Assembly (NCBI GenBank): GCA_020630675.1
Contig: JAHDIR010000017.1
Coordinates: 1 to 57,142 of the forward strand
Direction: 5' to 3'
Source of the DNA: Bdellovibrionales bacterium
GTDB taxonomy: Bacteria > Bdellovibrionota > Bdellovibrionia > Bdellovibrionales > UBA1609
Length of the DNA: 57,142 bases
Shown: positions 1 to 57,142 of the stretch, one piece after another
How the letters are laid out: every line of letters starts with the position of its first letter
Position numbering within the stretch: position 1 is the stretch's first letter
The notes under the pieces: generated by a model
Told to the model about the DNA's origin: nothing
Database searches by the model: none
Seen by the model: the letters and a program-made list of their open reading frames with translations, nothing else
Program-made: the position numbers and the translations under genes

Positions 1-61
1 TGCTTGTATTTTTTGAATTGCGTTCTGCGCTATGCAGTTGAGTGAGGAGATCCTTAAAGTT

Positions 62-135
62 TGGAGGTGGTGACAGGATTCGAACCTGCGTTCATGGATT
101 TGCAGTCCAGTGCCTAACCACTTGGCTACACCACC
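62..135 (-). tRNA. tRNA-Cys (GCA)
   Basis: On the minus strand the sequence folds as a cloverleaf. The 7-bp acceptor stem GGTGGTG/CACCACC is followed by U8-A9, a D arm with GGTTAG, an anticodon loop with GCA, and a T arm containing GGTTCGAATCC. The discriminator base is U73, the known cysteine identity base, and the 3' CCA is encoded. The length is 74 nt including CCA. It stands alone, with comM about 100 bp away in the same direction. Confidence 0.97.
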
Positions 136-235
136 TCAATAGTGTTGAAAGAACAATATGATCAATATTACTTAACTTTTCAAGCTCATTTTAGCCTTTG
201 GTGGGGTTAGTTAACGCAGTTAGGCGGCTTCTAAT

Positions 236-1669
236 TTAGTTAAAAACCTGCTCCATGTCTAAAAAAGGCTGGTCAGCTAGCTCAAAAGACTCCTCTATAT
301 GGTGAAATTTGATCTCCTGACTGCCCTCAAGGTCCGCCACCGTTCTTGAAACTCTAAGTACGGCCTGACGCCTTCTTTGAGACTTAAAGCTTTTGAGCTT
401 TAAAAGCTGGTAAGCTCTCTTTGTTAATTGCCCCTCAAGCTCATCTACTGATAACCGAGCGTTCACACTGTTTTGCTCAGGCCTTGAACTCACAATAAAT
501 TTTTGCGAATTCAATATGGACTCAAATAAGTCTGGAGCATAATATTCTCGCTCACGGCCCCAATCATAACTAAAAGATAAAACCTGAAAACGATCAAGCA
601 AAGGGCCACTTAATTTCTCAACATAAGATTGACACTTTTTTAAGCTATAACGACAGCTCATAATTTGTCCTGGAGACATGCTGCCACATGGGCATAAATT
701 TGTAGTGGCTAATAATAAAAAATTAGCCGGAAACCTATAATATTTAGAGCGCCTGGCAACATGAATACACCCTTTTTCTATGGGCTCCCGCAAAGACTCT
801 TTCACTCCACTACCAAACTCTAAAAGCTCATCTAAAATCAATACCCCATGATGGGCTCTTGTAATTTCTCCAGGCACCAAAGCTGTGCCCCCTCCAACCA
901 TTGCAATTTTAGGTGTGGAATGATGAGGGCTCACCACAGGCCGCCATGTGACTTTTTGCTGAAAGAGTTGAGAGATTTTTAAAATTTCAAAAGCTTGCTG
1001 AACAGAGGGAGAAACTAAATAAGCATCTAAAAGGTCAACCAGCGTAGATTTACCCGAACCTGCCGGGCCAGCAATTAAACACGAATGCTCACCCACAGCT
1101 ATAAGCTGTAAAAGTCGTGCCATTTTTTGAGTTAAATAAATGTTTTTAAATTCGGGTCGTACAAAATAATTCAAACAACTTGTGTTTTTTTTAAATGTGG
1201 GAGCATGTAAGTCTTGGAGCTGCTTTAAAACGTAATAGTCTTGTGAGTTTGGCTTACCAGATACACCCGACAACAAATAACTCTGACTATAGTCATCTAA
1301 TAAATCAAAGTCCTCTGGTTGGTAAACACAACCATCTAAACCTAACTCTCCGTAAACATAAATTTTATCTAAGCCTTGCTCTGGTTGAACTTGCCCCGAT
1401 GCGAACAAATAAGCACAAGCAATAGCTAAGTCTAAACCTTGAGATTTTTTTTTGATATAACTTGGCTTTAAATTTACCAAAATTTGTTGCGCTTTGGGAA
1501 AACTAAAGCCCTGCCTTTGCAGGGCTGATTTTACACGAAGCTGACTTTCCTTAATCACTTGGTCTGGTAAACCCATAATTTGGATTTGTGGAAGACCAGG
1601 CATGAAGCTCACTTCAATTTCAAAGGGAATTAAATTAAGACCATCTCGAGTAAAAGAAAAAATTTTCAT
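236..1669 (-). CDS. comM: ComM/YifB family Mg-chelatase-like AAA+ ATPase
   Basis: 477 aa, close to the family's usual 500. The order is an N-terminal Lon-protease-like (S5 fold) segment (about 1-165), then an AAA+ module with Walker A GPAGSGKST at 201-209 and Walker B GVLILDE near 275-281, then a C-terminal Mg_chelatase_C helical segment. A CPCG motif lies in the ATPase region. Known family members are branch-migration helicases that help integrate transforming DNA; that role is taken from the family. The Xer-type gene lies upstream in the same orientation, about 107 bp away. The alternative reading is a generic YifB of unknown role. Confidence 0.95.
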   Translation of the reverse strand: MKIFSFTRDGLNLIPFEIEVSFMPGLPQIQIMGLPDQVIKESQLRVKSALQRQGFSFPKAQQILVNLKPSYIKKKSQGLDLAIACAYLFASGQVQPEQGLDKIYVYGELGLDGCVYQPEDFDLLDDYSQSYLLSGVSGKPNSQDYYVLKQLQDLHAPTFKKNTSCLNYFVRPEFKNIYLTQKMARLLQLIAVGEHSCLIAGPAGSGKSTLVDLLDAYLVSPSVQQAFEILKISQLFQQKVTWRPVVSPHHSTPKIAMVGGGTALVPGEITRAHHGVLILDELLEFGSGVKESLREPIEKGCIHVARRSKYYRFPANFLLLATTNLCPCGSMSPGQIMSCRYSLKKCQSYVEKLSGPLLDRFQVLSFSYDWGREREYYAPDLFESILNSQKFIVSSRPEQNSVNARLSVDELEGQLTKRAYQLLKLKSFKSQRRRQAVLRVSRTVADLEGSQEIKFHHIEESFELADQPFLDMEQVFN

Positions 1670-1776
1670 AACTCAAGTTGAATGCAAACGACAAAGACAA
1701 CTCAACAGACAAGAAGCTCCAAGGAAAAGCATTTGAGTGTTCGAACTATGAATTTATAATACGTAAAAACTAGTTT

Positions 1777-2646
1777 TTAGTTTTTGAGATCAGACAAAGG
1801 GTGAAACTCTTCCACTTCAGCCTCTAGTTGCTTAGAATTAACATGGGTATACACTTGAGTTGTTTGAATGCTTGAGTGACCTAACAGCATCTGAATAGAA
1901 CGAAGGTCAGCACCACCTTCTAACAAGCTAGTGGCACAGCCATGACGAAAACGATGGGGGCTGATCGTTTCTTCAAAGCCAGCTTTTTTTGACCAAGCAT
2001 CCAACCAACGCCATATATCTACACGGCTTGGGCGCTTACCCCGATCATTGATAAGCACTGAAGTTTCATTGGCTTTAACCAAATGAGGCCGAACACTTTT
2101 AAGGTAATAAGTTAGGCCCATTAACAAGTTATCAGTTAAAGGAACTAGGCGTTCTTTACCACCTTTGCCAGTAATATTGAGCCAGGCTTGAGTTTCATTA
2201 AAATCTGTCAGATCAAGACCAATTAATTCACTCACACGACAGCCTAAGCCAAATAAAAGTAAAAGAGTTAATTGGTTTCGTTTGGTTTTATACAAGTCTT
2301 CAACAACAGCGGCATCGACCAGCTTTTCAAAGTCTTGCACGCTTAGGGTTTTAGGTAGACCTACCTTCACTTTAGGAGGCCTGAGTTGCCGTAAATCTTC
2401 GCACTCCTCACCTTTTAACTCACAAAATTTAAGGTAGGTGCGTGTGCTACTAATGACTCGAGCTTGAGATCTTTTACTTAAACCTTTGTCTTGAAGAAAT
2501 TTGTAAATGCCTGAAATATCGGTGTGCTTACTTTTGAATTCACCGTAAAGTTCCAAGTCACGACGATAAGCCAAAACAGTGTTTCGGCTTCGGCCCCTTA
2601 CGTTTTGTAAATCATCGAAAAACTCTACCCAAAATTGCAGTGCCAT
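1777..2646 (-). CDS. XerC/XerD-type tyrosine recombinase
   Basis: 289 aa, the size of chromosomal XerC/XerD. The N-terminal SAM-like core-binding domain spans about 1-90. The catalytic domain carries the full set: R137 (GCRVSEL), a lysine in GKGGKER (K161 or K164), H231-x-x-R234 (HRFRH), H257 (LLGH) and the nucleophile Y266. The family resolves chromosome dimers at dif during division. XerC and XerD cannot be separated by eye, so no symbol is given. No phage genes or att repeats flank it, which argues against a phage integrase. The ribosome binding site ahead of the ATG is weak. Confidence 0.9.
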   Translation of the reverse strand: MALQFWVEFFDDLQNVRGRSRNTVLAYRRDLELYGEFKSKHTDISGIYKFLQDKGLSKRSQARVISSTRTYLKFCELKGEECEDLRQLRPPKVKVGLPKTLSVQDFEKLVDAAVVEDLYKTKRNQLTLLLLFGLGCRVSELIGLDLTDFNETQAWLNITGKGGKERLVPLTDNLLMGLTYYLKSVRPHLVKANETSVLINDRGKRPSRVDIWRWLDAWSKKAGFEETISPHRFRHGCATSLLEGGADLRSIQMLLGHSSIQTTQVYTHVNSKQLEAEVEEFHPLSDLKN

Positions 2647-2706
2647 ACAGTAAGAATAGCAAGGATTATGTTACGTACTCTAGTGAAGCCGCGTTATGAT
2701 TTTCTC

Positions 2707-3360
2707 TTAGCCACCAAAGCCCAATAAGCTAGAAAATTTTCCGTAACTAGTTCCTTCGTTGTCGTATATTTTTAATTGAATCACTGGGGCTAAATCATCC
2801 TCAACATCAGACAAGTCAAAGCTTTCCAATGTAAAATTAGCAAAACTGAGAGTTAGCTTTTTATCTGTAAATTCGAACTGTTGTGTTGAAAAAACTCTAG
2901 TTTGAAAATTTCCCGTTTGAGTAGATTCACTGTCAGTATAGAACTTAACTTGAACCACTAAGGTAAACTCTCTATTTTCACTGAGGTAATTATCGACAAG
3001 AAGAACTTTGGCCTCGGCCACATCATAAAGGCCATTACTTCCCATTCCAAGTATTGAGAAATCTCTTATACTAGCCACACTCGCCGCCACTCCTGTGCCT
3101 TGATCATTTTCATCAAAACTCACTCCTAAGTAAAAAACGCCAGGCTGAGTCTCGTTGTTAATAGAGTTTTCGGCAGCATTTAACAAGGCAATATTGCCAC
3201 CAGAACTTCTGGCATCAGAAAAAACAGAAGTCACAATGGCATCTAACTCTTCAAAGCTTGGGTCCCACTGAGTTTCTCGGTTATGTTGCGAACAAGCAGC
3301 AGAAGCAACTAAAGCTATAAGCAAAAAACTATTTTTAAATATCAAAGTTAAGTTTTTCAT
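2707..3360 (-). CDS. Hypothetical lipoprotein (217 aa)
   Basis: The N-terminus has a positively charged start, a hydrophobic core and ASAAC, giving a lipidation cysteine near residue 23. Serine at -3 makes a tolerated but imperfect lipobox. The mature part is rich in beta-type sequence with no recognised domain. The ATG is preceded by AGGTGAG. It is the last of three tandem lipoprotein genes read in the same direction (4853 to 2707), with a 31-bp gap to the previous gene. Co-transcription and an envelope location are inferred; no function is assigned. Confidence 0.75.
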   Translation of the reverse strand: MKNLTLIFKNSFLLIALVASAACSQHNRETQWDPSFEELDAIVTSVFSDARSSGGNIALLNAAENSINNETQPGVFYLGVSFDENDQGTGVAASVASIRDFSILGMGSNGLYDVAEAKVLLVDNYLSENREFTLVVQVKFYTDSESTQTGNFQTRVFSTQQFEFTDKKLTLSFANFTLESFDLSDVEDDLAPVIQLKIYDNEGTSYGKFSSLLGFGG

Positions 3361-3391
3361 AATCTCACCTGTTAGTTTAGACCTACTTTAG

Positions 3392-4051
3392 TTAGTAAGC
3401 TCCACAATTAAAGTTTTTATTTCCGGTAGGGTATATTTCCTTAACGTAGTTACCAACCCCACATGAAACTCCATTGACAGAAATAATTTGCACAGTACCT
3501 AACATGGCCGATTGATAATCATGCCCATCGCAAGATTTTAAATTAGCGTTAGTTTGTCCATTAAAATTGGCATAGGCCAATCTCATACGTAAAACTTCGT
3601 TACCATCAACTGCTTTTAAACCAATATTACTGACTGATCCGCTTTGAGATTGAATACCATATTGAATGTCATCCATTGTGACGGTGTAATTTCCAGCTTT
3701 GAAAGAACAGTTTAAACCAAACTGGCTATAAACAGGAGCAAGGTGGTTTACAAAAAATACACCTTCAGCTGCCACTTGGTTAGAGTTGCCAACATAGTAA
3801 AAATCAAGAGCTAACTGAAAGCTGTCAGAGCTAGTGGTTAAAGACTCACCTAAAGAAGAGTTAATAAAAGTAGACGTTGAACAGCCATCACAACCTCCAG
3901 AAGTTCCTCCTGTTGTGGTTGTTCCTGTATTACCTCTTGTGCCTACTGTACTTTTTTTAGTGGCTCCGCTATCGCAAGACACAGAAAGTATGGCTATGGT
4001 TGTAACTAAAAAACCAATTAAAAAGTATTTTAGTGATCTTGAAAATTTCAT
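3392..4051 (-). CDS. Hypothetical lipoprotein (219 aa), Asp at +2
   Basis: A signal peptide ends in LSVSC with Asp directly after the cysteine. In Enterobacteria Asp at +2 holds lipoproteins in the inner membrane (the Lol avoidance rule); whether this lineage follows that rule is unknown. The signal is followed by a Thr/Gly-rich linker and a CDGC pair, then a beta-rich domain with several further cysteines (for example the C in LNCSF, KSCDG, VSCGV and FNCGAY), so disulphides are likely. RBS AGGGGAA. It is the middle gene of a three-lipoprotein cluster. I do not recognise the fold. Confidence 0.75.
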   Translation of the reverse strand: MKFSRSLKYFLIGFLVTTIAILSVSCDSGATKKSTVGTRGNTGTTTTGGTSGGCDGCSTSTFINSSLGESLTTSSDSFQLALDFYYVGNSNQVAAEGVFFVNHLAPVYSQFGLNCSFKAGNYTVTMDDIQYGIQSQSGSVSNIGLKAVDGNEVLRMRLAYANFNGQTNANLKSCDGHDYQSAMLGTVQIISVNGVSCGVGNYVKEIYPTGNKNFNCGAY

Positions 4052-4085
4052 TTTTATTCCCCTTGTTTTTTTAAATAAATTAAAC

Positions 4086-4853
4086 TTATAAATTAAACGC
4101 CTTACTTACATCTAAGCCTTTGAACTTACCCAGAACTTTAAAAAGTCTTGGTGGGTATATCGTTGAGTCAGCATGAGCCTGACTGTTCCATGGCATACAT
4201 TGATAAACTCCGATTCTAACATCCCAACAAACGCCATCACCACCAATTCTTTGTGGATGCAGCTCAGCTCTTTCACCAAAAGGGCCTACAACAATGGGGT
4301 AGTTCATATAAAAAATAGTTCCATTCACTAGGTTTTCAGCCCCGTTGCCGTCGCCTAGGTTAACGACATCATCAATAACAAAAACTAAGGCACCAAAATT
4401 TCCATCGTCTAAAATAGCGTGAAAGCCGTTATTATTTAAAATCCATTTATTATAGCGAGTTTGAGAAATACGTACTCCACTCCTAAAGGTATCAACATGA
4501 TGACGACCATTATCACTAAAACTCACAGAGACCTGTCCCATATAAGTTCCCCCATCTACTTCTTCAAAATCTACATGAAGAGATAACGAGCTTGGATCGT
4601 TCACAGGCCTCGTATTTCCTAAAAAGTCATTTAATGTGTTAATTTGCTCTGCAGTTGAAGCCCCTGTGAGTTCAAGACTCACTGTAGTTCCATATTGACT
4701 AAGAGTTCCTGTTCCCGTTGGAACAGTTGGGTTAACTGGGTTTACAGTTGGTGGAGTCACCTCTGGTGAACTGGTTGTTGCCGTTTTTTCTTTGGCACAA
4801 CCGACTAACCATAAGCTACTTATAAGAAGTGGTAGTAATATTAAGTTTTTCAT
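4086..4853 (-). CDS. Hypothetical lipoprotein (255 aa)
   Basis: Clear lipobox LVGC at residues 16-19, then a Thr/Pro/Val-rich linker to about residue 50 and a globular beta-rich domain of roughly 200 residues. That domain has two cysteines near the C-terminus (GVCWDV, YQCMPW) that could pair. The SD is GGGGAG. It is the first gene of the three-lipoprotein cluster, 34 bp before the next. The product is probably an outer-membrane-anchored periplasmic protein. No family is recognised. Confidence 0.78.
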   Translation of the reverse strand: MKNLILLPLLISSLWLVGCAKEKTATTSSPEVTPPTVNPVNPTVPTGTGTLSQYGTTVSLELTGASTAEQINTLNDFLGNTRPVNDPSSLSLHVDFEEVDGGTYMGQVSVSFSDNGRHHVDTFRSGVRISQTRYNKWILNNNGFHAILDDGNFGALVFVIDDVVNLGDGNGAENLVNGTIFYMNYPIVVGPFGERAELHPQRIGGDGVCWDVRIGVYQCMPWNSQAHADSTIYPPRLFKVLGKFKGLDVSKAFNL

Positions 4854-5359
4854 TTTTATCTCCCCTGTTACTTTGTATTAAAAAAAAGTAACCCCATATG
4901 ACACTTACAAATGCGAAGGGCATGCCCAAATGCCAATAACTAACAAGTTATTGATTTTATTTAATTTTAGCGAATTATTGTTTCAAAATGAGGCAAACTG
5001 AGCACTGTTTACTTTTTGAAGAGCAACAAAAATTGTCAGTTTTTAAAGGAAGCTCGCCAGCAGTTGCCTTCGTACAAAATTCACTGATTGACAGCATAGA
5101 AATGTACTTTTGTCTCAATATGAAACAGATGATAAAACTTGCTGTAAGCCTGTGGATGCCCCCAAAAACTCATTCGTTAGGGTTCAACCAGTATTCGGTC
5201 ATTTAGGACCCACTTAGAATTTGTTATTTTTACCTGCTTAAAAGTAAATATTTCAAGGCCTGAGATCTAAGATTCAAATCTAAGACTTTTAAAGGTAAAT
5301 AACACCATACGGCAATGGAAGAATGCCTTTCCCCTTTTACTTTAGAGGTCCCCCGGAGT
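4854..5359. other. Divergent intergenic region, no gene supported
   Basis: About 500 bp between divergently read genes. It holds the lipoprotein leader hairpin and presumably promoters for both sides. A 72-codon open frame at 4988-5206 (+) lacks an SD and has no protein-like composition, so it is not called. The sequence is AT-rich and I see no other structure. Confidence 0.6.
4867..4892 (-). promoter_or_regulatory. Hairpin just upstream of the first lipoprotein SD
   Basis: GTTACTTT (4867-4874) and AAAGTAAC (4885-4892) form an 8-bp perfect stem. It lies directly upstream of the SD GGGGAG of the lipoprotein gene starting at 4853. It could stabilise the leader or modulate translation. It could also be chance in AT-rich DNA. 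Confidence 0.3.
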
Positions 5360-5842
5360 ATGAAGTTTTTGTTAATCATTCCCCTTGTGCTTGGCCTTAC
5401 TTTTTCTGAAGCCAAGTCTGACAAAAATATTAGTTTAGACGGAGACCTTTACTTTACGACCTGTACATCCAAAGATAGCGACTCACAACTGACTGTCTTT
5501 TTTGAGTCTGTTGAACAAAAATCAAAGCCCATAAAAATTGTATTTTCACTAAATCAAAGAACTTTAACTTTTAAAATGGCCACCGCTAGAATGAACCCGG
5601 CCACAGGCGTATCTGAAGAAGCAACCTGTGAAGGAATTTCTTGTAGCGAAGTTAAAGTCAGTCCAGAGGGAGTGGTCGTGGTTGAGCAAGACAATAAAAT
5701 GGTTTTAACATATGAAAAAACGGCCCAAGGCCTCACGGTAAAGTCAGGCTCAAAACACCCTAAATATGTTATCAGAAAAGTTAGTGAAGATATTGAAATG
5801 AATTGCCTAGAGCCTAACTCTATTCGCCCTCAAACACTGTAA
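5360..5842 (+). CDS. Small exported protein of unknown function
   Basis: The start chosen is the ATG at 5360, preceded by CGGAG. It puts a clean signal peptide (MKFLLIIPLVLGLTFSEA) at the very N-terminus; an in-frame upstream ATG at 5315 would bury that signal. The product is 160 aa with a probable cleavage after SEA. The mature part is beta-rich with four cysteines (TCTSK, ATCEGISCSE and MNCLE) likely to form disulphides. It converges with the SpoIID gene, 7 bp apart. No family is recognised. Confidence 0.72.
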   Translation: MKFLLIIPLVLGLTFSEAKSDKNISLDGDLYFTTCTSKDSDSQLTVFFESVEQKSKPIKIVFSLNQRTLTFKMATARMNPATGVSEEATCEGISCSEVKVSPEGVVVVEQDNKMVLTYEKTAQGLTVKSGSKHPKYVIRKVSEDIEMNCLEPNSIRPQTL

Positions 5843-5849
5843 GCTTATT

Positions 5850-6995
5850 TTATAATTGAGTAATCACGGCCTTTGGATAGTAGTGAGAAAGAATTTCTTT
5901 AAAGCTCTTACCAGACTCTGCCCAATGCTTGGCTCCCCACTGACATAAGCCCACACCATGACCATTGCCGCGCCCCTTTATCTCAATAGAGGACTTCCCT
6001 TTATTAAAAGCAAATAAAGTGCTTTTCATTTTTGAGTAGCCCAGTAGCTCGCGCATACGCTGAGCGCTTATAACATGATCTTTATTTTTAAACTTTACTT
6101 TTACATCTAAAACACGACCTGAGGGAGACTTATTTAAAACCAATAAATCTTGAAACACATCCTGCTCAGACGATTTAAAAGTTTTCTTAAAAATTTTTGC
6201 AATTTTTTGATGAGAGAAGATAGCCTTCCATTGAGAGTTTCTTTTAGAGGGGCAGTAAGGATCTTTGGCCGTACCGTTGGACGCCTTAAAGCTCCATACA
6301 TGATGAGGCTCTTCGGTTTCGCCACCGCAGTCGGCGTGGTAATACGATTTATAGATATTACCTGAGGAGCTTGTTAAAACGATACCAGCTGTTTCTTTAA
6401 TGGCCGCGTGAACTTTTTTTCGGTAACGAGCACTCACAAGGTTTTCTTTGTTTAAATCAAAAACCTGATCATTCACTGTCGACTCAAGAGCGTAATGTCT
6501 GTTTTTACTTCTTTTTATTTTAGCTAATGTATAAGATCTCGATGCCACAGCCTGAGCCTTTAAAGCCTCTAAGTGCCAACTGGCTGGCATTTCTGAGGGC
6601 AGCACTCCCCGAAGGTAGTCTTCCAAATTCATATGAGCAATAACATCAAAATGATTTTTATTAGCATACAGTTCTAAGAATCGAGGAACTTTTACTTGTC
6701 CAAAATGCATATTTTGTCCCGATATAAAGATTTTTCGACCATTATACATTTTTGTCATTTGGCTGTCTGGGTTGTAAACCTGCCAATAACTTAAACCATC
6801 AATGCGGCGATAGGTAATTACATAGTTACCAGACTGGGCCTCTGGGCTTTTCTTACCTTTAGAGCAACAAACTATGTGTTGCCCAGCAAGAGTCATTGTC
6901 TTTAAAGATGATTTAACTCTTACTGTGACAATTTTATCGGCAAAACTTAAGGGTAGGCCGGCGGACAACAATAACGAAAATAAAACTACAAACAT
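5850..6995 (-). CDS. SpoIID/LytB domain exported protein
   Basis: 381 aa. A signal peptide (cleaved near SFA) is followed by a SpoIID domain recognisable from LPSEMPASWHLEALKAQAVA and the C-terminal signature GNGHGVGLCQWGAKHWA. SpoIID proteins are peptidoglycan lytic transglycosylases acting on denuded glycan strands; LytB relatives stimulate amidases. Here it should act in the periplasm on the cell wall. SD GGGGAG precedes the ATG. The gene follows the slipin/NfeD genes in the same direction with a 26-bp gap, so it may belong to that transcript. It sits in a non-sporulating context. Confidence 0.9.
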   Translation of the reverse strand: MFVVLFSLLLSAGLPLSFADKIVTVRVKSSLKTMTLAGQHIVCCSKGKKSPEAQSGNYVITYRRIDGLSYWQVYNPDSQMTKMYNGRKIFISGQNMHFGQVKVPRFLELYANKNHFDVIAHMNLEDYLRGVLPSEMPASWHLEALKAQAVASRSYTLAKIKRSKNRHYALESTVNDQVFDLNKENLVSARYRKKVHAAIKETAGIVLTSSSGNIYKSYYHADCGGETEEPHHVWSFKASNGTAKDPYCPSKRNSQWKAIFSHQKIAKIFKKTFKSSEQDVFQDLLVLNKSPSGRVLDVKVKFKNKDHVISAQRMRELLGYSKMKSTLFAFNKGKSSIEIKGRGNGHGVGLCQWGAKHWAESGKSFKEILSHYYPKAVITQL

Positions 6996-7021
6996 ATTTG
7001 CTCCCCCCGAAACAAAGAATA

Positions 7022-7771
7022 TTAAGTGTCTTTTGAATTATCTAAAAACGGAGTAATCAAATCCATTGGTAAAGGGAAAATAACTGTTTTTGTTCCCTCT
7101 CCACTTAACTCTCCTAAGGCTTGAAGGTAAGCTAACTGAAGAGCTGATGGTGACGAAGAGAGCATTTGCGAGGCTTGGGCTAAAGTTTCTGAACGCTCTA
7201 GCTCACCGTCGGCAATAATATTTTTTGCACGACGTTCTCTTTCTGCTTCAGCTTCTTTGGCCATAGCTCTTTGCATCTCTTTAGGTAAATCAATATGCTT
7301 AACCTCAACTAAGCTCACTTTAATTCCCCAAGCTTCTGTGGCTTTATCTAAAATTTCTTGTAAAGCTTGGTTAATTTTATCACGACTAGAAAGCAAATCG
7401 TCCATCTGGTATTGACCTAAAACAGAGCGTAAAGTGGTTTGAGAAACTTGAGTGGTGGCAAAATAGTAATCTTCAATTTGAGTGATCGCCATTACAGGGT
7501 TCAATACACGAAAGTAAACCACAGCATTCACTTTCATACTGACATTATCTTTAGTAATAATATCCTGTGGCTGAATATCCATAGTGATGGTTCGGGTATC
7601 AATTCGAATAAGCTTATCAACTATAGGAATTACAAAGACAAAACCTGGCCCTTTAGCTCCAATGCAGTGACCAAAACGTAATACAACACCTTTTTCCCAT
7701 TCCGGTAAAATTCTTACCGCTGACAGTAAAAAGAAAATTAAAATAACAAATAAAGGTAAAAACATCGACAT
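7022..7771 (-). CDS. Slipin (SPFH/stomatin family) membrane protein
   Basis: 249 aa, with one N-terminal membrane segment (about 3-20). The SPFH domain starts RILPEWEKGVVLRFG and continues through the typical DIQPQDIITKDNVSMKV region. Next comes the charged helical stretch EAEAERERRAKNIIADGE and a C-terminal IFPLPMDL. Bacterial slipins form membrane-bound oligomers with NfeD, which lies immediately upstream (21 bp). The pair is thought to act in membrane-protein quality control. SD GGAG. Slipin is separable from flotillin and HflK/C by its short length and NfeD partner. Confidence 0.93.
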   Translation of the reverse strand: MSMFLPLFVILIFFLLSAVRILPEWEKGVVLRFGHCIGAKGPGFVFVIPIVDKLIRIDTRTITMDIQPQDIITKDNVSMKVNAVVYFRVLNPVMAITQIEDYYFATTQVSQTTLRSVLGQYQMDDLLSSRDKINQALQEILDKATEAWGIKVSLVEVKHIDLPKEMQRAMAKEAEAERERRAKNIIADGELERSETLAQASQMLSSSPSALQLAYLQALGELSGEGTKTVIFPLPMDLITPFLDNSKDT

Positions 7772-7792
7772 GACTTACTCCAGTTAAGGCTT

Positions 7793-9085
7793 TTAAACCT
7801 TGGTTACGCTTAATAATAATTTATTTATACTTTTTATCAACACTTGGTCGCCTTTTTGTAAATCCTCGTCACATTTGGCTTTCCAACGTTCACCATTAAC
7901 TTCCACCCAATACTCATTATTTTTAATTTCTACAACAAAGCCCTTTGACTCCAGAAGGATAGCTTCATTGGAGCGGCTTTTGTAGCTTCTGGATTTAAAG
8001 GCCAAATGTGCAATGAATAAGCTAAAGCCAGTGAAAAGAATAGCAATGGGCAAAATTGTGGCATAAGGCAATCGATAGCCCGTCGTTGCTGGGTCAAATA
8101 AGAATAAGCTCCCTAGAAATAAAGCCACTCCTCCTCCCACACCTAACATACCAAAGCTGGGGACAAAGGCTTCGGCCACTAAAAAAGCAAGCCCTAAAAG
8201 AATCAATACAAAGGCTCCCCATTCTATTTCCATTTTATGAAGACTCACCATAGAAACCACCAAACCAATAGCTCCGATCACACCAGGAGCTACCACCCCA
8301 GGGTGAGTGAGCTCAAAGTAAAGCAAACCAAGACTGGCCATGAACATCATATAAGCATGCTGAGGGTCCGCCAATAAATCGAGTGTTTTTTCTTTTAAAC
8401 CTTCATTCAGCTTTAAAAGGTCACCGACTTGCACTTCTATTTGCTTAGATTTTGCCAGTGAAACTTTCTGCCCTGCACTTTTTGACAGAAAGTCTAGTTT
8501 AGACTCGGCAAGAAAATCAATAGCCCCTAAACGATGAGCTTCCGTGGCAGAAACAGCTTTAGCATCAACAATTATATCTTTACTAAACTCTTGGTTTCTT
8601 TTTCTAAGCTGAGTGATACCTTCTAACCAACTCGTGGTGTCGTTAATTAATTTTTTGCGTAAATCTTTACCTGCATCTTGACCTGTTCCAGAAATGGGAG
8701 TGGCAGCCCCAATATTGGTGGCCTTAACTGCTCCCGAAACATGACATGCTTGAAGTATTATGGCTCCGGCACTTCCGGCATGGGCCCCAGAAGGGTAAAC
8801 TAAACACAAAAAAGGAACACTTGAATTTAGAATTTCTGTAACTATTTTACGAGTGGTCTCAAGACTGCCGCCGGGTGTGTTCACGACCACTAAAACTGAA
8901 GAGCATTTATTTTTTATTGCTTTTTCTTTGGATTTTAAAACTCTGTGATAATTAGACAAACCAATGACACCTGAAACAGAGACCTCTACCGTGCATTGAC
9001 CCTGTCTAATTTGCTGGGCTTTTGCTGCTGTTCCCCCCCAGATACTCACAAATAAAAGCAATAAAATTTGTTGTACCTTATTCAT
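7793..9085 (-). CDS. Long-form NfeD membrane-bound serine protease
   Basis: 430 aa. The order is a signal peptide, a ClpP-class serine protease domain (about 28-225) with NTPGGSLE and the active-serine region GAHAGSAGAI, then four or so membrane helices (about 245-370), and a C-terminal OB-fold NfeD domain (about 375-430). This is the NfeD1 architecture, in which the protease cleaves the C-terminal tail of the partner slipin. The partner is encoded 21 bp downstream. The start overlaps the end of the upstream gene by 8 nt, implying coupling. Confidence 0.93.
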   Translation of the reverse strand: MNKVQQILLLLFVSIWGGTAAKAQQIRQGQCTVEVSVSGVIGLSNYHRVLKSKEKAIKNKCSSVLVVVNTPGGSLETTRKIVTEILNSSVPFLCLVYPSGAHAGSAGAIILQACHVSGAVKATNIGAATPISGTGQDAGKDLRKKLINDTTSWLEGITQLRKRNQEFSKDIIVDAKAVSATEAHRLGAIDFLAESKLDFLSKSAGQKVSLAKSKQIEVQVGDLLKLNEGLKEKTLDLLADPQHAYMMFMASLGLLYFELTHPGVVAPGVIGAIGLVVSMVSLHKMEIEWGAFVLILLGLAFLVAEAFVPSFGMLGVGGGVALFLGSLFLFDPATTGYRLPYATILPIAILFTGFSLFIAHLAFKSRSYKSRSNEAILLESKGFVVEIKNNEYWVEVNGERWKAKCDEDLQKGDQVLIKSINKLLLSVTKV

Positions 9086-9542
9086 GAAATAGCCTCTTTA
9101 AGGACTGCCAAAGTTGTTTTTTATTGGTTTGAATAACAAGGCTTGGCTGCGGGGGAAGCATATCTGACAAAGCACAGCCTTGCACTGCAGAGTGATCCCC
9201 TATTTGAAAAAGTTCATAATTTTTTTGCTTTGAAAAAAAGTGACTCTTTAGAAATAAATATTTGCTGTAAATGGGCAGCCCTTGGGAGTATTGGCCTTCA
9301 GTAACAATGACATAATCTTGTTGGTGGCCAACTGCCGACATAATTTTATCTAATAATTGTTTTTCAGGGCCAACGGGTAACTCACCAACAACCACAAGGG
9401 TTTCTGGGCAAACCTCGTTTTTCAAGCTCACTTTACTTTCAGGCACAGCTATTTTTTGGGGCTGGCCAAGATAAGAACTGACACCCAAAACTTGTTTTAA
9501 ATAATAATTATAAGCCGTCTTATTTGCATTCACAGATTTCAA
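9078..9542 (-). CDS. Hypothetical protein, possibly HolD (Pol III psi)-like
   Basis: 154 aa if the TTG at 9542 is used; a GTG at 9533 is an alternative and neither has a good SD. The layout resembles E. coli psi (137 aa). An N-terminal LKQVLGV segment recalls the chi-binding region. LVVVGELP then sits in a Rossmann-like core, followed by QLLDKIMSAVGHQQDYV and a C-terminal KKQLWQSLKRL helix. The UDG-like pattern fits because psi shares the uracil-DNA-glycosylase fold. This is a remote resemblance by eye only. It overlaps nfeD by 8 nt, which does not inform its function. Confidence 0.6.
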   Translation of the reverse strand: MKSVNANKTAYNYYLKQVLGVSSYLGQPQKIAVPESKVSLKNEVCPETLVVVGELPVGPEKQLLDKIMSAVGHQQDYVIVTEGQYSQGLPIYSKYLFLKSHFFSKQKNYELFQIGDHSAVQGCALSDMLPPQPSLVIQTNKKQLWQSLKRLFHE

Positions 9543-9790
9543 ATATGCTAAAGCACTGCTCTTTGGTCAACTTCTATCGCTGAACAATGGCCCACTTCTC
9601 TTAGGTCCTGGTTGATAAGAAAGATCTCCCATGACCTTGCGCATTAGGCGGGAATTATTTTCCGGATAAACCTCAAAAACCGCACCTAAAGCAAGTTTTT
9701 ACCAATTATCTCAAGTTGAAACAGTCTATGCCGAAAAGGTTTATAGAAAGTTTAACCTTAACTATTGAAAGCATATAGAGGCCCCCATCA

Positions 9791-10060
9791 ATGAAAGAAA
9801 AAGAAGAAGACTTTATTTATAATCTCGAATCTTCTTTGCAACCCGACGGCTCCGAGCAAGAAGTTTCGCAAGAAGTAAAAGTACAAATTGAGTGTGATGA
9901 ACAAAATGAGAGAGTTCAAGAGTACAATAGTTGTATTTTATGTGGAACTGAACTCATTTTTGTCCACGCCGCAGACTACTGTGATGGTACAGTTACTGAA
10001 GAATCCAGTTGCCCGAGCTGCCATATTAAAAGCAAGAAGAAATCTCATATTTTACAGTAA
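9791..10060 (+). CDS. Small zinc-ribbon-like protein
   Basis: 89 aa. The acidic N-terminal half (about 1-45, rich in Glu/Gln) looks disordered. The C-terminal half has two cysteine pairs, CILC at 48-51 and CPSCH near 74-78, with a histidine between, so it is a likely single Zn ribbon. A weak AGAGG precedes the ATG. It is transcribed alone and converges with uvrC (36 bp). A role in regulation or nucleic-acid binding is only suggested by the Zn ribbon. Confidence 0.7.
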   Translation: MKEKEEDFIYNLESSLQPDGSEQEVSQEVKVQIECDEQNERVQEYNSCILCGTELIFVHAADYCDGTVTEESSCPSCHIKSKKKSHILQ

Positions 10061-10096
10061 GGCCCCCTTACACCAAAAGCCTTACCCAAAATTCAA

Positions 10097-11974
10097 TCAA
10101 TGCTTTTCAGAAAGCTGCTTAAGTATTTGTTTTGCCAAATCAAGACTAATTCCAGGAACCTCAGACAGCATTTCAGCTGTTGCCACTTTTATTTTATCAA
10201 CCGACCCAAAGTAACTCAGCAAAGCCTTTTTTCTTTTACTTCCTACCCCTTTTAATTCATCTAACTCACTGGTTAAAACTCTTTTATCTCTTAAAAGGCG
10301 ATGATAACTGATGGCAAATCGATGAGCTTCATTTCTTAACGAGGTTAAAATTTTAAACGGTTCACTGCCCGGCCTAAAAATAACTGGGTTGGACCGACCG
10401 GGTATAAAAAACCGTTCATCAGTAGATTTTACTTCTTTTTTAGAAAACTGATTATCTGTTCTTGCTTTTGCAATAGACACGATCGGAACATCAGTACGCT
10501 CTATTTCTTGTAAGACTTTATAACAGATATTAAGCTGGCCTTTACCACCATCAATAAGAATTAAGTCAGGATCGTCATATTCAGTGTGTTTGAAACGTCT
10601 TTCAAGCACCTCTTTCATATTTAAAAAATCATCATTTACTTCTTGAGAAAGCTTATAACGACGGTACTCTTCTTTATTTTCTACGCCTCCTTCAAAAACA
10701 ACTTGGCTGGCCACCACCTCAGACCCTTGAAAGTGAGAAATATCATAACACTCAATTCGATAAGGTAGCTTTTTCAAATGAAGCTTAGATTGAATCTGAC
10801 TAAGAGCCTCTGTCATACTTTCAACTTTACTCACGCGCTCTTTAAAGTGGCTTTCGGCATTGGTGTGAGCCAACTGAAGGAGTTTCTTTTTATCCCCTTG
10901 GACAACATGCTGAATAGCCACTTGGTTTTTTCCGCGCTCACGAAATAGATCTTTTAAAAGTTTAGTAATATCACTGCCTAAGTCATAAGAAATAATAATT
11001 TCATCCGGAATCACATTATCAACATAATACTGAGACAAAAATGAAGTGAACCATTCTTTTGGGTCTTCACCCTCTTCATGAATTTTTAAGTTTTTTAAAA
11101 AAAAAGAACGCTGGCCAATTAACTGACCAGAGCGGATATGCAAGGTTTCAAATAAGCATCCACGCTCATCTCCAAATACTGCCACAACATCTTGATCGAT
11201 ATCTTTTTTTTGATGAATGACCACTTGTTTTTCCCAAATGGCCTTTAAAGATTTAAGTTGGTCACGAATTTTTGCCGCCTGCTCAAATCTTTCTTGGTCT
11301 GACGACTGTAGCATTTCTTTTTTCATATTTTTTAAAACAGTTTTTTTTTCAGTTTTTAAAAAGCTCAAAGCCTCCTGTAAATCAACAGAATACTCTTCTT
11401 TAGATACAAAATCGACACAAGGAGCTTTGCAACGATGAATTTGATAAGTCAGGCAAGGACGTTTACGAGACTTCATATAAACATCTGTGCAATCTCTCAC
11501 CTTATATTTTTCGTTTAAATAATCAATAGTTCCACGCACAACATAGCTACTGGTGAATGGCCCAAAGTAAAGGGATTGATTAAAGCGAACATTTCGGGCT
11601 AAATAAAACCGAGGGAAATTATCCTCTAAACTACAACGAATATAGGGATAAGATTTATCATCTTTTAAGCGAATATTATATCGAGGGCGGTATTTTTTAA
11701 TTAATGAAGCTTCTAATAAAAAGGCTTCAACCTCTGTATTGGTTAGCATATGGTCAATAAATTCAATATGACTCACTAAATATTTCGTTTTTCCTGTGAT
11801 ATTTTTGCCAAAATAACTTCTCACTCGGGCTCGTAAATTCTTAGCCTTACCAACATATATAATTTTTTCTCGGCTGTTTTTCATTAAGTAAACGCCAGGA
11901 GTTTGTGGAAACTGGGCCACTAACTCTTTGAGCTTATTTACTCGCTCACTCCGCTTTTCTTTGACGGACTCCAT
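10097..11974 (-). CDS. uvrC: Excinuclease ABC subunit C
   Basis: 625 aa (E. coli 610). The N-terminal GIY-YIG nuclease (PGVYLMKN...IIYVGKAKNLRARV, about 26-55) makes the 3' incision. A cysteine cluster follows, then a UVR helix pair that binds UvrB (around QERFEQAAKIRDQL) and the RNase H-like domain for the 5' incision (CYDISHFQGSEV and LILIDGGKGQL). Tandem helix-hairpin-helix motifs close it (LKGVGSKRKKALL, VPGISLDLAKQIL). It acts with UvrA and UvrB in nucleotide excision repair. It follows the ABC-F gene by 52 bp on the same strand; uvrB lies 6 kb upstream in the same run. Confidence 0.98.
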   Translation of the reverse strand: MESVKEKRSERVNKLKELVAQFPQTPGVYLMKNSREKIIYVGKAKNLRARVRSYFGKNITGKTKYLVSHIEFIDHMLTNTEVEAFLLEASLIKKYRPRYNIRLKDDKSYPYIRCSLEDNFPRFYLARNVRFNQSLYFGPFTSSYVVRGTIDYLNEKYKVRDCTDVYMKSRKRPCLTYQIHRCKAPCVDFVSKEEYSVDLQEALSFLKTEKKTVLKNMKKEMLQSSDQERFEQAAKIRDQLKSLKAIWEKQVVIHQKKDIDQDVVAVFGDERGCLFETLHIRSGQLIGQRSFFLKNLKIHEEGEDPKEWFTSFLSQYYVDNVIPDEIIISYDLGSDITKLLKDLFRERGKNQVAIQHVVQGDKKKLLQLAHTNAESHFKERVSKVESMTEALSQIQSKLHLKKLPYRIECYDISHFQGSEVVASQVVFEGGVENKEEYRRYKLSQEVNDDFLNMKEVLERRFKHTEYDDPDLILIDGGKGQLNICYKVLQEIERTDVPIVSIAKARTDNQFSKKEVKSTDERFFIPGRSNPVIFRPGSEPFKILTSLRNEAHRFAISYHRLLRDKRVLTSELDELKGVGSKRKKALLSYFGSVDKIKVATAEMLSEVPGISLDLAKQILKQLSEKH

Positions 11975-12026
11975 GCTTACCTTTGATGTTTGAGTTTCCC
12001 AAAAAAGGACTTAATTTCATTAGATA

Positions 12027-13820
12027 CTAAAGGCTATCAAACTCTTCTTGAGATGACAACCAAAGCTCTTCAACAGAGTCTTTCTTAAGATGAGCCTTTT
12101 CAAGAAGAGAGATAGATTTCATTTTTTCACTAATATCTTCTTGATCTTGTATGTCTTTATTCAAGTTTGAAATATCAGCCTCGATTTTTTCAATATCTCG
12201 CTCGCACTTTTTAATGAGCTTCGATAGTTCTTTTTTTCGCTTATAGTTTTTATTATTTTTTGGCTTAGTTTTTTCTGCCGACGAAGCTGAAGAACCCTCT
12301 AGATCTTCCGGCACAGCCCCACCTAGATTAGAAAGAATACCTTTTTGCAAACTCCAAACATACTCCTCGTAGGTACCAGGGTATAGCTCGAGCTGACCAT
12401 TATTAACCAGCATAACTTTTTGAGCGACTTCTTTTACAAACTTTCTATCATGGCTAACAAATACGACCGTCCCTTCATAAAGCTTTAAAGCCTGCGCCAA
12501 AGAAGCTACCGTGTAAAAATCAAGGTGATTTGTGGGTTCGTCTAACAATAAACAGGAACTTTTTTTCAAAAGAATTTTTGCTAAACTCACTCTAACTTTT
12601 TCACCACCAGATAAAACAGAAACACTTTTATTTAAATCATCGCCAGAAAACATTAAGGCCCCAGCAATATCTAAGACCATTTGATCTTCAACCTCTAAAG
12701 AAAGATCTTCATGTAATTCTTCAATGATTGTGTTCTTTAAATTTAATTCTTCCGGAACATGTTGACCAAAGTAGGAAACCTGTGAGTTCATTCCCACCTT
12801 CATAACTCCTGCCTGCAATGGCAGCAAACCTCCGAGCCCCTTGAGAAAAGTGGACTTTCCCGCCCCATTGTAGCCAACAACGGCAATATGGTTTCCACGC
12901 TCAATACTTAAATTTATATGGTTTAAAATAGTTTTTTCACCATATCCTAGGCGGGCCTCTTCAAATTCAAAAGCAAAACGACCAGAGTGCACGGGCTTAG
13001 GCAGACGAATATTCACCTTAGGCTGAAAACTGGACGGCGCCTCTATGTCTTCCATTTTTTCTAATTGTTTCATTTTAGACTGAGCTTGTTTAGCCTTAGT
13101 GGCTTTGGCCCCAAAGCGCTTAATAAAATTTTCAAGCTCTTGCTTTTTTTTGTCTTGATCGAGCTTATGCTTTTCTTGAATTTCATACTGTAATTTTTTT
13201 TGCTCAAAAAAGAAATCTACATTGCCAGTAATTTTATCCACTTTATGGTTTTCAAACCCTACAGTAACATTTGTCACTCGTTTTAAAAATTCATGATCGT
13301 GAGTAATTAGTAAAAAGGCACCTTCATAATTAATCAGAAAATTTTCTAGTACTATTAAAGACTCAAGGTCTAGATAGTTGGTGGGTTCATCCAATAAAAG
13401 TAAATTAGGGTTTTCACCAATCAAACGCAAAAGCTTACAGCGCATACGGTAACCGCCGCTTAAACTACTAATGGGCATGGTGAATTGCTCAGGAGATATC
13501 CCCAACTGCTCGCCCAATGTTTTAAGTTCCCAAAGGGGTTTTTCTAAGCCTTGCAAGTAATGTTCTGGTGTATGACCTTCGTCCCAATGATCTTCTTGGG
13601 CCAGGTAGCCGAGCTTTAAATCTTTAGAGCGGATAACTTTACCAGAGTCTAGCTCACCGCTGCCAATTAAAATTTTAAAAAATGTGGTTTTTCCAGTTCC
13701 ATTGGCTCCAACCACACCAATATGTTCGCCCGTATTTACAGCCAAATTTATATCAATAAAGAGGTCTTTTGTCGCAAAAGATTTATAACCGTTTTGAATT
13801 TGAATGAGGTTCATAGACAT
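12027..13820 (-). CDS. ABC-F family ATPase (Uup/YheS-like)
   Basis: 597 aa, two ABC modules and no membrane segment. The first has Walker A GANGTGKTT, signature LSGGYRMRCKLL and Walker B LLLLDEPTNYLD. The second has GYNGAGKST, signature LSGGEKVRVSLA and LLLDEPTNHLD. The interdomain linker is the charged helical pair typical of ABC-F (P-site tRNA interaction motif). A C-terminal lysine/glutamate-rich coiled coil (about 530-590) resembles Uup. The family acts on ribosomes or nucleic acids in the cytosol; the exact subfamily is not resolvable by eye. It sits between the ABC permease gene and uvrC. Confidence 0.93.
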   Translation of the reverse strand: MSMNLIQIQNGYKSFATKDLFIDINLAVNTGEHIGVVGANGTGKTTFFKILIGSGELDSGKVIRSKDLKLGYLAQEDHWDEGHTPEHYLQGLEKPLWELKTLGEQLGISPEQFTMPISSLSGGYRMRCKLLRLIGENPNLLLLDEPTNYLDLESLIVLENFLINYEGAFLLITHDHEFLKRVTNVTVGFENHKVDKITGNVDFFFEQKKLQYEIQEKHKLDQDKKKQELENFIKRFGAKATKAKQAQSKMKQLEKMEDIEAPSSFQPKVNIRLPKPVHSGRFAFEFEEARLGYGEKTILNHINLSIERGNHIAVVGYNGAGKSTFLKGLGGLLPLQAGVMKVGMNSQVSYFGQHVPEELNLKNTIIEELHEDLSLEVEDQMVLDIAGALMFSGDDLNKSVSVLSGGEKVRVSLAKILLKKSSCLLLDEPTNHLDFYTVASLAQALKLYEGTVVFVSHDRKFVKEVAQKVMLVNNGQLELYPGTYEEYVWSLQKGILSNLGGAVPEDLEGSSASSAEKTKPKNNKNYKRKKELSKLIKKCERDIEKIEADISNLNKDIQDQEDISEKMKSISLLEKAHLKKDSVEELWLSSQEEFDSL

Positions 13821-13875
13821 GACTCTATCTAATGGGTTTTACATGTTTATGACAACCTATTTTTAAATTCTGGTA

Positions 13876-16461
13876 TTAATTATTGCTGTTCAACCCAAGT
13901 AATTGCGCCGAACGAACAGAAAGGAACTTATTCGTGGCCCAAAGAGTGACCAAGTAAGTCATAACTAAGGCTACAAAAACCGTAATCACTGGCACCTTCC
14001 AATCTACCACCCAAGTTGTTTCAAACAGAAGGCGAGAAAAAAAGTAACTAAAAATTAAGCTTAAAAACACACCAAACAAGCTGGCAAGTAAGGATAAAAT
14101 TAAAAATTGCCATAAAAACATCTTTTTAATGTCAGAAAAACTTGCTCCCATAGCCTTTAGCAAAGCAATGTCCCAACTGCGCTTTCGAGCTTGAAAATTA
14201 GCAATAGAAAAAAGAACAACAAAGCCTGCACACAAACAGATAAAGGTCATAAATTGCAGGGCTAGGCCCATTTGCTGAATAATGCCTTTTAGTTTTTCTA
14301 CCAGACGAGACACATCAATCATAGAGACATTCGGTAGTTTTTCGACGATCTTATCTTGAAAGCTCGTTTTTTGAACGCCTAATTTAGGCACTGAAGCTAA
14401 ATAGGTTTTTGGAGCCAGTTCAAGCACTCCTGGCTGAAATAAAATAAAGAAATTAGGCTGAAATGTCGTCCAGCGAACGCTTCTTAAATTAACAACTTCT
14501 CCAGAGAGTTCAACGCCTTGAACACTAAACTGTAAACGGTCACCAATTTTAATATTCAAACGTTCGGCAAATCTTCTTTCTAAAGATATTTCAGCATTTT
14601 TACCTTGTGACTCATCAAAAGTTCCCGAAAAAGGCTTACCAAGAAAGAGCTCCTCTCCAATTCCTAGGTCTGATCGATAAGATAAATTATAACCTCGGTT
14701 TCGTGACTGCTGTTGTCTTTGCTGCTCGCGGCTAAGGTCCTCACCTTGAATTTGAAGTTCTGAAAAATCTTTATCGTTGACCTTTACTAAGCGAGCGCGC
14801 ACCATCGGTGATATTTGTTGAAGTTCAATTTTACTCTCACTTAACATTTCATTTAGCTTTGGCAACTGCTCTTCTTGTATATCAAACATAAAAAAACTTG
14901 GAAGCTTAGAGTCTTTAGGCATAGAAAGTTCATGGTCAATAGAGGCTTTTATTTGAGGAATGAGGTTGATTAAAAGCATACCTAAACCTAAACATAAAAA
15001 GATTGTCACCGATGTGACCTTAAAGCGAGAAAGGTCACGAAAAGACCATCTTAAGCTCAACCTTTTAAAACCACTATAAAAAACAAATTGAGTTAAAAGA
15101 AAACCAAATAAAACAAGAACCAAGGAAGACAAGAAAAAAGACAGGGTAAATAAAGATCCAATCTTAAAAGAGTTGGCCTGCCAAATGGCCAAAGCCCATA
15201 TAAGAAGTAAACTTGGTAAAAATGAAAGAACGACGAGAGCATCAAATCGCGAGGCCATTTTATGAATCGAACCCGAAAACAAAAGCTTAGGTTTGATCTC
15301 ACGAATACTCATCAATAATGGAAGCCCAACACACACTGCCCCTAACATTCCCAAGCAAAATATGGTCATGACTGAAGATAAACTCCAGGTGGATTGGACC
15401 ACAACGGGTAAAAGTTCTTTTGTAATAAGCTGTAAACCTGGCAAAAGAACAGTACCTAAAACTAATGCAACACAAGCACTAATAAATCCTAAAACAGCTA
15501 GTAGTAAAAGTTGATAAAAGAAGGTTTGGCGAAACGTTAACCCCAAACTTAAATAAATGCCAAAAGAGGCAAGCTGACTTAACACATAAGAACGAAACAG
15601 AAAAACACCACCAACAAAAGCTAAAAATAAGGTGGCCACAGAAGCTAAACCTAAAAAATCATTGAGATAAGCCAAGAGACGACTTGTTTGCTCAGAAACA
15701 TCTTGATCGGTATATGATTTTACATCACTGACGGTTTGCTGTTTATCAAAATTTATTTTTAGTTGCTTTAACTGTTTTTCATTTAACTTGGGTGTTTTAA
15801 AAACTTGGGAGTACCAAGCAACTGTTCCAAACTGAATGAGCCCAGTGGCCTCCAGTTGATTTAGGCCAATATAAATTCGAGGAGCCATACTGGTCGAAAT
15901 GCCCTGTCCAGAGTCATCTTTCACAACGGCTTGTACTAGAAACAAGGAATCACCAATTTTAATTTCTTGTCCAACTTTAACAGCTAGCTGAGCTATTAGT
16001 TCTGGGTAAATCCATGCTACTTTTTTTATTTGTAAGTCAGACCCACTCCCCTTTTGGCTTTGACTTTGGTTGATGAGTTTTTCGTTATTTTGAGTCTCTA
16101 AGGTAATTTGTCCGTAAAAAGGAAATTGATCATCAATTGCTTTTACTTGAACCAGTTTAGATTTTTTTGTAGGCCCTGCCACCATCGAATAAACTTCGAC
16201 CATTGAAGAAGAGCGAGCTGACGAGCCAGCCAGTTGTAAAACATTATCGACTTCTTTTTGGGTTAATGGGCGACGAGAACTTAAACCAAAGTCTGCTCCT
16301 AAAATTACCTTAGATCTTGATTTAAAAGCTCCATCAATTGAATTTTTAAATAAATCTAAAGAAATAAAACCACATAGACCTAAAGAAAGGTTCACTATAA
16401 ACAATAAACTAAAGCTGCGATGATTAGTGATTTGCTTAAAAAAATACTTAAATAAACTCAC
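13876..16461 (-). CDS. FtsX-like ABC transporter permease (YbbP family)
   Basis: 861 aa from the GTG at 16461. A TTG at 16500 gives 13 more residues, but the GTG overlaps the TGA of the ATPase gene as GTGA, the usual coupled arrangement. It has one N-terminal membrane helix, a large periplasmic MacB-like domain (about 40-265), two clusters of membrane helices, a second periplasmic domain (about 525-730) and a final FtsX core (LALQFMTFICLCAG onward). This duplicated architecture is YbbP-like. With the neighbouring ATPase and SGNH esterase it copies the E. coli tesA/ybbA/ybbP neighbourhood. The substrate is unknown. Confidence 0.92.
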   Translation of the reverse strand: MSLFKYFFKQITNHRSFSLLFIVNLSLGLCGFISLDLFKNSIDGAFKSRSKVILGADFGLSSRRPLTQKEVDNVLQLAGSSARSSSMVEVYSMVAGPTKKSKLVQVKAIDDQFPFYGQITLETQNNEKLINQSQSQKGSGSDLQIKKVAWIYPELIAQLAVKVGQEIKIGDSLFLVQAVVKDDSGQGISTSMAPRIYIGLNQLEATGLIQFGTVAWYSQVFKTPKLNEKQLKQLKINFDKQQTVSDVKSYTDQDVSEQTSRLLAYLNDFLGLASVATLFLAFVGGVFLFRSYVLSQLASFGIYLSLGLTFRQTFFYQLLLLAVLGFISACVALVLGTVLLPGLQLITKELLPVVVQSTWSLSSVMTIFCLGMLGAVCVGLPLLMSIREIKPKLLFSGSIHKMASRFDALVVLSFLPSLLLIWALAIWQANSFKIGSLFTLSFFLSSLVLVLFGFLLTQFVFYSGFKRLSLRWSFRDLSRFKVTSVTIFLCLGLGMLLINLIPQIKASIDHELSMPKDSKLPSFFMFDIQEEQLPKLNEMLSESKIELQQISPMVRARLVKVNDKDFSELQIQGEDLSREQQRQQQSRNRGYNLSYRSDLGIGEELFLGKPFSGTFDESQGKNAEISLERRFAERLNIKIGDRLQFSVQGVELSGEVVNLRSVRWTTFQPNFFILFQPGVLELAPKTYLASVPKLGVQKTSFQDKIVEKLPNVSMIDVSRLVEKLKGIIQQMGLALQFMTFICLCAGFVVLFSIANFQARKRSWDIALLKAMGASFSDIKKMFLWQFLILSLLASLFGVFLSLIFSYFFSRLLFETTWVVDWKVPVITVFVALVMTYLVTLWATNKFLSVRSAQLLGLNSNN

Positions 16462-17126
16462 TGAGCGCGACCATTTTTTAAAATCAGATGAGATTGACAA
16501 CGATTGGCCAGCTCCTGATCATGAGTGACCAAAACAAGCTTTCTATTGTCTTGTTCAACTAAATCAAAAATAAGGTCCATGACTTTTTTTCCCGTCTGGG
16601 AATCAAGGTTACCACTGGGTTCATCAGCCAAAATAAGTTCTGGGCTGTTGACAATAGATCTAGCAATAGCCACTCGTTGATTTTCTCCTCCACTTAATTC
16701 TTGTGGAAAATGTTTGGCCCTAGCTTTCAAGCCAACCTTTTCAAGAGCTTCTAAAGACTTACTTTTAATATTATCTTTACCTGCAATTTCTAAGGCTAGA
16801 GATACATTTTCCAAAGCAGTTAAGTGAGGCATGAGATGAAACTGTTGAAACACAATTCCTAAATGCTGTGAACGAAACTGCCCTAACTGCTTTTCGCTCA
16901 TGCTGGTAATATTATAGTCATTTACAAAAATTTCACCAGATGTCACACTATCTAGCCCTGCTAATAACGACAAAAGAGTTGTTTTACCCGACCCTGAAGT
17001 CCCTGTAATCGCCAAAGTGTTCTGATCAGTTTCAGATAAAAATGAAAAATTGAGTTGGTCAATAGCCTTAACTAAAGTTTGACCTTGTTGATAGTGCTTA
17101 CATAAATTTTTGACTTTAATATTCAT
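16458..17126 (-). CDS. ABC transporter ATP-binding protein (YbbA/LolD-type)
   Basis: 222 aa. Walker A GTSGSGKTT (about 42-50), Q-loop VFQQFHLMPHLTALENV, signature LSGGENQRVAIAR, Walker B LILADEPSGNLD and a switch H in VTHDQELA. This is the MacB/LolD/YbbA class that energises FtsX-fold permeases in mechanotransmission. The partner permease follows with a 4-nt GTGA overlap, and the esterase gene precedes with a 4-nt overlap, so the three are one operon. Confidence 0.95.
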   Translation of the reverse strand: MNIKVKNLCKHYQQGQTLVKAIDQLNFSFLSETDQNTLAITGTSGSGKTTLLSLLAGLDSVTSGEIFVNDYNITSMSEKQLGQFRSQHLGIVFQQFHLMPHLTALENVSLALEIAGKDNIKSKSLEALEKVGLKARAKHFPQELSGGENQRVAIARSIVNSPELILADEPSGNLDSQTGKKVMDLIFDLVEQDNRKLVLVTHDQELANRCQSHLILKNGRAQ

Positions 17127-17851
17127 AATAACTTCTTTAAGTAGGGGTAAACCAGTTGTGCAATTTTTTTATGCCCTTCTTGGTTGGGGTGTATACCATC
17201 AGGTAAATTATATTTTTTGACTCCACCGACCCCTTCTAGCAAAAAAGGAATAAAAATAACATTATACTTTTTAGATAAAGTCACAAACACTTGTTTAAAT
17301 TGTGAGCTATAATCTTTACCGTAGTTCGTAGGGATTTGCATGCCAGCTAAAACAACTTTGATATTTTGACTCAAGGCCAATTGAATAGATTTATCTAAGT
17401 TGTCTTGAGTTTGTGTCAATTTTGAACCCCGAAGGCCATCGTTCCCCCCCAAAGCCAGCATTAAAATATCAGGCTTAGACTTTAACAACCATTTCAAACG
17501 AGACACAGCACTAGCTGAAGTAGAGCCACTACTGCCTGCATTCACAATTTGAACAGAGGCTCCTTCTTTTTTAAAACGTTGTCTTAATAAGCTGGGATAA
17601 GATTGTTGCTGGTCAATGCCATAGCCCTCAGTGAGAGAGTCACCTAAAATAATAATTTTAGTGATCTTTTTTTTTTGAGAAGGTTGTGAGCTTAAGCCTT
17701 GTTGATTCTTGTTTTCAGAAAAGCTTTTAATTGGCTTTGCTGAAGTGGCATTTTTAATACGGGAAGCTTCAGGTTTTATATCACCGGCAAAAAGAAAAGC
17801 CCCACCACTATTGAGTAAACATAGAATAAAAATAAAAGCCTTTATATCCAT
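17123..17851 (-). CDS. SGNH/GDSL hydrolase (TesA-like arylesterase)
   Basis: 242 aa from the ATG at 17851; a TTG two codons earlier is less likely. The signal peptide is followed by a low-complexity linker to about residue 65. The SGNH blocks then appear: ILGDSLTEGYG (Ser nucleophile, block I), AGSSGSTSAS (block II), LALGGNDGLRG (block III Gly/Asn) and DGIHPNQEGHK (block V Asp-His). The mature enzyme should hydrolyse esters, thioesters or lysophospholipids in the periplasm. It overlaps the YbbA-type gene by 4 nt, and E. coli TesA is encoded next to YbbA-YbbP as well. Confidence 0.93.
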   Translation of the reverse strand: MDIKAFIFILCLLNSGGAFLFAGDIKPEASRIKNATSAKPIKSFSENKNQQGLSSQPSQKKKITKIIILGDSLTEGYGIDQQQSYPSLLRQRFKKEGASVQIVNAGSSGSTSASAVSRLKWLLKSKPDILMLALGGNDGLRGSKLTQTQDNLDKSIQLALSQNIKVVLAGMQIPTNYGKDYSSQFKQVFVTLSKKYNVIFIPFLLEGVGGVKKYNLPDGIHPNQEGHKKIAQLVYPYLKKLL

Positions 17852-17968
17852 AGCCAATACCTAATCACAATCTATTGTAAATATCAACAGACGTTCAAAT
17901 CATAACACTCACTTTACTTTGAGTGGACATACAAATGACTACAATAAAATTTTAAACCAATCACTCAA

Positions 17969-19957
17969 TTAGGCGTCTAAAGCACTCAGTTCAATTTGAC
18001 GAATTTGATCGCGAAGCTCTGCAGCTTTTTCAAAGTCGAGCTTTTTTGCCGCTTCTTTCATTTCTTTTTTTAAAGGCTCTAACTCCATTAACAATTGCTT
18101 GGGTGAGCTTAAGTTAGTTATTTTTCTTTTTTTATTACTAGCTAAATCCGTATAGCCGTAAATTTCAACTAAGCTTTTATGAATTTTCTTAATGATAGTT
18201 TTTGGAGTTATATTATTTTTTAAATTATGTTCTTCTTGTGCTTGACGGCGCCTTGCTGTTTCTTTCATAGCTTTGTCCATCGACTTAGTGATTCTATCTG
18301 CGTATAAAATAACTCTACCTTCAGAATTTCTCGCTGCTCGCCCAATGGTCTGAATTAACGAACGCTCTGAACGTAAAAAACCCTCTTTGTCAGCGTCAGT
18401 GATGGCCACCAAGCTCACCTCAGGAATATCCAAACCTTCTCGTAGTAGGTTAATACCAATTAAAACATCAAACACTCCCAACCTTAGGTTTCGGATAATA
18501 TCGGTGCGTTCTGCCGTTTTAATTTCGCTATGTAAGTACTTTACTTTAATACCGAGGTCTTCGTAGTAACTAGTGAGTGCTTCTGAACTTTTTTTTGTCA
18601 GTGTAGTCACTAAAACCCGCTCATTTTTTTTGACCCGCTCTTTGATTTCCCCTAAAAGATCATCCACCTGGTGAGTGACCGGACGCACCTCAATTAAAGG
18701 ATCTAAAAGTCCTGTCGGTCGAATAATTTGCTCAATCACCAAGCCTTCACCTTTTTGCAGTTCATATTCTCCGGGTGTGGCCGAAACGTAAACGACTTTA
18801 TCGACATAACTTTCAAATTCCTGAAAGTTAAGAGGACGATTATCCAAGGCCGAGGGTAAACGAAAAGCATGTTCCACTAAATTCATTTTACGAGCTCGGT
18901 CCCCTCTGTACATACCTCCAATTTGAGGAACAGTTACATGACTTTCATCAATAAATGTTAAAAAACTCTTAGGAAAATACTCAAGAAGAGTCGGAGGAGG
19001 GTCTCCGGCATTTCTACCCGTTAAATGACGGGAATAGTTTTCAATACCAGGGCAAAAACCCATTTCTAACATAAGCTCTAGATCATACGAGGTTCTTTGT
19101 TCAATGCGCTCTGCCTCGGGGTGCATAATTTGTTCTCGATAATAGTTAATTCGCTCCCGAAGCTCATCACGAATAGTTTCTACAGCTAAAGAGCGTTTTT
19201 CTTCTGTGCTAACATAATGACTTCCAGGGTAGATGGCGGCTTTTTCCACTTCATCAATAACCTTTCCTGTTAATGGATCAACCCAAGACATTCTATCAAT
19301 AAAGTCGCCAAAAAATTCAACGCGAAGAGCTTTTGAATCTTCAGAGGGAGGATGAACTTCAACGGTATCTCCCCTCACACGAAAACTTCCCCTTTGAAAA
19401 TCTATATCGTTGCGCGAATATTGAATACGCACTAGTTCTTTTAAAAAATGATTGCGCTTCATTTCAGAATTATTTTGTAAATGAATCATCATTCCTTCAT
19501 AGGCTTCTGGACTTCCTAAGCCATAAATACAAGAAACACTACTTACAATGATGACATCATCTCTTTCAAATAAAGAGCGAGTGGCCGAATGTCGCATTCT
19601 ATCTATTTGTTCATTAATAGAAGAATCTTTTTCGATAAAGGTGCCACTTGCGGGAATATATGCCTCTGGCTGGTAGTAGTCGTAATAAGAAACAAAGTAC
19701 TCAACGGCATTTTCCGGAAAGAACTCCTTAAACTCAGCATAAAGCTGTGCTGCCAAAGTTTTATTATGAGCCAAGATAAGTGTAGGCAAACCTACTCTTT
19801 CGATGGTTTTAGCCATAGAAAAGGTTTTTCCAGAACCAGTCACTCCAAGCAAAACTTGGTGCTTTAATTCATCTTTTAAATTACTCACCATCTGCTCAAT
19901 GGCCGCAGGCTGATCTCCTGCCGGCTTAAAATCGGTGACCATTTTAAATTTAGGCAT
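17969..19957 (-). CDS. uvrB: Excinuclease ABC subunit B
   Basis: 662 aa, standard length. Walker [11 protein letters not shown] (about 38-47), the beta-hairpin [12 protein letters not shown] that inserts into damaged DNA, DESH Walker B ([16 protein letters not shown]), the motif V/VI helicase region [16 protein letters not shown] and [10 protein letters not shown], and a C-terminal UVR helix pair ([17 protein letters not shown]) for UvrC. It verifies damage in nucleotide excision repair. SD AGGAG. It heads the minus-strand run that goes on to the esterase/ABC operon, ABC-F and uvrC. Confidence 0.98.
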
Positions 19958-20129
19958 TCTTTTAACTCCTGAGGACTAAACCCATAATAAACAGTGTTTA
20001 TTTAAATATAAATTATCAATTTGAGATGCTGATATTGTAGCCAATGACAAAGGTATAAACAACCAAATGGCACTAGAAGCACTCTGCGCCTGGCACAATA
20101 GTTGATAGGTAACAAGCTAATGTGACTTT

Positions 20130-20196
20130 AGAGTCAGACAAGCTTTTAAAAAGAAATACATTCTTGTTTAGGGGCTTGTCTGGCTCTTTCTTTTTT
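20130..20196 (+). terminator. Strong plus-strand terminator-like hairpin with no plus-strand gene
   Basis: AGAGTCAGACAAGC (20130-20143) pairs with GCTTGTCTGGCTCT (20174-20187), 14 bp with one G-T. It is followed on the plus strand by TTTCTTTTTT (to 20196). The other strand has no U-run. No plus-strand gene precedes it between uvrB and cysS, so it may end a small RNA or block antisense reading into cysS. It could instead serve cysS on the minus strand as a U-less stabilising hairpin. Confidence 0.5.
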
Positions 20197-21658
20197 ATGA
20201 CTTGTCGACTTCCCAAACACTGCCTTCTGCAGAGTCCATCACAAGAACACCCATGCTTGCTAACTGGTCACGTATTTCGTCCGATTTGGCGTAGTCTTTA
20301 TTTTCACGAGCCTTCTTTCTACTTGCCACCAATTGATTTATATCTTCCCGGTTCAGCCCCTTTTGCCTTAACAACATATCATCTAAAATTTGGAGGTATT
20401 CCGCTGGGTTCTCTTGAAACAAAGCCAAAATATTTCCTCGATCTTTAATCCAATGAAGGTAAACCTCGGCGACAGCTTTTTGCTCAGGCTTTACCTTACC
20501 CGGTTTACGAGTTAAATTATTAAAAGCCCTCATCAGTTCAAAAAATTTAGACAGAGCATCGGCGGTGTTAAAGTCTTCATTCATAGATGCCTCAAAACCA
20601 TGACTGGCTTCATCCACCTGCTGTTGAAAACTGTCGGGAACTGGGGCTAAAGATAAGTCATGACCAATCAAGTCTTGGGCCCACTTCAGGCTAGAATAAA
20701 ACTTGGCTAAAGAGGAGATCGCTCGCTCAATTTGTTTATCACTGAAGTCAATGATACTGCGATAATGAGACGATAAATTTAAAAACTTTAAAACTTCACC
20801 GTTGTACTCCTCTAAAAAAGAGCGCCCGGTTTTGACATTACCTAAAGACTTTGACATTTTTTGCTGACCAAACTCTAACATATTATTATGCATCCAATAG
20901 TTTACATAACTCTTACCCGAGCAAGCCTCACTTTGAGCTATTTCATTTTCATGATGAGGGAAAACAAGGTCTAAACCTCCTCCATGAATATCAATAGTCT
21001 CCCCTAACATTTCTTTGGCCATTACCGAGCATTCAATATGCCAACCAGGCCGCCCTTCTCCCCAAGGAGACGTCCAAGACGGCTCCCCTTCTTTCGCAGA
21101 CTTCCAAAGCGCAAAGTCAGAGGGGTGTTTTTTTAATTCATTGGCTTCAATACGCACGCCAGACTCTAGCTCATCAATATTTTTGTTACTTAGTTGCCCA
21201 TAGTCAGGAAACTCCTGAACATCAAAATAAACATCGCCATTGCCGGGAGCGTAGGCTTTTCCTTTTTCGATTAAGCTAGACACCATATTTATGATATCTG
21301 CCATATGCTCTGTAACTCTTGGGTTTTTAGTGTGAGGCCTTAACCTTAACGTGGCGTAGTCTTTTTCAAACTCAGCAATGTATTTTTCGGCTAACTCTTT
21401 AGGAGTTGTTCCTACTTCATTGGCACGATTAATAATTTTATCATCAACATCTGTATAGTTATAAATGTATTTAACTTCGTAATTATTTTTTTCAAACCAA
21501 TTTCTTACAACATTAAAAAATATGGCGCCTCTAAAGTTTCCAACATGAAGAAAGTCGTAAACCGTTGGGCCGCATACATACATGGAAACATGCCCTTCTT
21601 TGATGGGTTTGAACTCGTGTTTCTTTTTCGTCATAGAATTATATATTTTAATAGACAT
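20195..21658 (-). CDS. cysS: Cysteinyl-tRNA synthetase
   Basis: 487 aa from the ATG at 21658, which has GGAG 7 nt upstream and begins MSIKIYNS, matching the usual CysRS N-terminus. An in-frame start at 21715 would add 19 unlikely residues. HIGH-type motif FLHVGN with the zinc cysteine in MYVCGPTVYD, the second zinc region IECSVMAKEML/GGGLDLVFPHHENE, and the KMSKS loop KMSKSLGN. It charges tRNA-Cys, a copy of which lies at the left edge. It follows gltX by about 107 bp on the same strand. Confidence 0.97.
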   Translation of the reverse strand: MSIKIYNSMTKKKHEFKPIKEGHVSMYVCGPTVYDFLHVGNFRGAIFFNVVRNWFEKNNYEVKYIYNYTDVDDKIINRANEVGTTPKELAEKYIAEFEKDYATLRLRPHTKNPRVTEHMADIINMVSSLIEKGKAYAPGNGDVYFDVQEFPDYGQLSNKNIDELESGVRIEANELKKHPSDFALWKSAKEGEPSWTSPWGEGRPGWHIECSVMAKEMLGETIDIHGGGLDLVFPHHENEIAQSEACSGKSYVNYWMHNNMLEFGQQKMSKSLGNVKTGRSFLEEYNGEVLKFLNLSSHYRSIIDFSDKQIERAISSLAKFYSSLKWAQDLIGHDLSLAPVPDSFQQQVDEASHGFEASMNEDFNTADALSKFFELMRAFNNLTRKPGKVKPEQKAVAEVYLHWIKDRGNILALFQENPAEYLQILDDMLLRQKGLNREDINQLVASRKKARENKDYAKSDEIRDQLASMGVLVMDSAEGSVWEVDKS

Positions 21659-21765
21659 CACTTCTCCGTCCATTTGATCAGTTAAAGCAGGTTTCAGTTG
21701 TAGCACTGAGCCCACTTATATTTAAGATAACTTGTAATTTTTTTATTGTAAAAGAAGGTTATGCC

Positions 21766-23241
21766 CTACGGGCAAGACTTTAAAGCCGTTTGAGCTCTTT
21801 CTAAAAGGTCAGATTTTTCCATTAAGGGCACAAGAAGTTTTACTTCAGCACCATGTGGCTGACCAATGACGGCCACTCGAATGGGCATAAATAAATTCTT
21901 ACCTTTCACCTGACACTCCGTCTTAATAGTTTGTTGAATTTCTCCAAAGGCTTCTTCGGTCAGTTTATCACATTTCTTAACTAAAGAAACCCACTTTTCA
22001 ATAACTGGTCTTGTTGACTCCCAAGACAGTACCTCTTTTGCCTTTTCAGATAACTGAAAAGTACCCTTAGATAAAGGACGAAATAGCTCAACAGCATCGG
22101 CAAGAGTTTCCATAGATGTTTTCATAAGGCCTAAAGAAAGACTTTGCCACTCTAAATCTGTAGGAAGATCAAAGTTGTGTTTCAAAAAATAAGGCTGTAG
22201 CTTTTCCCATAGTGTTTTGTGGTCAAGAGCTCGTAAATGAGTTGCGTTCACCCATTTTAGCTTTGTTTCATCAAAAACAGCACTGGCCGAGTTTAAGCGA
22301 TCAGTGTCAAATTGCTCAACCAACTCTTTCATAGATAAAATTTCTTGGGCCTTTGGTGAGCTCCAACCCAAAAGGGCCAAAAAGTTATTCATAGCCTCCG
22401 GCAAAAAGCCCTGTTCATTATAGTCGTTCACACTGGTGGCCCCGTGCCTTTTGCTCAGTTTTTGCCGATCAGAGCCCAAGATTATAGATAAATGACCAAA
22501 CTGCGGGCGCTCAAAATTAAAGGCCTCGTAAATCATCATTTGTCTTAAACTATTGCTTAAATGCTCTTCAGCTCGAAATACATGAGAGATCTTCATCAGT
22601 GAATCATCAATGACACAACAAAAATTGTAGACAGGCATACCATTTGAACGAATTAAAACAAAATCGCCAACCACTTCCGATTGAAACTTAACCTGCCCTC
22701 GAACAAGGTCATTCAAAATATATTCACGATTTTCTTTAGGCACTTTAAAGCGAATGACTGGCTGAGTAGAGCTTTCTTTTTTATAATCTAAAGCTTTTTG
22801 TAAAGGCCAATCACGATAAGGACTATTTATATGAGGAGGTCTTCCCTCTTTTTTAGCTAGTTCTTTTTGTTGATCAATTTCTTCATCACTCAAAAAGCAA
22901 TAATAAGCGAGCTGTCTTTCAAGAAGGTCGTCGGCGTACTTTTGGTAGATATCTTGGCGTTGACTTTGACGGTAGGGCCCAAATTCCCCAACATTTTTTA
23001 AAGTTTCTGAGTCGACACCTTCTTGCCAGTCTAAACCCAGCCACTTTAAATCTTGCATTTGCATGCGCATGGACTCTTCGGTGCTTCTTTCTAGGTCGGT
23101 GTCCTCTACTCTCAATATAAAAGTACCATTGTATTTTTTGGCATACAAATAGGCGTATAAAGCGGTTCTTGCTCCTCCCACATGTAAATAACCAGTAGGA
23201 CTTGGGGCAAAACGAACTCGAATGTCAGATGATGAACTCAT
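21766..23241 (-). CDS. gltX: Glutamyl-tRNA synthetase
   Basis: 491 aa class I synthetase. HIGH motif in APSPTGYLHVGGARTALYA, the GluRS-specific VEDTDLERST, KMSKS equivalent KLSKRHGATSV, and a C-terminal helical anticodon-binding region (from about 330). SD GGAGTC before the ATG. A clear terminator of carD lies between carD and this start, so it probably has its own promoter in that 67-bp gap or is read through. Whether it is discriminating or non-discriminating cannot be decided here; no gatCAB genes are in the window. Confidence 0.97.
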   Translation of the reverse strand: MSSSSDIRVRFAPSPTGYLHVGGARTALYAYLYAKKYNGTFILRVEDTDLERSTEESMRMQMQDLKWLGLDWQEGVDSETLKNVGEFGPYRQSQRQDIYQKYADDLLERQLAYYCFLSDEEIDQQKELAKKEGRPPHINSPYRDWPLQKALDYKKESSTQPVIRFKVPKENREYILNDLVRGQVKFQSEVVGDFVLIRSNGMPVYNFCCVIDDSLMKISHVFRAEEHLSNSLRQMMIYEAFNFERPQFGHLSIILGSDRQKLSKRHGATSVNDYNEQGFLPEAMNNFLALLGWSSPKAQEILSMKELVEQFDTDRLNSASAVFDETKLKWVNATHLRALDHKTLWEKLQPYFLKHNFDLPTDLEWQSLSLGLMKTSMETLADAVELFRPLSKGTFQLSEKAKEVLSWESTRPVIEKWVSLVKKCDKLTEEAFGEIQQTIKTECQVKGKNLFMPIRVAVIGQPHGAEVKLLVPLMEKSDLLERAQTALKSCP

Positions 23242-23255
23242 AGTGTTGACTCCAT

Positions 23256-23288
23256 AAAAAAAGGCTAAGCCGGACTAGCTTAGCCTTT
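23256..23288 (-). terminator. Intrinsic terminator of carD
   Basis: An 11-bp perfect stem (23260-23270 with 23278-23288, AAAGGCTAAGC/GCTTAGCCTTT) with a 7-nt loop. On the minus strand it is followed by a run of seven Ts. It lies 20 bp past the carD stop and 15 bp before the gltX start. Confidence 0.9.
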
Positions 23289-23308
23289 AAGTCAAAAAAA
23301 AACAATTC

Positions 23309-23812
23309 TTATACGCTAGTTTCCTGTAGCCCAAAGATCGCAGCGACATCTTGCTGCTCTTGAAGTTCTTTTTTACTGGTCGCTATGGAAAGTTCGCTTA
23401 AAAGTAAGTTTTTAGCATTATCTAACATTTTGCGTTCACCAAAGCTGAGCTCTTTTTCAGCTTTTAAGACATAGAGGTCTCTTAAAACTTCAGCTATTTC
23501 GTAAACAGACCCTGTTTTAATTTTTTCGGTGTATTCACGAAAACGTCGGTTCCAAGTTTGGTTATCAATTTTCACTTTTGTTTCTTTTAATATTCCTAAG
23601 ACTTTACCAGCCTCACTTTTAGAAATAATCGGGCGTAAACCCACAGAGTTTGCATTTGTTTTCGGAACCATGATTTTCATGCCACTATCAGCGATTTTAA
23701 TCGAATAAAAAGTGTGCTCGTTTCCACAGATTTCCTTAGTTTCAATAGCTGCCACTTTACCAACTCCATGACCAGGATAAACTGCATTATCACCAACTTT
23801 AAATTCAACCAT
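23309..23812 (-). CDS. carD: CarD/CdnL family RNA polymerase-binding regulator
   Basis: 167 aa. The N-terminal Tudor-like RNAP-interaction domain begins FKVGDNAVYPGHGVGKV (about 4-70) and is followed by a helical C-terminal domain with NRRFREYTEKIKTGSVYEIAEV and the LSFGERKMLDNA signature. The family binds the RNAP beta subunit and stabilises open complexes at sigma-70-type promoters; it is essential in Myxococcus as CdnL. Strong SD GGAGG. A strong terminator makes it essentially monocistronic. Confidence 0.95.
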   Translation of the reverse strand: MVEFKVGDNAVYPGHGVGKVAAIETKEICGNEHTFYSIKIADSGMKIMVPKTNANSVGLRPIISKSEAGKVLGILKETKVKIDNQTWNRRFREYTEKIKTGSVYEIAEVLRDLYVLKAEKELSFGERKMLDNAKNLLLSELSIATSKKELQEQQDVAAIFGLQETSV

Positions 23813-23966
23813 TTAGACCTCCGGGAAATGTTTTATTTGTATGAGCATATCAACAGAAATATGTTTGTTTTCTGGATTTAAACCACATGCGAAAGACCAA
23901 TAGATACCACTTTTGACACTACTTATCAACGTTTAATAAGCAAAAGTAATAGATTGAGTTTGATCT

Positions 23967-26093
23967 CTAACCTACTGTAAATTCGCTGTTTTTTTGTAGA
24001 ATTTTCACTATAGGCTCATGGGCGCTAATTTTTAGTTCAGGATCACGATCTACCAACTCGAAAGCAGCCTCTTTAGCCATTTGAAGTAATTTTTGATCTC
24101 GCACCAAATTAGCAATCTTAAACCCAGGAAGCCCTGATTGTCTTCGCCCTAAAAACTCACCAGGCCCTCGAATTTCAAGGTCTTTTTCGGCAATTTTAAA
24201 GCCATCATTGGTTTGCTCCATGATTTCAGCCCTTAGCTTCGATACATCTGACATGGCATAGCCTAACATTAATATACAAAAACTCTTATGTTTCCCTCGC
24301 CCCACTCGCCCGCGAAGCTGATGAAGTTGAGACAAGCCAAAGCGCTCAGTGTGCTCTATCACCATAATATTGGCATTTGGAACATCAACACCAACTTCAA
24401 TCACGGTTGTCGCCACGAGCACTTGAATTTTATTGTCACGAAACTCACGCATAACAGCGTCTTTTTCTTCCGGCTTCATACGACCATGCAATAAACCAAA
24501 TTTATATTTAGGAAACTGAGCTTTCAGTTTTTCATACTCAGTCATAGCATTTTTTAATTCAATTTTTTCACTTTCTTCAACCAAAGGGTAAACGACATAA
24601 GCTTGTCTGCCTTTTTCTAACTGATCAATCATAAATTTTATGACTTGAGGTCGTTTGCTTTCAAAAGCCATTCGAGTTTGAATGGGAGTGCGCCCCACTG
24701 GTTTTTCATCAATAATGGTGACATCTAAATCGCCATAAACCGTCATTGCTAAAGAGCGCGGAATTGGCGTGGCTGTCATGACTAAGAAGTGAGGGGACAA
24801 ACCTTTACTTTTGAGCTTTCCTCTTTGATCAACCCCAAACCTGTGTTGCTCATCAACAATGGCTAAGCTTAAATTTTTAAACTCTACTTTATCTTGAATT
24901 AAAGCATGAGTACCTAAACACAGATGAATTTCACCACTGGCTAAGCCTTCATAAACCTTCTTTTTTTCAGCTTCCTTCATAGAACCTATTAACAAACCCA
25001 TCTTTAAACCCAAAGGCTCTAACAAACTGACAGCCGTTTTATAGTGTTGCTCGGCCAATATTTCAGTGGGTGCCATAAAAGCCGTTTGACAGCCATTTTC
25101 AATGGCATGAACACAAGCAAGTAACCCCACTAAAGTTTTTCCGCAGCCGACATCTCCTTGCACTAAACGATGCATAGGGTGACTCTTTTTTAAATCCTTC
25201 TTAATTTCAACTAATGCTCTTTCTTGTGCACCCGTGAGCTGAAAAGGTAAAGACGCCTTAACTTTTTCAACTAAAGCAGACTCTTTTTTTAAGCTTGAAG
25301 CCTTTTCTTTTTGAATGCCTTTACGCTTTCTTGCCAGATGAAGTTCTAACCAAAAGAATTCTTCAAAGATAATACGACGATGAGCTTTGGTTTTATAATC
25401 TAAGTAAAGCTCTGATGACTCACCCCCCTCAGGTAAATGCAATGACTTTAAAGCTTGACCCTTGGAAACCAAATCATATTTTTTTACCATCCACTCAGGT
25501 AAAACTTCAGGAACTCCTTTAGAGCGACCAATTTTCACATCTATTTCCGATAACGGGGCCGGCTTATCTATCAGCTGAAGAATTACTTGTTCAATCAAAA
25601 CTCTTAATTTGCCTGGTTTAACACCATCAATTTCAGAGTAAAGTGGTAAAATTTTGTCAGCATTTTCCTCGTTCTCATCAAAGAAATGAATATCTGGGTG
25701 TTGCATTTGTAGGCGACCCCGGTATTGAGTGAGTTTACCGGAAACTCTCACTTTCATTCCTGGTTGAAAACGTTCAAAATAGCCCTTGTATGGCATGCGA
25801 AAGTATTTACAAGAAAGCTTACCAGAGGCATCTGAAACTAAGACTTCATACATTTTTCGATAGCTCTTTCCCATGGGAATAGAGCTAACTTTCACAACAT
25901 GAGCAACAAGGCTAACGAGCTCTTCAGGCTTAAGGCTAGCAATGTTTCTAGCACTTCTGCGATCTTCGTAACTTCGAGGGTACCACTCCAACAAATCACC
26001 CACGGTGTGAATGTCTTTTTTGGCAAAGAAGGTTCCTAGTTTAGGCCCCACACCTTTAAGATACTGAATTGAGGTGTCGTAAAATAAGGACAT
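23967..26093 (-). CDS. recG: ATP-dependent DNA helicase RecG
   Basis: 708 aa (E. coli 693). It has an N-terminal wedge/OB domain with a helix-hairpin-like IQYLKGVGPKLG, Walker A QGDVGCGKT, Walker B DEQHR, motif III MTATPIPRSLAMT, helicase motifs VGVDVPNANIMVIEHTERFG and QLRGRVGRG, and the TRG region near the C-terminus. It remodels stalled forks and Holliday junctions. SD AGGG sits close to the ATG. It is separated from carD by 154 bp in the same direction. Confidence 0.97.
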   Translation of the reverse strand: MSLFYDTSIQYLKGVGPKLGTFFAKKDIHTVGDLLEWYPRSYEDRRSARNIASLKPEELVSLVAHVVKVSSIPMGKSYRKMYEVLVSDASGKLSCKYFRMPYKGYFERFQPGMKVRVSGKLTQYRGRLQMQHPDIHFFDENEENADKILPLYSEIDGVKPGKLRVLIEQVILQLIDKPAPLSEIDVKIGRSKGVPEVLPEWMVKKYDLVSKGQALKSLHLPEGGESSELYLDYKTKAHRRIIFEEFFWLELHLARKRKGIQKEKASSLKKESALVEKVKASLPFQLTGAQERALVEIKKDLKKSHPMHRLVQGDVGCGKTLVGLLACVHAIENGCQTAFMAPTEILAEQHYKTAVSLLEPLGLKMGLLIGSMKEAEKKKVYEGLASGEIHLCLGTHALIQDKVEFKNLSLAIVDEQHRFGVDQRGKLKSKGLSPHFLVMTATPIPRSLAMTVYGDLDVTIIDEKPVGRTPIQTRMAFESKRPQVIKFMIDQLEKGRQAYVVYPLVEESEKIELKNAMTEYEKLKAQFPKYKFGLLHGRMKPEEKDAVMREFRDNKIQVLVATTVIEVGVDVPNANIMVIEHTERFGLSQLHQLRGRVGRGKHKSFCILMLGYAMSDVSKLRAEIMEQTNDGFKIAEKDLEIRGPGEFLGRRQSGLPGFKIANLVRDQKLLQMAKEAAFELVDRDPELKISAHEPIVKILQKNSEFTVG

Positions 26094-26292
26094 AAGCCCT
26101 ACTATACATCTCTAGAGCAAAGTGTAAAGCTTCTGAGAGGGGTTTGGATAAAATACCCTCTTCATAGGCTCTTATTCTTAGCCAATCACTCAAAAGATTT
26201 GACAAAAAATTGAAATTTTAAACCATAAAACTAGCCATAACCAAAGGTTAGTTACTTTTGGAAATGGGTTATTTATATGAGATAATTTCTTT

Positions 26293-27243
26293 ATGTATGA
26301 TAAAGACTTTTTCCATATTCAAATTCGCTCCCTTTCTTCTAAAGATAGCATTCCATTTGATGTTTATATAAAAATAAATGACAAGAAAGTGCATTACTTA
26401 AAAGCTGGGGATAAATTCGACGATAATAAAATTATTCAGTTTCAAACTAAGGCCTCAGAGTCATTTTTTATTCGCGCCGAAGACAAGCTGACTTACAAAA
26501 GTTTTATCCAAAAAAAACTTTCCTCAGATGATTTTTCTAGTCATGAAAAGGCTCAAATTTTAAGAGATAGCTCCATGTCTTTGATTGAAGAGCTTTTTGA
26601 AAGCCCTACCGTAGAGGATGCCCTTAAAGGGTCACAACAAGTGATCGATAACTTCATGAACTTTATGGATGATGACCCTGATGCCGTTTCTCAGTTGGTG
26701 AAACTATCATCTCATGACTTTTACACCTACAATCATTCTTTAGATGTTGGAATTTATAGCTTAGGCCTTGGTCGTATATTAGGCTTTTCTGGAGACGAGC
26801 TTCAAGAACTAGGAGAAGGCGCACTCATTCATGATATTGGTAAACGTCAAGTTCATGTTGATATCATTACCAAAGATGGTCCGTTAGATGAGCTCGAGTG
26901 GCTACAAATGCGTAAACACCCGCAATACGGGTTACAAATTTTAAATGATTTTGATGTGTCCAATGCCATTAAGGCTTGTTGCTTTGAGCATCATGAAAAT
27001 ATGATGGGCACCGGTTACCCTCAAAAACTACCTGGAAGTGAAATTCATCCCTTTGCCAGAATTATTGCTATCACCGACACCTATGATGCATTAACGACTC
27101 AAAGAACTTACAATGTTCCTATGACTCCTGAAGAGGCCCTTAACTTTATGAAGGGTAAACTCAAAGGAAAGTACGACGAAGACTTCCTAGAGGCTATGTA
27201 CTCGGTGTTGTTTAAACTAAAAGCGAAAGAAAAAGCGTCTTAA
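26293..27243 (+). CDS. HD-GYP domain protein (putative c-di-GMP phosphodiesterase)
   Basis: 316 aa. The N-terminal ~100 residues are an unrecognised soluble module. The HD-GYP domain (about 120-310) has E175, H180-D181 in LIHDIGK, H209 in KHPQYG, HH at 233-234, GTGYP at 239-243 and the ITDTYDALTTQRTY segment. A complete metal-ligand set suggests an active phosphodiesterase hydrolysing c-di-GMP. It has no REC or membrane region, so the input is unknown. Only a weak GAGA precedes the ATG. It is convergent with and almost touching the YceI-like gene. Confidence 0.93.
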   Translation: MYDKDFFHIQIRSLSSKDSIPFDVYIKINDKKVHYLKAGDKFDDNKIIQFQTKASESFFIRAEDKLTYKSFIQKKLSSDDFSSHEKAQILRDSSMSLIEELFESPTVEDALKGSQQVIDNFMNFMDDDPDAVSQLVKLSSHDFYTYNHSLDVGIYSLGLGRILGFSGDELQELGEGALIHDIGKRQVHVDIITKDGPLDELEWLQMRKHPQYGLQILNDFDVSNAIKACCFEHHENMMGTGYPQKLPGSEIHPFARIIAITDTYDALTTQRTYNVPMTPEEALNFMKGKLKGKYDEDFLEAMYSVLFKLKAKEKAS

Positions 27244-27245
27244 CA

Positions 27246-27875
27246 CTACCTACAAAACTTAGACATTTTGCCCGTAATGGACAAACCAACATTCGTCCAA
27301 GTTTTGGAAACTCCATCAGCTCCGGCATGTAGCTTTTCGCAGGCTTTTGAAATACTTTTATAGGCTGTATTCATTTTAAAATTCTTCAAAACATCGATTT
27401 CACCTAATAGCTCAAAAGAGTGATCGTCAGTAATTTTAGTTTCAAATACGATCGGCGTTTTTTGCCCATTCATAATAATTTCAATGGTCGATTTTTTTTC
27501 TTTTGGCTGAAAGGAAACTCCTTGCCCTTGAATAAATTGAGCATTAATCATTTTTTTAAAAAAATATTTAAAAATACGCTTGTCACGAACCCAGGAATTG
27601 GAATCGACAGAATCCGTCTCAATTTTAAACTTCAGCGATTTTACAAGATCGTTAATTGTTGAAGCAGGCTTTGAACTCCAGTTATTTTTTTTAAAGCTAC
27701 CACTGACTGCAATTTTTTCTGTGGTTTTATAAGCGGTCCACTTAAGCTTCACACTGCTTTTTTCAATATTATAAACACAAGCTGTATCGACAGAAGCGGT
27801 GTTTACATTCGCGTCCTTGGCTATCGACTTATAACCACAACCTAAAAATAAGATAACAATAAATACTAATTTCAT
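27246..27875 (-). CDS. YceI-like domain lipoprotein or exported protein
   Basis: 209 aa. The N-terminus LFLGC gives a lipobox at residue 13. The domain from about 30 fits YceI: YNIEKSSVKLKWTAYKTTEKIAVSGSF, the FKIETDSVDSNSWVRD strand and KTPIVFETKI. YceI lipocalin-like proteins bind isoprenoids in the periplasm; the ligand here is unknown. SD AAAGGAA. It is the last gene of the lysS / rhodanese / YceI run (32-bp gap). Confidence 0.8.
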   Translation of the reverse strand: MKLVFIVILFLGCGYKSIAKDANVNTASVDTACVYNIEKSSVKLKWTAYKTTEKIAVSGSFKKNNWSSKPASTINDLVKSLKFKIETDSVDSNSWVRDKRIFKYFFKKMINAQFIQGQGVSFQPKEKKSTIEIIMNGQKTPIVFETKITDDHSFELLGEIDVLKNFKMNTAYKSISKACEKLHAGADGVSKTWTNVGLSITGKMSKFCR

Positions 27876-27907
27876 AATTTTAAATTCCTTTAGTCATAAG
27901 TTAAGTA

Positions 27908-28777
27908 CTACTTCAAAACTGAGTTAAGCCCTTGTGAAAAATTTCGAACTCTCTTAAAACCCAAAGATAGCAAAGCAAAACTCACTGCCCCTGAGCGCAC
28001 TCCATTATTACTCACTACAATAATTTCATTGTTAAAAGAAACTCCGCGATTAAACAGGTGTTTAATCATTTTTTGTGATGGGCGACCACGTTGGGTGTAA
28101 AAATCAGTCCATGGAGCCAGTTTACTATTGTACCCAGGATAGTTTTTTGAAAAATCAAGTGAGGCCTGACTTTTAAATTCTTGCTCTGAACGAACATCAA
28201 GTATTACAACCTCAGGATTTTTCACAGACACGGCCTGCAGAAAAGACGCTTGATTTATTTCAAACAAATAGCCATTAGCGTTTGGCTTCCAGATGGGAAT
28301 AGTTTTATGTGTTCTTTCTTGAAAGGGAGAAACTAGTTTAGACATATTATTTAAAGCCGACACCTGAACATTCTTAAAGCCCAAGGTCAATAAACTCCAA
28401 GCTAAGCGTCCGGCATCAGCCTGGCCTTTAACATCTTGCCCAAGAACAATCACTTCACTGTCTGGGCCCACACCCAACCAAGCTAAACGAGTGGCTGCAG
28501 AAAAAGCTTTCTGTCCAGTCACGACCGAGCTGTCCCCTTCAGGGTTTTGCAATAACTGCTGCCATAAAAGGTGCAGGGCCCCAGGCACCGAGTACATCAT
28601 ATAGTCAAACTTAGGTCGGGAATCAATAACGACGGTTTTACTCGTCACAAGCAACGGTTCGTCCAATTTTTGACGTAAAAATTGAAAACGAGAGTGAGAA
28701 ATATCTTTCACTTTCACCGGCTGCTGTTGACAGCCGACAACAAGAACGAAGGTTAATATCAACCACACTTTGAACAT
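27908..28777 (-). CDS. Tandem rhodanese-domain lipoprotein lacking catalytic Cys
   Basis: 289 aa from the ATG at 28777, with GGAG 6 nt upstream; a TTG four codons earlier overlaps the SD and is rejected. The lipobox is VVGC. Two rhodanese domains follow (about 28-140 and 160-289), recognised by VVIDSRPKFDYMMYSVPGAL and VVILDVRSEQEFKSQ. The second active loop reads VSNNGVRSG, with Asn/Ser where C-x-x-G-x-R needs Cys, and the first reads LGQDVKGQADAG, also without Cys. Sulphur transfer is therefore unlikely. It follows lysS by about 20 bp. Confidence 0.85.
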   Translation of the reverse strand: MFKVWLILTFVLVVGCQQQPVKVKDISHSRFQFLRQKLDEPLLVTSKTVVIDSRPKFDYMMYSVPGALHLLWQQLLQNPEGDSSVVTGQKAFSAATRLAWLGVGPDSEVIVLGQDVKGQADAGRLAWSLLTLGFKNVQVSALNNMSKLVSPFQERTHKTIPIWKPNANGYLFEINQASFLQAVSVKNPEVVILDVRSEQEFKSQASLDFSKNYPGYNSKLAPWTDFYTQRGRPSQKMIKHLFNRGVSFNNEIIVVSNNGVRSGAVSFALLSLGFKRVRNFSQGLNSVLK

Positions 28778-28799
28778 TTTCAGCTCCAAAAAAGAAATG

Positions 28800-30272
28800 T
28801 TAGTCTTTATGTTTCATCGTAGGAAAAAACAAAATATCACGAATACTTGGTTGGTCTGTCAAAAGCATAACAATTCTTTCTAAACCAATACCGACTCCAC
28901 CTGTTGGAGGCATTCCCACCTCAATGGCATGCAAGAAGTCTTCGTCCATAGGTTGGGCTTCTTCATCAACAACTCTTTGAGCGTCTTGTTCTTTTAAACG
29001 TCGTCGCTGCTCTTCAGGGTCATTTAACTCTGTATAAGCATTTCCAATTTCCATACCCGCACAAAATGGCTCAAAGCGCTCTACTAAGCCAGGAGAGTCT
29101 CTATGTTCTTTTGTGAGTGGAGAAATTTCGACAGGATGATCGATGATAAATGTTGGCTGCCATAACTCTGGCTCGGCCTTAATTTCAAAAGCTTCCATGA
29201 TCATAGCCCCTTTTGAGCCTGGTTTTTTCATATCAGAACCAAGAGATTTAATTTTATCAAATAACTCTGATTCAGTCATCGGCTCAGGGTCAAAACCAGC
29301 ATATTGTTTCACACCATCTAGTACAGAAAGTCGTCTCCAAGGTGGAGAAAAATCGACCTCTTTGCCTTGGTACATCACCTTCATAGAGCCTGTTACTTTT
29401 TCAGCCACCTGAGAAACAATATCTTCGAACTGGTCCATCTGTTGGTTGTAGTCGGTATAGGCTTCGTAATACTCAAGCATGGTAAACTCAGGGTTATGAG
29501 AGCGGTCAATCCCTTCGTTTCGAAAGTTCTTACCAATTTCATAAACTTTATCAAAACCACCAACGATAAGTTTTTTTAAATACAATTCAGGGCTAATTTT
29601 TAAAAATAACTTCATATCCAGCGCTCGGTGATGCGTTGAAAAAGGATAAGCGGAAGCTCCCCCATAAATAGGTTGTAACACAGGTGTTTCCACCTCAAGA
29701 AAACCTTTGTTATCTAAGTAGCCGCGAAAGGCTTTTATAATTTGAGAGCGCTTAGTAAAAACCTCACGAACGTTGGGGTCCATAATTAAATCTAAGTGTC
29801 TAAACCGATACTTAATTTCTTTGTCGGCAATACCATGATACTTTTCAGGAAGTGGCTCTAGGGTTTTACAAAGCATTGTGTACTTATTAATACGAACCGA
29901 CAACTGACCCTTTTTAGTTTTAAATATATAACCTGTAACGCCTACAATATCACCAATGTCTGTTTGTTTAAACGACTCAGCGTCTTGCTCTGGCAACTCT
30001 GCTAATTTTGCATAAATTTGAATGGGACCCTTTTTATCGTTGATATTAAAAAACGAAGCTTTTCCCATGTCTCTCTTTGTCATCAGACGACCAGATAAAG
30101 TGACCACTTCATCCTCTAAAATATCCCCAGCTTCAAGGTGATCAAACTTTTGTAATAAATCAGCTGAAAAGTGAGTGGGAGTAAAGTTATGAGGGTAAGG
30201 GTTTATACCTTTTTCACGAAGCTCATGGAGTTTACGTCTTTTTTCAGCTTTTAGAGGATTTTCTTTTTCCAT
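28800..30272 (-). CDS. lysS: Lysyl-tRNA synthetase (class II)
   Basis: 490 aa. N-terminal OB anticodon-binding domain (about 50-150), motif 2 FRNEGIDRSHNPEFTMLE and motif 3 GGVGIGLERIVMLL define a class II LysRS. The SD-like AAAGGTC precedes the ATG. The long 465-bp upstream gap is divergent from the Nfu gene. Two envelope-protein genes follow closely and may be co-transcribed. Confidence 0.97.
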   Translation of the reverse strand: MEKENPLKAEKRRKLHELREKGINPYPHNFTPTHFSADLLQKFDHLEAGDILEDEVVTLSGRLMTKRDMGKASFFNINDKKGPIQIYAKLAELPEQDAESFKQTDIGDIVGVTGYIFKTKKGQLSVRINKYTMLCKTLEPLPEKYHGIADKEIKYRFRHLDLIMDPNVREVFTKRSQIIKAFRGYLDNKGFLEVETPVLQPIYGGASAYPFSTHHRALDMKLFLKISPELYLKKLIVGGFDKVYEIGKNFRNEGIDRSHNPEFTMLEYYEAYTDYNQQMDQFEDIVSQVAEKVTGSMKVMYQGKEVDFSPPWRRLSVLDGVKQYAGFDPEPMTESELFDKIKSLGSDMKKPGSKGAMIMEAFEIKAEPELWQPTFIIDHPVEISPLTKEHRDSPGLVERFEPFCAGMEIGNAYTELNDPEEQRRRLKEQDAQRVVDEEAQPMDEDFLHAIEVGMPPTGGVGIGLERIVMLLTDQPSIRDILFFPTMKHKD

Positions 30273-30737
30273 ATTATGACCTTTTTTGGGGTTTATTTTT
30301 TTAATTATTTATAATTACTTTTTATATTGAAGGGTCTCACTTTTTTTACTTCTTGAAAGGCAAGGAGTAAAAAATACTCTGACAGCTCAGAACCTGGTTT
30401 TAACCCAGAAGCAAGATGAATCTCATTAAAAAGTGCCCTCCGTTTTAACACCAAAAGTCACCTGGAGCACGTTTTTTATGAAGGGCCTGAGCTTTATTAC
30501 TAAGTGGTTGCAAGACTGACAAGAAAAGCTCCTGGCTCAAAGGGCGCTTTAAGAAGAAGTTCAGGTGAAAGTCTAAAAAGCCTTACTCTTGGCGTCATAC
30601 CAGTAAACACAACCCAGGTTTAATGCCGATAAATGGGGCCTCAGCCCCCACGGGCCCACTGATCCTTGGAAATGACGTTTACTAAACTTAAAGAATAGAT
30701 TATAGAGCTTATGAAACCTAACTGATAAGGACAAAAA
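30273..30737. other. Divergent intergenic region lysS / nfu
   Basis: 465 bp with no supported gene. It is more GC-rich than its surroundings at 30600-30670 and contains a GC hairpin (GGGGC 30635-30639 / GCCCC 30444 equivalent at 30644-30648, loop CCTC-like) with further GGGCC/GGCCC partners nearby. A small structured RNA is possible but not demonstrated. A 79-codon minus-strand frame at 30573-30812 runs into the nfu start and is not called. Confidence 0.5.
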
Positions 30738-31331
30738 ATGACTAACACTCCCCTTTCTGTCAGCCCTGAGGCCACGCCTAACCCACATTCTTATAAATTT
30801 AAATTCAATCAAGTGATTGCCAATGAAGCCTTCAATTTTGACGACCCCCTTAAAAGTAGTCGTTCACCATTGGCTCATAAAATATTTGGGTTTCCATGGG
30901 TAGAGTCTGTTTACATTGGGACTGACTTTGTCACAATTAACAAACAAGATTGGGTTGAGTGGGACATGATTGCAGAACCCCTTTCAAACCTTCTAAAGGA
31001 GCATATTGAAGACGGCCAACCTGTTTTTGCCTCTGATAGCCCTGCTCCTGACTCAGCTTCCAATGAGTTTACTCCAGGAAAACACCCTGAAGATCCCAAT
31101 GACAGCGAATTAGTCAAAAAAATTAAACAATTTTTGGATCAAGAAATTCGCCCTTTCGTCGCAATGGACGGAGGTGATGTTTCTTTTAATAAATTCGAAG
31201 ATGGAGTGCTGACAATAAATATGACCGGAGCCTGCAATGGTTGCCCTAGTTCTACACAAACTCTTAAGGTAGGAATTGAAGGCCGAATTAAAGAGATTAT
31301 TCCTGACGTTCAAGAAGTAGTGTCTGCCTAA
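30738..31331 (+). CDS. Nfu-type iron-sulfur carrier (Nfu_N + NifU domains)
   Basis: 197 aa. The N-terminal Nfu_N domain (about 9-100, SPEATPNPHSYKFKFN and FGFPWVESVYIGTDFVTI) is joined by an acidic/Pro-rich linker to a NifU C-terminal domain (about 122-197). That domain contains MDGGDVSF and the cluster-binding CNGC at 166-169. Such proteins carry 4Fe-4S clusters to client enzymes. The SD is an A/G-rich AAGGAC. It is the first plus-strand gene of the rightward section and appears monocistronic. Confidence 0.95.
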   Translation: MTNTPLSVSPEATPNPHSYKFKFNQVIANEAFNFDDPLKSSRSPLAHKIFGFPWVESVYIGTDFVTINKQDWVEWDMIAEPLSNLLKEHIEDGQPVFASDSPAPDSASNEFTPGKHPEDPNDSELVKKIKQFLDQEIRPFVAMDGGDVSFNKFEDGVLTINMTGACNGCPSSTQTLKVGIEGRIKEIIPDVQEVVSA

Positions 31332-31455
31332 AGGTATTTTATAAGTAGCACTTTTTTATTTGTATAATTTTGAAAGGCTCTATTTGCCCTCCCTGACAAA
31401 TTAAACTTGCTTAATTTACTTTGCCGATTCTAAAAAAAAATGATTTCATAGAACT

Positions 31456-32877
31456 ATGAAGATCTTTATGCCCCTCACCTGCTTTTTATTGATTGGTTTT
31501 GGTGTGAGTGCTGAGCATATTATTGGGGTTCCGCCGGATTTGGTAAAATATGAAATCACCTCTGACGCAAAAAGAGGGTCCTTACAAATTATGGGAACCT
31601 TAACTCCTCCTGTTCTTGTTGTTAATGGCCAGCAAATCAATACCACTCCTACTGAAAAAAAGACGACTCAAGGCCTATTTATTAACAATAACAAGGTGAA
31701 AACAAAGGGTCTTCAAGGTCGTTTTTATAAAGAAATTCCCATTAACAGCGGCACCCAAACCCTTATTTTGGCCGGAAAGCTCAGCGCCCAAAAAGCTATT
31801 CTTAACTCTTCCCCCTTTTTTTTTGAAAAACCTTTCCGCCAAACTCTTTTTTATAAAAAAAAATCAAAGGCAAATTGGTCCCTAGAAGGCCCGCTTCCTG
31901 CTCATAATAGTGTTTACATCCGTGGGCAACTTATAAAGCCCACGCAAAAACAAACCATAGCCCTGCCCATAAGCTTAAAACCTGGAAAACATTCTCTCAA
32001 TTTAAAGATAAAAAATAAAAATCAACGACGTACGGCTTATATTCCTTACACCGTAAAAAAAACAGAAGGCGCTAATGATAAGCTTTTTTTAACAGTTAAG
32101 TCTGAAAAAAATGAACTTTATGAGAACTTTTGGGATATTCCTTACCACGGTTTACACCTCAAACTTTTCTCAACCCCTGAATCCAAAGTGACTATTCATA
32201 ATCAGTCCGTTACAACCAACAGCGATGGCCAGGCCTCACTTCACTTAAAATTCAATTGCCAATCATTGCTACCTAAAGAAATTGTGGTTTCCCTGCAAAA
32301 AGGAAAACAAAACTACTCTTTGAAAAAAAGAGTTCTTAGCTCTGGTTGTCAAAAGTTTAAAAAGAAAAATAAGTCTCGATTTTATTTTGGAATTGCCGCC
32401 GGCCATGTTGGCTTTGTTTTTCCTGAAGCAGGAGCAAGAAGGCCATTATACTCAAGGCATATTAGCCCTGGGCCAAGAACAGCTTTAGGGCTGCGTTTAT
32501 ATGACAAACTTTATTTCGAAGCCCGAGGCTTCAAAACCCAATCTTTTCACAACAAAGAAGGAGACTATTTAAAAAGTTTAGGGGGTGGAAGCTTTTGGCT
32601 GGGATACCCGTACCGAGGTAAAATTTTTGCCGCCATTGGGGTTTTAAACTACACTGCCAGTAGCTACCAAAGTGCTAACAGCAATACTGTTGGTTTTTCG
32701 AACACGCGCTCGACGGGGATTGGATTAGAGTTGGGATATCGTTGGTTTGTCTCCCCGTCTTGGGTTCTCAATGCTCGAATAAGCTACACCCATAAAGAGC
32801 TAAGCTTTCAAAGCCAGCCCGAAAGGCAGTGGCCGTTTCTTATTTTAGAACCTATCGCTATGGAGTTTCATTTTTAA
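31456..32877 (+). CDS. Predicted outer-membrane protein with periplasmic beta domains
   Basis: 473 aa. A signal peptide (cleaved near VSA) is followed by beta-rich domains (20-305) with a probable disulphide pair (FNCQSL, SSGCQK). The C-terminal ~165 residues alternate aromatic/hydrophobic and polar residues (RFYFGIAAGHVGFVF, GLELGYRWFV, LNARISYTHKELSF) and end in Phe, like an 8-strand barrel with a BAM signal. No known family was recognised. Its TAATG junction with the FecR-domain gene implies coupled translation, so it probably acts with that sensor pathway. Confidence 0.72.
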   Translation: MKIFMPLTCFLLIGFGVSAEHIIGVPPDLVKYEITSDAKRGSLQIMGTLTPPVLVVNGQQINTTPTEKKTTQGLFINNNKVKTKGLQGRFYKEIPINSGTQTLILAGKLSAQKAILNSSPFFFEKPFRQTLFYKKKSKANWSLEGPLPAHNSVYIRGQLIKPTQKQTIALPISLKPGKHSLNLKIKNKNQRRTAYIPYTVKKTEGANDKLFLTVKSEKNELYENFWDIPYHGLHLKLFSTPESKVTIHNQSVTTNSDGQASLHLKFNCQSLLPKEIVVSLQKGKQNYSLKKRVLSSGCQKFKKKNKSRFYFGIAAGHVGFVFPEAGARRPLYSRHISPGPRTALGLRLYDKLYFEARGFKTQSFHNKEGDYLKSLGGGSFWLGYPYRGKIFAAIGVLNYTASSYQSANSNTVGFSNTRSTGIGLELGYRWFVSPSWVLNARISYTHKELSFQSQPERQWPFLILEPIAMEFHF

Positions 32878-33857
32878 TGACGTTACCTATTTCTTTCATC
32901 TTAGTTTTATCATTCCTAATTTTCTCTTGTTCTAAAAAAGAGCTAATCACTTCTGCTCCAAAGACTTCACCATCGCCGTTAACACCTGAGGATTTACAAT
33001 CTGAAAAAAACATAACCACAAACAATGAGGGCGATGCCTATTTTGATTTTATTTCTGGAAGCGTTTCTCACAAGAGAGCACAAAAACTCACCTGGGAAGA
33101 TAGCTCTAAAAAAACACCTTTATTCTTGAAGGATTGGATAAAAACAGAAAAGAATTCAAGCGCCTCAATAAATATGACTAATCAACGAATGATTAAAATG
33201 TCTGAAAACTCTCGGTTAATTTTACTTGAAAGAGATGATCAACAAAAATTAAAACGAGCCGTTGTTGGTGTGTCTGAAGGTGACATTACCGGTGAAGTCG
33301 GTCATCAGCCTGGAGAACCTTCGGAGCTCTTATTAAAATTACCTCATGCTTGGTTGCGAGTGAAGTCTTCAGTCAAAGCCGGAGTTAAAAAAGTTTTTCA
33401 AATCAGCTTAAACTCTACAGAAATGAAAATTCATGTCAGCGAAGGTGAACTCGAGGTTATCAACAAAGGTAAAGTCATTAAACTCACGAAAAATAAAGTC
33501 TATAAAAAGATAAGACCTAAAAGCAAACAAGAAAAAAAATTTGATTTTCTGAAGGCTGAATCCCCTCCTGCAGAACTGCCTGATAACTCAAGCCCTAACT
33601 TTCCCAAAAGCAAAGAAGTTAAACAGTTCTCTTTTACTTATCCAAAAAATAAAACTACTTTTAATCAAGAATATATCACTATAAAAGGACTCGCCCCTTC
33701 AGATTCTGAAATTATTTTTAAAGGTCAAAATATTGCTTTAGATAAAAATAAATTTTCTTTAAAAGTTCAGTTAAAAATGGGAACTAATTTTATAACTCTG
33801 CAAGTTATTCGTGGAAACTCCATAGAATACAAAACTATGGAGCTCGAAAGAAAGTGA
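32877..33857 (+). CDS. FecR-domain lipoprotein
   Basis: 326 aa from the ATG at 32877, inside the previous gene's TAA (TAATG). An earlier in-frame ATG at 32829 would hide the signal sequence. The lipobox ends FSC with Ser at +2. A FecR domain follows (about 35-200: FISGSVSHKR, LKDWIKTEKNSSASINM, MKIHVSEGELEVINKG), then a linker and a C-terminal Ig-like beta domain (about 235-326). Classical FecR proteins relay outer-membrane signals to ECF sigma factors; none is encoded here and this version lacks the cytoplasmic anti-sigma tail. The stop overlaps the kinase start (GTGA). Confidence 0.85.
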   Translation: MTLPISFILVLSFLIFSCSKKELITSAPKTSPSPLTPEDLQSEKNITTNNEGDAYFDFISGSVSHKRAQKLTWEDSSKKTPLFLKDWIKTEKNSSASINMTNQRMIKMSENSRLILLERDDQQKLKRAVVGVSEGDITGEVGHQPGEPSELLLKLPHAWLRVKSSVKAGVKKVFQISLNSTEMKIHVSEGELEVINKGKVIKLTKNKVYKKIRPKSKQEKKFDFLKAESPPAELPDNSSPNFPKSKEVKQFSFTYPKNKTTFNQEYITIKGLAPSDSEIIFKGQNIALDKNKFSLKVQLKMGTNFITLQVIRGNSIEYKTMELERK

Positions 33858-35242
33858 AGTTAAATAAAAAAATTATAATTGCTCTTTACTTAGTTTTATT
33901 TATTGGTGTCGCAACGACTTCTATATTTTTAATTCGTGCCAGTGTTCTTGATAAGCAAAACTATATGTACGACTTACAACTCTCACATGCCATTATGATT
34001 ATTAACTCAACTAAAGCCAGCGGCTACAGTGTTGAGTCAAGTCAGAGTCAAATTGAGGAGGCTTTAAGTTCAATTTTAGGAAAACTAGATCATTTAGAGT
34101 CTTTGGGTGTTGGTATTTACTATCGACAAGATGATCGCGTCACTATCTTTAAAAAAGCTCATCAAAGGCATTGGCCGCAAAGTTTAAGCTTACCTCAACA
34201 ATTTTGGGACAACTCCGTTGCGACCAGCTTTCACAAAGACGACCTCATCACAAGTCTTGTTCCAATTGATCAAAAAAGAGCCCTTGTCGTAGTTTCTAAA
34301 GATGACCCAATGTTTGACATGACTATCTCTTATTTAAATAAAACATTACCCTATCTAGTTTTACTAGTCTTCATTATTGGCGCCTTCGGATGGTTTTTTG
34401 CAAAAAAAATCACACGTCCCATTGAAAACCTCAACTTATCAACTCAAGAACTTGCTAAAGGTGAATGGATGGTTCATGTGCCAAGCACCACAACCACTGA
34501 AATTAATGAGTTGGTGAGTTCTTTCAACCGCCTGGGAGGTCAGTTATATTCCCGTGAACAAGAGCTATTAGCCAAAGAAAGGTTATCTGCGCTGGGTACA
34601 TTTAGTGCTGGTATGGCTCATGAGTTAAAAAATCCCCTCAACATCATCTCTTCTTATTCGCAGCTTTTGGAAAGAAAAATAGACCCCGAGAGTAAACAAA
34701 AAAAACATGCAGAGATTATCTCTTCTGAAGTCAAACGTGCCACTAAAATTATTAATGATCTTATGAATTTTTCACGACAAAAGCCGCTTTGCTTGAAGTC
34801 TGTGAATAGCCAAGATTTTTTACAGAAATTAAAAACTAACTTTCACTCTATTCCTAAAAATAGTACCATTCAACTAACTGTTAATGCCAGTCATGAATCT
34901 ATAAATATTGATGAAGATTTATTTTTTCAAGTTATTATTAACTTAGTTGAAAATGCTAGTCATGTTTTAGAGGAACAAAATAATTCATCTCCTCAAATTT
35001 CTGTTTCTATTGCCAATGGGAATAACAACAATGTTTGTCTTGAAGTTAAGGATAATGGCCAAGGTATTCCAAAAGAGATTTTACCAAATATATTTGAACC
35101 TTTTTACACTACAAAAACTGTCGGCAAAGGAACTGGCTTAGGCTTGGCTTTTTGCAAAGGCATTGTTGAACAACATCTCGGAACCATTGAAGTCAAAAGC
35201 CAACCTGGTGAAACTATATTTTATATCAACATACCTATATAA
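33854..35242 (+). CDS. Membrane sensor histidine kinase
   Basis: 462 aa, GTG start overlapping the FecR stop by 4 nt. It has TM1 (about 7-28), a periplasmic sensor of ~130 residues, TM2 (about 164-184) and HAMP (185-237). HisKA follows with phospho-acceptor H256 in AGMAHELKNPLNII, then HATPase_c with N-box NLVENASHVL, G1 DNGQGIP, F-box FEPFYTTK and G2 GKGTGLGLAFC. It autophosphorylates and should phosphorylate the convergent sigma-54 regulator 30 bp away. Coupling to the OMP and FecR genes suggests that they feed its periplasmic sensor. Confidence 0.93.
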   Translation: MKLNKKIIIALYLVLFIGVATTSIFLIRASVLDKQNYMYDLQLSHAIMIINSTKASGYSVESSQSQIEEALSSILGKLDHLESLGVGIYYRQDDRVTIFKKAHQRHWPQSLSLPQQFWDNSVATSFHKDDLITSLVPIDQKRALVVVSKDDPMFDMTISYLNKTLPYLVLLVFIIGAFGWFFAKKITRPIENLNLSTQELAKGEWMVHVPSTTTTEINELVSSFNRLGGQLYSREQELLAKERLSALGTFSAGMAHELKNPLNIISSYSQLLERKIDPESKQKKHAEIISSEVKRATKIINDLMNFSRQKPLCLKSVNSQDFLQKLKTNFHSIPKNSTIQLTVNASHESINIDEDLFFQVIINLVENASHVLEEQNNSSPQISVSIANGNNNNVCLEVKDNGQGIPKEILPNIFEPFYTTKTVGKGTGLGLAFCKGIVEQHLGTIEVKSQPGETIFYINIPI

Positions 35243-35271
35243 AACTTGGGGTAAAGTTATACGACTTTGGG

Positions 35272-36663
35272 TTAAGCCACTTTAGAATTAATAGTAATTC
35301 CGTATTTATTTATTTTATACTGCAAAGCCCCTCGAGTAATCCCTAGTGACTTAGCCGTTTGCACCTGATTAAAATTATTATCTTCTAGAGCCTTTATAAC
35401 AATGCGCTCTTCAAGATCATCTAGTCTTTGACTTAAGCCAATGCTATAATCTAACTCATCATAAAAATCTGTTTGGTCTTTAATTTCAGCCAAATTTTTT
35501 GTTGTGTTCATAGTAGTTTTTTCTGAAGCTACATCTTCTAAACAAATAATTGGCTTATTCATATTTAAAACTAACATACGTTCTATTTCATTTCTAAGCT
35601 CTCGAATATTGCCAATATAATGCTTGGTCGATAAATAATCTATCACTTCTGGATCTAGCTGGCTTCTTGAACCTAACTCCGCAGAAAGTACGGAGAAAAA
35701 ATAATTGACGAGCAAAGGGATATCTTCAGTTCTATCACTTAAAGAGGGGGTTTTTACTCTTAATACGTTAAGCCTAAAGTAAAGATCTTCTCTAAACTCT
35801 CCTGCCTTGACCATGCCTTCTAAATCTCTATGGGTAGCAGCAACAATTCGACAGTTTGTTTTTAACAACCTCGTGCCGCCCAAACGATAGAATTCCTTTT
35901 CTTGTAAAACCCTTAAAAGCTTAGCCTGTAAACCTGCGGCTAACTCCCCCACTTCATCTAAAAATAATGTTCCATCATAAGCTAGCTCAAACTTACCAGG
36001 CTTGCTACTTGTAGCTCCAGTGAAAGAACCTTTTTCATGGCCAAACAACTCACTTTCTAATAACTGTTCACTCAACGTCGCACAATTAATGGCCACAAAA
36101 GGTTGAGATTGTCGTTCACCCACTTCATGTATAGCCTTGGCTAATAGCTCCTTACCTGAACCACTTTGGCCTGTAATTAAAACAGGCGTAGGTGCATTGG
36201 CAACTTTTTGAGCAAAGCTTTTAATGCTTTTCAAAGCCTCACTCTCTCCAATCATTTTAGACATTGCTGATTGATTTTGAGATTTTAACTCTTTTTCATT
36301 TTTCCAAGCCAAAAGCTGCTTTATTCTTAAAACTCTATGCTCAAGCTCTGAAAAATCTATAGGCTTTAATAAGTAATCATCAGCCCCCGTTCTTAAGGCT
36401 TCAATAGCATGCTCCAAAGAACTATGAGCCGTCACCATAATAAAGAAACAATCAGTGAATCGCTTTTTGCCTTCTTTGATTAACTCCATACCCGTCATCA
36501 AAGGCATATTGTGGTCAGTAATTACAAGATCTACTTTTTGCTTTTTTAAAAAATCAAGAGCCTCTTGTCCATTTTGACAAATAGAGATGTTGTAATCGTC
36601 TTCCAAGAACTCTTTTAATGCGTTTGAGGCATGAACCTCATCATCAACTAATAATATATGCAT
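35272..36663 (-). CDS. NtrC-family sigma-54-dependent response regulator
   Basis: 463 aa. REC domain (1-115) with phospho-acceptor D50 and conserved K100. AAA+ domain (about 137-375) with Walker A GQSGSGKE, the sigma-54 loop GSFTGA at 212-217 (the usual GAFTGA with A to S) and Walker B GTLFLDEVGEL. A Fis-type HTH (about 430-458, AKSLGITRGALQYKINKYG) closes it. It is convergent with its likely kinase and divergent from a -24/-12 promoter about 140 bp from its start, which is its probable target. Confidence 0.95.
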   Translation of the reverse strand: MHILLVDDEVHASNALKEFLEDDYNISICQNGQEALDFLKKQKVDLVITDHNMPLMTGMELIKEGKKRFTDCFFIMVTAHSSLEHAIEALRTGADDYLLKPIDFSELEHRVLRIKQLLAWKNEKELKSQNQSAMSKMIGESEALKSIKSFAQKVANAPTPVLITGQSGSGKELLAKAIHEVGERQSQPFVAINCATLSEQLLESELFGHEKGSFTGATSSKPGKFELAYDGTLFLDEVGELAAGLQAKLLRVLQEKEFYRLGGTRLLKTNCRIVAATHRDLEGMVKAGEFREDLYFRLNVLRVKTPSLSDRTEDIPLLVNYFFSVLSAELGSRSQLDPEVIDYLSTKHYIGNIRELRNEIERMLVLNMNKPIICLEDVASEKTTMNTTKNLAEIKDQTDFYDELDYSIGLSQRLDDLEERIVIKALEDNNFNQVQTAKSLGITRGALQYKINKYGITINSKVA

Positions 36664-36730
36664 AAAATCTCTTCGGAACCCAGACCAAGGTGCTTAAAAT
36701 AAATCACTCTCTGCGCTTAAAAACCAGCAC

Positions 36731-36789
36731 ATTTTCTCAATAGAAAACAATTTTAATAAAAAATGATTCATTACGAAACAATTTTTCGT
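36731..36789. promoter_or_regulatory. Two inverted repeats upstream of the sigma-54 promoter
   Basis: TTTTCT-CAAT-AGAAAA (36732-36747) and ACGAAA-CAATT-TTTCGT (36773-36789) have centres about 41-42 bp apart, close to four helical turns. They share the CAAT core. They lie between the divergent regulator gene and the -24 element and are candidate binding sites for that regulator. AT-rich DNA makes short palindromes common, so this is tentative. Confidence 0.4.
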
Positions 36790-36798
36790 CATTTTCTT

Positions 36799-36815
36799 TG
36801 GCACTTAAATAGCAA
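36799..36815 (+). promoter_or_regulatory. Sigma-54 (-24/-12) promoter
   Basis: TTGGCAC at the -24 element (GG at 36800-36801) and AGCAA at -12 (GC at 36812-36813), with the required 10 nt between GG and GC. Only the TT of the consensus TTGC is altered to AGC. It faces the two small peptide genes and the 332-aa secreted protein. The transcript should start near 36825, about 35 nt before the first ATG. Confidence 0.75.
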
Positions 36816-36860
36816 TACATATTCACAACAAGTTGATGCAAAAAAAAGGTGGTACGTAAT

Positions 36861-37040
36861 ATGACTTATTTTAACTTTAAAAAAGAAAACCAAAGAAAAG
36901 AAGTGAACAAAAAAATCATACTGTTTTTAGTTTCACTCGTTGTTTTACAAAACCTAATCAGCGCTTACAAAGATAATTCTGAAATTAAATTAACTGATGA
37001 ATCTCGTATCAATACAATTACAAAAGTAGCTACAAACTAA
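36861..37040 (+). CDS. Small membrane or exported peptide (59 aa)
   Basis: The ATG at 36861 has AGGTGG 9 nt upstream; an in-frame GTG at 36849 overlaps that SD and is rejected. The product is 59 aa with a basic N-terminus rich in Lys, one hydrophobic helix (about 22-38) and a polar tail. It is the first gene after the sigma-54 promoter. No family is recognised. It could be a signal-anchored micropeptide or an exported peptide. Confidence 0.6.
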   Translation: MTYFNFKKENQRKEVNKKIILFLVSLVVLQNLISAYKDNSEIKLTDESRINTITKVATN

Positions 37041-37078
37041 TAAATTAATATAAACAAAAACGACCAGGAGGTACGTAT

Positions 37079-37225
37079 ATGAAATTACTAATAACAATAC
37101 TAATGACTGTGAGCTTTCTTAGTCTCACTGCTTGCGGAGACGACAGCCAAACAGAAACAGGAGCCGCTTCTTCAACTCTTTTCGGAAACTTAGAAATCAC
37201 TTGTGGTTCTGAGTCATGTTTATAA
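37079..37225 (+). CDS. Small lipoprotein (48 aa)
   Basis: The strong SD AGGAGG lies 8 nt before the ATG at 37079. The 48-aa product has a complete signal with lipobox SLTAC (Cys19) followed by GDDSQ. The mature lipopeptide is thus only ~30 residues with two C-terminal cysteines (TCGSESC) that may pair. It is the second gene behind the sigma-54 promoter. Its last codons overlap the SD region of the next gene, so the three are likely co-expressed. It is the size of a typical lysis or signalling lipoprotein, but I assign no function. Confidence 0.68.
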   Translation: MKLLITILMTVSFLSLTACGDDSQTETGAASSTLFGNLEITCGSESCL

Positions 37226-37236
37226 GGGAGGACATC

Positions 37237-38235
37237 ATGAAAAAGAAAATATTTTTAAGCATAGTTTCCGTTTTATCATTTTTCATTGGTCATCAAGGTT
37301 TTGATGCCCCTAACAAAAAGGCCAGTTTAAGTAGCAAAGTCAAGTTTGCCTCATCCATAAATATGGCAATGGCTTCTACTCCTGAAGAGGATGCCGCACA
37401 AATAGCTATTGGTCTTTGGGAGTTTGCCATTGAAAGTAATGGAGGAGATAAGTCTGTGTATGAATTTGTTCAAGAAATTTTAACAGACTTTTCAAATGCC
37501 ATGATTGCTGAAGGGTTTAACACTTGTAGTGATATACCAGTAACAGGTTCAGTTTTGCTCTCTAACTCAAATGTAACTGTTAGCTTCAGTGGTGCTGACA
37601 AACTAGTTCCTAACGGGAGTCAATGGTTGAACTCAGGTAACCTTTATCAAAAAAAAGCAACGGCATCATATGCTGGCAACGAATTTGCTGAAATTCAATA
37701 TGACTGTTCTAACCATACGAATATATATTTCAAATATGACTTTAACACTTTTGCCTCTCATGATCGCATAGCTGAAATTTACATGCAGAAAGGAAGTAAT
37801 GGTTTGCTCAACATCGAGTTACAAACAACTTGTCAAGATCCCGCAAGCTGCGGAACAAAGCAAAACTCTTACCTTTCTTTTCATACTCCTGATGGTAATG
37901 AAATCAAAGTGATTGGCACAAGAACAGAAGTTAACACTACTGATTTAGCTGTTAGTGTTTCCATGCACGGCTTTAAAGATCAAAAAATGGGTGATATTCA
38001 CTTCATGCTTCACACAGATGTTACAAATAATGAAAGCCTAAACCCAGTTAACCCTTCTGTCACAGGTGTATGTGTAGACTTTAACTCTGCCACTTATATT
38101 CCTGCCGGTGGTGCTAGTGACTGTGTTAGCTTAGGAGCTTCAGCAGCAAACACATTAAACAACTCTGAATCAGATGTTTTTGGCTTAACTGACATTCATC
38201 TTTTAACTATCAATGCCTTGAATGTACTATACTAA
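37237..38235 (+). CDS. Secreted protein of unknown function (332 aa), sigma-54 regulon
   Basis: The start chosen is the ATG at 37237, preceded by GGGAGG; an upstream in-frame ATG at 37216 lies inside the lipopeptide gene. It has a signal peptide (MKKKIFLSIVSVLSFFIG) and a helical segment (about 45-95), then a beta-rich region with six or so cysteines (FNTCSD, YDCSN, TTCQDPASCG, GVCVDF, SDCVS) suggesting disulphides. I recognise no family. It is the third gene of the sigma-54 unit and probably its main product. Confidence 0.78.
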   Translation: MKKKIFLSIVSVLSFFIGHQGFDAPNKKASLSSKVKFASSINMAMASTPEEDAAQIAIGLWEFAIESNGGDKSVYEFVQEILTDFSNAMIAEGFNTCSDIPVTGSVLLSNSNVTVSFSGADKLVPNGSQWLNSGNLYQKKATASYAGNEFAEIQYDCSNHTNIYFKYDFNTFASHDRIAEIYMQKGSNGLLNIELQTTCQDPASCGTKQNSYLSFHTPDGNEIKVIGTRTEVNTTDLAVSVSMHGFKDQKMGDIHFMLHTDVTNNESLNPVNPSVTGVCVDFNSATYIPAGGASDCVSLGASAANTLNNSESDVFGLTDIHLLTINALNVLY

Positions 38236-38540
38236 GTTTTATACGAAGCTTTGAGTTTAAGACTTAAAAAATTAAAATAACGAGCAGCAGCCCCCTCAAA
38301 AAATATTGAGGGGGCATTTACATTTCAAAACAAATACCCCCTAACCTATTTTTTTCTAACGTTTTTATTGAAATAAATGACTTATTTAATTTAATACAAA
38401 GAATACTATTGGAGCCTATAAGTACATTTTTTAGCTCAGATAAAATGTACAGCAACGTGCTCATTTCACTAAAATGGCTACCTTACCTGTAAAGGCTGGA
38501 CTATAAGCAAGCTATATCTAGAGGACTATGAGGGGACAGA
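38236..38540. other. Intergenic region with hairpin 38422-38450
   Basis: It contains the terminator above and, further on, a 9-bp inverted repeat GTACATTTT (38422-38430) / AAAATGTAC (38442-38450). That repeat lies about 90 bp before the next gene and could be an operator or leader hairpin. No sigma-54 element was found here. GAGGGGACAG gives the SD for the following gene. Confidence 0.5.
38290..38315 (+). terminator. Terminator after the sigma-54 unit
   Basis: A 10-bp GC-rich perfect stem GCCCCCTCAA/TTGAGGGGGC with a 6-nt loop, 55 bp past the stop of the 332-aa secreted protein. The following ATTTACATTTC is only partly U-rich, but stem strength and position support termination. Confidence 0.75.
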
Positions 38541-39518
38541 ATGATTTTTTTACAGTTTATAATTTTATTTTTTATCTTTAGCCCTCAACTATCCTACGCC
38601 AAATCATCTCGTGTTCTTGAAAAAGATGAGATTGTGAACATAAACTCGCTCAACTCAATAGCTTTAAAAAAAGGAACAAAAATTAGTTATCATGAAAATG
38701 GTCATATCCATCATATTTTCACAACATCCTACCCTTTGGAAGTCACTCAATGGTTAACACAAGCAGGAGAGCAATACCCTCTTTTTTGTGGAGTGAATGC
38801 TTTTGACTCCACAGGTTCGAACGGTTACGCATTAATTTCTTTTTACCCCTCGGGGGAATATAACCGTGGTTGTCACGCCTCTAGAACTTTTCCAATAACA
38901 ATAGGTCACTTAAATTTAGTCATTAGCTTAGGTTCTGAACTTCAACTTTTTCCTGACGGAAAACCTGCCTATATTAAGTCGGTCATGGAAGGCAGTGTTT
39001 CTGTTAAAAATAACTCCTTTCAAATAAAACCAAGATCAGAGGTCCAACTTCACAAAAATGGTGAAATTTATGTGTTTACTCCCCTAGCCCAACAGTCTAT
39101 TCAAAGCCTGTCACCAATTGAAGGTCTTTACATCACCCAAATCAGCCCTGAAAAAGCTATCTATTTATTTAACAACGGTTATATTTCCCAAGCAAACTTA
39201 GCCAAAAATTATTTAGTGGATGATATTTCCCTACCAGAAGGGTCACAAGTGGCTTTCAATAATGACCAAGAAAACCTTTATATTTGGGGAGCCTTGCTGC
39301 CTGATAGTGTTATAATTACAAGCCTTGAGGGATATTCATTAAAAACAAAAAATATTAAATTTAACGAAAACTCTGTTCTTGAGGGCCTTGAAGTTGAAAA
39401 TAATTTTGAGTTTACAAACCCTGAGTCACAAAAGAATATTCCCGTTGAAGCAGGAGACCTCGTTTATCTCGATGAAAAAAGAAAAATAACAAAAATTGAA
39501 TTTAGGGTGGCTCGTTAG
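38541..39518 (+). CDS. Secreted protein with NG-turn beta repeats
   Basis: 325 aa with a signal peptide (cleaved near SYA) and an SD of GAGGGGA. Along the protein a short beta-turn unit recurs, hydrophobic-x-hydrophobic followed by NG, SG or DG and a short strand: YHENGHIHHI, FYPSGEYNRG, LFPDGKPAYI, LHKNGEIYVF, LFNNGYISQA and YLDEKRKITKI. This recalls MORN/YwqK-like strands but the match is not formal. Only two cysteines are seen. A periplasmic or surface location is likely; the function is unknown. It converges with the DUF366-like gene. Confidence 0.7.
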   Translation: MIFLQFIILFFIFSPQLSYAKSSRVLEKDEIVNINSLNSIALKKGTKISYHENGHIHHIFTTSYPLEVTQWLTQAGEQYPLFCGVNAFDSTGSNGYALISFYPSGEYNRGCHASRTFPITIGHLNLVISLGSELQLFPDGKPAYIKSVMEGSVSVKNNSFQIKPRSEVQLHKNGEIYVFTPLAQQSIQSLSPIEGLYITQISPEKAIYLFNNGYISQANLAKNYLVDDISLPEGSQVAFNNDQENLYIWGALLPDSVIITSLEGYSLKTKNIKFNENSVLEGLEVENNFEFTNPESQKNIPVEAGDLVYLDEKRKITKIEFRVAR

Positions 39519-39527
39519 CTTATATTG

Positions 39528-40097
39528 CTACCTGACCCATTTTACTTTCTGTGTGGCTCGAATCATGCTATCCACTTCATCACAAAAAATCGACATCATA
39601 TCATTGGCTGTGCTCTTAGGGTTTAGTTCTAGTTCTTGTAAGCTGAGGGTTGGGACTGGAGCGCCTAAACCATCTACATTTATTGCAAAGTGAATCAAAC
39701 TTGAAGAGGGGCTTTGCGTGGCTATACTAATATTCAACTTTTTATTTTTAAAATAAATATCATCCCCTGACCTTACAAGATGATGAGAAATTTCTTTTAT
39801 TTTTGATTTAGCTTGAATGTACGAAACTAGGTTTTCAGCAAAAAGGCGTTGTAAACAAACGGCTGAAAATAACTGAACATCAAACTTTTCAATAATAAAG
39901 TGAAGCATATTATCTGCTTTTATTTCAGCCCCAGCAAGAACATCCTCACCGTCGACCATATGATCTAAAGACACATTACAAGGGCCCACCCATGATAGAA
40001 TTGAATCGCCCAAAACACCATTTTGCAAATAGCAAAACAAGGAACGGAGCTGGCTTCCGTTGTAACTAATATTTAAATCTGACCATATCTTTTTCAT
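39528..40097 (-). CDS. DUF366 family protein
   Basis: 189 aa, no signal peptide, so cytosolic. The pattern matches my memory of DUF366, a family known mainly in archaea and scattered bacteria: YNGSQLRS near the start, GDSILSWVGPCNVSLDHMVD, a central MLHFIIEKFDVQL, DDIYFKNKKLNISIAT, and HFAINVDGLGAPVPT. The biochemical role is unknown. It stands alone on the minus strand between two secreted-protein genes. queC lies 2.5 kb to the right, too far to imply an operon. Confidence 0.72.
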   Translation of the reverse strand: MKKIWSDLNISYNGSQLRSLFCYLQNGVLGDSILSWVGPCNVSLDHMVDGEDVLAGAEIKADNMLHFIIEKFDVQLFSAVCLQRLFAENLVSYIQAKSKIKEISHHLVRSGDDIYFKNKKLNISIATQSPSSSLIHFAINVDGLGAPVPTLSLQELELNPKSTANDMMSIFCDEVDSMIRATQKVKWVR

Positions 40098-40323
40098 AAC
40101 TTTAATAACATAGACAACTTTACTAACTAGCTCAACAGTAAAGGGCTTGAATAGGCTTTCTTTTATTAAACTAATACTAGCAATAAGATTTTTAAAAATA
40201 AGATGTCAAATTTACAAAGTAAAAGGCCTCACCTTGAAAAAAATACCTTTTTTTGCTAAATGAGATCTGCAAAACCAACCTGATATCCCCCCTTTGATTT
40301 TTATCTTATCTTTAGGAGCAAAT

Positions 40324-42492
40324 ATGTTTTGTCGTTGCTTTATTTTATTCTTTTTATGGTTTACAGCTTTAATTTCTGTCCAAGCAGGAGTTCCCTACCT
40401 AAAGTCTGGAAGCTTTAAAGCAGTGCCTTACGAACTGAACAACAAATCTGATTCTCTTTTTTTAGACCCCTCGGTAACACCAATGATTGGCCCAGGGTGT
40501 TTTGGCTTTTTCGCCTTACGAGTTGACTTTGCAGCTGGTTATAAAAGCTACGCTACAAACACATCTGACTTTAAAGTTTACAACTTAAGTGCAAACAAAA
40601 ACAAATCTGTAAGCTCTGTCACTCGTGAAATGGAGTTTGATTTTTATTTCTCTGGCACCACCATGGTTATTCAAGGGCTTTGGCAAGAAAAGGCATATCT
40701 CATTGAGGTTTACTCAAAACAACTTAATAAATCTAACTTAATTTCTGGTTGGGCAAATGTAACTTGCAATTATTTCGAAGAAACTGGAATTGCCTATGAC
40801 CCTGCTGGGGCTCCTAACAATACGGGCACTGGTCAAACAGCTGCGAGTAATTCACTACGTGATGCCGGTTTTGGTCAAAGTTCATCTAGTTATGGCGGAA
40901 GCGGTAACAGTGACTCCGACAATGATAACAATAGCTCTAACTCATCACAAAACTCTGGCTCAAGTAAGCCAGACAATATGCCTCAAGAGGTTTACGACTA
41001 CCTACGTGCGGCTGCAGATCATTCTATCGGAATACCTTCTCCTGAAGACATTCAAGGAATGACCGTCGAAGAAATTCCTACACCATGGACTAGAGACCAG
41101 TATGTAATTACCGACAGTCTAGGAACTGTTGAAATCACCGTGACAATGCCTGGTTTTTTCTCTAGCAACGCGATTGTTTCGACAATGTCAAACCATCCCC
41201 TAACCAACGAGTTACAAGCCGACACTGTGCGAATTAACGATGAATTGGACACAACAAGAGTTTTCACAGTTCAACGTGCCAACTGGGACACCGGTGATGT
41301 TGAAGAAGAAACGTTTCAAATAGACCATACTAGCTTGTCTGAACCTTTTAAGGATATAATTGATGACGCTACTTTCACGATGGGTGAGCCTCGCGAATAT
41401 ATATCCGACGAATACGAACAGTTTATAATTAACAACAGATCTCGTTATTCAGTCGTTGGAGCCGCTGAGGTTTCTGATGATTTAACTCTAAAAAACTTTG
41501 TCATTAAAAGACATTCAGTCACTGCGGCCGAAGTTCTCTGGGACCACCCTGAAACAACTCACCTAATAAGCCGTATCGAGTTTTATTGGAACTCTGTTAA
41601 TGATATATCGATAAAAAAAGGTGAGCAAAATCTTGGCTTAGCAAAAAGTGTATGGGTTTCTGGCCTACCCAACAACCAAAGAGTCAATGGGGTTATTAGT
41701 GTACACGGTAAAGATGAATCTGTGAGAACTGTCAAAGTTTCAATTCCAGCCTTTACTGGAGCCCCTGACACTACACCAACTAAACCAAGCGCTGATAATT
41801 TTTTTGATCAAGGTAGCTTGCCAAATAACTTACCTTCTGGTGAAGAAGATAATCAACCAAACAGTAGTGGAATAGAATTAAGGCATGAGAAACACAGCTC
41901 TAATACCATTGAGTTGTTTTGGAGTAACGCTGACTTAAAATACGATAAAGTTCATTTTGAGTGGTTAAGTCACGATTCAAACACCAAAGGTCCCGAACCC
42001 TGGAGTCAAAACCACTCAGCAAGTTCGTTCATTACGAACATAGATGGTTTAGATAAGGGTGCTACTATTAAGCTTACTTTCAAAAATAACGGTTCAAACG
42101 TTAAAACTGTGAGCTATGAGATCAGTGGAACATCAACTTCGAGTTCAAGCCATACCTCGGTTCCTGTTACCACACCGCCATCGCAACCATCAACGACAGT
42201 ATCTAAACTCTTAAGTGGACTTACCTTTAGCAATTATGGCCCAAATTTTGGGGAAGCTGTTTGGCAAAAACCAAATGTTGCTTACAACAAAGTAGAAGTG
42301 ACTTGGCATAATAGTGATGGAACCACATTACCACAACTCCCCATAAAAGAGAGTGCGACCAGTGCAATGATTTATGGAATCACTGGGCCAATCAAGGATG
42401 GTTCCATTTCGGTTGTTTTAAAAATGAACGATGTGACTGTTGCACAGGGCAAGTTAGACTTATCTAACCCCTTTGCCCCGTACTACCAATAA
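40324..42492 (+). CDS. Large secreted protein with Fn3-like repeats
   Basis: 722 aa from the ATG at 40324 (SD AGGAG); an earlier in-frame ATG at 40294 lacks an SD. A signal peptide (about 1-24) precedes an N-terminal beta domain (25-150), then a Ser/Asn/Gly-rich low-complexity linker (about 165-225). Three C-terminal units of about 90 residues resemble Fn3 or Ig-like folds, recognisable by AAEVLWDHPE, TIELFWSNAD and GEAVWQKPN at equivalent strands. Pro/Thr/Ser linkers join them. It is probably a surface or adhesion-type protein. No family is recognised. Confidence 0.72.
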   Translation: MFCRCFILFFLWFTALISVQAGVPYLKSGSFKAVPYELNNKSDSLFLDPSVTPMIGPGCFGFFALRVDFAAGYKSYATNTSDFKVYNLSANKNKSVSSVTREMEFDFYFSGTTMVIQGLWQEKAYLIEVYSKQLNKSNLISGWANVTCNYFEETGIAYDPAGAPNNTGTGQTAASNSLRDAGFGQSSSSYGGSGNSDSDNDNNSSNSSQNSGSSKPDNMPQEVYDYLRAAADHSIGIPSPEDIQGMTVEEIPTPWTRDQYVITDSLGTVEITVTMPGFFSSNAIVSTMSNHPLTNELQADTVRINDELDTTRVFTVQRANWDTGDVEEETFQIDHTSLSEPFKDIIDDATFTMGEPREYISDEYEQFIINNRSRYSVVGAAEVSDDLTLKNFVIKRHSVTAAEVLWDHPETTHLISRIEFYWNSVNDISIKKGEQNLGLAKSVWVSGLPNNQRVNGVISVHGKDESVRTVKVSIPAFTGAPDTTPTKPSADNFFDQGSLPNNLPSGEEDNQPNSSGIELRHEKHSSNTIELFWSNADLKYDKVHFEWLSHDSNTKGPEPWSQNHSASSFITNIDGLDKGATIKLTFKNNGSNVKTVSYEISGTSTSSSSHTSVPVTTPPSQPSTTVSKLLSGLTFSNYGPNFGEAVWQKPNVAYNKVEVTWHNSDGTTLPQLPIKESATSAMIYGITGPIKDGSISVVLKMNDVTVAQGKLDLSNPFAPYYQ

Positions 42493-42503
42493 AAACTTAA
42501 AGG

Positions 42504-42530
42504 CTGATTTGTTTAAAATAAACAAACCAG
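42504..42530. terminator. Possible bidirectional terminator
   Basis: TTTGTTTA-AAA-TAAACAAA (42508-42526) is extended by CTG/CAG. It lies between the convergent Fn3-like gene and queC. The stem is AT-rich and the flanking T-runs are short, so confidence is limited. Confidence 0.4.
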
Positions 42531-42561
42531 TACTCATTATTTATTTAAAAAAAAGTATTTT

Positions 42562-43221
42562 TTAGTGACAAGCCGCTAAAAAGCGCTGACAAGATTCGCA
42601 CTGACCACAAATTTTTTCCCCAGAAAAATAACAAGGCCATAGATCTGAAAAATCAATGGCCATTTTTTTTCCACGCATTACAATTTCTTTTTTATTTAAA
42701 TTTTGAGTGTAAGACTTTACTTTTACTTGATTTCTTGTGGAGTATGTTAAAGAGGTGTTTATCGATTGTATAAACTCAACAGAGTTATCAGGAAAGGTCG
42801 CAGCCTCTTCTTTATTAAACCCTACAATAATATAATCGGCCTTAAGTTCTTCAGCAAAGCAGGCGGCTACATTAATAAAAAGTCCATTTCTATTGCTCAC
42901 CCAAACTGATTTTGCCGACTCATGCGAGACTTCTAATGAGGATATATCTACATTTTCGTTGGTAGGGATTTGACTGTCACTACTCACAAGAGAGCTTGTA
43001 GCCATATTAGCTAACCAAGGTAAGGCGATCACCTTATGATTAAGGTTCAGTTTTTTACAAAGAAGAGCCGACTTTTCTTTTTCTTTCAGAAAGGCTTTTT
43101 GTCCATAGTCAAAAGTGATGACCAATTTTATATCTAACTCTTCAACAGCCTGATAAAGATTCACGGAAGAGTCTAATCCGGAGGAAAGTAAAACAATGGC
43201 ACTTTCTTGTTTTTGATTCAA
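42562..43221 (-). CDS. queC: 7-cyano-7-deazaguanine synthase
   Basis: 219 aa. The PP-loop ATP pyrophosphatase motif SSGLDSS (13-19) is near the start, with the characteristic VSNRNGLFINVAACFAEE and GFNKEEAATFPDNS. A C-terminal zinc cluster CGQCESCQRF follows, with an earlier Cys. It converts CDG to preQ0 in queuosine synthesis. It overlaps recJ by 4 nt. tgt and queA are 5 kb upstream on the same strand; queD, queE and queF are not in the window. Confidence 0.95.
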   Translation of the reverse strand: MNQKQESAIVLLSSGLDSSVNLYQAVEELDIKLVITFDYGQKAFLKEKEKSALLCKKLNLNHKVIALPWLANMATSSLVSSDSQIPTNENVDISSLEVSHESAKSVWVSNRNGLFINVAACFAEELKADYIIVGFNKEEAATFPDNSVEFIQSINTSLTYSTRNQVKVKSYTQNLNKKEIVMRGKKMAIDFSDLWPCYFSGEKICGQCESCQRFLAACH

Positions 43222-44960
43222 AATTTAAACTCCTTTATCATTAGCTGCAAAGTTTCTCGGCCGGCAAAATAATTAGCCTGAGCTTCGACTAAAGCTTCTA
43301 TGGGCTTAGATAACAAAAGGTCAAGCTGCTCAGTTTTAATCCAAGGTGAAAACCAAATAGAAGGTATTGTTTTTTTTGTCACCCCAGATTGTAAATTTAA
43401 CCTTAGGTGCCCTCCTTTTAAAACTTTATAGCTTTCAAGAACAGCTCCCGTTAGTTTGTAAATGGGATCCTCAAAGCTCACACCAAAAGGCTCTATTTTT
43501 TTTAGCCAAGGTATATAGTCAGGAGTAAAGTCATCAATACTAGCTTCTAAATCATAATAGCCCACCACCTCAACTTCAGGGCCAGCACTATCACTATCAA
43601 ATTGGTCAAAATACTGTTTAAGCTGAATTAAAAACTCTTCTAGGCGTTCGGCTTTTAACCTGAAGCCTGCCGCAGGAGCATGACCGCCAAACTCTTCTAA
43701 AACCCCAGTGCAAGCTTCTAAAGCTAAAACTAAATTGATACTTGAGTTTTTAGGAATTCTTGCACTTCCCGTTATAAAATCACCCTTAATAGAGCCCACA
43801 AAAGAGGGTTTGCCATCACTTTGCGATAAACGTGTGGCGACTAAACCCACAACGCCTTGGTGAAAGTCTTCTGAGGCCGCTAAAATAAAACTTTCTTCAG
43901 AAAAAGTAAGAGCAATTTCCTCGGCTTCGGTCAAAGCTTGATCTTGTAGCTTTATTCGTAGTTGATTATTACTAATCACCTCAGAAACCAGTTGCCCGGC
44001 TTGAACAGCATCTTGCTCATTAAAAATATCTAGGGGCAAAATACCTTTTTCTAGACGACTAAGAGCATTTAGCTTAGGGGCAAAGCGAATGGCGACATCT
44101 TGACTAGAAAGACTGGGTTTATCTTTTAATTTAAGCTCTTTTAATAATGAGCTTAAACCTGGGCGCTTTGTTTTTTGTAGCTCTAACAACCCATATTTAA
44201 ATAAAACTCTGTTTTCTTCTACCAAGGGAACCAGGTCTGTTAATGTTCCTATGGTAAATAAATCCAGTAAAGATTTTAAATTCACAGAGTTAGGCAAGCC
44301 CATTTCTGAAAACTTTAATTTTAAAGCCATAATAAAGTAAAACCCTACACCACATCCACACAGGTGCCCCAGGCCAGATTCACATGTTCCTTTATTAGGG
44401 TTCACTACGGCCAAAGCATCAGGAAGCTCTTTTTTAGGCAAATGATGATCAGTAATTACAACATCAATACCAAGCTCATTTGCTTTATTGACAGCCTCAA
44501 CTGCGGTGATACCAACATCAACCGTAATGATGAGGCTGACTCCTTGTTTATGAAGAGCTTCAACAGCATGCTCATGAAACCCATAGCCTTCTGTTAACCT
44601 TTTAGGCTGATATAACACCAAGTCTGCATAGCCTAATTGTTGTAAACCATGGTTCAGTAAGGCCACACCAGAACTACCATCAAGGTCAAAGTCACCGTAA
44701 ATACAAATTTTCTCATTATTATTATAGGCCTGAAAAAAACGCTCTCTGGCTTTATCCATACCATCTATTTTAAGGGGGTGAGTTAGGTCTTGTAGGCTCG
44801 GGTTGATCAATACGTCAACTTTTTCTTGAGAGTCAATACCGCGAGATTTTAATAATGACCATAAAAGAAACGGCATACTATAAGGGTTTGTTGCTTGTGA
44901 TTGCTCTAAATTTGGTTTTGGTTGCCAGTGATTTGCCAAAAAATGTTCTCCCCAATACAT
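43218..44960 (-). CDS. recJ: Single-stranded-DNA exonuclease RecJ
   Basis: 580 aa from the ATG at 44960 (a TTG one codon earlier is also possible; no SD is visible). DHH phosphoesterase motifs: IYGDFDLDGSSGVALL (motif I), IITVDVGITAVE, TDHHLPKKELPDALAVVNP (the DHH), and LCGCGVGFYFIMAL. The DHHA1 motif GGHAPAAGFRL follows, then an OB-like C-terminal domain. It degrades ssDNA 5' to 3' in RecF-type repair and mismatch repair. Its start lies only ~16 nt past the secF terminator. It overlaps queC by 4 nt. Confidence 0.95.
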   Translation of the reverse strand: MYWGEHFLANHWQPKPNLEQSQATNPYSMPFLLWSLLKSRGIDSQEKVDVLINPSLQDLTHPLKIDGMDKARERFFQAYNNNEKICIYGDFDLDGSSGVALLNHGLQQLGYADLVLYQPKRLTEGYGFHEHAVEALHKQGVSLIITVDVGITAVEAVNKANELGIDVVITDHHLPKKELPDALAVVNPNKGTCESGLGHLCGCGVGFYFIMALKLKFSEMGLPNSVNLKSLLDLFTIGTLTDLVPLVEENRVLFKYGLLELQKTKRPGLSSLLKELKLKDKPSLSSQDVAIRFAPKLNALSRLEKGILPLDIFNEQDAVQAGQLVSEVISNNQLRIKLQDQALTEAEEIALTFSEESFILAASEDFHQGVVGLVATRLSQSDGKPSFVGSIKGDFITGSARIPKNSSINLVLALEACTGVLEEFGGHAPAAGFRLKAERLEEFLIQLKQYFDQFDSDSAGPEVEVVGYYDLEASIDDFTPDYIPWLKKIEPFGVSFEDPIYKLTGAVLESYKVLKGGHLRLNLQSGVTKKTIPSIWFSPWIKTEQLDLLLSKPIEALVEAQANYFAGRETLQLMIKEFKF

Positions 44961-44975
44961 CAATTTATATAAAAG

Positions 44976-44997
44976 AAAGGGGCCAGAAAGCCCCTTT
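44976..44997 (-). terminator. Terminator after secF
   Basis: An 8-bp perfect stem AAAGGGGC/GCCCCTTT (44976-44983 with 44990-44997), loop CAGAAA. On the minus strand it is followed by CTTTTAT and on the plus strand by TAATCTT. It lies between the secF stop (45043) and the recJ start. Confidence 0.8.
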
Positions 44998-45042
44998 TAA
45001 TCTTATTCTATTTAACTAACTTATATAAACAAATTTTAAAAA

Positions 45043-46020
45043 CTAAGCCTTAGCTTTGGTTAAGCTTTTTGCTTCACTTTTATTTTGAATAAAATCAGCT
45101 AGTAACACCAAAGGAGATGCAATGTAAATAGAAGAGAATGTACCAACAATTACACCAATGGCTAAAGTGAAAGCAAAGTCTTTAATTACACCACCGGCCA
45201 AGAAATACATGGCGGCAACAGCCAATAAAGTGGTAATAGAGGTTAAAAGTGTTCTTGATAAAACATCGTTAATCGACTTATTAATGAGGTCTTTAAAGTT
45301 CATTCGTTTAATGTTTTCTACGTTTTCTCTAATTCTATCAAAAGTGACAATTGTATCGTTCAAAGAGTAACCAATGATCGTAAGAATAGCAGCCATTGTT
45401 TGTACATTCACTTCACGGCCAAACAAAGAGTAAATTCCTAATGTGATAATGGCGTCATGAAATAAGCAAAACACAGCTCCGGGAGCAAATTTGTAATCAA
45501 ACCTTAACCCAACATAAACTAAAATCATTAGTAAGCTGTATAAAACCGCCAGCATTCCATTTTTCTTCAATTCGTTTCCGATTTGAGGGCCAACGCTATC
45601 CACACGTCTGATTTTTGCTCCTGCCCCAGAAAATGTTTGCCCTAAGCCAGTCGTGACTTTACTAATCATTGCGTTAATGAGTTGGTTGGTTTCTTTTTCA
45701 GTGGCACCTTGGATAGATTCTAAACGAATAAGATATTCATTGTTTTCACCAAAGGACTGAACAGAGGCCCCTTTATAACCCATATCAGCCGTAAATTGGC
45801 GAACTTTTGAAACATCCACCGGAGTTTCAAATTGAACCTGAACTTCCGTTCCACCGGCAAAATCAATTCCGTAGTTAAAACCTTTTTGAGAAATAACGAC
45901 CAAACAAATAACAATGATAACCGCAGAAACTGCGGCCACTGGTTTTGCGTAATCCATAAAGCGAAAACGCCCTTGGTTTTTATTGGTAGCTTTTGAACTT
46001 GTGTTTTCTTTTTTAGACAT
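45043..46020 (-). CDS. secF: Protein-export membrane protein SecF
   Basis: 325 aa. TM1 (about 29-48) is followed by the SecF signature FNYGIDFAGGTEVQVQFE, a small periplasmic P1-like domain, then five C-terminal membrane helices with RVDSVGPQIG, NDTIVTFDRIREN and the Sec_GG region. It pairs with SecD to pull translocating proteins using the proton motive force. It lies 10 bp after secD. A terminator follows. Confidence 0.97.
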   Translation of the reverse strand: MSKKENTSSKATNKNQGRFRFMDYAKPVAAVSAVIIVICLVVISQKGFNYGIDFAGGTEVQVQFETPVDVSKVRQFTADMGYKGASVQSFGENNEYLIRLESIQGATEKETNQLINAMISKVTTGLGQTFSGAGAKIRRVDSVGPQIGNELKKNGMLAVLYSLLMILVYVGLRFDYKFAPGAVFCLFHDAIITLGIYSLFGREVNVQTMAAILTIIGYSLNDTIVTFDRIRENVENIKRMNFKDLINKSINDVLSRTLLTSITTLLAVAAMYFLAGGVIKDFAFTLAIGVIVGTFSSIYIASPLVLLADFIQNKSEAKSLTKAKA

Positions 46021-46030
46021 AAATTAACCC

Positions 46031-47809
46031 CTAAACCTTTTTAAGCCCACGCTTAATAATAGACCAATCGATAATAGTTCTGGAAACAAAAATAGAAGTA
46101 AACATAGAAGTTACAATTCCTGCCAAAAGAGTCACGGCAAACCCTCTGATAGGCCCTGTTCCAAAGTACATTAAAACAACACAAACAGCGGCTGTTGTAA
46201 TATTGGCATCAAGAATAGCTGACAATGCAAAGTCAAAACCATTTTTAACGGCTAATGCTAAGCCAGACCCTTTAGCTATTTCTTCTCTAATTCTTTCGAA
46301 AATAATAACGTTAGCATCAACGGCCATACCTATGGTTAAGATAATTCCAGCCACACCTGGCAAGGTTAACGTTGCGCCCAACATAGTTAAAATGGCAAGA
46401 ATCAAAATAATATTAAGAACTAAAGCTATGCAAGCAACAACACCCAAATATCGGTAGTAAAAAAGCATAAAAATAAGAACTAAAGCTAAACCGACAATTC
46501 CAGCCATTTTACCTTTTGCAATAGAGTCTGCTCCTAGGGTTGGACCTACGGTTCTTTCTTCTAGTTGCTGTAAGGCTGCTGGTAAAGCACCGGCACGAAG
46601 TGAAGTCGCAATTAACTGAGCATCAGCAAAAGTTCTTTCGTAATCGCTTCCTCCACCCAAAGTAATTCTGGCAGAGGCACTATCAATTCGTCTTTCAACA
46701 CTTGGCGCTGACTTTACGACATCATCAAGAACAATGGCTAAAAAACCACCTGCTGCTTTTTCAGAAAGGTCGGCAAACTTTCTCCGCCCTTCAACACCAA
46801 ATCTAAAGTTCACTTCAGGACGACCAGTATCAGGATCTGTTCCAACATTAGCATCCTCTAAAAGACCACCCGATAAATTAGAATCTGTTTCCACTAAGTA
46901 TGGTCTACGGCCAACAAGTAAGCTTGTCGCTCCCTCAAGCTTTTCAAAGACAACTCGTGTGTTTTTAGGTAAATCTTTGGCCAAAGTTTCATTTAATTTT
47001 TTGACATAATCCGAGTAAGCTAAACCACCACTATTTTCATCACCTTCAGTCAGACCAAGCTTAAACTTTCCATCAGTTTCTGCTTTTTTGATCATATCAT
47101 CAAGTTTTACAAAGTCGACTTCAGTAGACACCTTTCTAAAGTTGAGCTTTGCTGTTTTATTAATAAGCTCTTTGGCTCGAGTTGAATCTTTAATTCCAGG
47201 AAGTTGAACCAAAATACGATCTTGGCCTTGAGCAGATATACTTGGCTCAGTAACACCAAATTCATCAATACGGTTACGGATAACTTCTATAGACTGAGAC
47301 ACAACTTGTGTTTTGTATTCTTCAGCTTTGGTTTGAAAATACTGAACCGTCACATCCGTTGCCGTTGAAGTCACCACTTGTAACGTGGCTGGATAAAATT
47401 TGTTGATAAAACTTGAAATGGCTTCGGCATCTCCAGGTTTAGATGTAACAAATTTCATTTGCAGTTTGTTTTGAGGGTCTACAGACACTTTAACGTGGCC
47501 TAATTCGTTAGTTTTAAGCTCTTCGTTTAAGCCACTGGCCATTCTTTTGGTTTTTTCAATAATAACTTCGTTAACATCAGCACCTAAAACTAAGTGAAGT
47601 CCGCCTTGAATATCTAAACCATAAACAATTTTGTTAGTTGATGGCCACCAATGCTTGGTGACTAATTTTTTTTCAGTGACCTTTTCACCAGACTCTTTGA
47701 TCACAACCTCTTCAACTTCTTCATTGAGATCAACCATATTTGGATAAATGCTAATTAAAGCTCCACCAATGACAATGATGATCGTGATCCATCTTGCTCT
47801 TAAACTCAT
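46031..47809 (-). CDS. secD: Protein-export membrane protein SecD
   Basis: 592 aa. TM1 at the N-terminus, then YGLDIQGGLHLVLGADV, a large periplasmic domain (about 80-410) with QLPGIKDSTRAKELI and RITLGGG, and a five-helix RND-type membrane domain including GVAGIILTIGMAVDANVIIFERIREE. It is the partner of SecF, encoded in the same operon after yajC (11-bp gap). SD AAGGGAG. Confidence 0.97.
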   Translation of the reverse strand: MSLRARWITIIIVIGGALISIYPNMVDLNEEVEEVVIKESGEKVTEKKLVTKHWWPSTNKIVYGLDIQGGLHLVLGADVNEVIIEKTKRMASGLNEELKTNELGHVKVSVDPQNKLQMKFVTSKPGDAEAISSFINKFYPATLQVVTSTATDVTVQYFQTKAEEYKTQVVSQSIEVIRNRIDEFGVTEPSISAQGQDRILVQLPGIKDSTRAKELINKTAKLNFRKVSTEVDFVKLDDMIKKAETDGKFKLGLTEGDENSGGLAYSDYVKKLNETLAKDLPKNTRVVFEKLEGATSLLVGRRPYLVETDSNLSGGLLEDANVGTDPDTGRPEVNFRFGVEGRRKFADLSEKAAGGFLAIVLDDVVKSAPSVERRIDSASARITLGGGSDYERTFADAQLIATSLRAGALPAALQQLEERTVGPTLGADSIAKGKMAGIVGLALVLIFMLFYYRYLGVVACIALVLNIILILAILTMLGATLTLPGVAGIILTIGMAVDANVIIFERIREEIAKGSGLALAVKNGFDFALSAILDANITTAAVCVVLMYFGTGPIRGFAVTLLAGIVTSMFTSIFVSRTIIDWSIIKRGLKKV

Positions 47810-47820
47810 CTAGTACTCCC

Positions 47821-48174
47821 TTATCTTTTAACTTTTTTTGCTGAGACTGAAACCACTTCTTCTTTTTGCCCCTGTGGTGATGCCACCTGAGACCTTAAAA
47901 TACGAATGCGCACATCTTGAGCTATTTCAAGAGTGACAAATTGTTCAGTCAATCCCTCTATGGTTCCCAATATTCCACCTGTTGTCAAAACGGAATCCCC
48001 TTTCTTGAGACCACTTACGAATTCTTGGTGAGTTTTAGCTTTTCTTTGTTGAGGTCGAATCAAAAAGAAATAAAAAATGATAAATATAAAAATAAAAGGC
48101 ATAAACTGCTCTAAAGCAGACGGCTTTGGTGCACCAGCAGCGGCTTCTTGGGCGTGGGCTAAAATACTAAACAT
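47821..48174 (-). CDS. yajC: Sec translocase accessory protein YajC
   Basis: 117 aa, one N-terminal membrane helix (PFIFIFIIFYFFLIRPQQR) followed by the YajC domain with FVSGLKKGDSVLTTGGILG and LRSQVAS. It associates with SecDF and YidC. SD AAGGGAG precedes the ATG. It sits between tgt (87-bp gap) and secD in the conserved queA-tgt-yajC-secDF order. Confidence 0.95.
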   Translation of the reverse strand: MFSILAHAQEAAAGAPKPSALEQFMPFIFIFIIFYFFLIRPQQRKAKTHQEFVSGLKKGDSVLTTGGILGTIEGLTEQFVTLEIAQDVRIRILRSQVASPQGQKEEVVSVSAKKVKR

Positions 48175-48261
48175 TGGTTTGAGCTCCCTTATAATAAGAT
48201 TAAGCTCCTTTTTTGGCCTGAGCTGCCTAAAAAATCAATGAAAATCGGGGCTTTAATATAA

Positions 48262-50393
<2,132 letters not shown>

Positions 50394-50424
50394 AGCTTAT
50401 AAAGCCGTATTTTCAGGTTGTCAG

Positions 50425-50604
50425 TTATTTTCTGATTTTTATAACTGTTCCTGAGGTTTTAGGGGTTATATCACCAAAAACCTTTTGTATTTTTTTTACT
50501 TTTTGCCATTGCCCTAGGCTAACTTGGTAAAAGAAAGCGGCTGTTAACGAACACAAAAAAGCTAACCCCAAACAAAACAGAAGTATCATTATCTGGTCAT
50601 TCAT
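50425..50604 (-). CDS. Small membrane protein upstream of queA (59 aa)
   Basis: A reading frame of 59 codons, ATG at 50604, stop TAA at 50425. It has one hydrophobic segment (about 6-25, LLFCLGLAFLCSLTAAFF) and a basic tail with several lysines. A G-rich tract (GGGGGGGAGGGGG) gives a strong SD about 8 nt upstream. It lies 31 bp before queA and is probably co-transcribed. No family is recognised. Confidence 0.65.
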   Translation of the reverse strand: MNDQIMILLFCLGLAFLCSLTAAFFYQVSLGQWQKVKKIQKVFGDITPKTSGTVIKIRK

Positions 50605-50937
50605 AAAAATCTTCCCCCTCCCCCCCGGTTGAGATGGATTCTAAATTAAAAAATTAACCCCTTTATCAAGAATACCTTAGAGAGTGCGACTTCTTTCTAA
50701 AGGGGTGACAACATCCATGTCTTGAAGACTGAACTTCCGTGTTCAGCGATGTAATTAAGACGTACTTTGGTGAGTATATGGTTAACAATAAATTTTTTGC
50801 CAACCTAGAAGAATTTATTATGCCTAAAAATAACTCTCTGAAAAGTGGAAATAAATGACTTGCAGCTCATATCTAATAGGAACTGATATTGACTCCAAGG
50901 GGCTTTAGATTTAGCCTTAGGTCCAATTCCTAGAAAT
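50605..50937. other. Intergenic region between the queA operon and tRNA-Leu
   Basis: 333 bp, no gene supported. It includes the G-rich SD of the micro-ORF (on the minus strand, 50611-50630), a 6-bp hairpin CTGAAC/GTTCAG (50729-50746) and, near its right end, a possible promoter for tRNA-Leu. No preQ1 riboswitch consensus was seen ahead of the queA operon. Confidence 0.5.
50889..50917 (+). promoter_or_regulatory. Possible sigma-70-type promoter of tRNA-Leu
   Basis: TTGACT (50889-50894), 17 nt, then TAGCCT (50912-50917). The -35 is good, the -10 is poor, and the distance to the tRNA is right. Tentative. Confidence 0.35.
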
Positions 50938-51024
50938 GCGCTAGTGCTGAAATTGGTAGACAGGCTGGTTTGAGGGATCAGTGGGGGTAACCCCGTGGAG
51001 GTTCAAGTCCTCTCTGGCGCACCA
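50938..51024 (+). tRNA. tRNA-Leu (GAG)
   Basis: 87 nt including an encoded CCA. The acceptor stem GCGCTAG pairs with CTGGCGC, the D arm has GGTAGAC, and the anticodon loop TTGAGGG contains GAG. The long variable arm GTGGGGGTAACCCCGTG is the class II form expected for leucine, and the T arm is GGTTCAAGTCC. It reads CUU/CUC codons. It marks the switch from conserved to accessory sequence. Confidence 0.97.
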
Positions 51025-51031
51025 AATTTAG

Positions 51032-51374
51032 CTTCTACATGCTATTTTTCTACATGCTATTTTTCATATAGAGGTTTTTCGGAACCTGGAAAGTCTCGGC
51101 ATTGCAACTTTGCCAATCCCAAATGACAAGGCCAAAGATGAACAATATATCAAAAGCATTTTAAAGGTCTGGTGCCCTTGACCTATAAATAAAACGGAAT
51201 AAACGAAAAATCTGGGCCAAGACCATAGCTTGCCAAATGAATCTGACAGAAATTGAAGAATTGGTGAAATTAAAATTTCAGGCAAACCTATATCTCAAAC
51301 TCGAAGCAAGTGAAGTAATCAAGCTAAACACCTGCCCTAGAAAAATTCAAAAAGAGCTAAAACAGACAAATTAA
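51032..51374 (+). pseudogene. Broken reading frames behind tRNA-Leu
   Basis: Two protein-like stretches in different frames follow the tRNA. Frame A (51032-51181) reads on from the tandem repeat to EVFRNLESLGIATLPIPN and a charged tail. Frame B (about 51188-51374; only ATG at 51237) reads IWAKTIACQMNLTEIEELV and ends QKELKQTN. They look like parts of one decayed gene split by a frameshift. I cannot name the parent family, and frame B alone could be a 45-aa ORF. Confidence 0.35.
51035..51064 (+). repeat. 15-bp perfect tandem repeat beside tRNA-Leu
   Basis: CTACATGCTATTTTT is present twice head to tail (51035-51049, 51050-51064), 11 bp after the tRNA CCA. It is in frame with the decayed frame A. 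It may be slippage or an insertion/excision scar; no second copy of the tRNA 3' end was found to its right. Confidence 0.8.
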
Positions 51375-51381
51375 ATAAATC

Positions 51382-52251
51382 TTAGTCCAAAATCATCTTA
51401 AAAATGCGGCGCCAAGTAGAGGTATCACCACGCTCTTCTTTTCGTTCAGGAGTAAACTCTTGGACCAGTTCAGTAAAACCCGAGAATGTATCTCCTGTTT
51501 CAATATAAAGAACTAAGTTTGTCCTAACCTTTCCCTCATCGACAATATGAGAATCCTTCCATGTAGTTTTAATTTCAGAAATAGGTACGTTTGCAACCCA
51601 TTGAGTCCCTATTGTACGAAGGTTCGTGTACATCCAGTAAGAAACAGGTTTTGGAAAATCTACTTCCTTATAGACAAAAAACTTAACTGTCTTTGCATAG
51701 TCTGCCGTCAACATCTTGTGGACATTTTGTAAGTACCCATATTTACCGATTTGCAAAGTAAACTCAGTAGCATCACGGTTAAAATGAACATAGTGATTAC
51801 CATCTTTAACAAGTGCAACCTTCACCAGATTTAACCCTTGGTCGCCCAATAAAATTGGCAAAAGTCTTTTCCCAGACATAACATGCTCAGCAAAAATTTT
51901 ACCGTCAAAACCTTCTGTAGAATACCTATGGGCAATTTTCCCAAAAATAGAATAGCCCTCAACAAGTGTTTTTACCTGATGAATGTAACTTCCATTTTCT
52001 CTCTCATAGTCTTTGCTGACATTTATTTGCTTGATCTGATGATTACCATCTAATAAAATACTATCTCCGTCATAATCATCTGACAAGTTCACACTAACAT
52101 TTCGTCCATCTAGTTCTGGCTGTCGTTGAAGATATTGCGGCAATTCTCTCATCTTTCCAAGCAAGATACTATTGATCTCATCGTGCTCATGCAAAAGGTT
52201 AAATCCACTTTGTCCAAGCTCGACAAAGCTTACAACCAGGCTCTTAAACAC
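51382..52251 (-). CDS. Hypothetical protein (289 aa)
   Basis: The frame opens with a GTG right after an in-frame stop and has no SD; the true start may be later, for example the Met at residue 34. The sequence is polar with mixed helix/strand, without signal peptide or membrane segment. Notable stretches are VSVNLSDDYDGDSILLDGNH and the C-terminal TPERKEERGDTSTWRRIFKM. No family is recognised. It is isolated in the tRNA-Leu-proximal accessory region and may be part of an acquired element. Confidence 0.62.
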   Translation of the reverse strand: MFKSLVVSFVELGQSGFNLLHEHDEINSILLGKMRELPQYLQRQPELDGRNVSVNLSDDYDGDSILLDGNHQIKQINVSKDYERENGSYIHQVKTLVEGYSIFGKIAHRYSTEGFDGKIFAEHVMSGKRLLPILLGDQGLNLVKVALVKDGNHYVHFNRDATEFTLQIGKYGYLQNVHKMLTADYAKTVKFFVYKEVDFPKPVSYWMYTNLRTIGTQWVANVPISEIKTTWKDSHIVDEGKVRTNLVLYIETGDTFSGFTELVQEFTPERKEERGDTSTWRRIFKMILD

Positions 52252-52289
52252 TTATTTTTCTTCAATAATTTATTTTTAAGCTGAGCTTT

Positions 52290-52313
52290 CCTGAGCGGTA
52301 GGCATCGCTCAGG
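52290..52313. repeat. Hairpin CCTGAGCG/CGCTCAGG
   Basis: An 8-bp perfect GC-rich stem with an 8-nt loop. It lies between the divergent hypothetical gene (start 52251) and the membrane-protein gene (52385). There is no U-run on either strand, so it is not a typical terminator; it could be an operator or a leader structure. Confidence 0.45.
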
Positions 52314-52384
52314 ATTAATGACTTTTTCTGAAGAGAAATAAGTGTTAACTGTGCCTTGGGTTTAATTGTAAATTAATATGAGAA

Positions 52385-52810
52385 GTGATAAAAAAGGTTG
52401 TGCCAATTATAAATTCAATAATAAATTCATTTATTACATTTACCTTATATTTTTTCACTATGATTGGATCATACTTAGTCCCTATCAACATCAAAGGTCT
52501 TTTTACTCAAGGGTCAGTGGGGGCTACAACAAGTTTTTACACTTTAGCTTTTATTTGTCCTGTTGCTTATTTATTACTTGGTTACCTGTTATCTCGAAAA
52601 ATACTATATAAACACATCATTATCTTTATATTTATATTTTTTATTAAGATGATATTAAATTTTAATAGAGAGACGGTATTTTCACCATTAAAAGACAAAG
52701 AAGATTTTCTGATGAGTACTTTTGTATTTTCATATATTCTGAGTTATCTCTATACTAGCTTTATCTACCAAAAAAGATATCAATTAAAATATTTAAATCT
52801 TAAATTTTAA
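52385..52810 (+). CDS. Hypothetical membrane protein (141 aa)
   Basis: GTG start without a clear SD. It has about four hydrophobic helices (near 10-30, 48-68, 75-90 and 107-127) and basic ends (MIKK and YQKRYQLKY). An overlapping frame at 52378-52611 is also hydrophobic but shorter. The local DNA is notably AT-rich. No family is recognised, and the protein is an orphan in the accessory region. Confidence 0.5.
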   Translation: MIKKVVPIINSIINSFITFTLYFFTMIGSYLVPINIKGLFTQGSVGATTSFYTLAFICPVAYLLLGYLLSRKILYKHIIIFIFIFFIKMILNFNRETVFSPLKDKEDFLMSTFVFSYILSYLYTSFIYQKRYQLKYLNLKF

Positions 52811-52929
52811 TATTAAATGAATTCTTGTGCTCAATAAAGTAATGTAACCCAGCCAAACTTACTCAAGAAGACGCTGAGTTATAACTTAGAGCCTTATCGA
52901 GAAAGTTTGTGTAGGTAGCATTTAATTTG

Positions 52930-52977
52930 TGTACAGATGTACAAGGTATTGATTAATACTTTTTCTTGCTCTATATA
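52930..52977 (+). promoter_or_regulatory. Probable promoter and TGTACA operator of the peptidase gene
   Basis: TTGATT (52949-52954), 17 nt, TATATA (52972-52977) gives a fair sigma-70-type promoter 37 bp before the TTG start. Just upstream are two TGTACA palindromes 2 nt apart (52930-52935, 52938-52943), a possible repressor or activator site. Confidence 0.5.
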
Positions 52978-53013
52978 CAGTGTGATTGTTCGTTATAAAA
53001 AGAGGGGGAAGTT

Positions 53014-54468
53014 TTGAAAAGTACTGTAATATTTTTAGTTTTAATGGGTTCACTTAATTTATTTGCTTACGATATCGTTCAAAACTCTTTTGCGTCTAGC
53101 TATATTTGTGACACTAAAACAGGAGCTTTTGTACTTTACTTAGACACTAAATCTGAATCACTAGAGTTAAGTTACTTTGCTACAAAAAAGGTGGCAGAAG
53201 GGTTTAGTAATGCAAACATATCCTTAAAAGCTCTTGAGGAGGAGCTAAAGAGCACTATAAATGAATCAAGAATAAAAATCTTAAAGAAAAAAATAGAGAA
53301 TTTAAAAAAGCTGACCTTACCAACCTATATTGAAAAATCACTAATTACTGAATTGATTGGCAATCCTAAGATTGATGGTAATAATTATATTTTTGATTTA
53401 GCCGAAGGCAAGGGCTTTCACCTACAAACTGATAAAGTTATTTCTCGGGGAGGTAAAACCTCTATTAAGCTAAGATTTCAAGAAAATTTAGAATTTATAA
53501 TTACAACAAGAAACCCATCCGAATTTAGTTTAGTTAGATTGCTTTGTCGAGATGCTTTAAATTTCCCATCCTCTGCAAACCAAATTGTCAATTCAGATGA
53601 AACTTCGATTTCTGAAAACGTCACTGCTGAATCACTTGAATATATTGTAAAAAAATTGACAGGAGCTCTACCAGTAAAAATTGACGGTCTAAATTTTTAC
53701 AGCAAAGTTCGTTATGCAGAATACAACAGTCTAGCTAAATTGCCTCTTATAAACTACATGTCTACCAATACTTTATCAAATGGCATTATAGTCGCTCAAA
53801 AATATATTCTTAAATACCTTGAAGATAATGGCCTTAGCAGCCAACTAAATATTGAGAATGACAACATAATAATAACAATACCTGGTCAAGTTGAGACTAA
53901 ACTTGTATTAGGAGCGCATTATGATTCTTTTTGGGGGTCGCCTGGTGCAAATGATAATGGTTCAGGGGTAGCAATACTAATGGAAATTGCTCGCTTAATG
54001 GCAGGTGAGCAGCCTTACCATACTCTTCAAATTCTTTTATTTGGCCGTCATGAGTATTACCCTATGTCATCATTTGATTTCGTAAAAAGCCTCTCCTCTA
54101 AAGAGCTTAGTAATATTTTAGCTTTTGTAACGCTAGATATAGTCGCTGAATTAAAGTCGACCGTACAATCTAAGCCACTTCTGCTTATCAATTGCATTAA
54201 AGGTCAAGAAAACCTTCTGTTTCCCGCAATTTTAAGAAGTAATATAAGTGCTGGCTTAAAAGATTTTCATGAGCCTATAGGCTGTGGTGATAGAAATGCT
54301 TCAGATCATGGAATCTTTTTTCGCAATGGAGTTCCAGCGTTTTTCTTGACCGCTGAGCATAGAGATCACTACCACTCCAAAAGTGACACTTATGAAAAGT
54401 TGAATTATAAGCTTTTAAGAGAATTAACAAGCGATTTACTTAAGTCTGTAAAATTATTTTTAAAATAA
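53014..54468 (+). CDS. M28-like exported aminopeptidase with altered active site
   Basis: 484 aa, TTG start with GAGGGGG upstream. It has a signal peptide (cleaved near LFA) and a ~185-residue lysine-rich N-terminal region with a coiled-coil stretch (about 70-100). The M28 peptidase domain covers 290-484: H302 and D304 in GAHYDS, D314 in GANDNGSG, D375 and H454. In M28 enzymes two glutamates follow, a catalytic base and a zinc ligand; here the pair is H346-E347 (FGRHEYY), so the base is replaced by His. Either an atypical enzyme or a non-catalytic relative. Orphan, no operon. Confidence 0.82.
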   Translation: MKSTVIFLVLMGSLNLFAYDIVQNSFASSYICDTKTGAFVLYLDTKSESLELSYFATKKVAEGFSNANISLKALEEELKSTINESRIKILKKKIENLKKLTLPTYIEKSLITELIGNPKIDGNNYIFDLAEGKGFHLQTDKVISRGGKTSIKLRFQENLEFIITTRNPSEFSLVRLLCRDALNFPSSANQIVNSDETSISENVTAESLEYIVKKLTGALPVKIDGLNFYSKVRYAEYNSLAKLPLINYMSTNTLSNGIIVAQKYILKYLEDNGLSSQLNIENDNIIITIPGQVETKLVLGAHYDSFWGSPGANDNGSGVAILMEIARLMAGEQPYHTLQILLFGRHEYYPMSSFDFVKSLSSKELSNILAFVTLDIVAELKSTVQSKPLLLINCIKGQENLLFPAILRSNISAGLKDFHEPIGCGDRNASDHGIFFRNGVPAFFLTAEHRDHYHSKSDTYEKLNYKLLRELTSDLLKSVKLFLK

Positions 54469-54489
54469 TAATTTTACAGAACTTTATAC

Positions 54490-54521
54490 ATGAAGCTAAG
54501 TAGGCTTCCAAGTAGCTTCAT
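54490..54521. repeat. Hairpin after the peptidase gene
   Basis: ATGAAGCTA (54490-54498) and TAGCTTCAT (54513-54521) form a 9-bp perfect stem with a 14-nt loop, 22 bp past the stop. The following TTGTAAATTCTG is weakly U-rich, so it may act as a terminator or 3' stabiliser. Confidence 0.45.
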
Positions 54522-54587
54522 TGTAAATTCTGTTAAGGTTTTCAAAAATGGATTGAGAAAAGAAGAAACTTAATCATATTTTTAATT

Positions 54588-54761
54588 ATGTATGGTATGC
54601 CTGTGGAAGGAGTTGAACTTACCGCTCATGTTTTAAATGGTGAGGCAGCTAAGTCTCGTATACATGGAATTCTTATCTGTATCTATAAACTACGTTACAC
54701 CCTCGATGAGGAAAAAAGTCATAACACTAAATATACGAACGTCTTTATAGAGCGCCTTTGA
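54588..54761 (+). pseudogene. Orphan winged-helix-like fragment (57 codons)
   Basis: ATG at 54588 with no SD; the frame is open upstream to a stop near 54535. The text reads RRNLIIFLIMYG before the ATG and then VELTAHVLNGEAAKSRIHGI and LICIYKLRYTLDEEK. Helix/wing spacing resembles the OmpR-type or BTAD-type winged helix. There is no REC or other domain, so it looks like a remnant of a larger regulator. Confidence 0.4.
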
Positions 54762-55018
54762 AACATCTGCTTCACTTTCTTTCAAAAGTGGATTTTTTCT
54801 ATCACTTTGTTTTAATATATAGTTACGTGCATAATCTAAATCAGAAAAAGTGGAGATTGTTGAAAGCTAAAAATGTTAGTTAACTTCTATAATAAAATTG
54901 GTGCCTCACTTGATTAGTGAAACTCGATTTCTGGTCAGGAATTTGTTCTTGGCCATTGCCTTTTCGTGCAGTCAGAAACTCACTGAAAAAATGATTTCAT
55001 CTGAAAAAAACCGAGTCA

Positions 55019-55384
55019 TTAATTATCTTTAAAAGAAATTTTATTTCTCTTCAGACTTATAATTCCACAAAACAAGTATCTATTCGTTTTTTTATCATAA
55101 ACTTTTTCAGCTATAGCTAACCACCTTTGTATCACACTACTGTCATTATCACTGGAAGCGTAAACATCATATAAAATTAGATCCCCAATTTCCTGTACTC
55201 GATGACTTGATTTATAAAAATAAGTAGAGCTTTCGTCTTTATCAAAGCCTTGAGATAAGCTGATGCTAACCATTAGATCGCAGTCTTTTTTATCGTAGAA
55301 TCCTGGTTTTTGAGCTTTTGCATTGCTTGTAGCACATGCAATTGATCCAGTTAGCGTAAATATAATCGATATAAATAATTTCAT
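55019..55384 (-). CDS. Small exported protein or lipoprotein (121 aa)
   Basis: The ATG at 55384 has AGGGGGA 5 nt upstream; an upstream in-frame start at 55414 would bury the signal. The signal sequence MKLFISIIFTLTGSIAC ends in a possible lipobox with Ser at -3. The mature part has two Cys (DCDLM, FCGII) and a mixed polar composition. No family is recognised. Isolated orphan gene. Confidence 0.65.
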   Translation of the reverse strand: MKLFISIIFTLTGSIACATSNAKAQKPGFYDKKDCDLMVSISLSQGFDKDESSTYFYKSSHRVQEIGDLILYDVYASSDNDSSVIQRWLAIAEKVYDKKTNRYLFCGIISLKRNKISFKDN

Positions 55385-55812
55385 TTTTCCCCCTAAGAAG
55401 TTATCAAATAACATGCACCTTTTAAGTAGTCAAAAAAGGAATGCTCTAGGTTTCTGAGAAGTCACAGGAAATTGCCAACCCGGCTGAATTAATGCTGAGA
55501 GATTTTGTGCAATTTTGTACTTCAACAGCCCATTAAGCACTCGATATCTCTGTTGGGCGCCCCGAGTGATCTCAAGACATATCTTTAGTCTTACCCTCAA
55601 TCAAGTCTGAGTACTCAAACCCATTTGTGATCAAAAATGTAATGATCTGGTGAGTGATTTCTCTGCCATCGCAATAACGTCTCGTTATTCAACACACCAT
55701 CAAAATCCAAAAATAAAATACTTTTTCTTTCCATCGTCTCTTTAATTTATTGGAAACCAGAATAATAGTCTAGATTCAAATAGTGCTTGCTCGAAAAATA
55801 AATTAAAATACT
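55385..55812. other. Region with a broken HAD gene and no intact gene
   Basis: Between the small exported protein and the LamG gene there is only the truncated HAD fragment (55572-55734). A further minus-strand frame near 55430-55550 ends QPGWQFPVTSQKPRAFLF and may be another decayed tail; I cannot assign it. Confidence 0.4.
55572..55734 (-). pseudogene. Truncated HAD-family hydrolase
   Basis: From the ATG at 55734 the protein begins MERKSILFLDFDGVLNNE, a HAD motif I (DxDGV), but stops after 39 codons at 55615. In a shifted frame from about 55690 a second protein-like stretch (DGREITHQIITFLITNG then FEYSDLIEGKTKDMS) ends at 55572, like a C-terminus. An internal deletion plus frameshift would explain both. 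The core HAD motifs II and III are absent. Confidence 0.5.
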
Positions 55813-57142
55813 TTACTGAAAATTAATATCAATTTCATCAATTGAGCATTGGCTTGTACCGCTGGCATCAGACTTTAAGTAACCTATAACTTGCAGAGAG
55901 CCTGCACCGTATTGGCTTTCAAACTGTAAAATATTATTTGTAACTTCTGAGGCGGTATTTCTTTGAGTGTTGTCCGATACAGCAATCCACTCAGTGCCAT
56001 CGTGATAATACTGATTTGGACCTCTTGCTAACCTAAATCTTGCACATATGCTGGATTCAATTTTTGCATTATAAAGTTTCGTGAAATTTATCGGTAAGGC
56101 CGGCTTTACCTCGACATAATCACTTGCATACTTTACAGCACCACTTGGGTTAAGGCTGACATTACTAAGTTCTGGTAGGCAAGGCTCACCACCACAAGCT
56201 GTGTTTTCATCGGCTTCCATATACACCCTATACTGAGCGTATCGATTAGCCGAAGGCTTAACAAACTGTGTGTAATCAATATTTAAAAATTCAGGCCCAG
56301 TTGGTTTTGAACTTCCTGCTAATGTAATTTCATCAGGTACACAAATACCCACATGATCGTCAGTAGAATTGAGAGCACATTGAAAAGTCATATCAGTGCT
56401 CTGTCTGTTATAAAGCTCACTGTAATAAGTTGTCCCGTTTCCACCAGGGCCGATAAATTCAGCTTTATGAATGTCATTTATGTCTGCCGTATTTAAAATA
56501 GTATCCCCATCGCAGTCGGCCTCAGTACCGCCTACGCCATAACTTTTACAATTACATGAAGAGTCTACACAGCTCTTTACTTGGAGCTTTACGCGGTTAG
56601 CTCCCCGGCGGTAAAGCTGGGTAATTTCAACGCTTGTAAGCGCCCTATTCCAAATAGCTATTTCATCTAAATAACTTTCTAATGAAACTGACCAGCCAGT
56701 AAGCGACAAACTACTAACCTGTCCATTGCCACTGGTCACCGTAGTATTTATTGGAATATTTTTTGAGCCAGCAGAAATTCCATCTATATACAATGTATGA
56801 TTACTTCCATTTGAAACTACACCAACTAAGTGCCACTGACCATCGTTAACTGGTTTGTTACTTGTTAAACTAGCTCCATACACGTTTAGTGCAAGATGCC
56901 CACCAACTCCAGAACCTGAGCAACTCGTTCCTGATGAGGTGCATAGTCCAAGCTGATATACCTGATTCCATGTGGGGGATCCATACTCAATAATATTATG
57001 AACTTCAAAAGGTAAAACTGAACCTGTATTTGTATTTTGACTGGTCTTTATCCAAGCAAAAACAGATCTTGGAGTCGAGCCTAATGGTAAACCAAAATCA
57101 TCATTAAAATTAAGTTGAGAGTTAATCGTTCCATCAACTCTA
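55813..57142 (-). CDS. LamG-domain surface protein (N-terminus beyond window)
   Basis: The frame is open without a stop to the window edge, so the 5' end is missing; the first visible in-frame codon is at 57141. The visible part starts in a LamG/concanavalin-like jellyroll. Typical strands are RSVFAWIKTSQN, WHLVGVVSNGSNHTLYIDG, and SLESYLDEIAIWNRALTSVE followed by ITQLYRRGAN. A Cys/Asp-rich insert follows (SCNCKSYGVGGTEADCDGD), then a beta-rich domain ending in SQCSIDEIDINFQ. Probably a secreted surface-binding protein; the ligand is unknown. Confidence 0.85.
   Translation of the reverse strand, partial: RVDGTINSQLNFNDDFGLPLGSTPRSVFAWIKTSQNTNTGSVLPFEVHNIIEYGSPTWNQVYQLGLCTSSGTSCSGSGVGGHLALNVYGASLTSNKPVNDGQWHLVGVVSNGSNHTLYIDGISAGSKNIPINTTVTSGNGQVSSLSLTGWSVSLESYLDEIAIWNRALTSVEITQLYRRGANRVKLQVKSCVDSSCNCKSYGVGGTEADCDGDTILNTADINDIHKAEFIGPGGNGTTYYSELYNRQSTDMTFQCALNSTDDHVGICVPDEITLAGSSKPTGPEFLNIDYTQFVKPSANRYAQYRVYMEADENTACGGEPCLPELSNVSLNPSGAVKYASDYVEVKPALPINFTKLYNAKIESSICARFRLARGPNQYYHDGTEWIAVSDNTQRNTASEVTNNILQFESQYGAGSLQVIGYLKSDASGTSQCSIDEIDINFQ

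Follow-up and report, generated by a model that had tools for sequence, protein, structure and literature searches.

Local two-component regulons that depend on sigma-54 have been described in Desulfovibrio vulgaris, where, in the available text of that account, activators with a receiver-AAA+-Fis architecture are paired with inverted-repeat enhancers, promoters follow a tGGcacg/tTGCt pattern and each regulator has few target operons (PMC4641369). All of these traits recur at the locus analyzed here, which lies in a window of 57,142 nt, positions 1 to 57,142 of contig JAHDIR010000017.1 from a Bdellovibrionales bacterium related to the predatory Bdellovibrio. As far as the accessible part of the same account goes, however, the D. 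vulgaris cargo belongs mostly to metabolism, transport, stress, flagella or pili (PMC4641369), whereas the cargo in the window consists of an exported protein and a very small lipoprotein, with genes for a FecR-domain and an outer-membrane protein close by. The window regulator also shares its domain order with AtoC, ZraR and NtrC, but its best NCBIfam scores fall well below the curated cut-offs (403 of 714 bits for AtoC, 376 of 558.6 for NtrC and 334 of 760 for ZraR), so that it is none of these proteins proper, and the neighboring kinase was likewise rejected as an AtoS equivalog (178 of 646 bits).

FecI-FecR is an iron signalling system. As in that system, a FecR domain (PF04773) and an outer-membrane protein adjoin the window regulator, but here the output is a two-component activator of sigma-54, and no sigma-70-family gene that could represent an adjacent ECF sigma factor was found among the 16 window proteins scanned. 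In Bdellovibrio, most attack-phase promoters were assigned to FliA, with its motif in 92 of 140 (PMC3627812), an RpoN-like gene, bd0843, is named in another paper (PMC3464611), and the role of sigma-54 is hardly described in the literature found. No description of the present circuit was found in the open-access literature, as judged by titles and the beginnings of abstracts, and the circuit is of a familiar kind but seems undescribed as a circuit.

The GG-N10-GC box in the leader (36664-36860) that separates the divergent regulator gene from three plus-strand genes very probably functions as a sigma-54 promoter under the control of that response regulator (Table 1). What was a single motif match thereby becomes a complete, testable circuit with base positions for a sensor, an activator, two docking sites, a promoter and three targets.

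Table 1. Features of the proposed circuit and of the adjoining block, in window coordinates.
Feature	Position	Strand	Remarks
Predicted outer-membrane barrel protein	31456-32877	+	Same block as kinase; weak Pfam match
FecR-domain protein	32829-33857	+	Upstream of kinase; lipobox by eye
Histidine kinase (HAMP, HisKA, HATPase_c)	33854-35242	+	Tail to tail with regulator
Response regulator, sigma-54 enhancer-binding protein	35272-36663	-	Receiver D50; AAA+ with GSFTGA loop; Fis-type HTH with RGALQYK
Distal putative activator site TGCTTAAAATAAATCA	36691-36706	+	23 nt further upstream; weak, score 7.0; block identity 0.725
Proximal putative activator site CGCTTAAAAACCAGCA	36714-36729	+	Starts 85 nt before the T of the promoter; score 16.1, p<0.001
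Predicted sigma-54 (-24/-12) promoter TGGCACTTAAATAGCA	36799-36814	+	Sequence read; same box in 4/4 leaders of two other genomes with the locus
59-aa peptide	36861-37040	+	One hydrophobic stretch (by eye); N-terminus conserved in three species
48-aa lipoprotein	37079-37225	+	Lipobox LTAC by eye; tail LFGNLEITCGSESCL
332-aa exported protein, unknown family	37237-38235	+	Signal sequence by eye
Intrinsic terminator-like hairpin	38290-38315	+	Closes the unit

The divergent regulator and its putative tandem sites

The NtrC-type gene that the preliminary description had placed beside the promoter encodes a full Response_reg, Sigma54_activat and HTH_8 activator, although the kinase and regulator genes treated there as a pair lie tail to tail and do not form one operon. 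The loop that contacts sigma-54 reads GSFTGA in the window regulator and GAFTGA in its G003 counterpart, and GSFTGA is among the variants listed as competent for activation in the available text of PMC4641369. The genome carries one sigma-54 gene (PF04552, 217.7 bits) and 12 strong sigma-54 activators, defined by matches over 180 bits, one of which is the window regulator. In a phylogeny, 13 regulators from loci of the system group in one clade (support 1.0) that excludes the 11 other activators of the genome, and the helix-turn-helix motif RG-x-[LF]QYK occurs in 12 of the 13 and in none of the 11. The L010 regulator falls inside the clade, but no unit was found at that locus. When 140 genomes of the order were searched with activator profile A9, nine matches of at least 718 bits were obtained in eight genomes before a drop to 499.5 bits, with the proviso that eight of these matches are members of the profile itself, which makes their scores high by construction.

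Most loci of the clade have in common tandem palindromes resembling TGCTGAAAATTCAGCA, situated 50-110 nt upstream of the sigma-54 site. The matrix describing them was derived from seven sites, all from genera g33 and g29, and the promoters held out from its construction nevertheless contain the motif, with p<0.001 for the window, 0.029 for leader G2a, <0.001 for G2b, <0.001 for G3a, 0.001 for G3b, 0.004 for L011 and 0.003 for L012, in a test that is partly blind, both the genus sequences and the training sequences having been known when the motif was built. Each held-out promoter has another site at a distance of 21-23 nt, as a rule the weaker of the two (the lowest, 3.1, in L011); both G2a sites are weak (7.0 and 5.4). 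Among 17 further sigma-54-like promoters scored, 13 unrelated ones lack the motif (p 0.16-0.99), three that lie close to regulators of the clade (two in L009, and L012:8201) have it at p of 0.002 or less, and one further L011 promoter does not (p 0.84). In a prior, unbiased palindrome search, TGCTTA-N4-TAAGCA had already come out near the top, at -96 to -109 in four of the five leaders from the genus, and in the alignment of all five leaders the conserved blocks are the two palindromes and the promoter, with pairwise identities of 0.725, 0.650 and 0.711 against 0.441 outside them. On sequence grounds, the promoter has a predicted upstream site for an enhancer-binding protein.

The motif is also specific in its placement. 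Within the window, the proximal site is the single match scoring at least 12, where 1.3 would be expected at 12 and 0.07 at 16. Of the 14 loci of the system, 7 have a match of at least 12 lying 35-125 nt before a sigma-54 site scoring at least 18, among them 6 of the 10 from which no training site was taken. The 74 control loci, which carry other activators and total 810 kb, have none, a separation that holds at these thresholds, looser ones (10 and 16) giving eight matches in the control loci. Allowing a sigma-54 score of 17 raises the count to 9 of 14, the additions (L163 and L165) both being training loci. In L160 and L161 the palindromes are strong, but the -24 box is degenerate (TTGGACA, TTGGTCA) and scores under the sigma-54 threshold; contig ends truncate L008 and L162, and L010 shows no motif/promoter pair.

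Control of the promoter by another enhancer-binding protein, or by the neighboring regulator jointly with others, is unlikely. The genome does encode 11 other strong activators, and a second palindrome, TGTTTC-N5-GAAACA, stands at 36764-36780 between enhancer and promoter, but sites of the TGCTGAAAATTCAGCA type track the clade of the window regulator across genera. The TGTTTC motif was considered as the main enhancer and rejected: it was the top palindrome de novo in the five genus leaders (3 of 600 simulations as good) but marginal, it lost significance once the closest leader, G2a, was left out (40 of 300 simulations as good), it showed no genome-wide enrichment in three of the four genomes, and, among its exact copies examined as loci, only that of the window adjoins a sigma-54 site. 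Palindromes similar to the one at 36764-36780 (TGATTCATTACGAAACA) are seen in related leaders, with marginal significance.

A more improbable alternative is that the tandem palindromes serve the regulator's own gene, and that their closeness to the sigma-54 site reflects nothing but a short divergent spacer. The distal site of the window does lie 28-43 nt from the regulator start codon, as autoregulation would have it. Leaders G2b and G3b, however, are located away from the regulator gene, yet the spacing between their sites and the sigma-54 box is the same (-87/-109 and -85/-106, respectively), and in g33 the palindromes adjoin the cargo gene, several genes from the regulator.

The -24/-12 element in the leader

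Direct reading of the element gives T36798-T36799-GG (36800-36801)-CACTTAAATA-GC (36812-36813)-AATACATATT, where CACTTAAATA spans 10 nt, bearing out the exact GG-GC spacing given in the preliminary description. Taking GC as -13/-12, transcription is predicted to start at about 36825, the same position as had been proposed there. Compared with the TGGCAC-N5-TTGCW context, the element deviates at -14, with an A where the consensus has T. With up to two mismatches, TGGCACN6TGCW matches the window 61 times against 63.8 expected, and a loose match alone therefore means nothing. By weighted score, on the other hand, the element is the top GG-N10-GC site of the window (20.0 of 21.5), and Markov simulations predict 0.5 sites scoring at least as high in the window, where one is found, and a probability of about 0.0003 for such a box inside its own 197-nt leader.

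Taken alone, the box is weak evidence, and it is the comparison among relatives that makes it convincing. The box is present in five of five leaders from three species, 40-56 nt before the start codon, with Markov p values of 0.0003-0.006 per leader. For comparison, when the 76 leaders preceding ORFs of 150 aa or more in eight loci were scored, 5 had a site of at least 18.5, four of these five sites having themselves brought loci into the analysis or belonging to the system. In L007 (G002:C21), an extra gene splits the peptide from the lipoprotein and each part has its own GG-N10-GC box (TGGCACTCATTTAGCA and TGGCACAAACTTAGCA); G003 shows the same split, again with a box for each part (TGGCACCATATTCGCT and TGGCCCCGCATTCGCA). 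A paralogous lipoprotein/exported pair of G002, L118, has neither a GG-N10-GC box in the 400 nt upstream nor a palindrome, indicating that the cargo can exist without the switch. Even though loose matches are as common as expected, an equally good site is expected in about every second window and the L118 pair does without a box, a chance GG-N10-GC in AT-rich intergenic DNA, with transcription of the unit from some other, unrecognised promoter of sigma-70 or another type, is exceedingly unlikely, since the same box recurs at the same distance in all five genus leaders, most related loci of other genera also have it next to a regulator of this clade, and no sigma-70-like site was found in the leader.

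From the sequence elements and their co-conservation with the regulator clade, both directly observed, we infer the signal, phosphorylation, binding and looping steps of the circuit. A cell-envelope signal, for which the outer-membrane and FecR-domain proteins may act as relays, would reach the kinase, which would phosphorylate D50 of the regulator. The regulator would then assemble on the two tandem sites and loop to the sigma-54 polymerase, where ATP hydrolysis via the GSFTGA loops would open the promoter. A single transcript, running from about 36825 to the terminator-like hairpin, would yield the membrane peptide, the 48-aa lipoprotein and the 332-aa exported protein.

Exported products across the Bdellovibrionales

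The unit had been described as three exported genes, which fits the lipoprotein and the 332-aa protein, judged by lipobox, signal and membrane assignments made by eye, and fits the first product less well, a short peptide in which a single hydrophobic stretch is seen. For the first gene, ATG 36861 is the most likely start codon, in preference to GTG 36849. The 332-aa protein has no match in Pfam or NCBIfam, and none of the exported proteins could be placed in a known family. It was found in two of the three other genomes of the genus searched, the third being 64% complete, and in none of the 35 other relatives searched. A PDB sequence search with query A1 returned a best E value of 0.037, judged to be chance, and two AlphaFold2 predictions from two-row alignments, with mean pLDDT of 45.8 and 35.9, are too poor as models for a fold search. 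Surface display, signalling and prey contact are all candidate roles for the exported proteins.

Several further observations concern the copies within the genus. G002 holds two near-identical regulator genes (L007 on C21 and L008 on C213), each with its kinase block, on contigs that break in repeats, and the L118 pair, on G002:C59, is additional to both. An ECF sigma factor gene (L117, 3841-4395) lies near the G003 copy of the unit; no counterpart was found beside the unit of the window.

Outside the genus, searches with the FecR profile returned 10 of 140 genomes of the order at E<=1e-12 and 9 of 143 in the class at 1e-15, and revealed the FecR-kinase-regulator block in genera g33 and g29, with the L165 contig ending before the kinase; another locus found with this profile, L166 (G026), was read and has no such block. 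Three g33 loci present a GG-N10-GC box followed by a lipoprotein of 47-49 aa and an exported protein of 338 aa, while in g29 (L160 and L161) a degenerate box precedes a lipoprotein of about 430 aa. In L011 and L012, where the regulators share 44% identity with that of the window, the box is followed by a lipoprotein of 45-47 aa and an exported protein of 216-218 aa. No homology was detected between the exported proteins of the different genera (hmmsearch --max, E values of 0.64 or worse), which implies that the switch is more conserved than its cargo. In L170 (G081) and L171 (G090), both of genus g29, the enhancer motif (20.2 and 18.5) and a sigma-54 site precede an apparently cytosolic protein of 63-64 aa (NNQN.S.R...MEAELKFLWQEA).

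These relatives point to retention of the control device alongside turnover of the exported products, a pattern that would provide a handle for finding fast-evolving surface proteins in these bacteria. Tentatively, the locus may represent a portable envelope-sensing cassette of the Bdellovibrionales, comprising outer-membrane and FecR-domain proteins, a kinase and a sigma-54 activator that is private to the cassette and acts through a tandem enhancer of its own. The output slot of the cassette would have been refilled with unrelated proteins in different lineages. Such refilling of the output, be it a tiny lipoprotein with an exported protein or a larger lipoprotein, would be expected of rapidly changing surface or prey-contact proteins.

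Extent of the regulon

Near-consensus sigma-54 sites outnumber the reversed pattern in all four genomes of the genus. Allowing one mismatch, TGGCACN6HGCWATA and its reversed pattern match 22 and 7 times in G000, 23 and 2 times in G001, 36 and 8 times in G002, and 31 and 6 times in G003; among the targets read are lipoproteins and small exported peptides, as well as a flagellar locus whose FliM was assigned by eye from its translation. A genus-wide exported regulon under one regulator was considered and rejected, since the other sigma-54-like sites before exported-protein genes lack the enhancer. Across nine genomes, the combined enhancer and promoter pattern yields 27 matches against 5 for its reversed version. 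Four of these sites are in G000, and only that of the window (16.1) scores at least 12; the next best G000 site with both elements, C37:41667, has a motif score of 9.7 and is unproven. The search covers near-consensus sites, so further weak targets are possible. In its own genome, the circuit looks like a single-target switch, and the regulon of the window regulator is probably local and single-target. The original interpretation of the locus is hence upheld as to the promoter and the neighboring regulator, sharpened from a regulon to a local and probably single-target one, and weakened in the term exported as applied to the first gene.

Other sigma-54-like sites were noted in the same genomes. 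In L126 (G002:C1, 2500-6800), at 125-2234, the site TTGGCACGAATTTAGCTACA precedes a 106-aa peptide with a leader-like N-terminus, followed by an unplaced 336-aa protein and a weakly nitroreductase-like protein, an arrangement that might be a modified-peptide cluster. A family of exported peptides of 73-76 aa (AGTGM.N.DCP), represented by L123 2038-2259 in G002 and L125 2013-2243 in G001, lies between ferredoxin-like and CheY-like genes and has a sigma-54-like box in both species. Lastly, a VWA-domain lipoprotein (GCGGVTFDTP) is preceded by a sigma-54-like box in two species, at L121 724-2289 (G002:C38) and at L180 (G003:C52).
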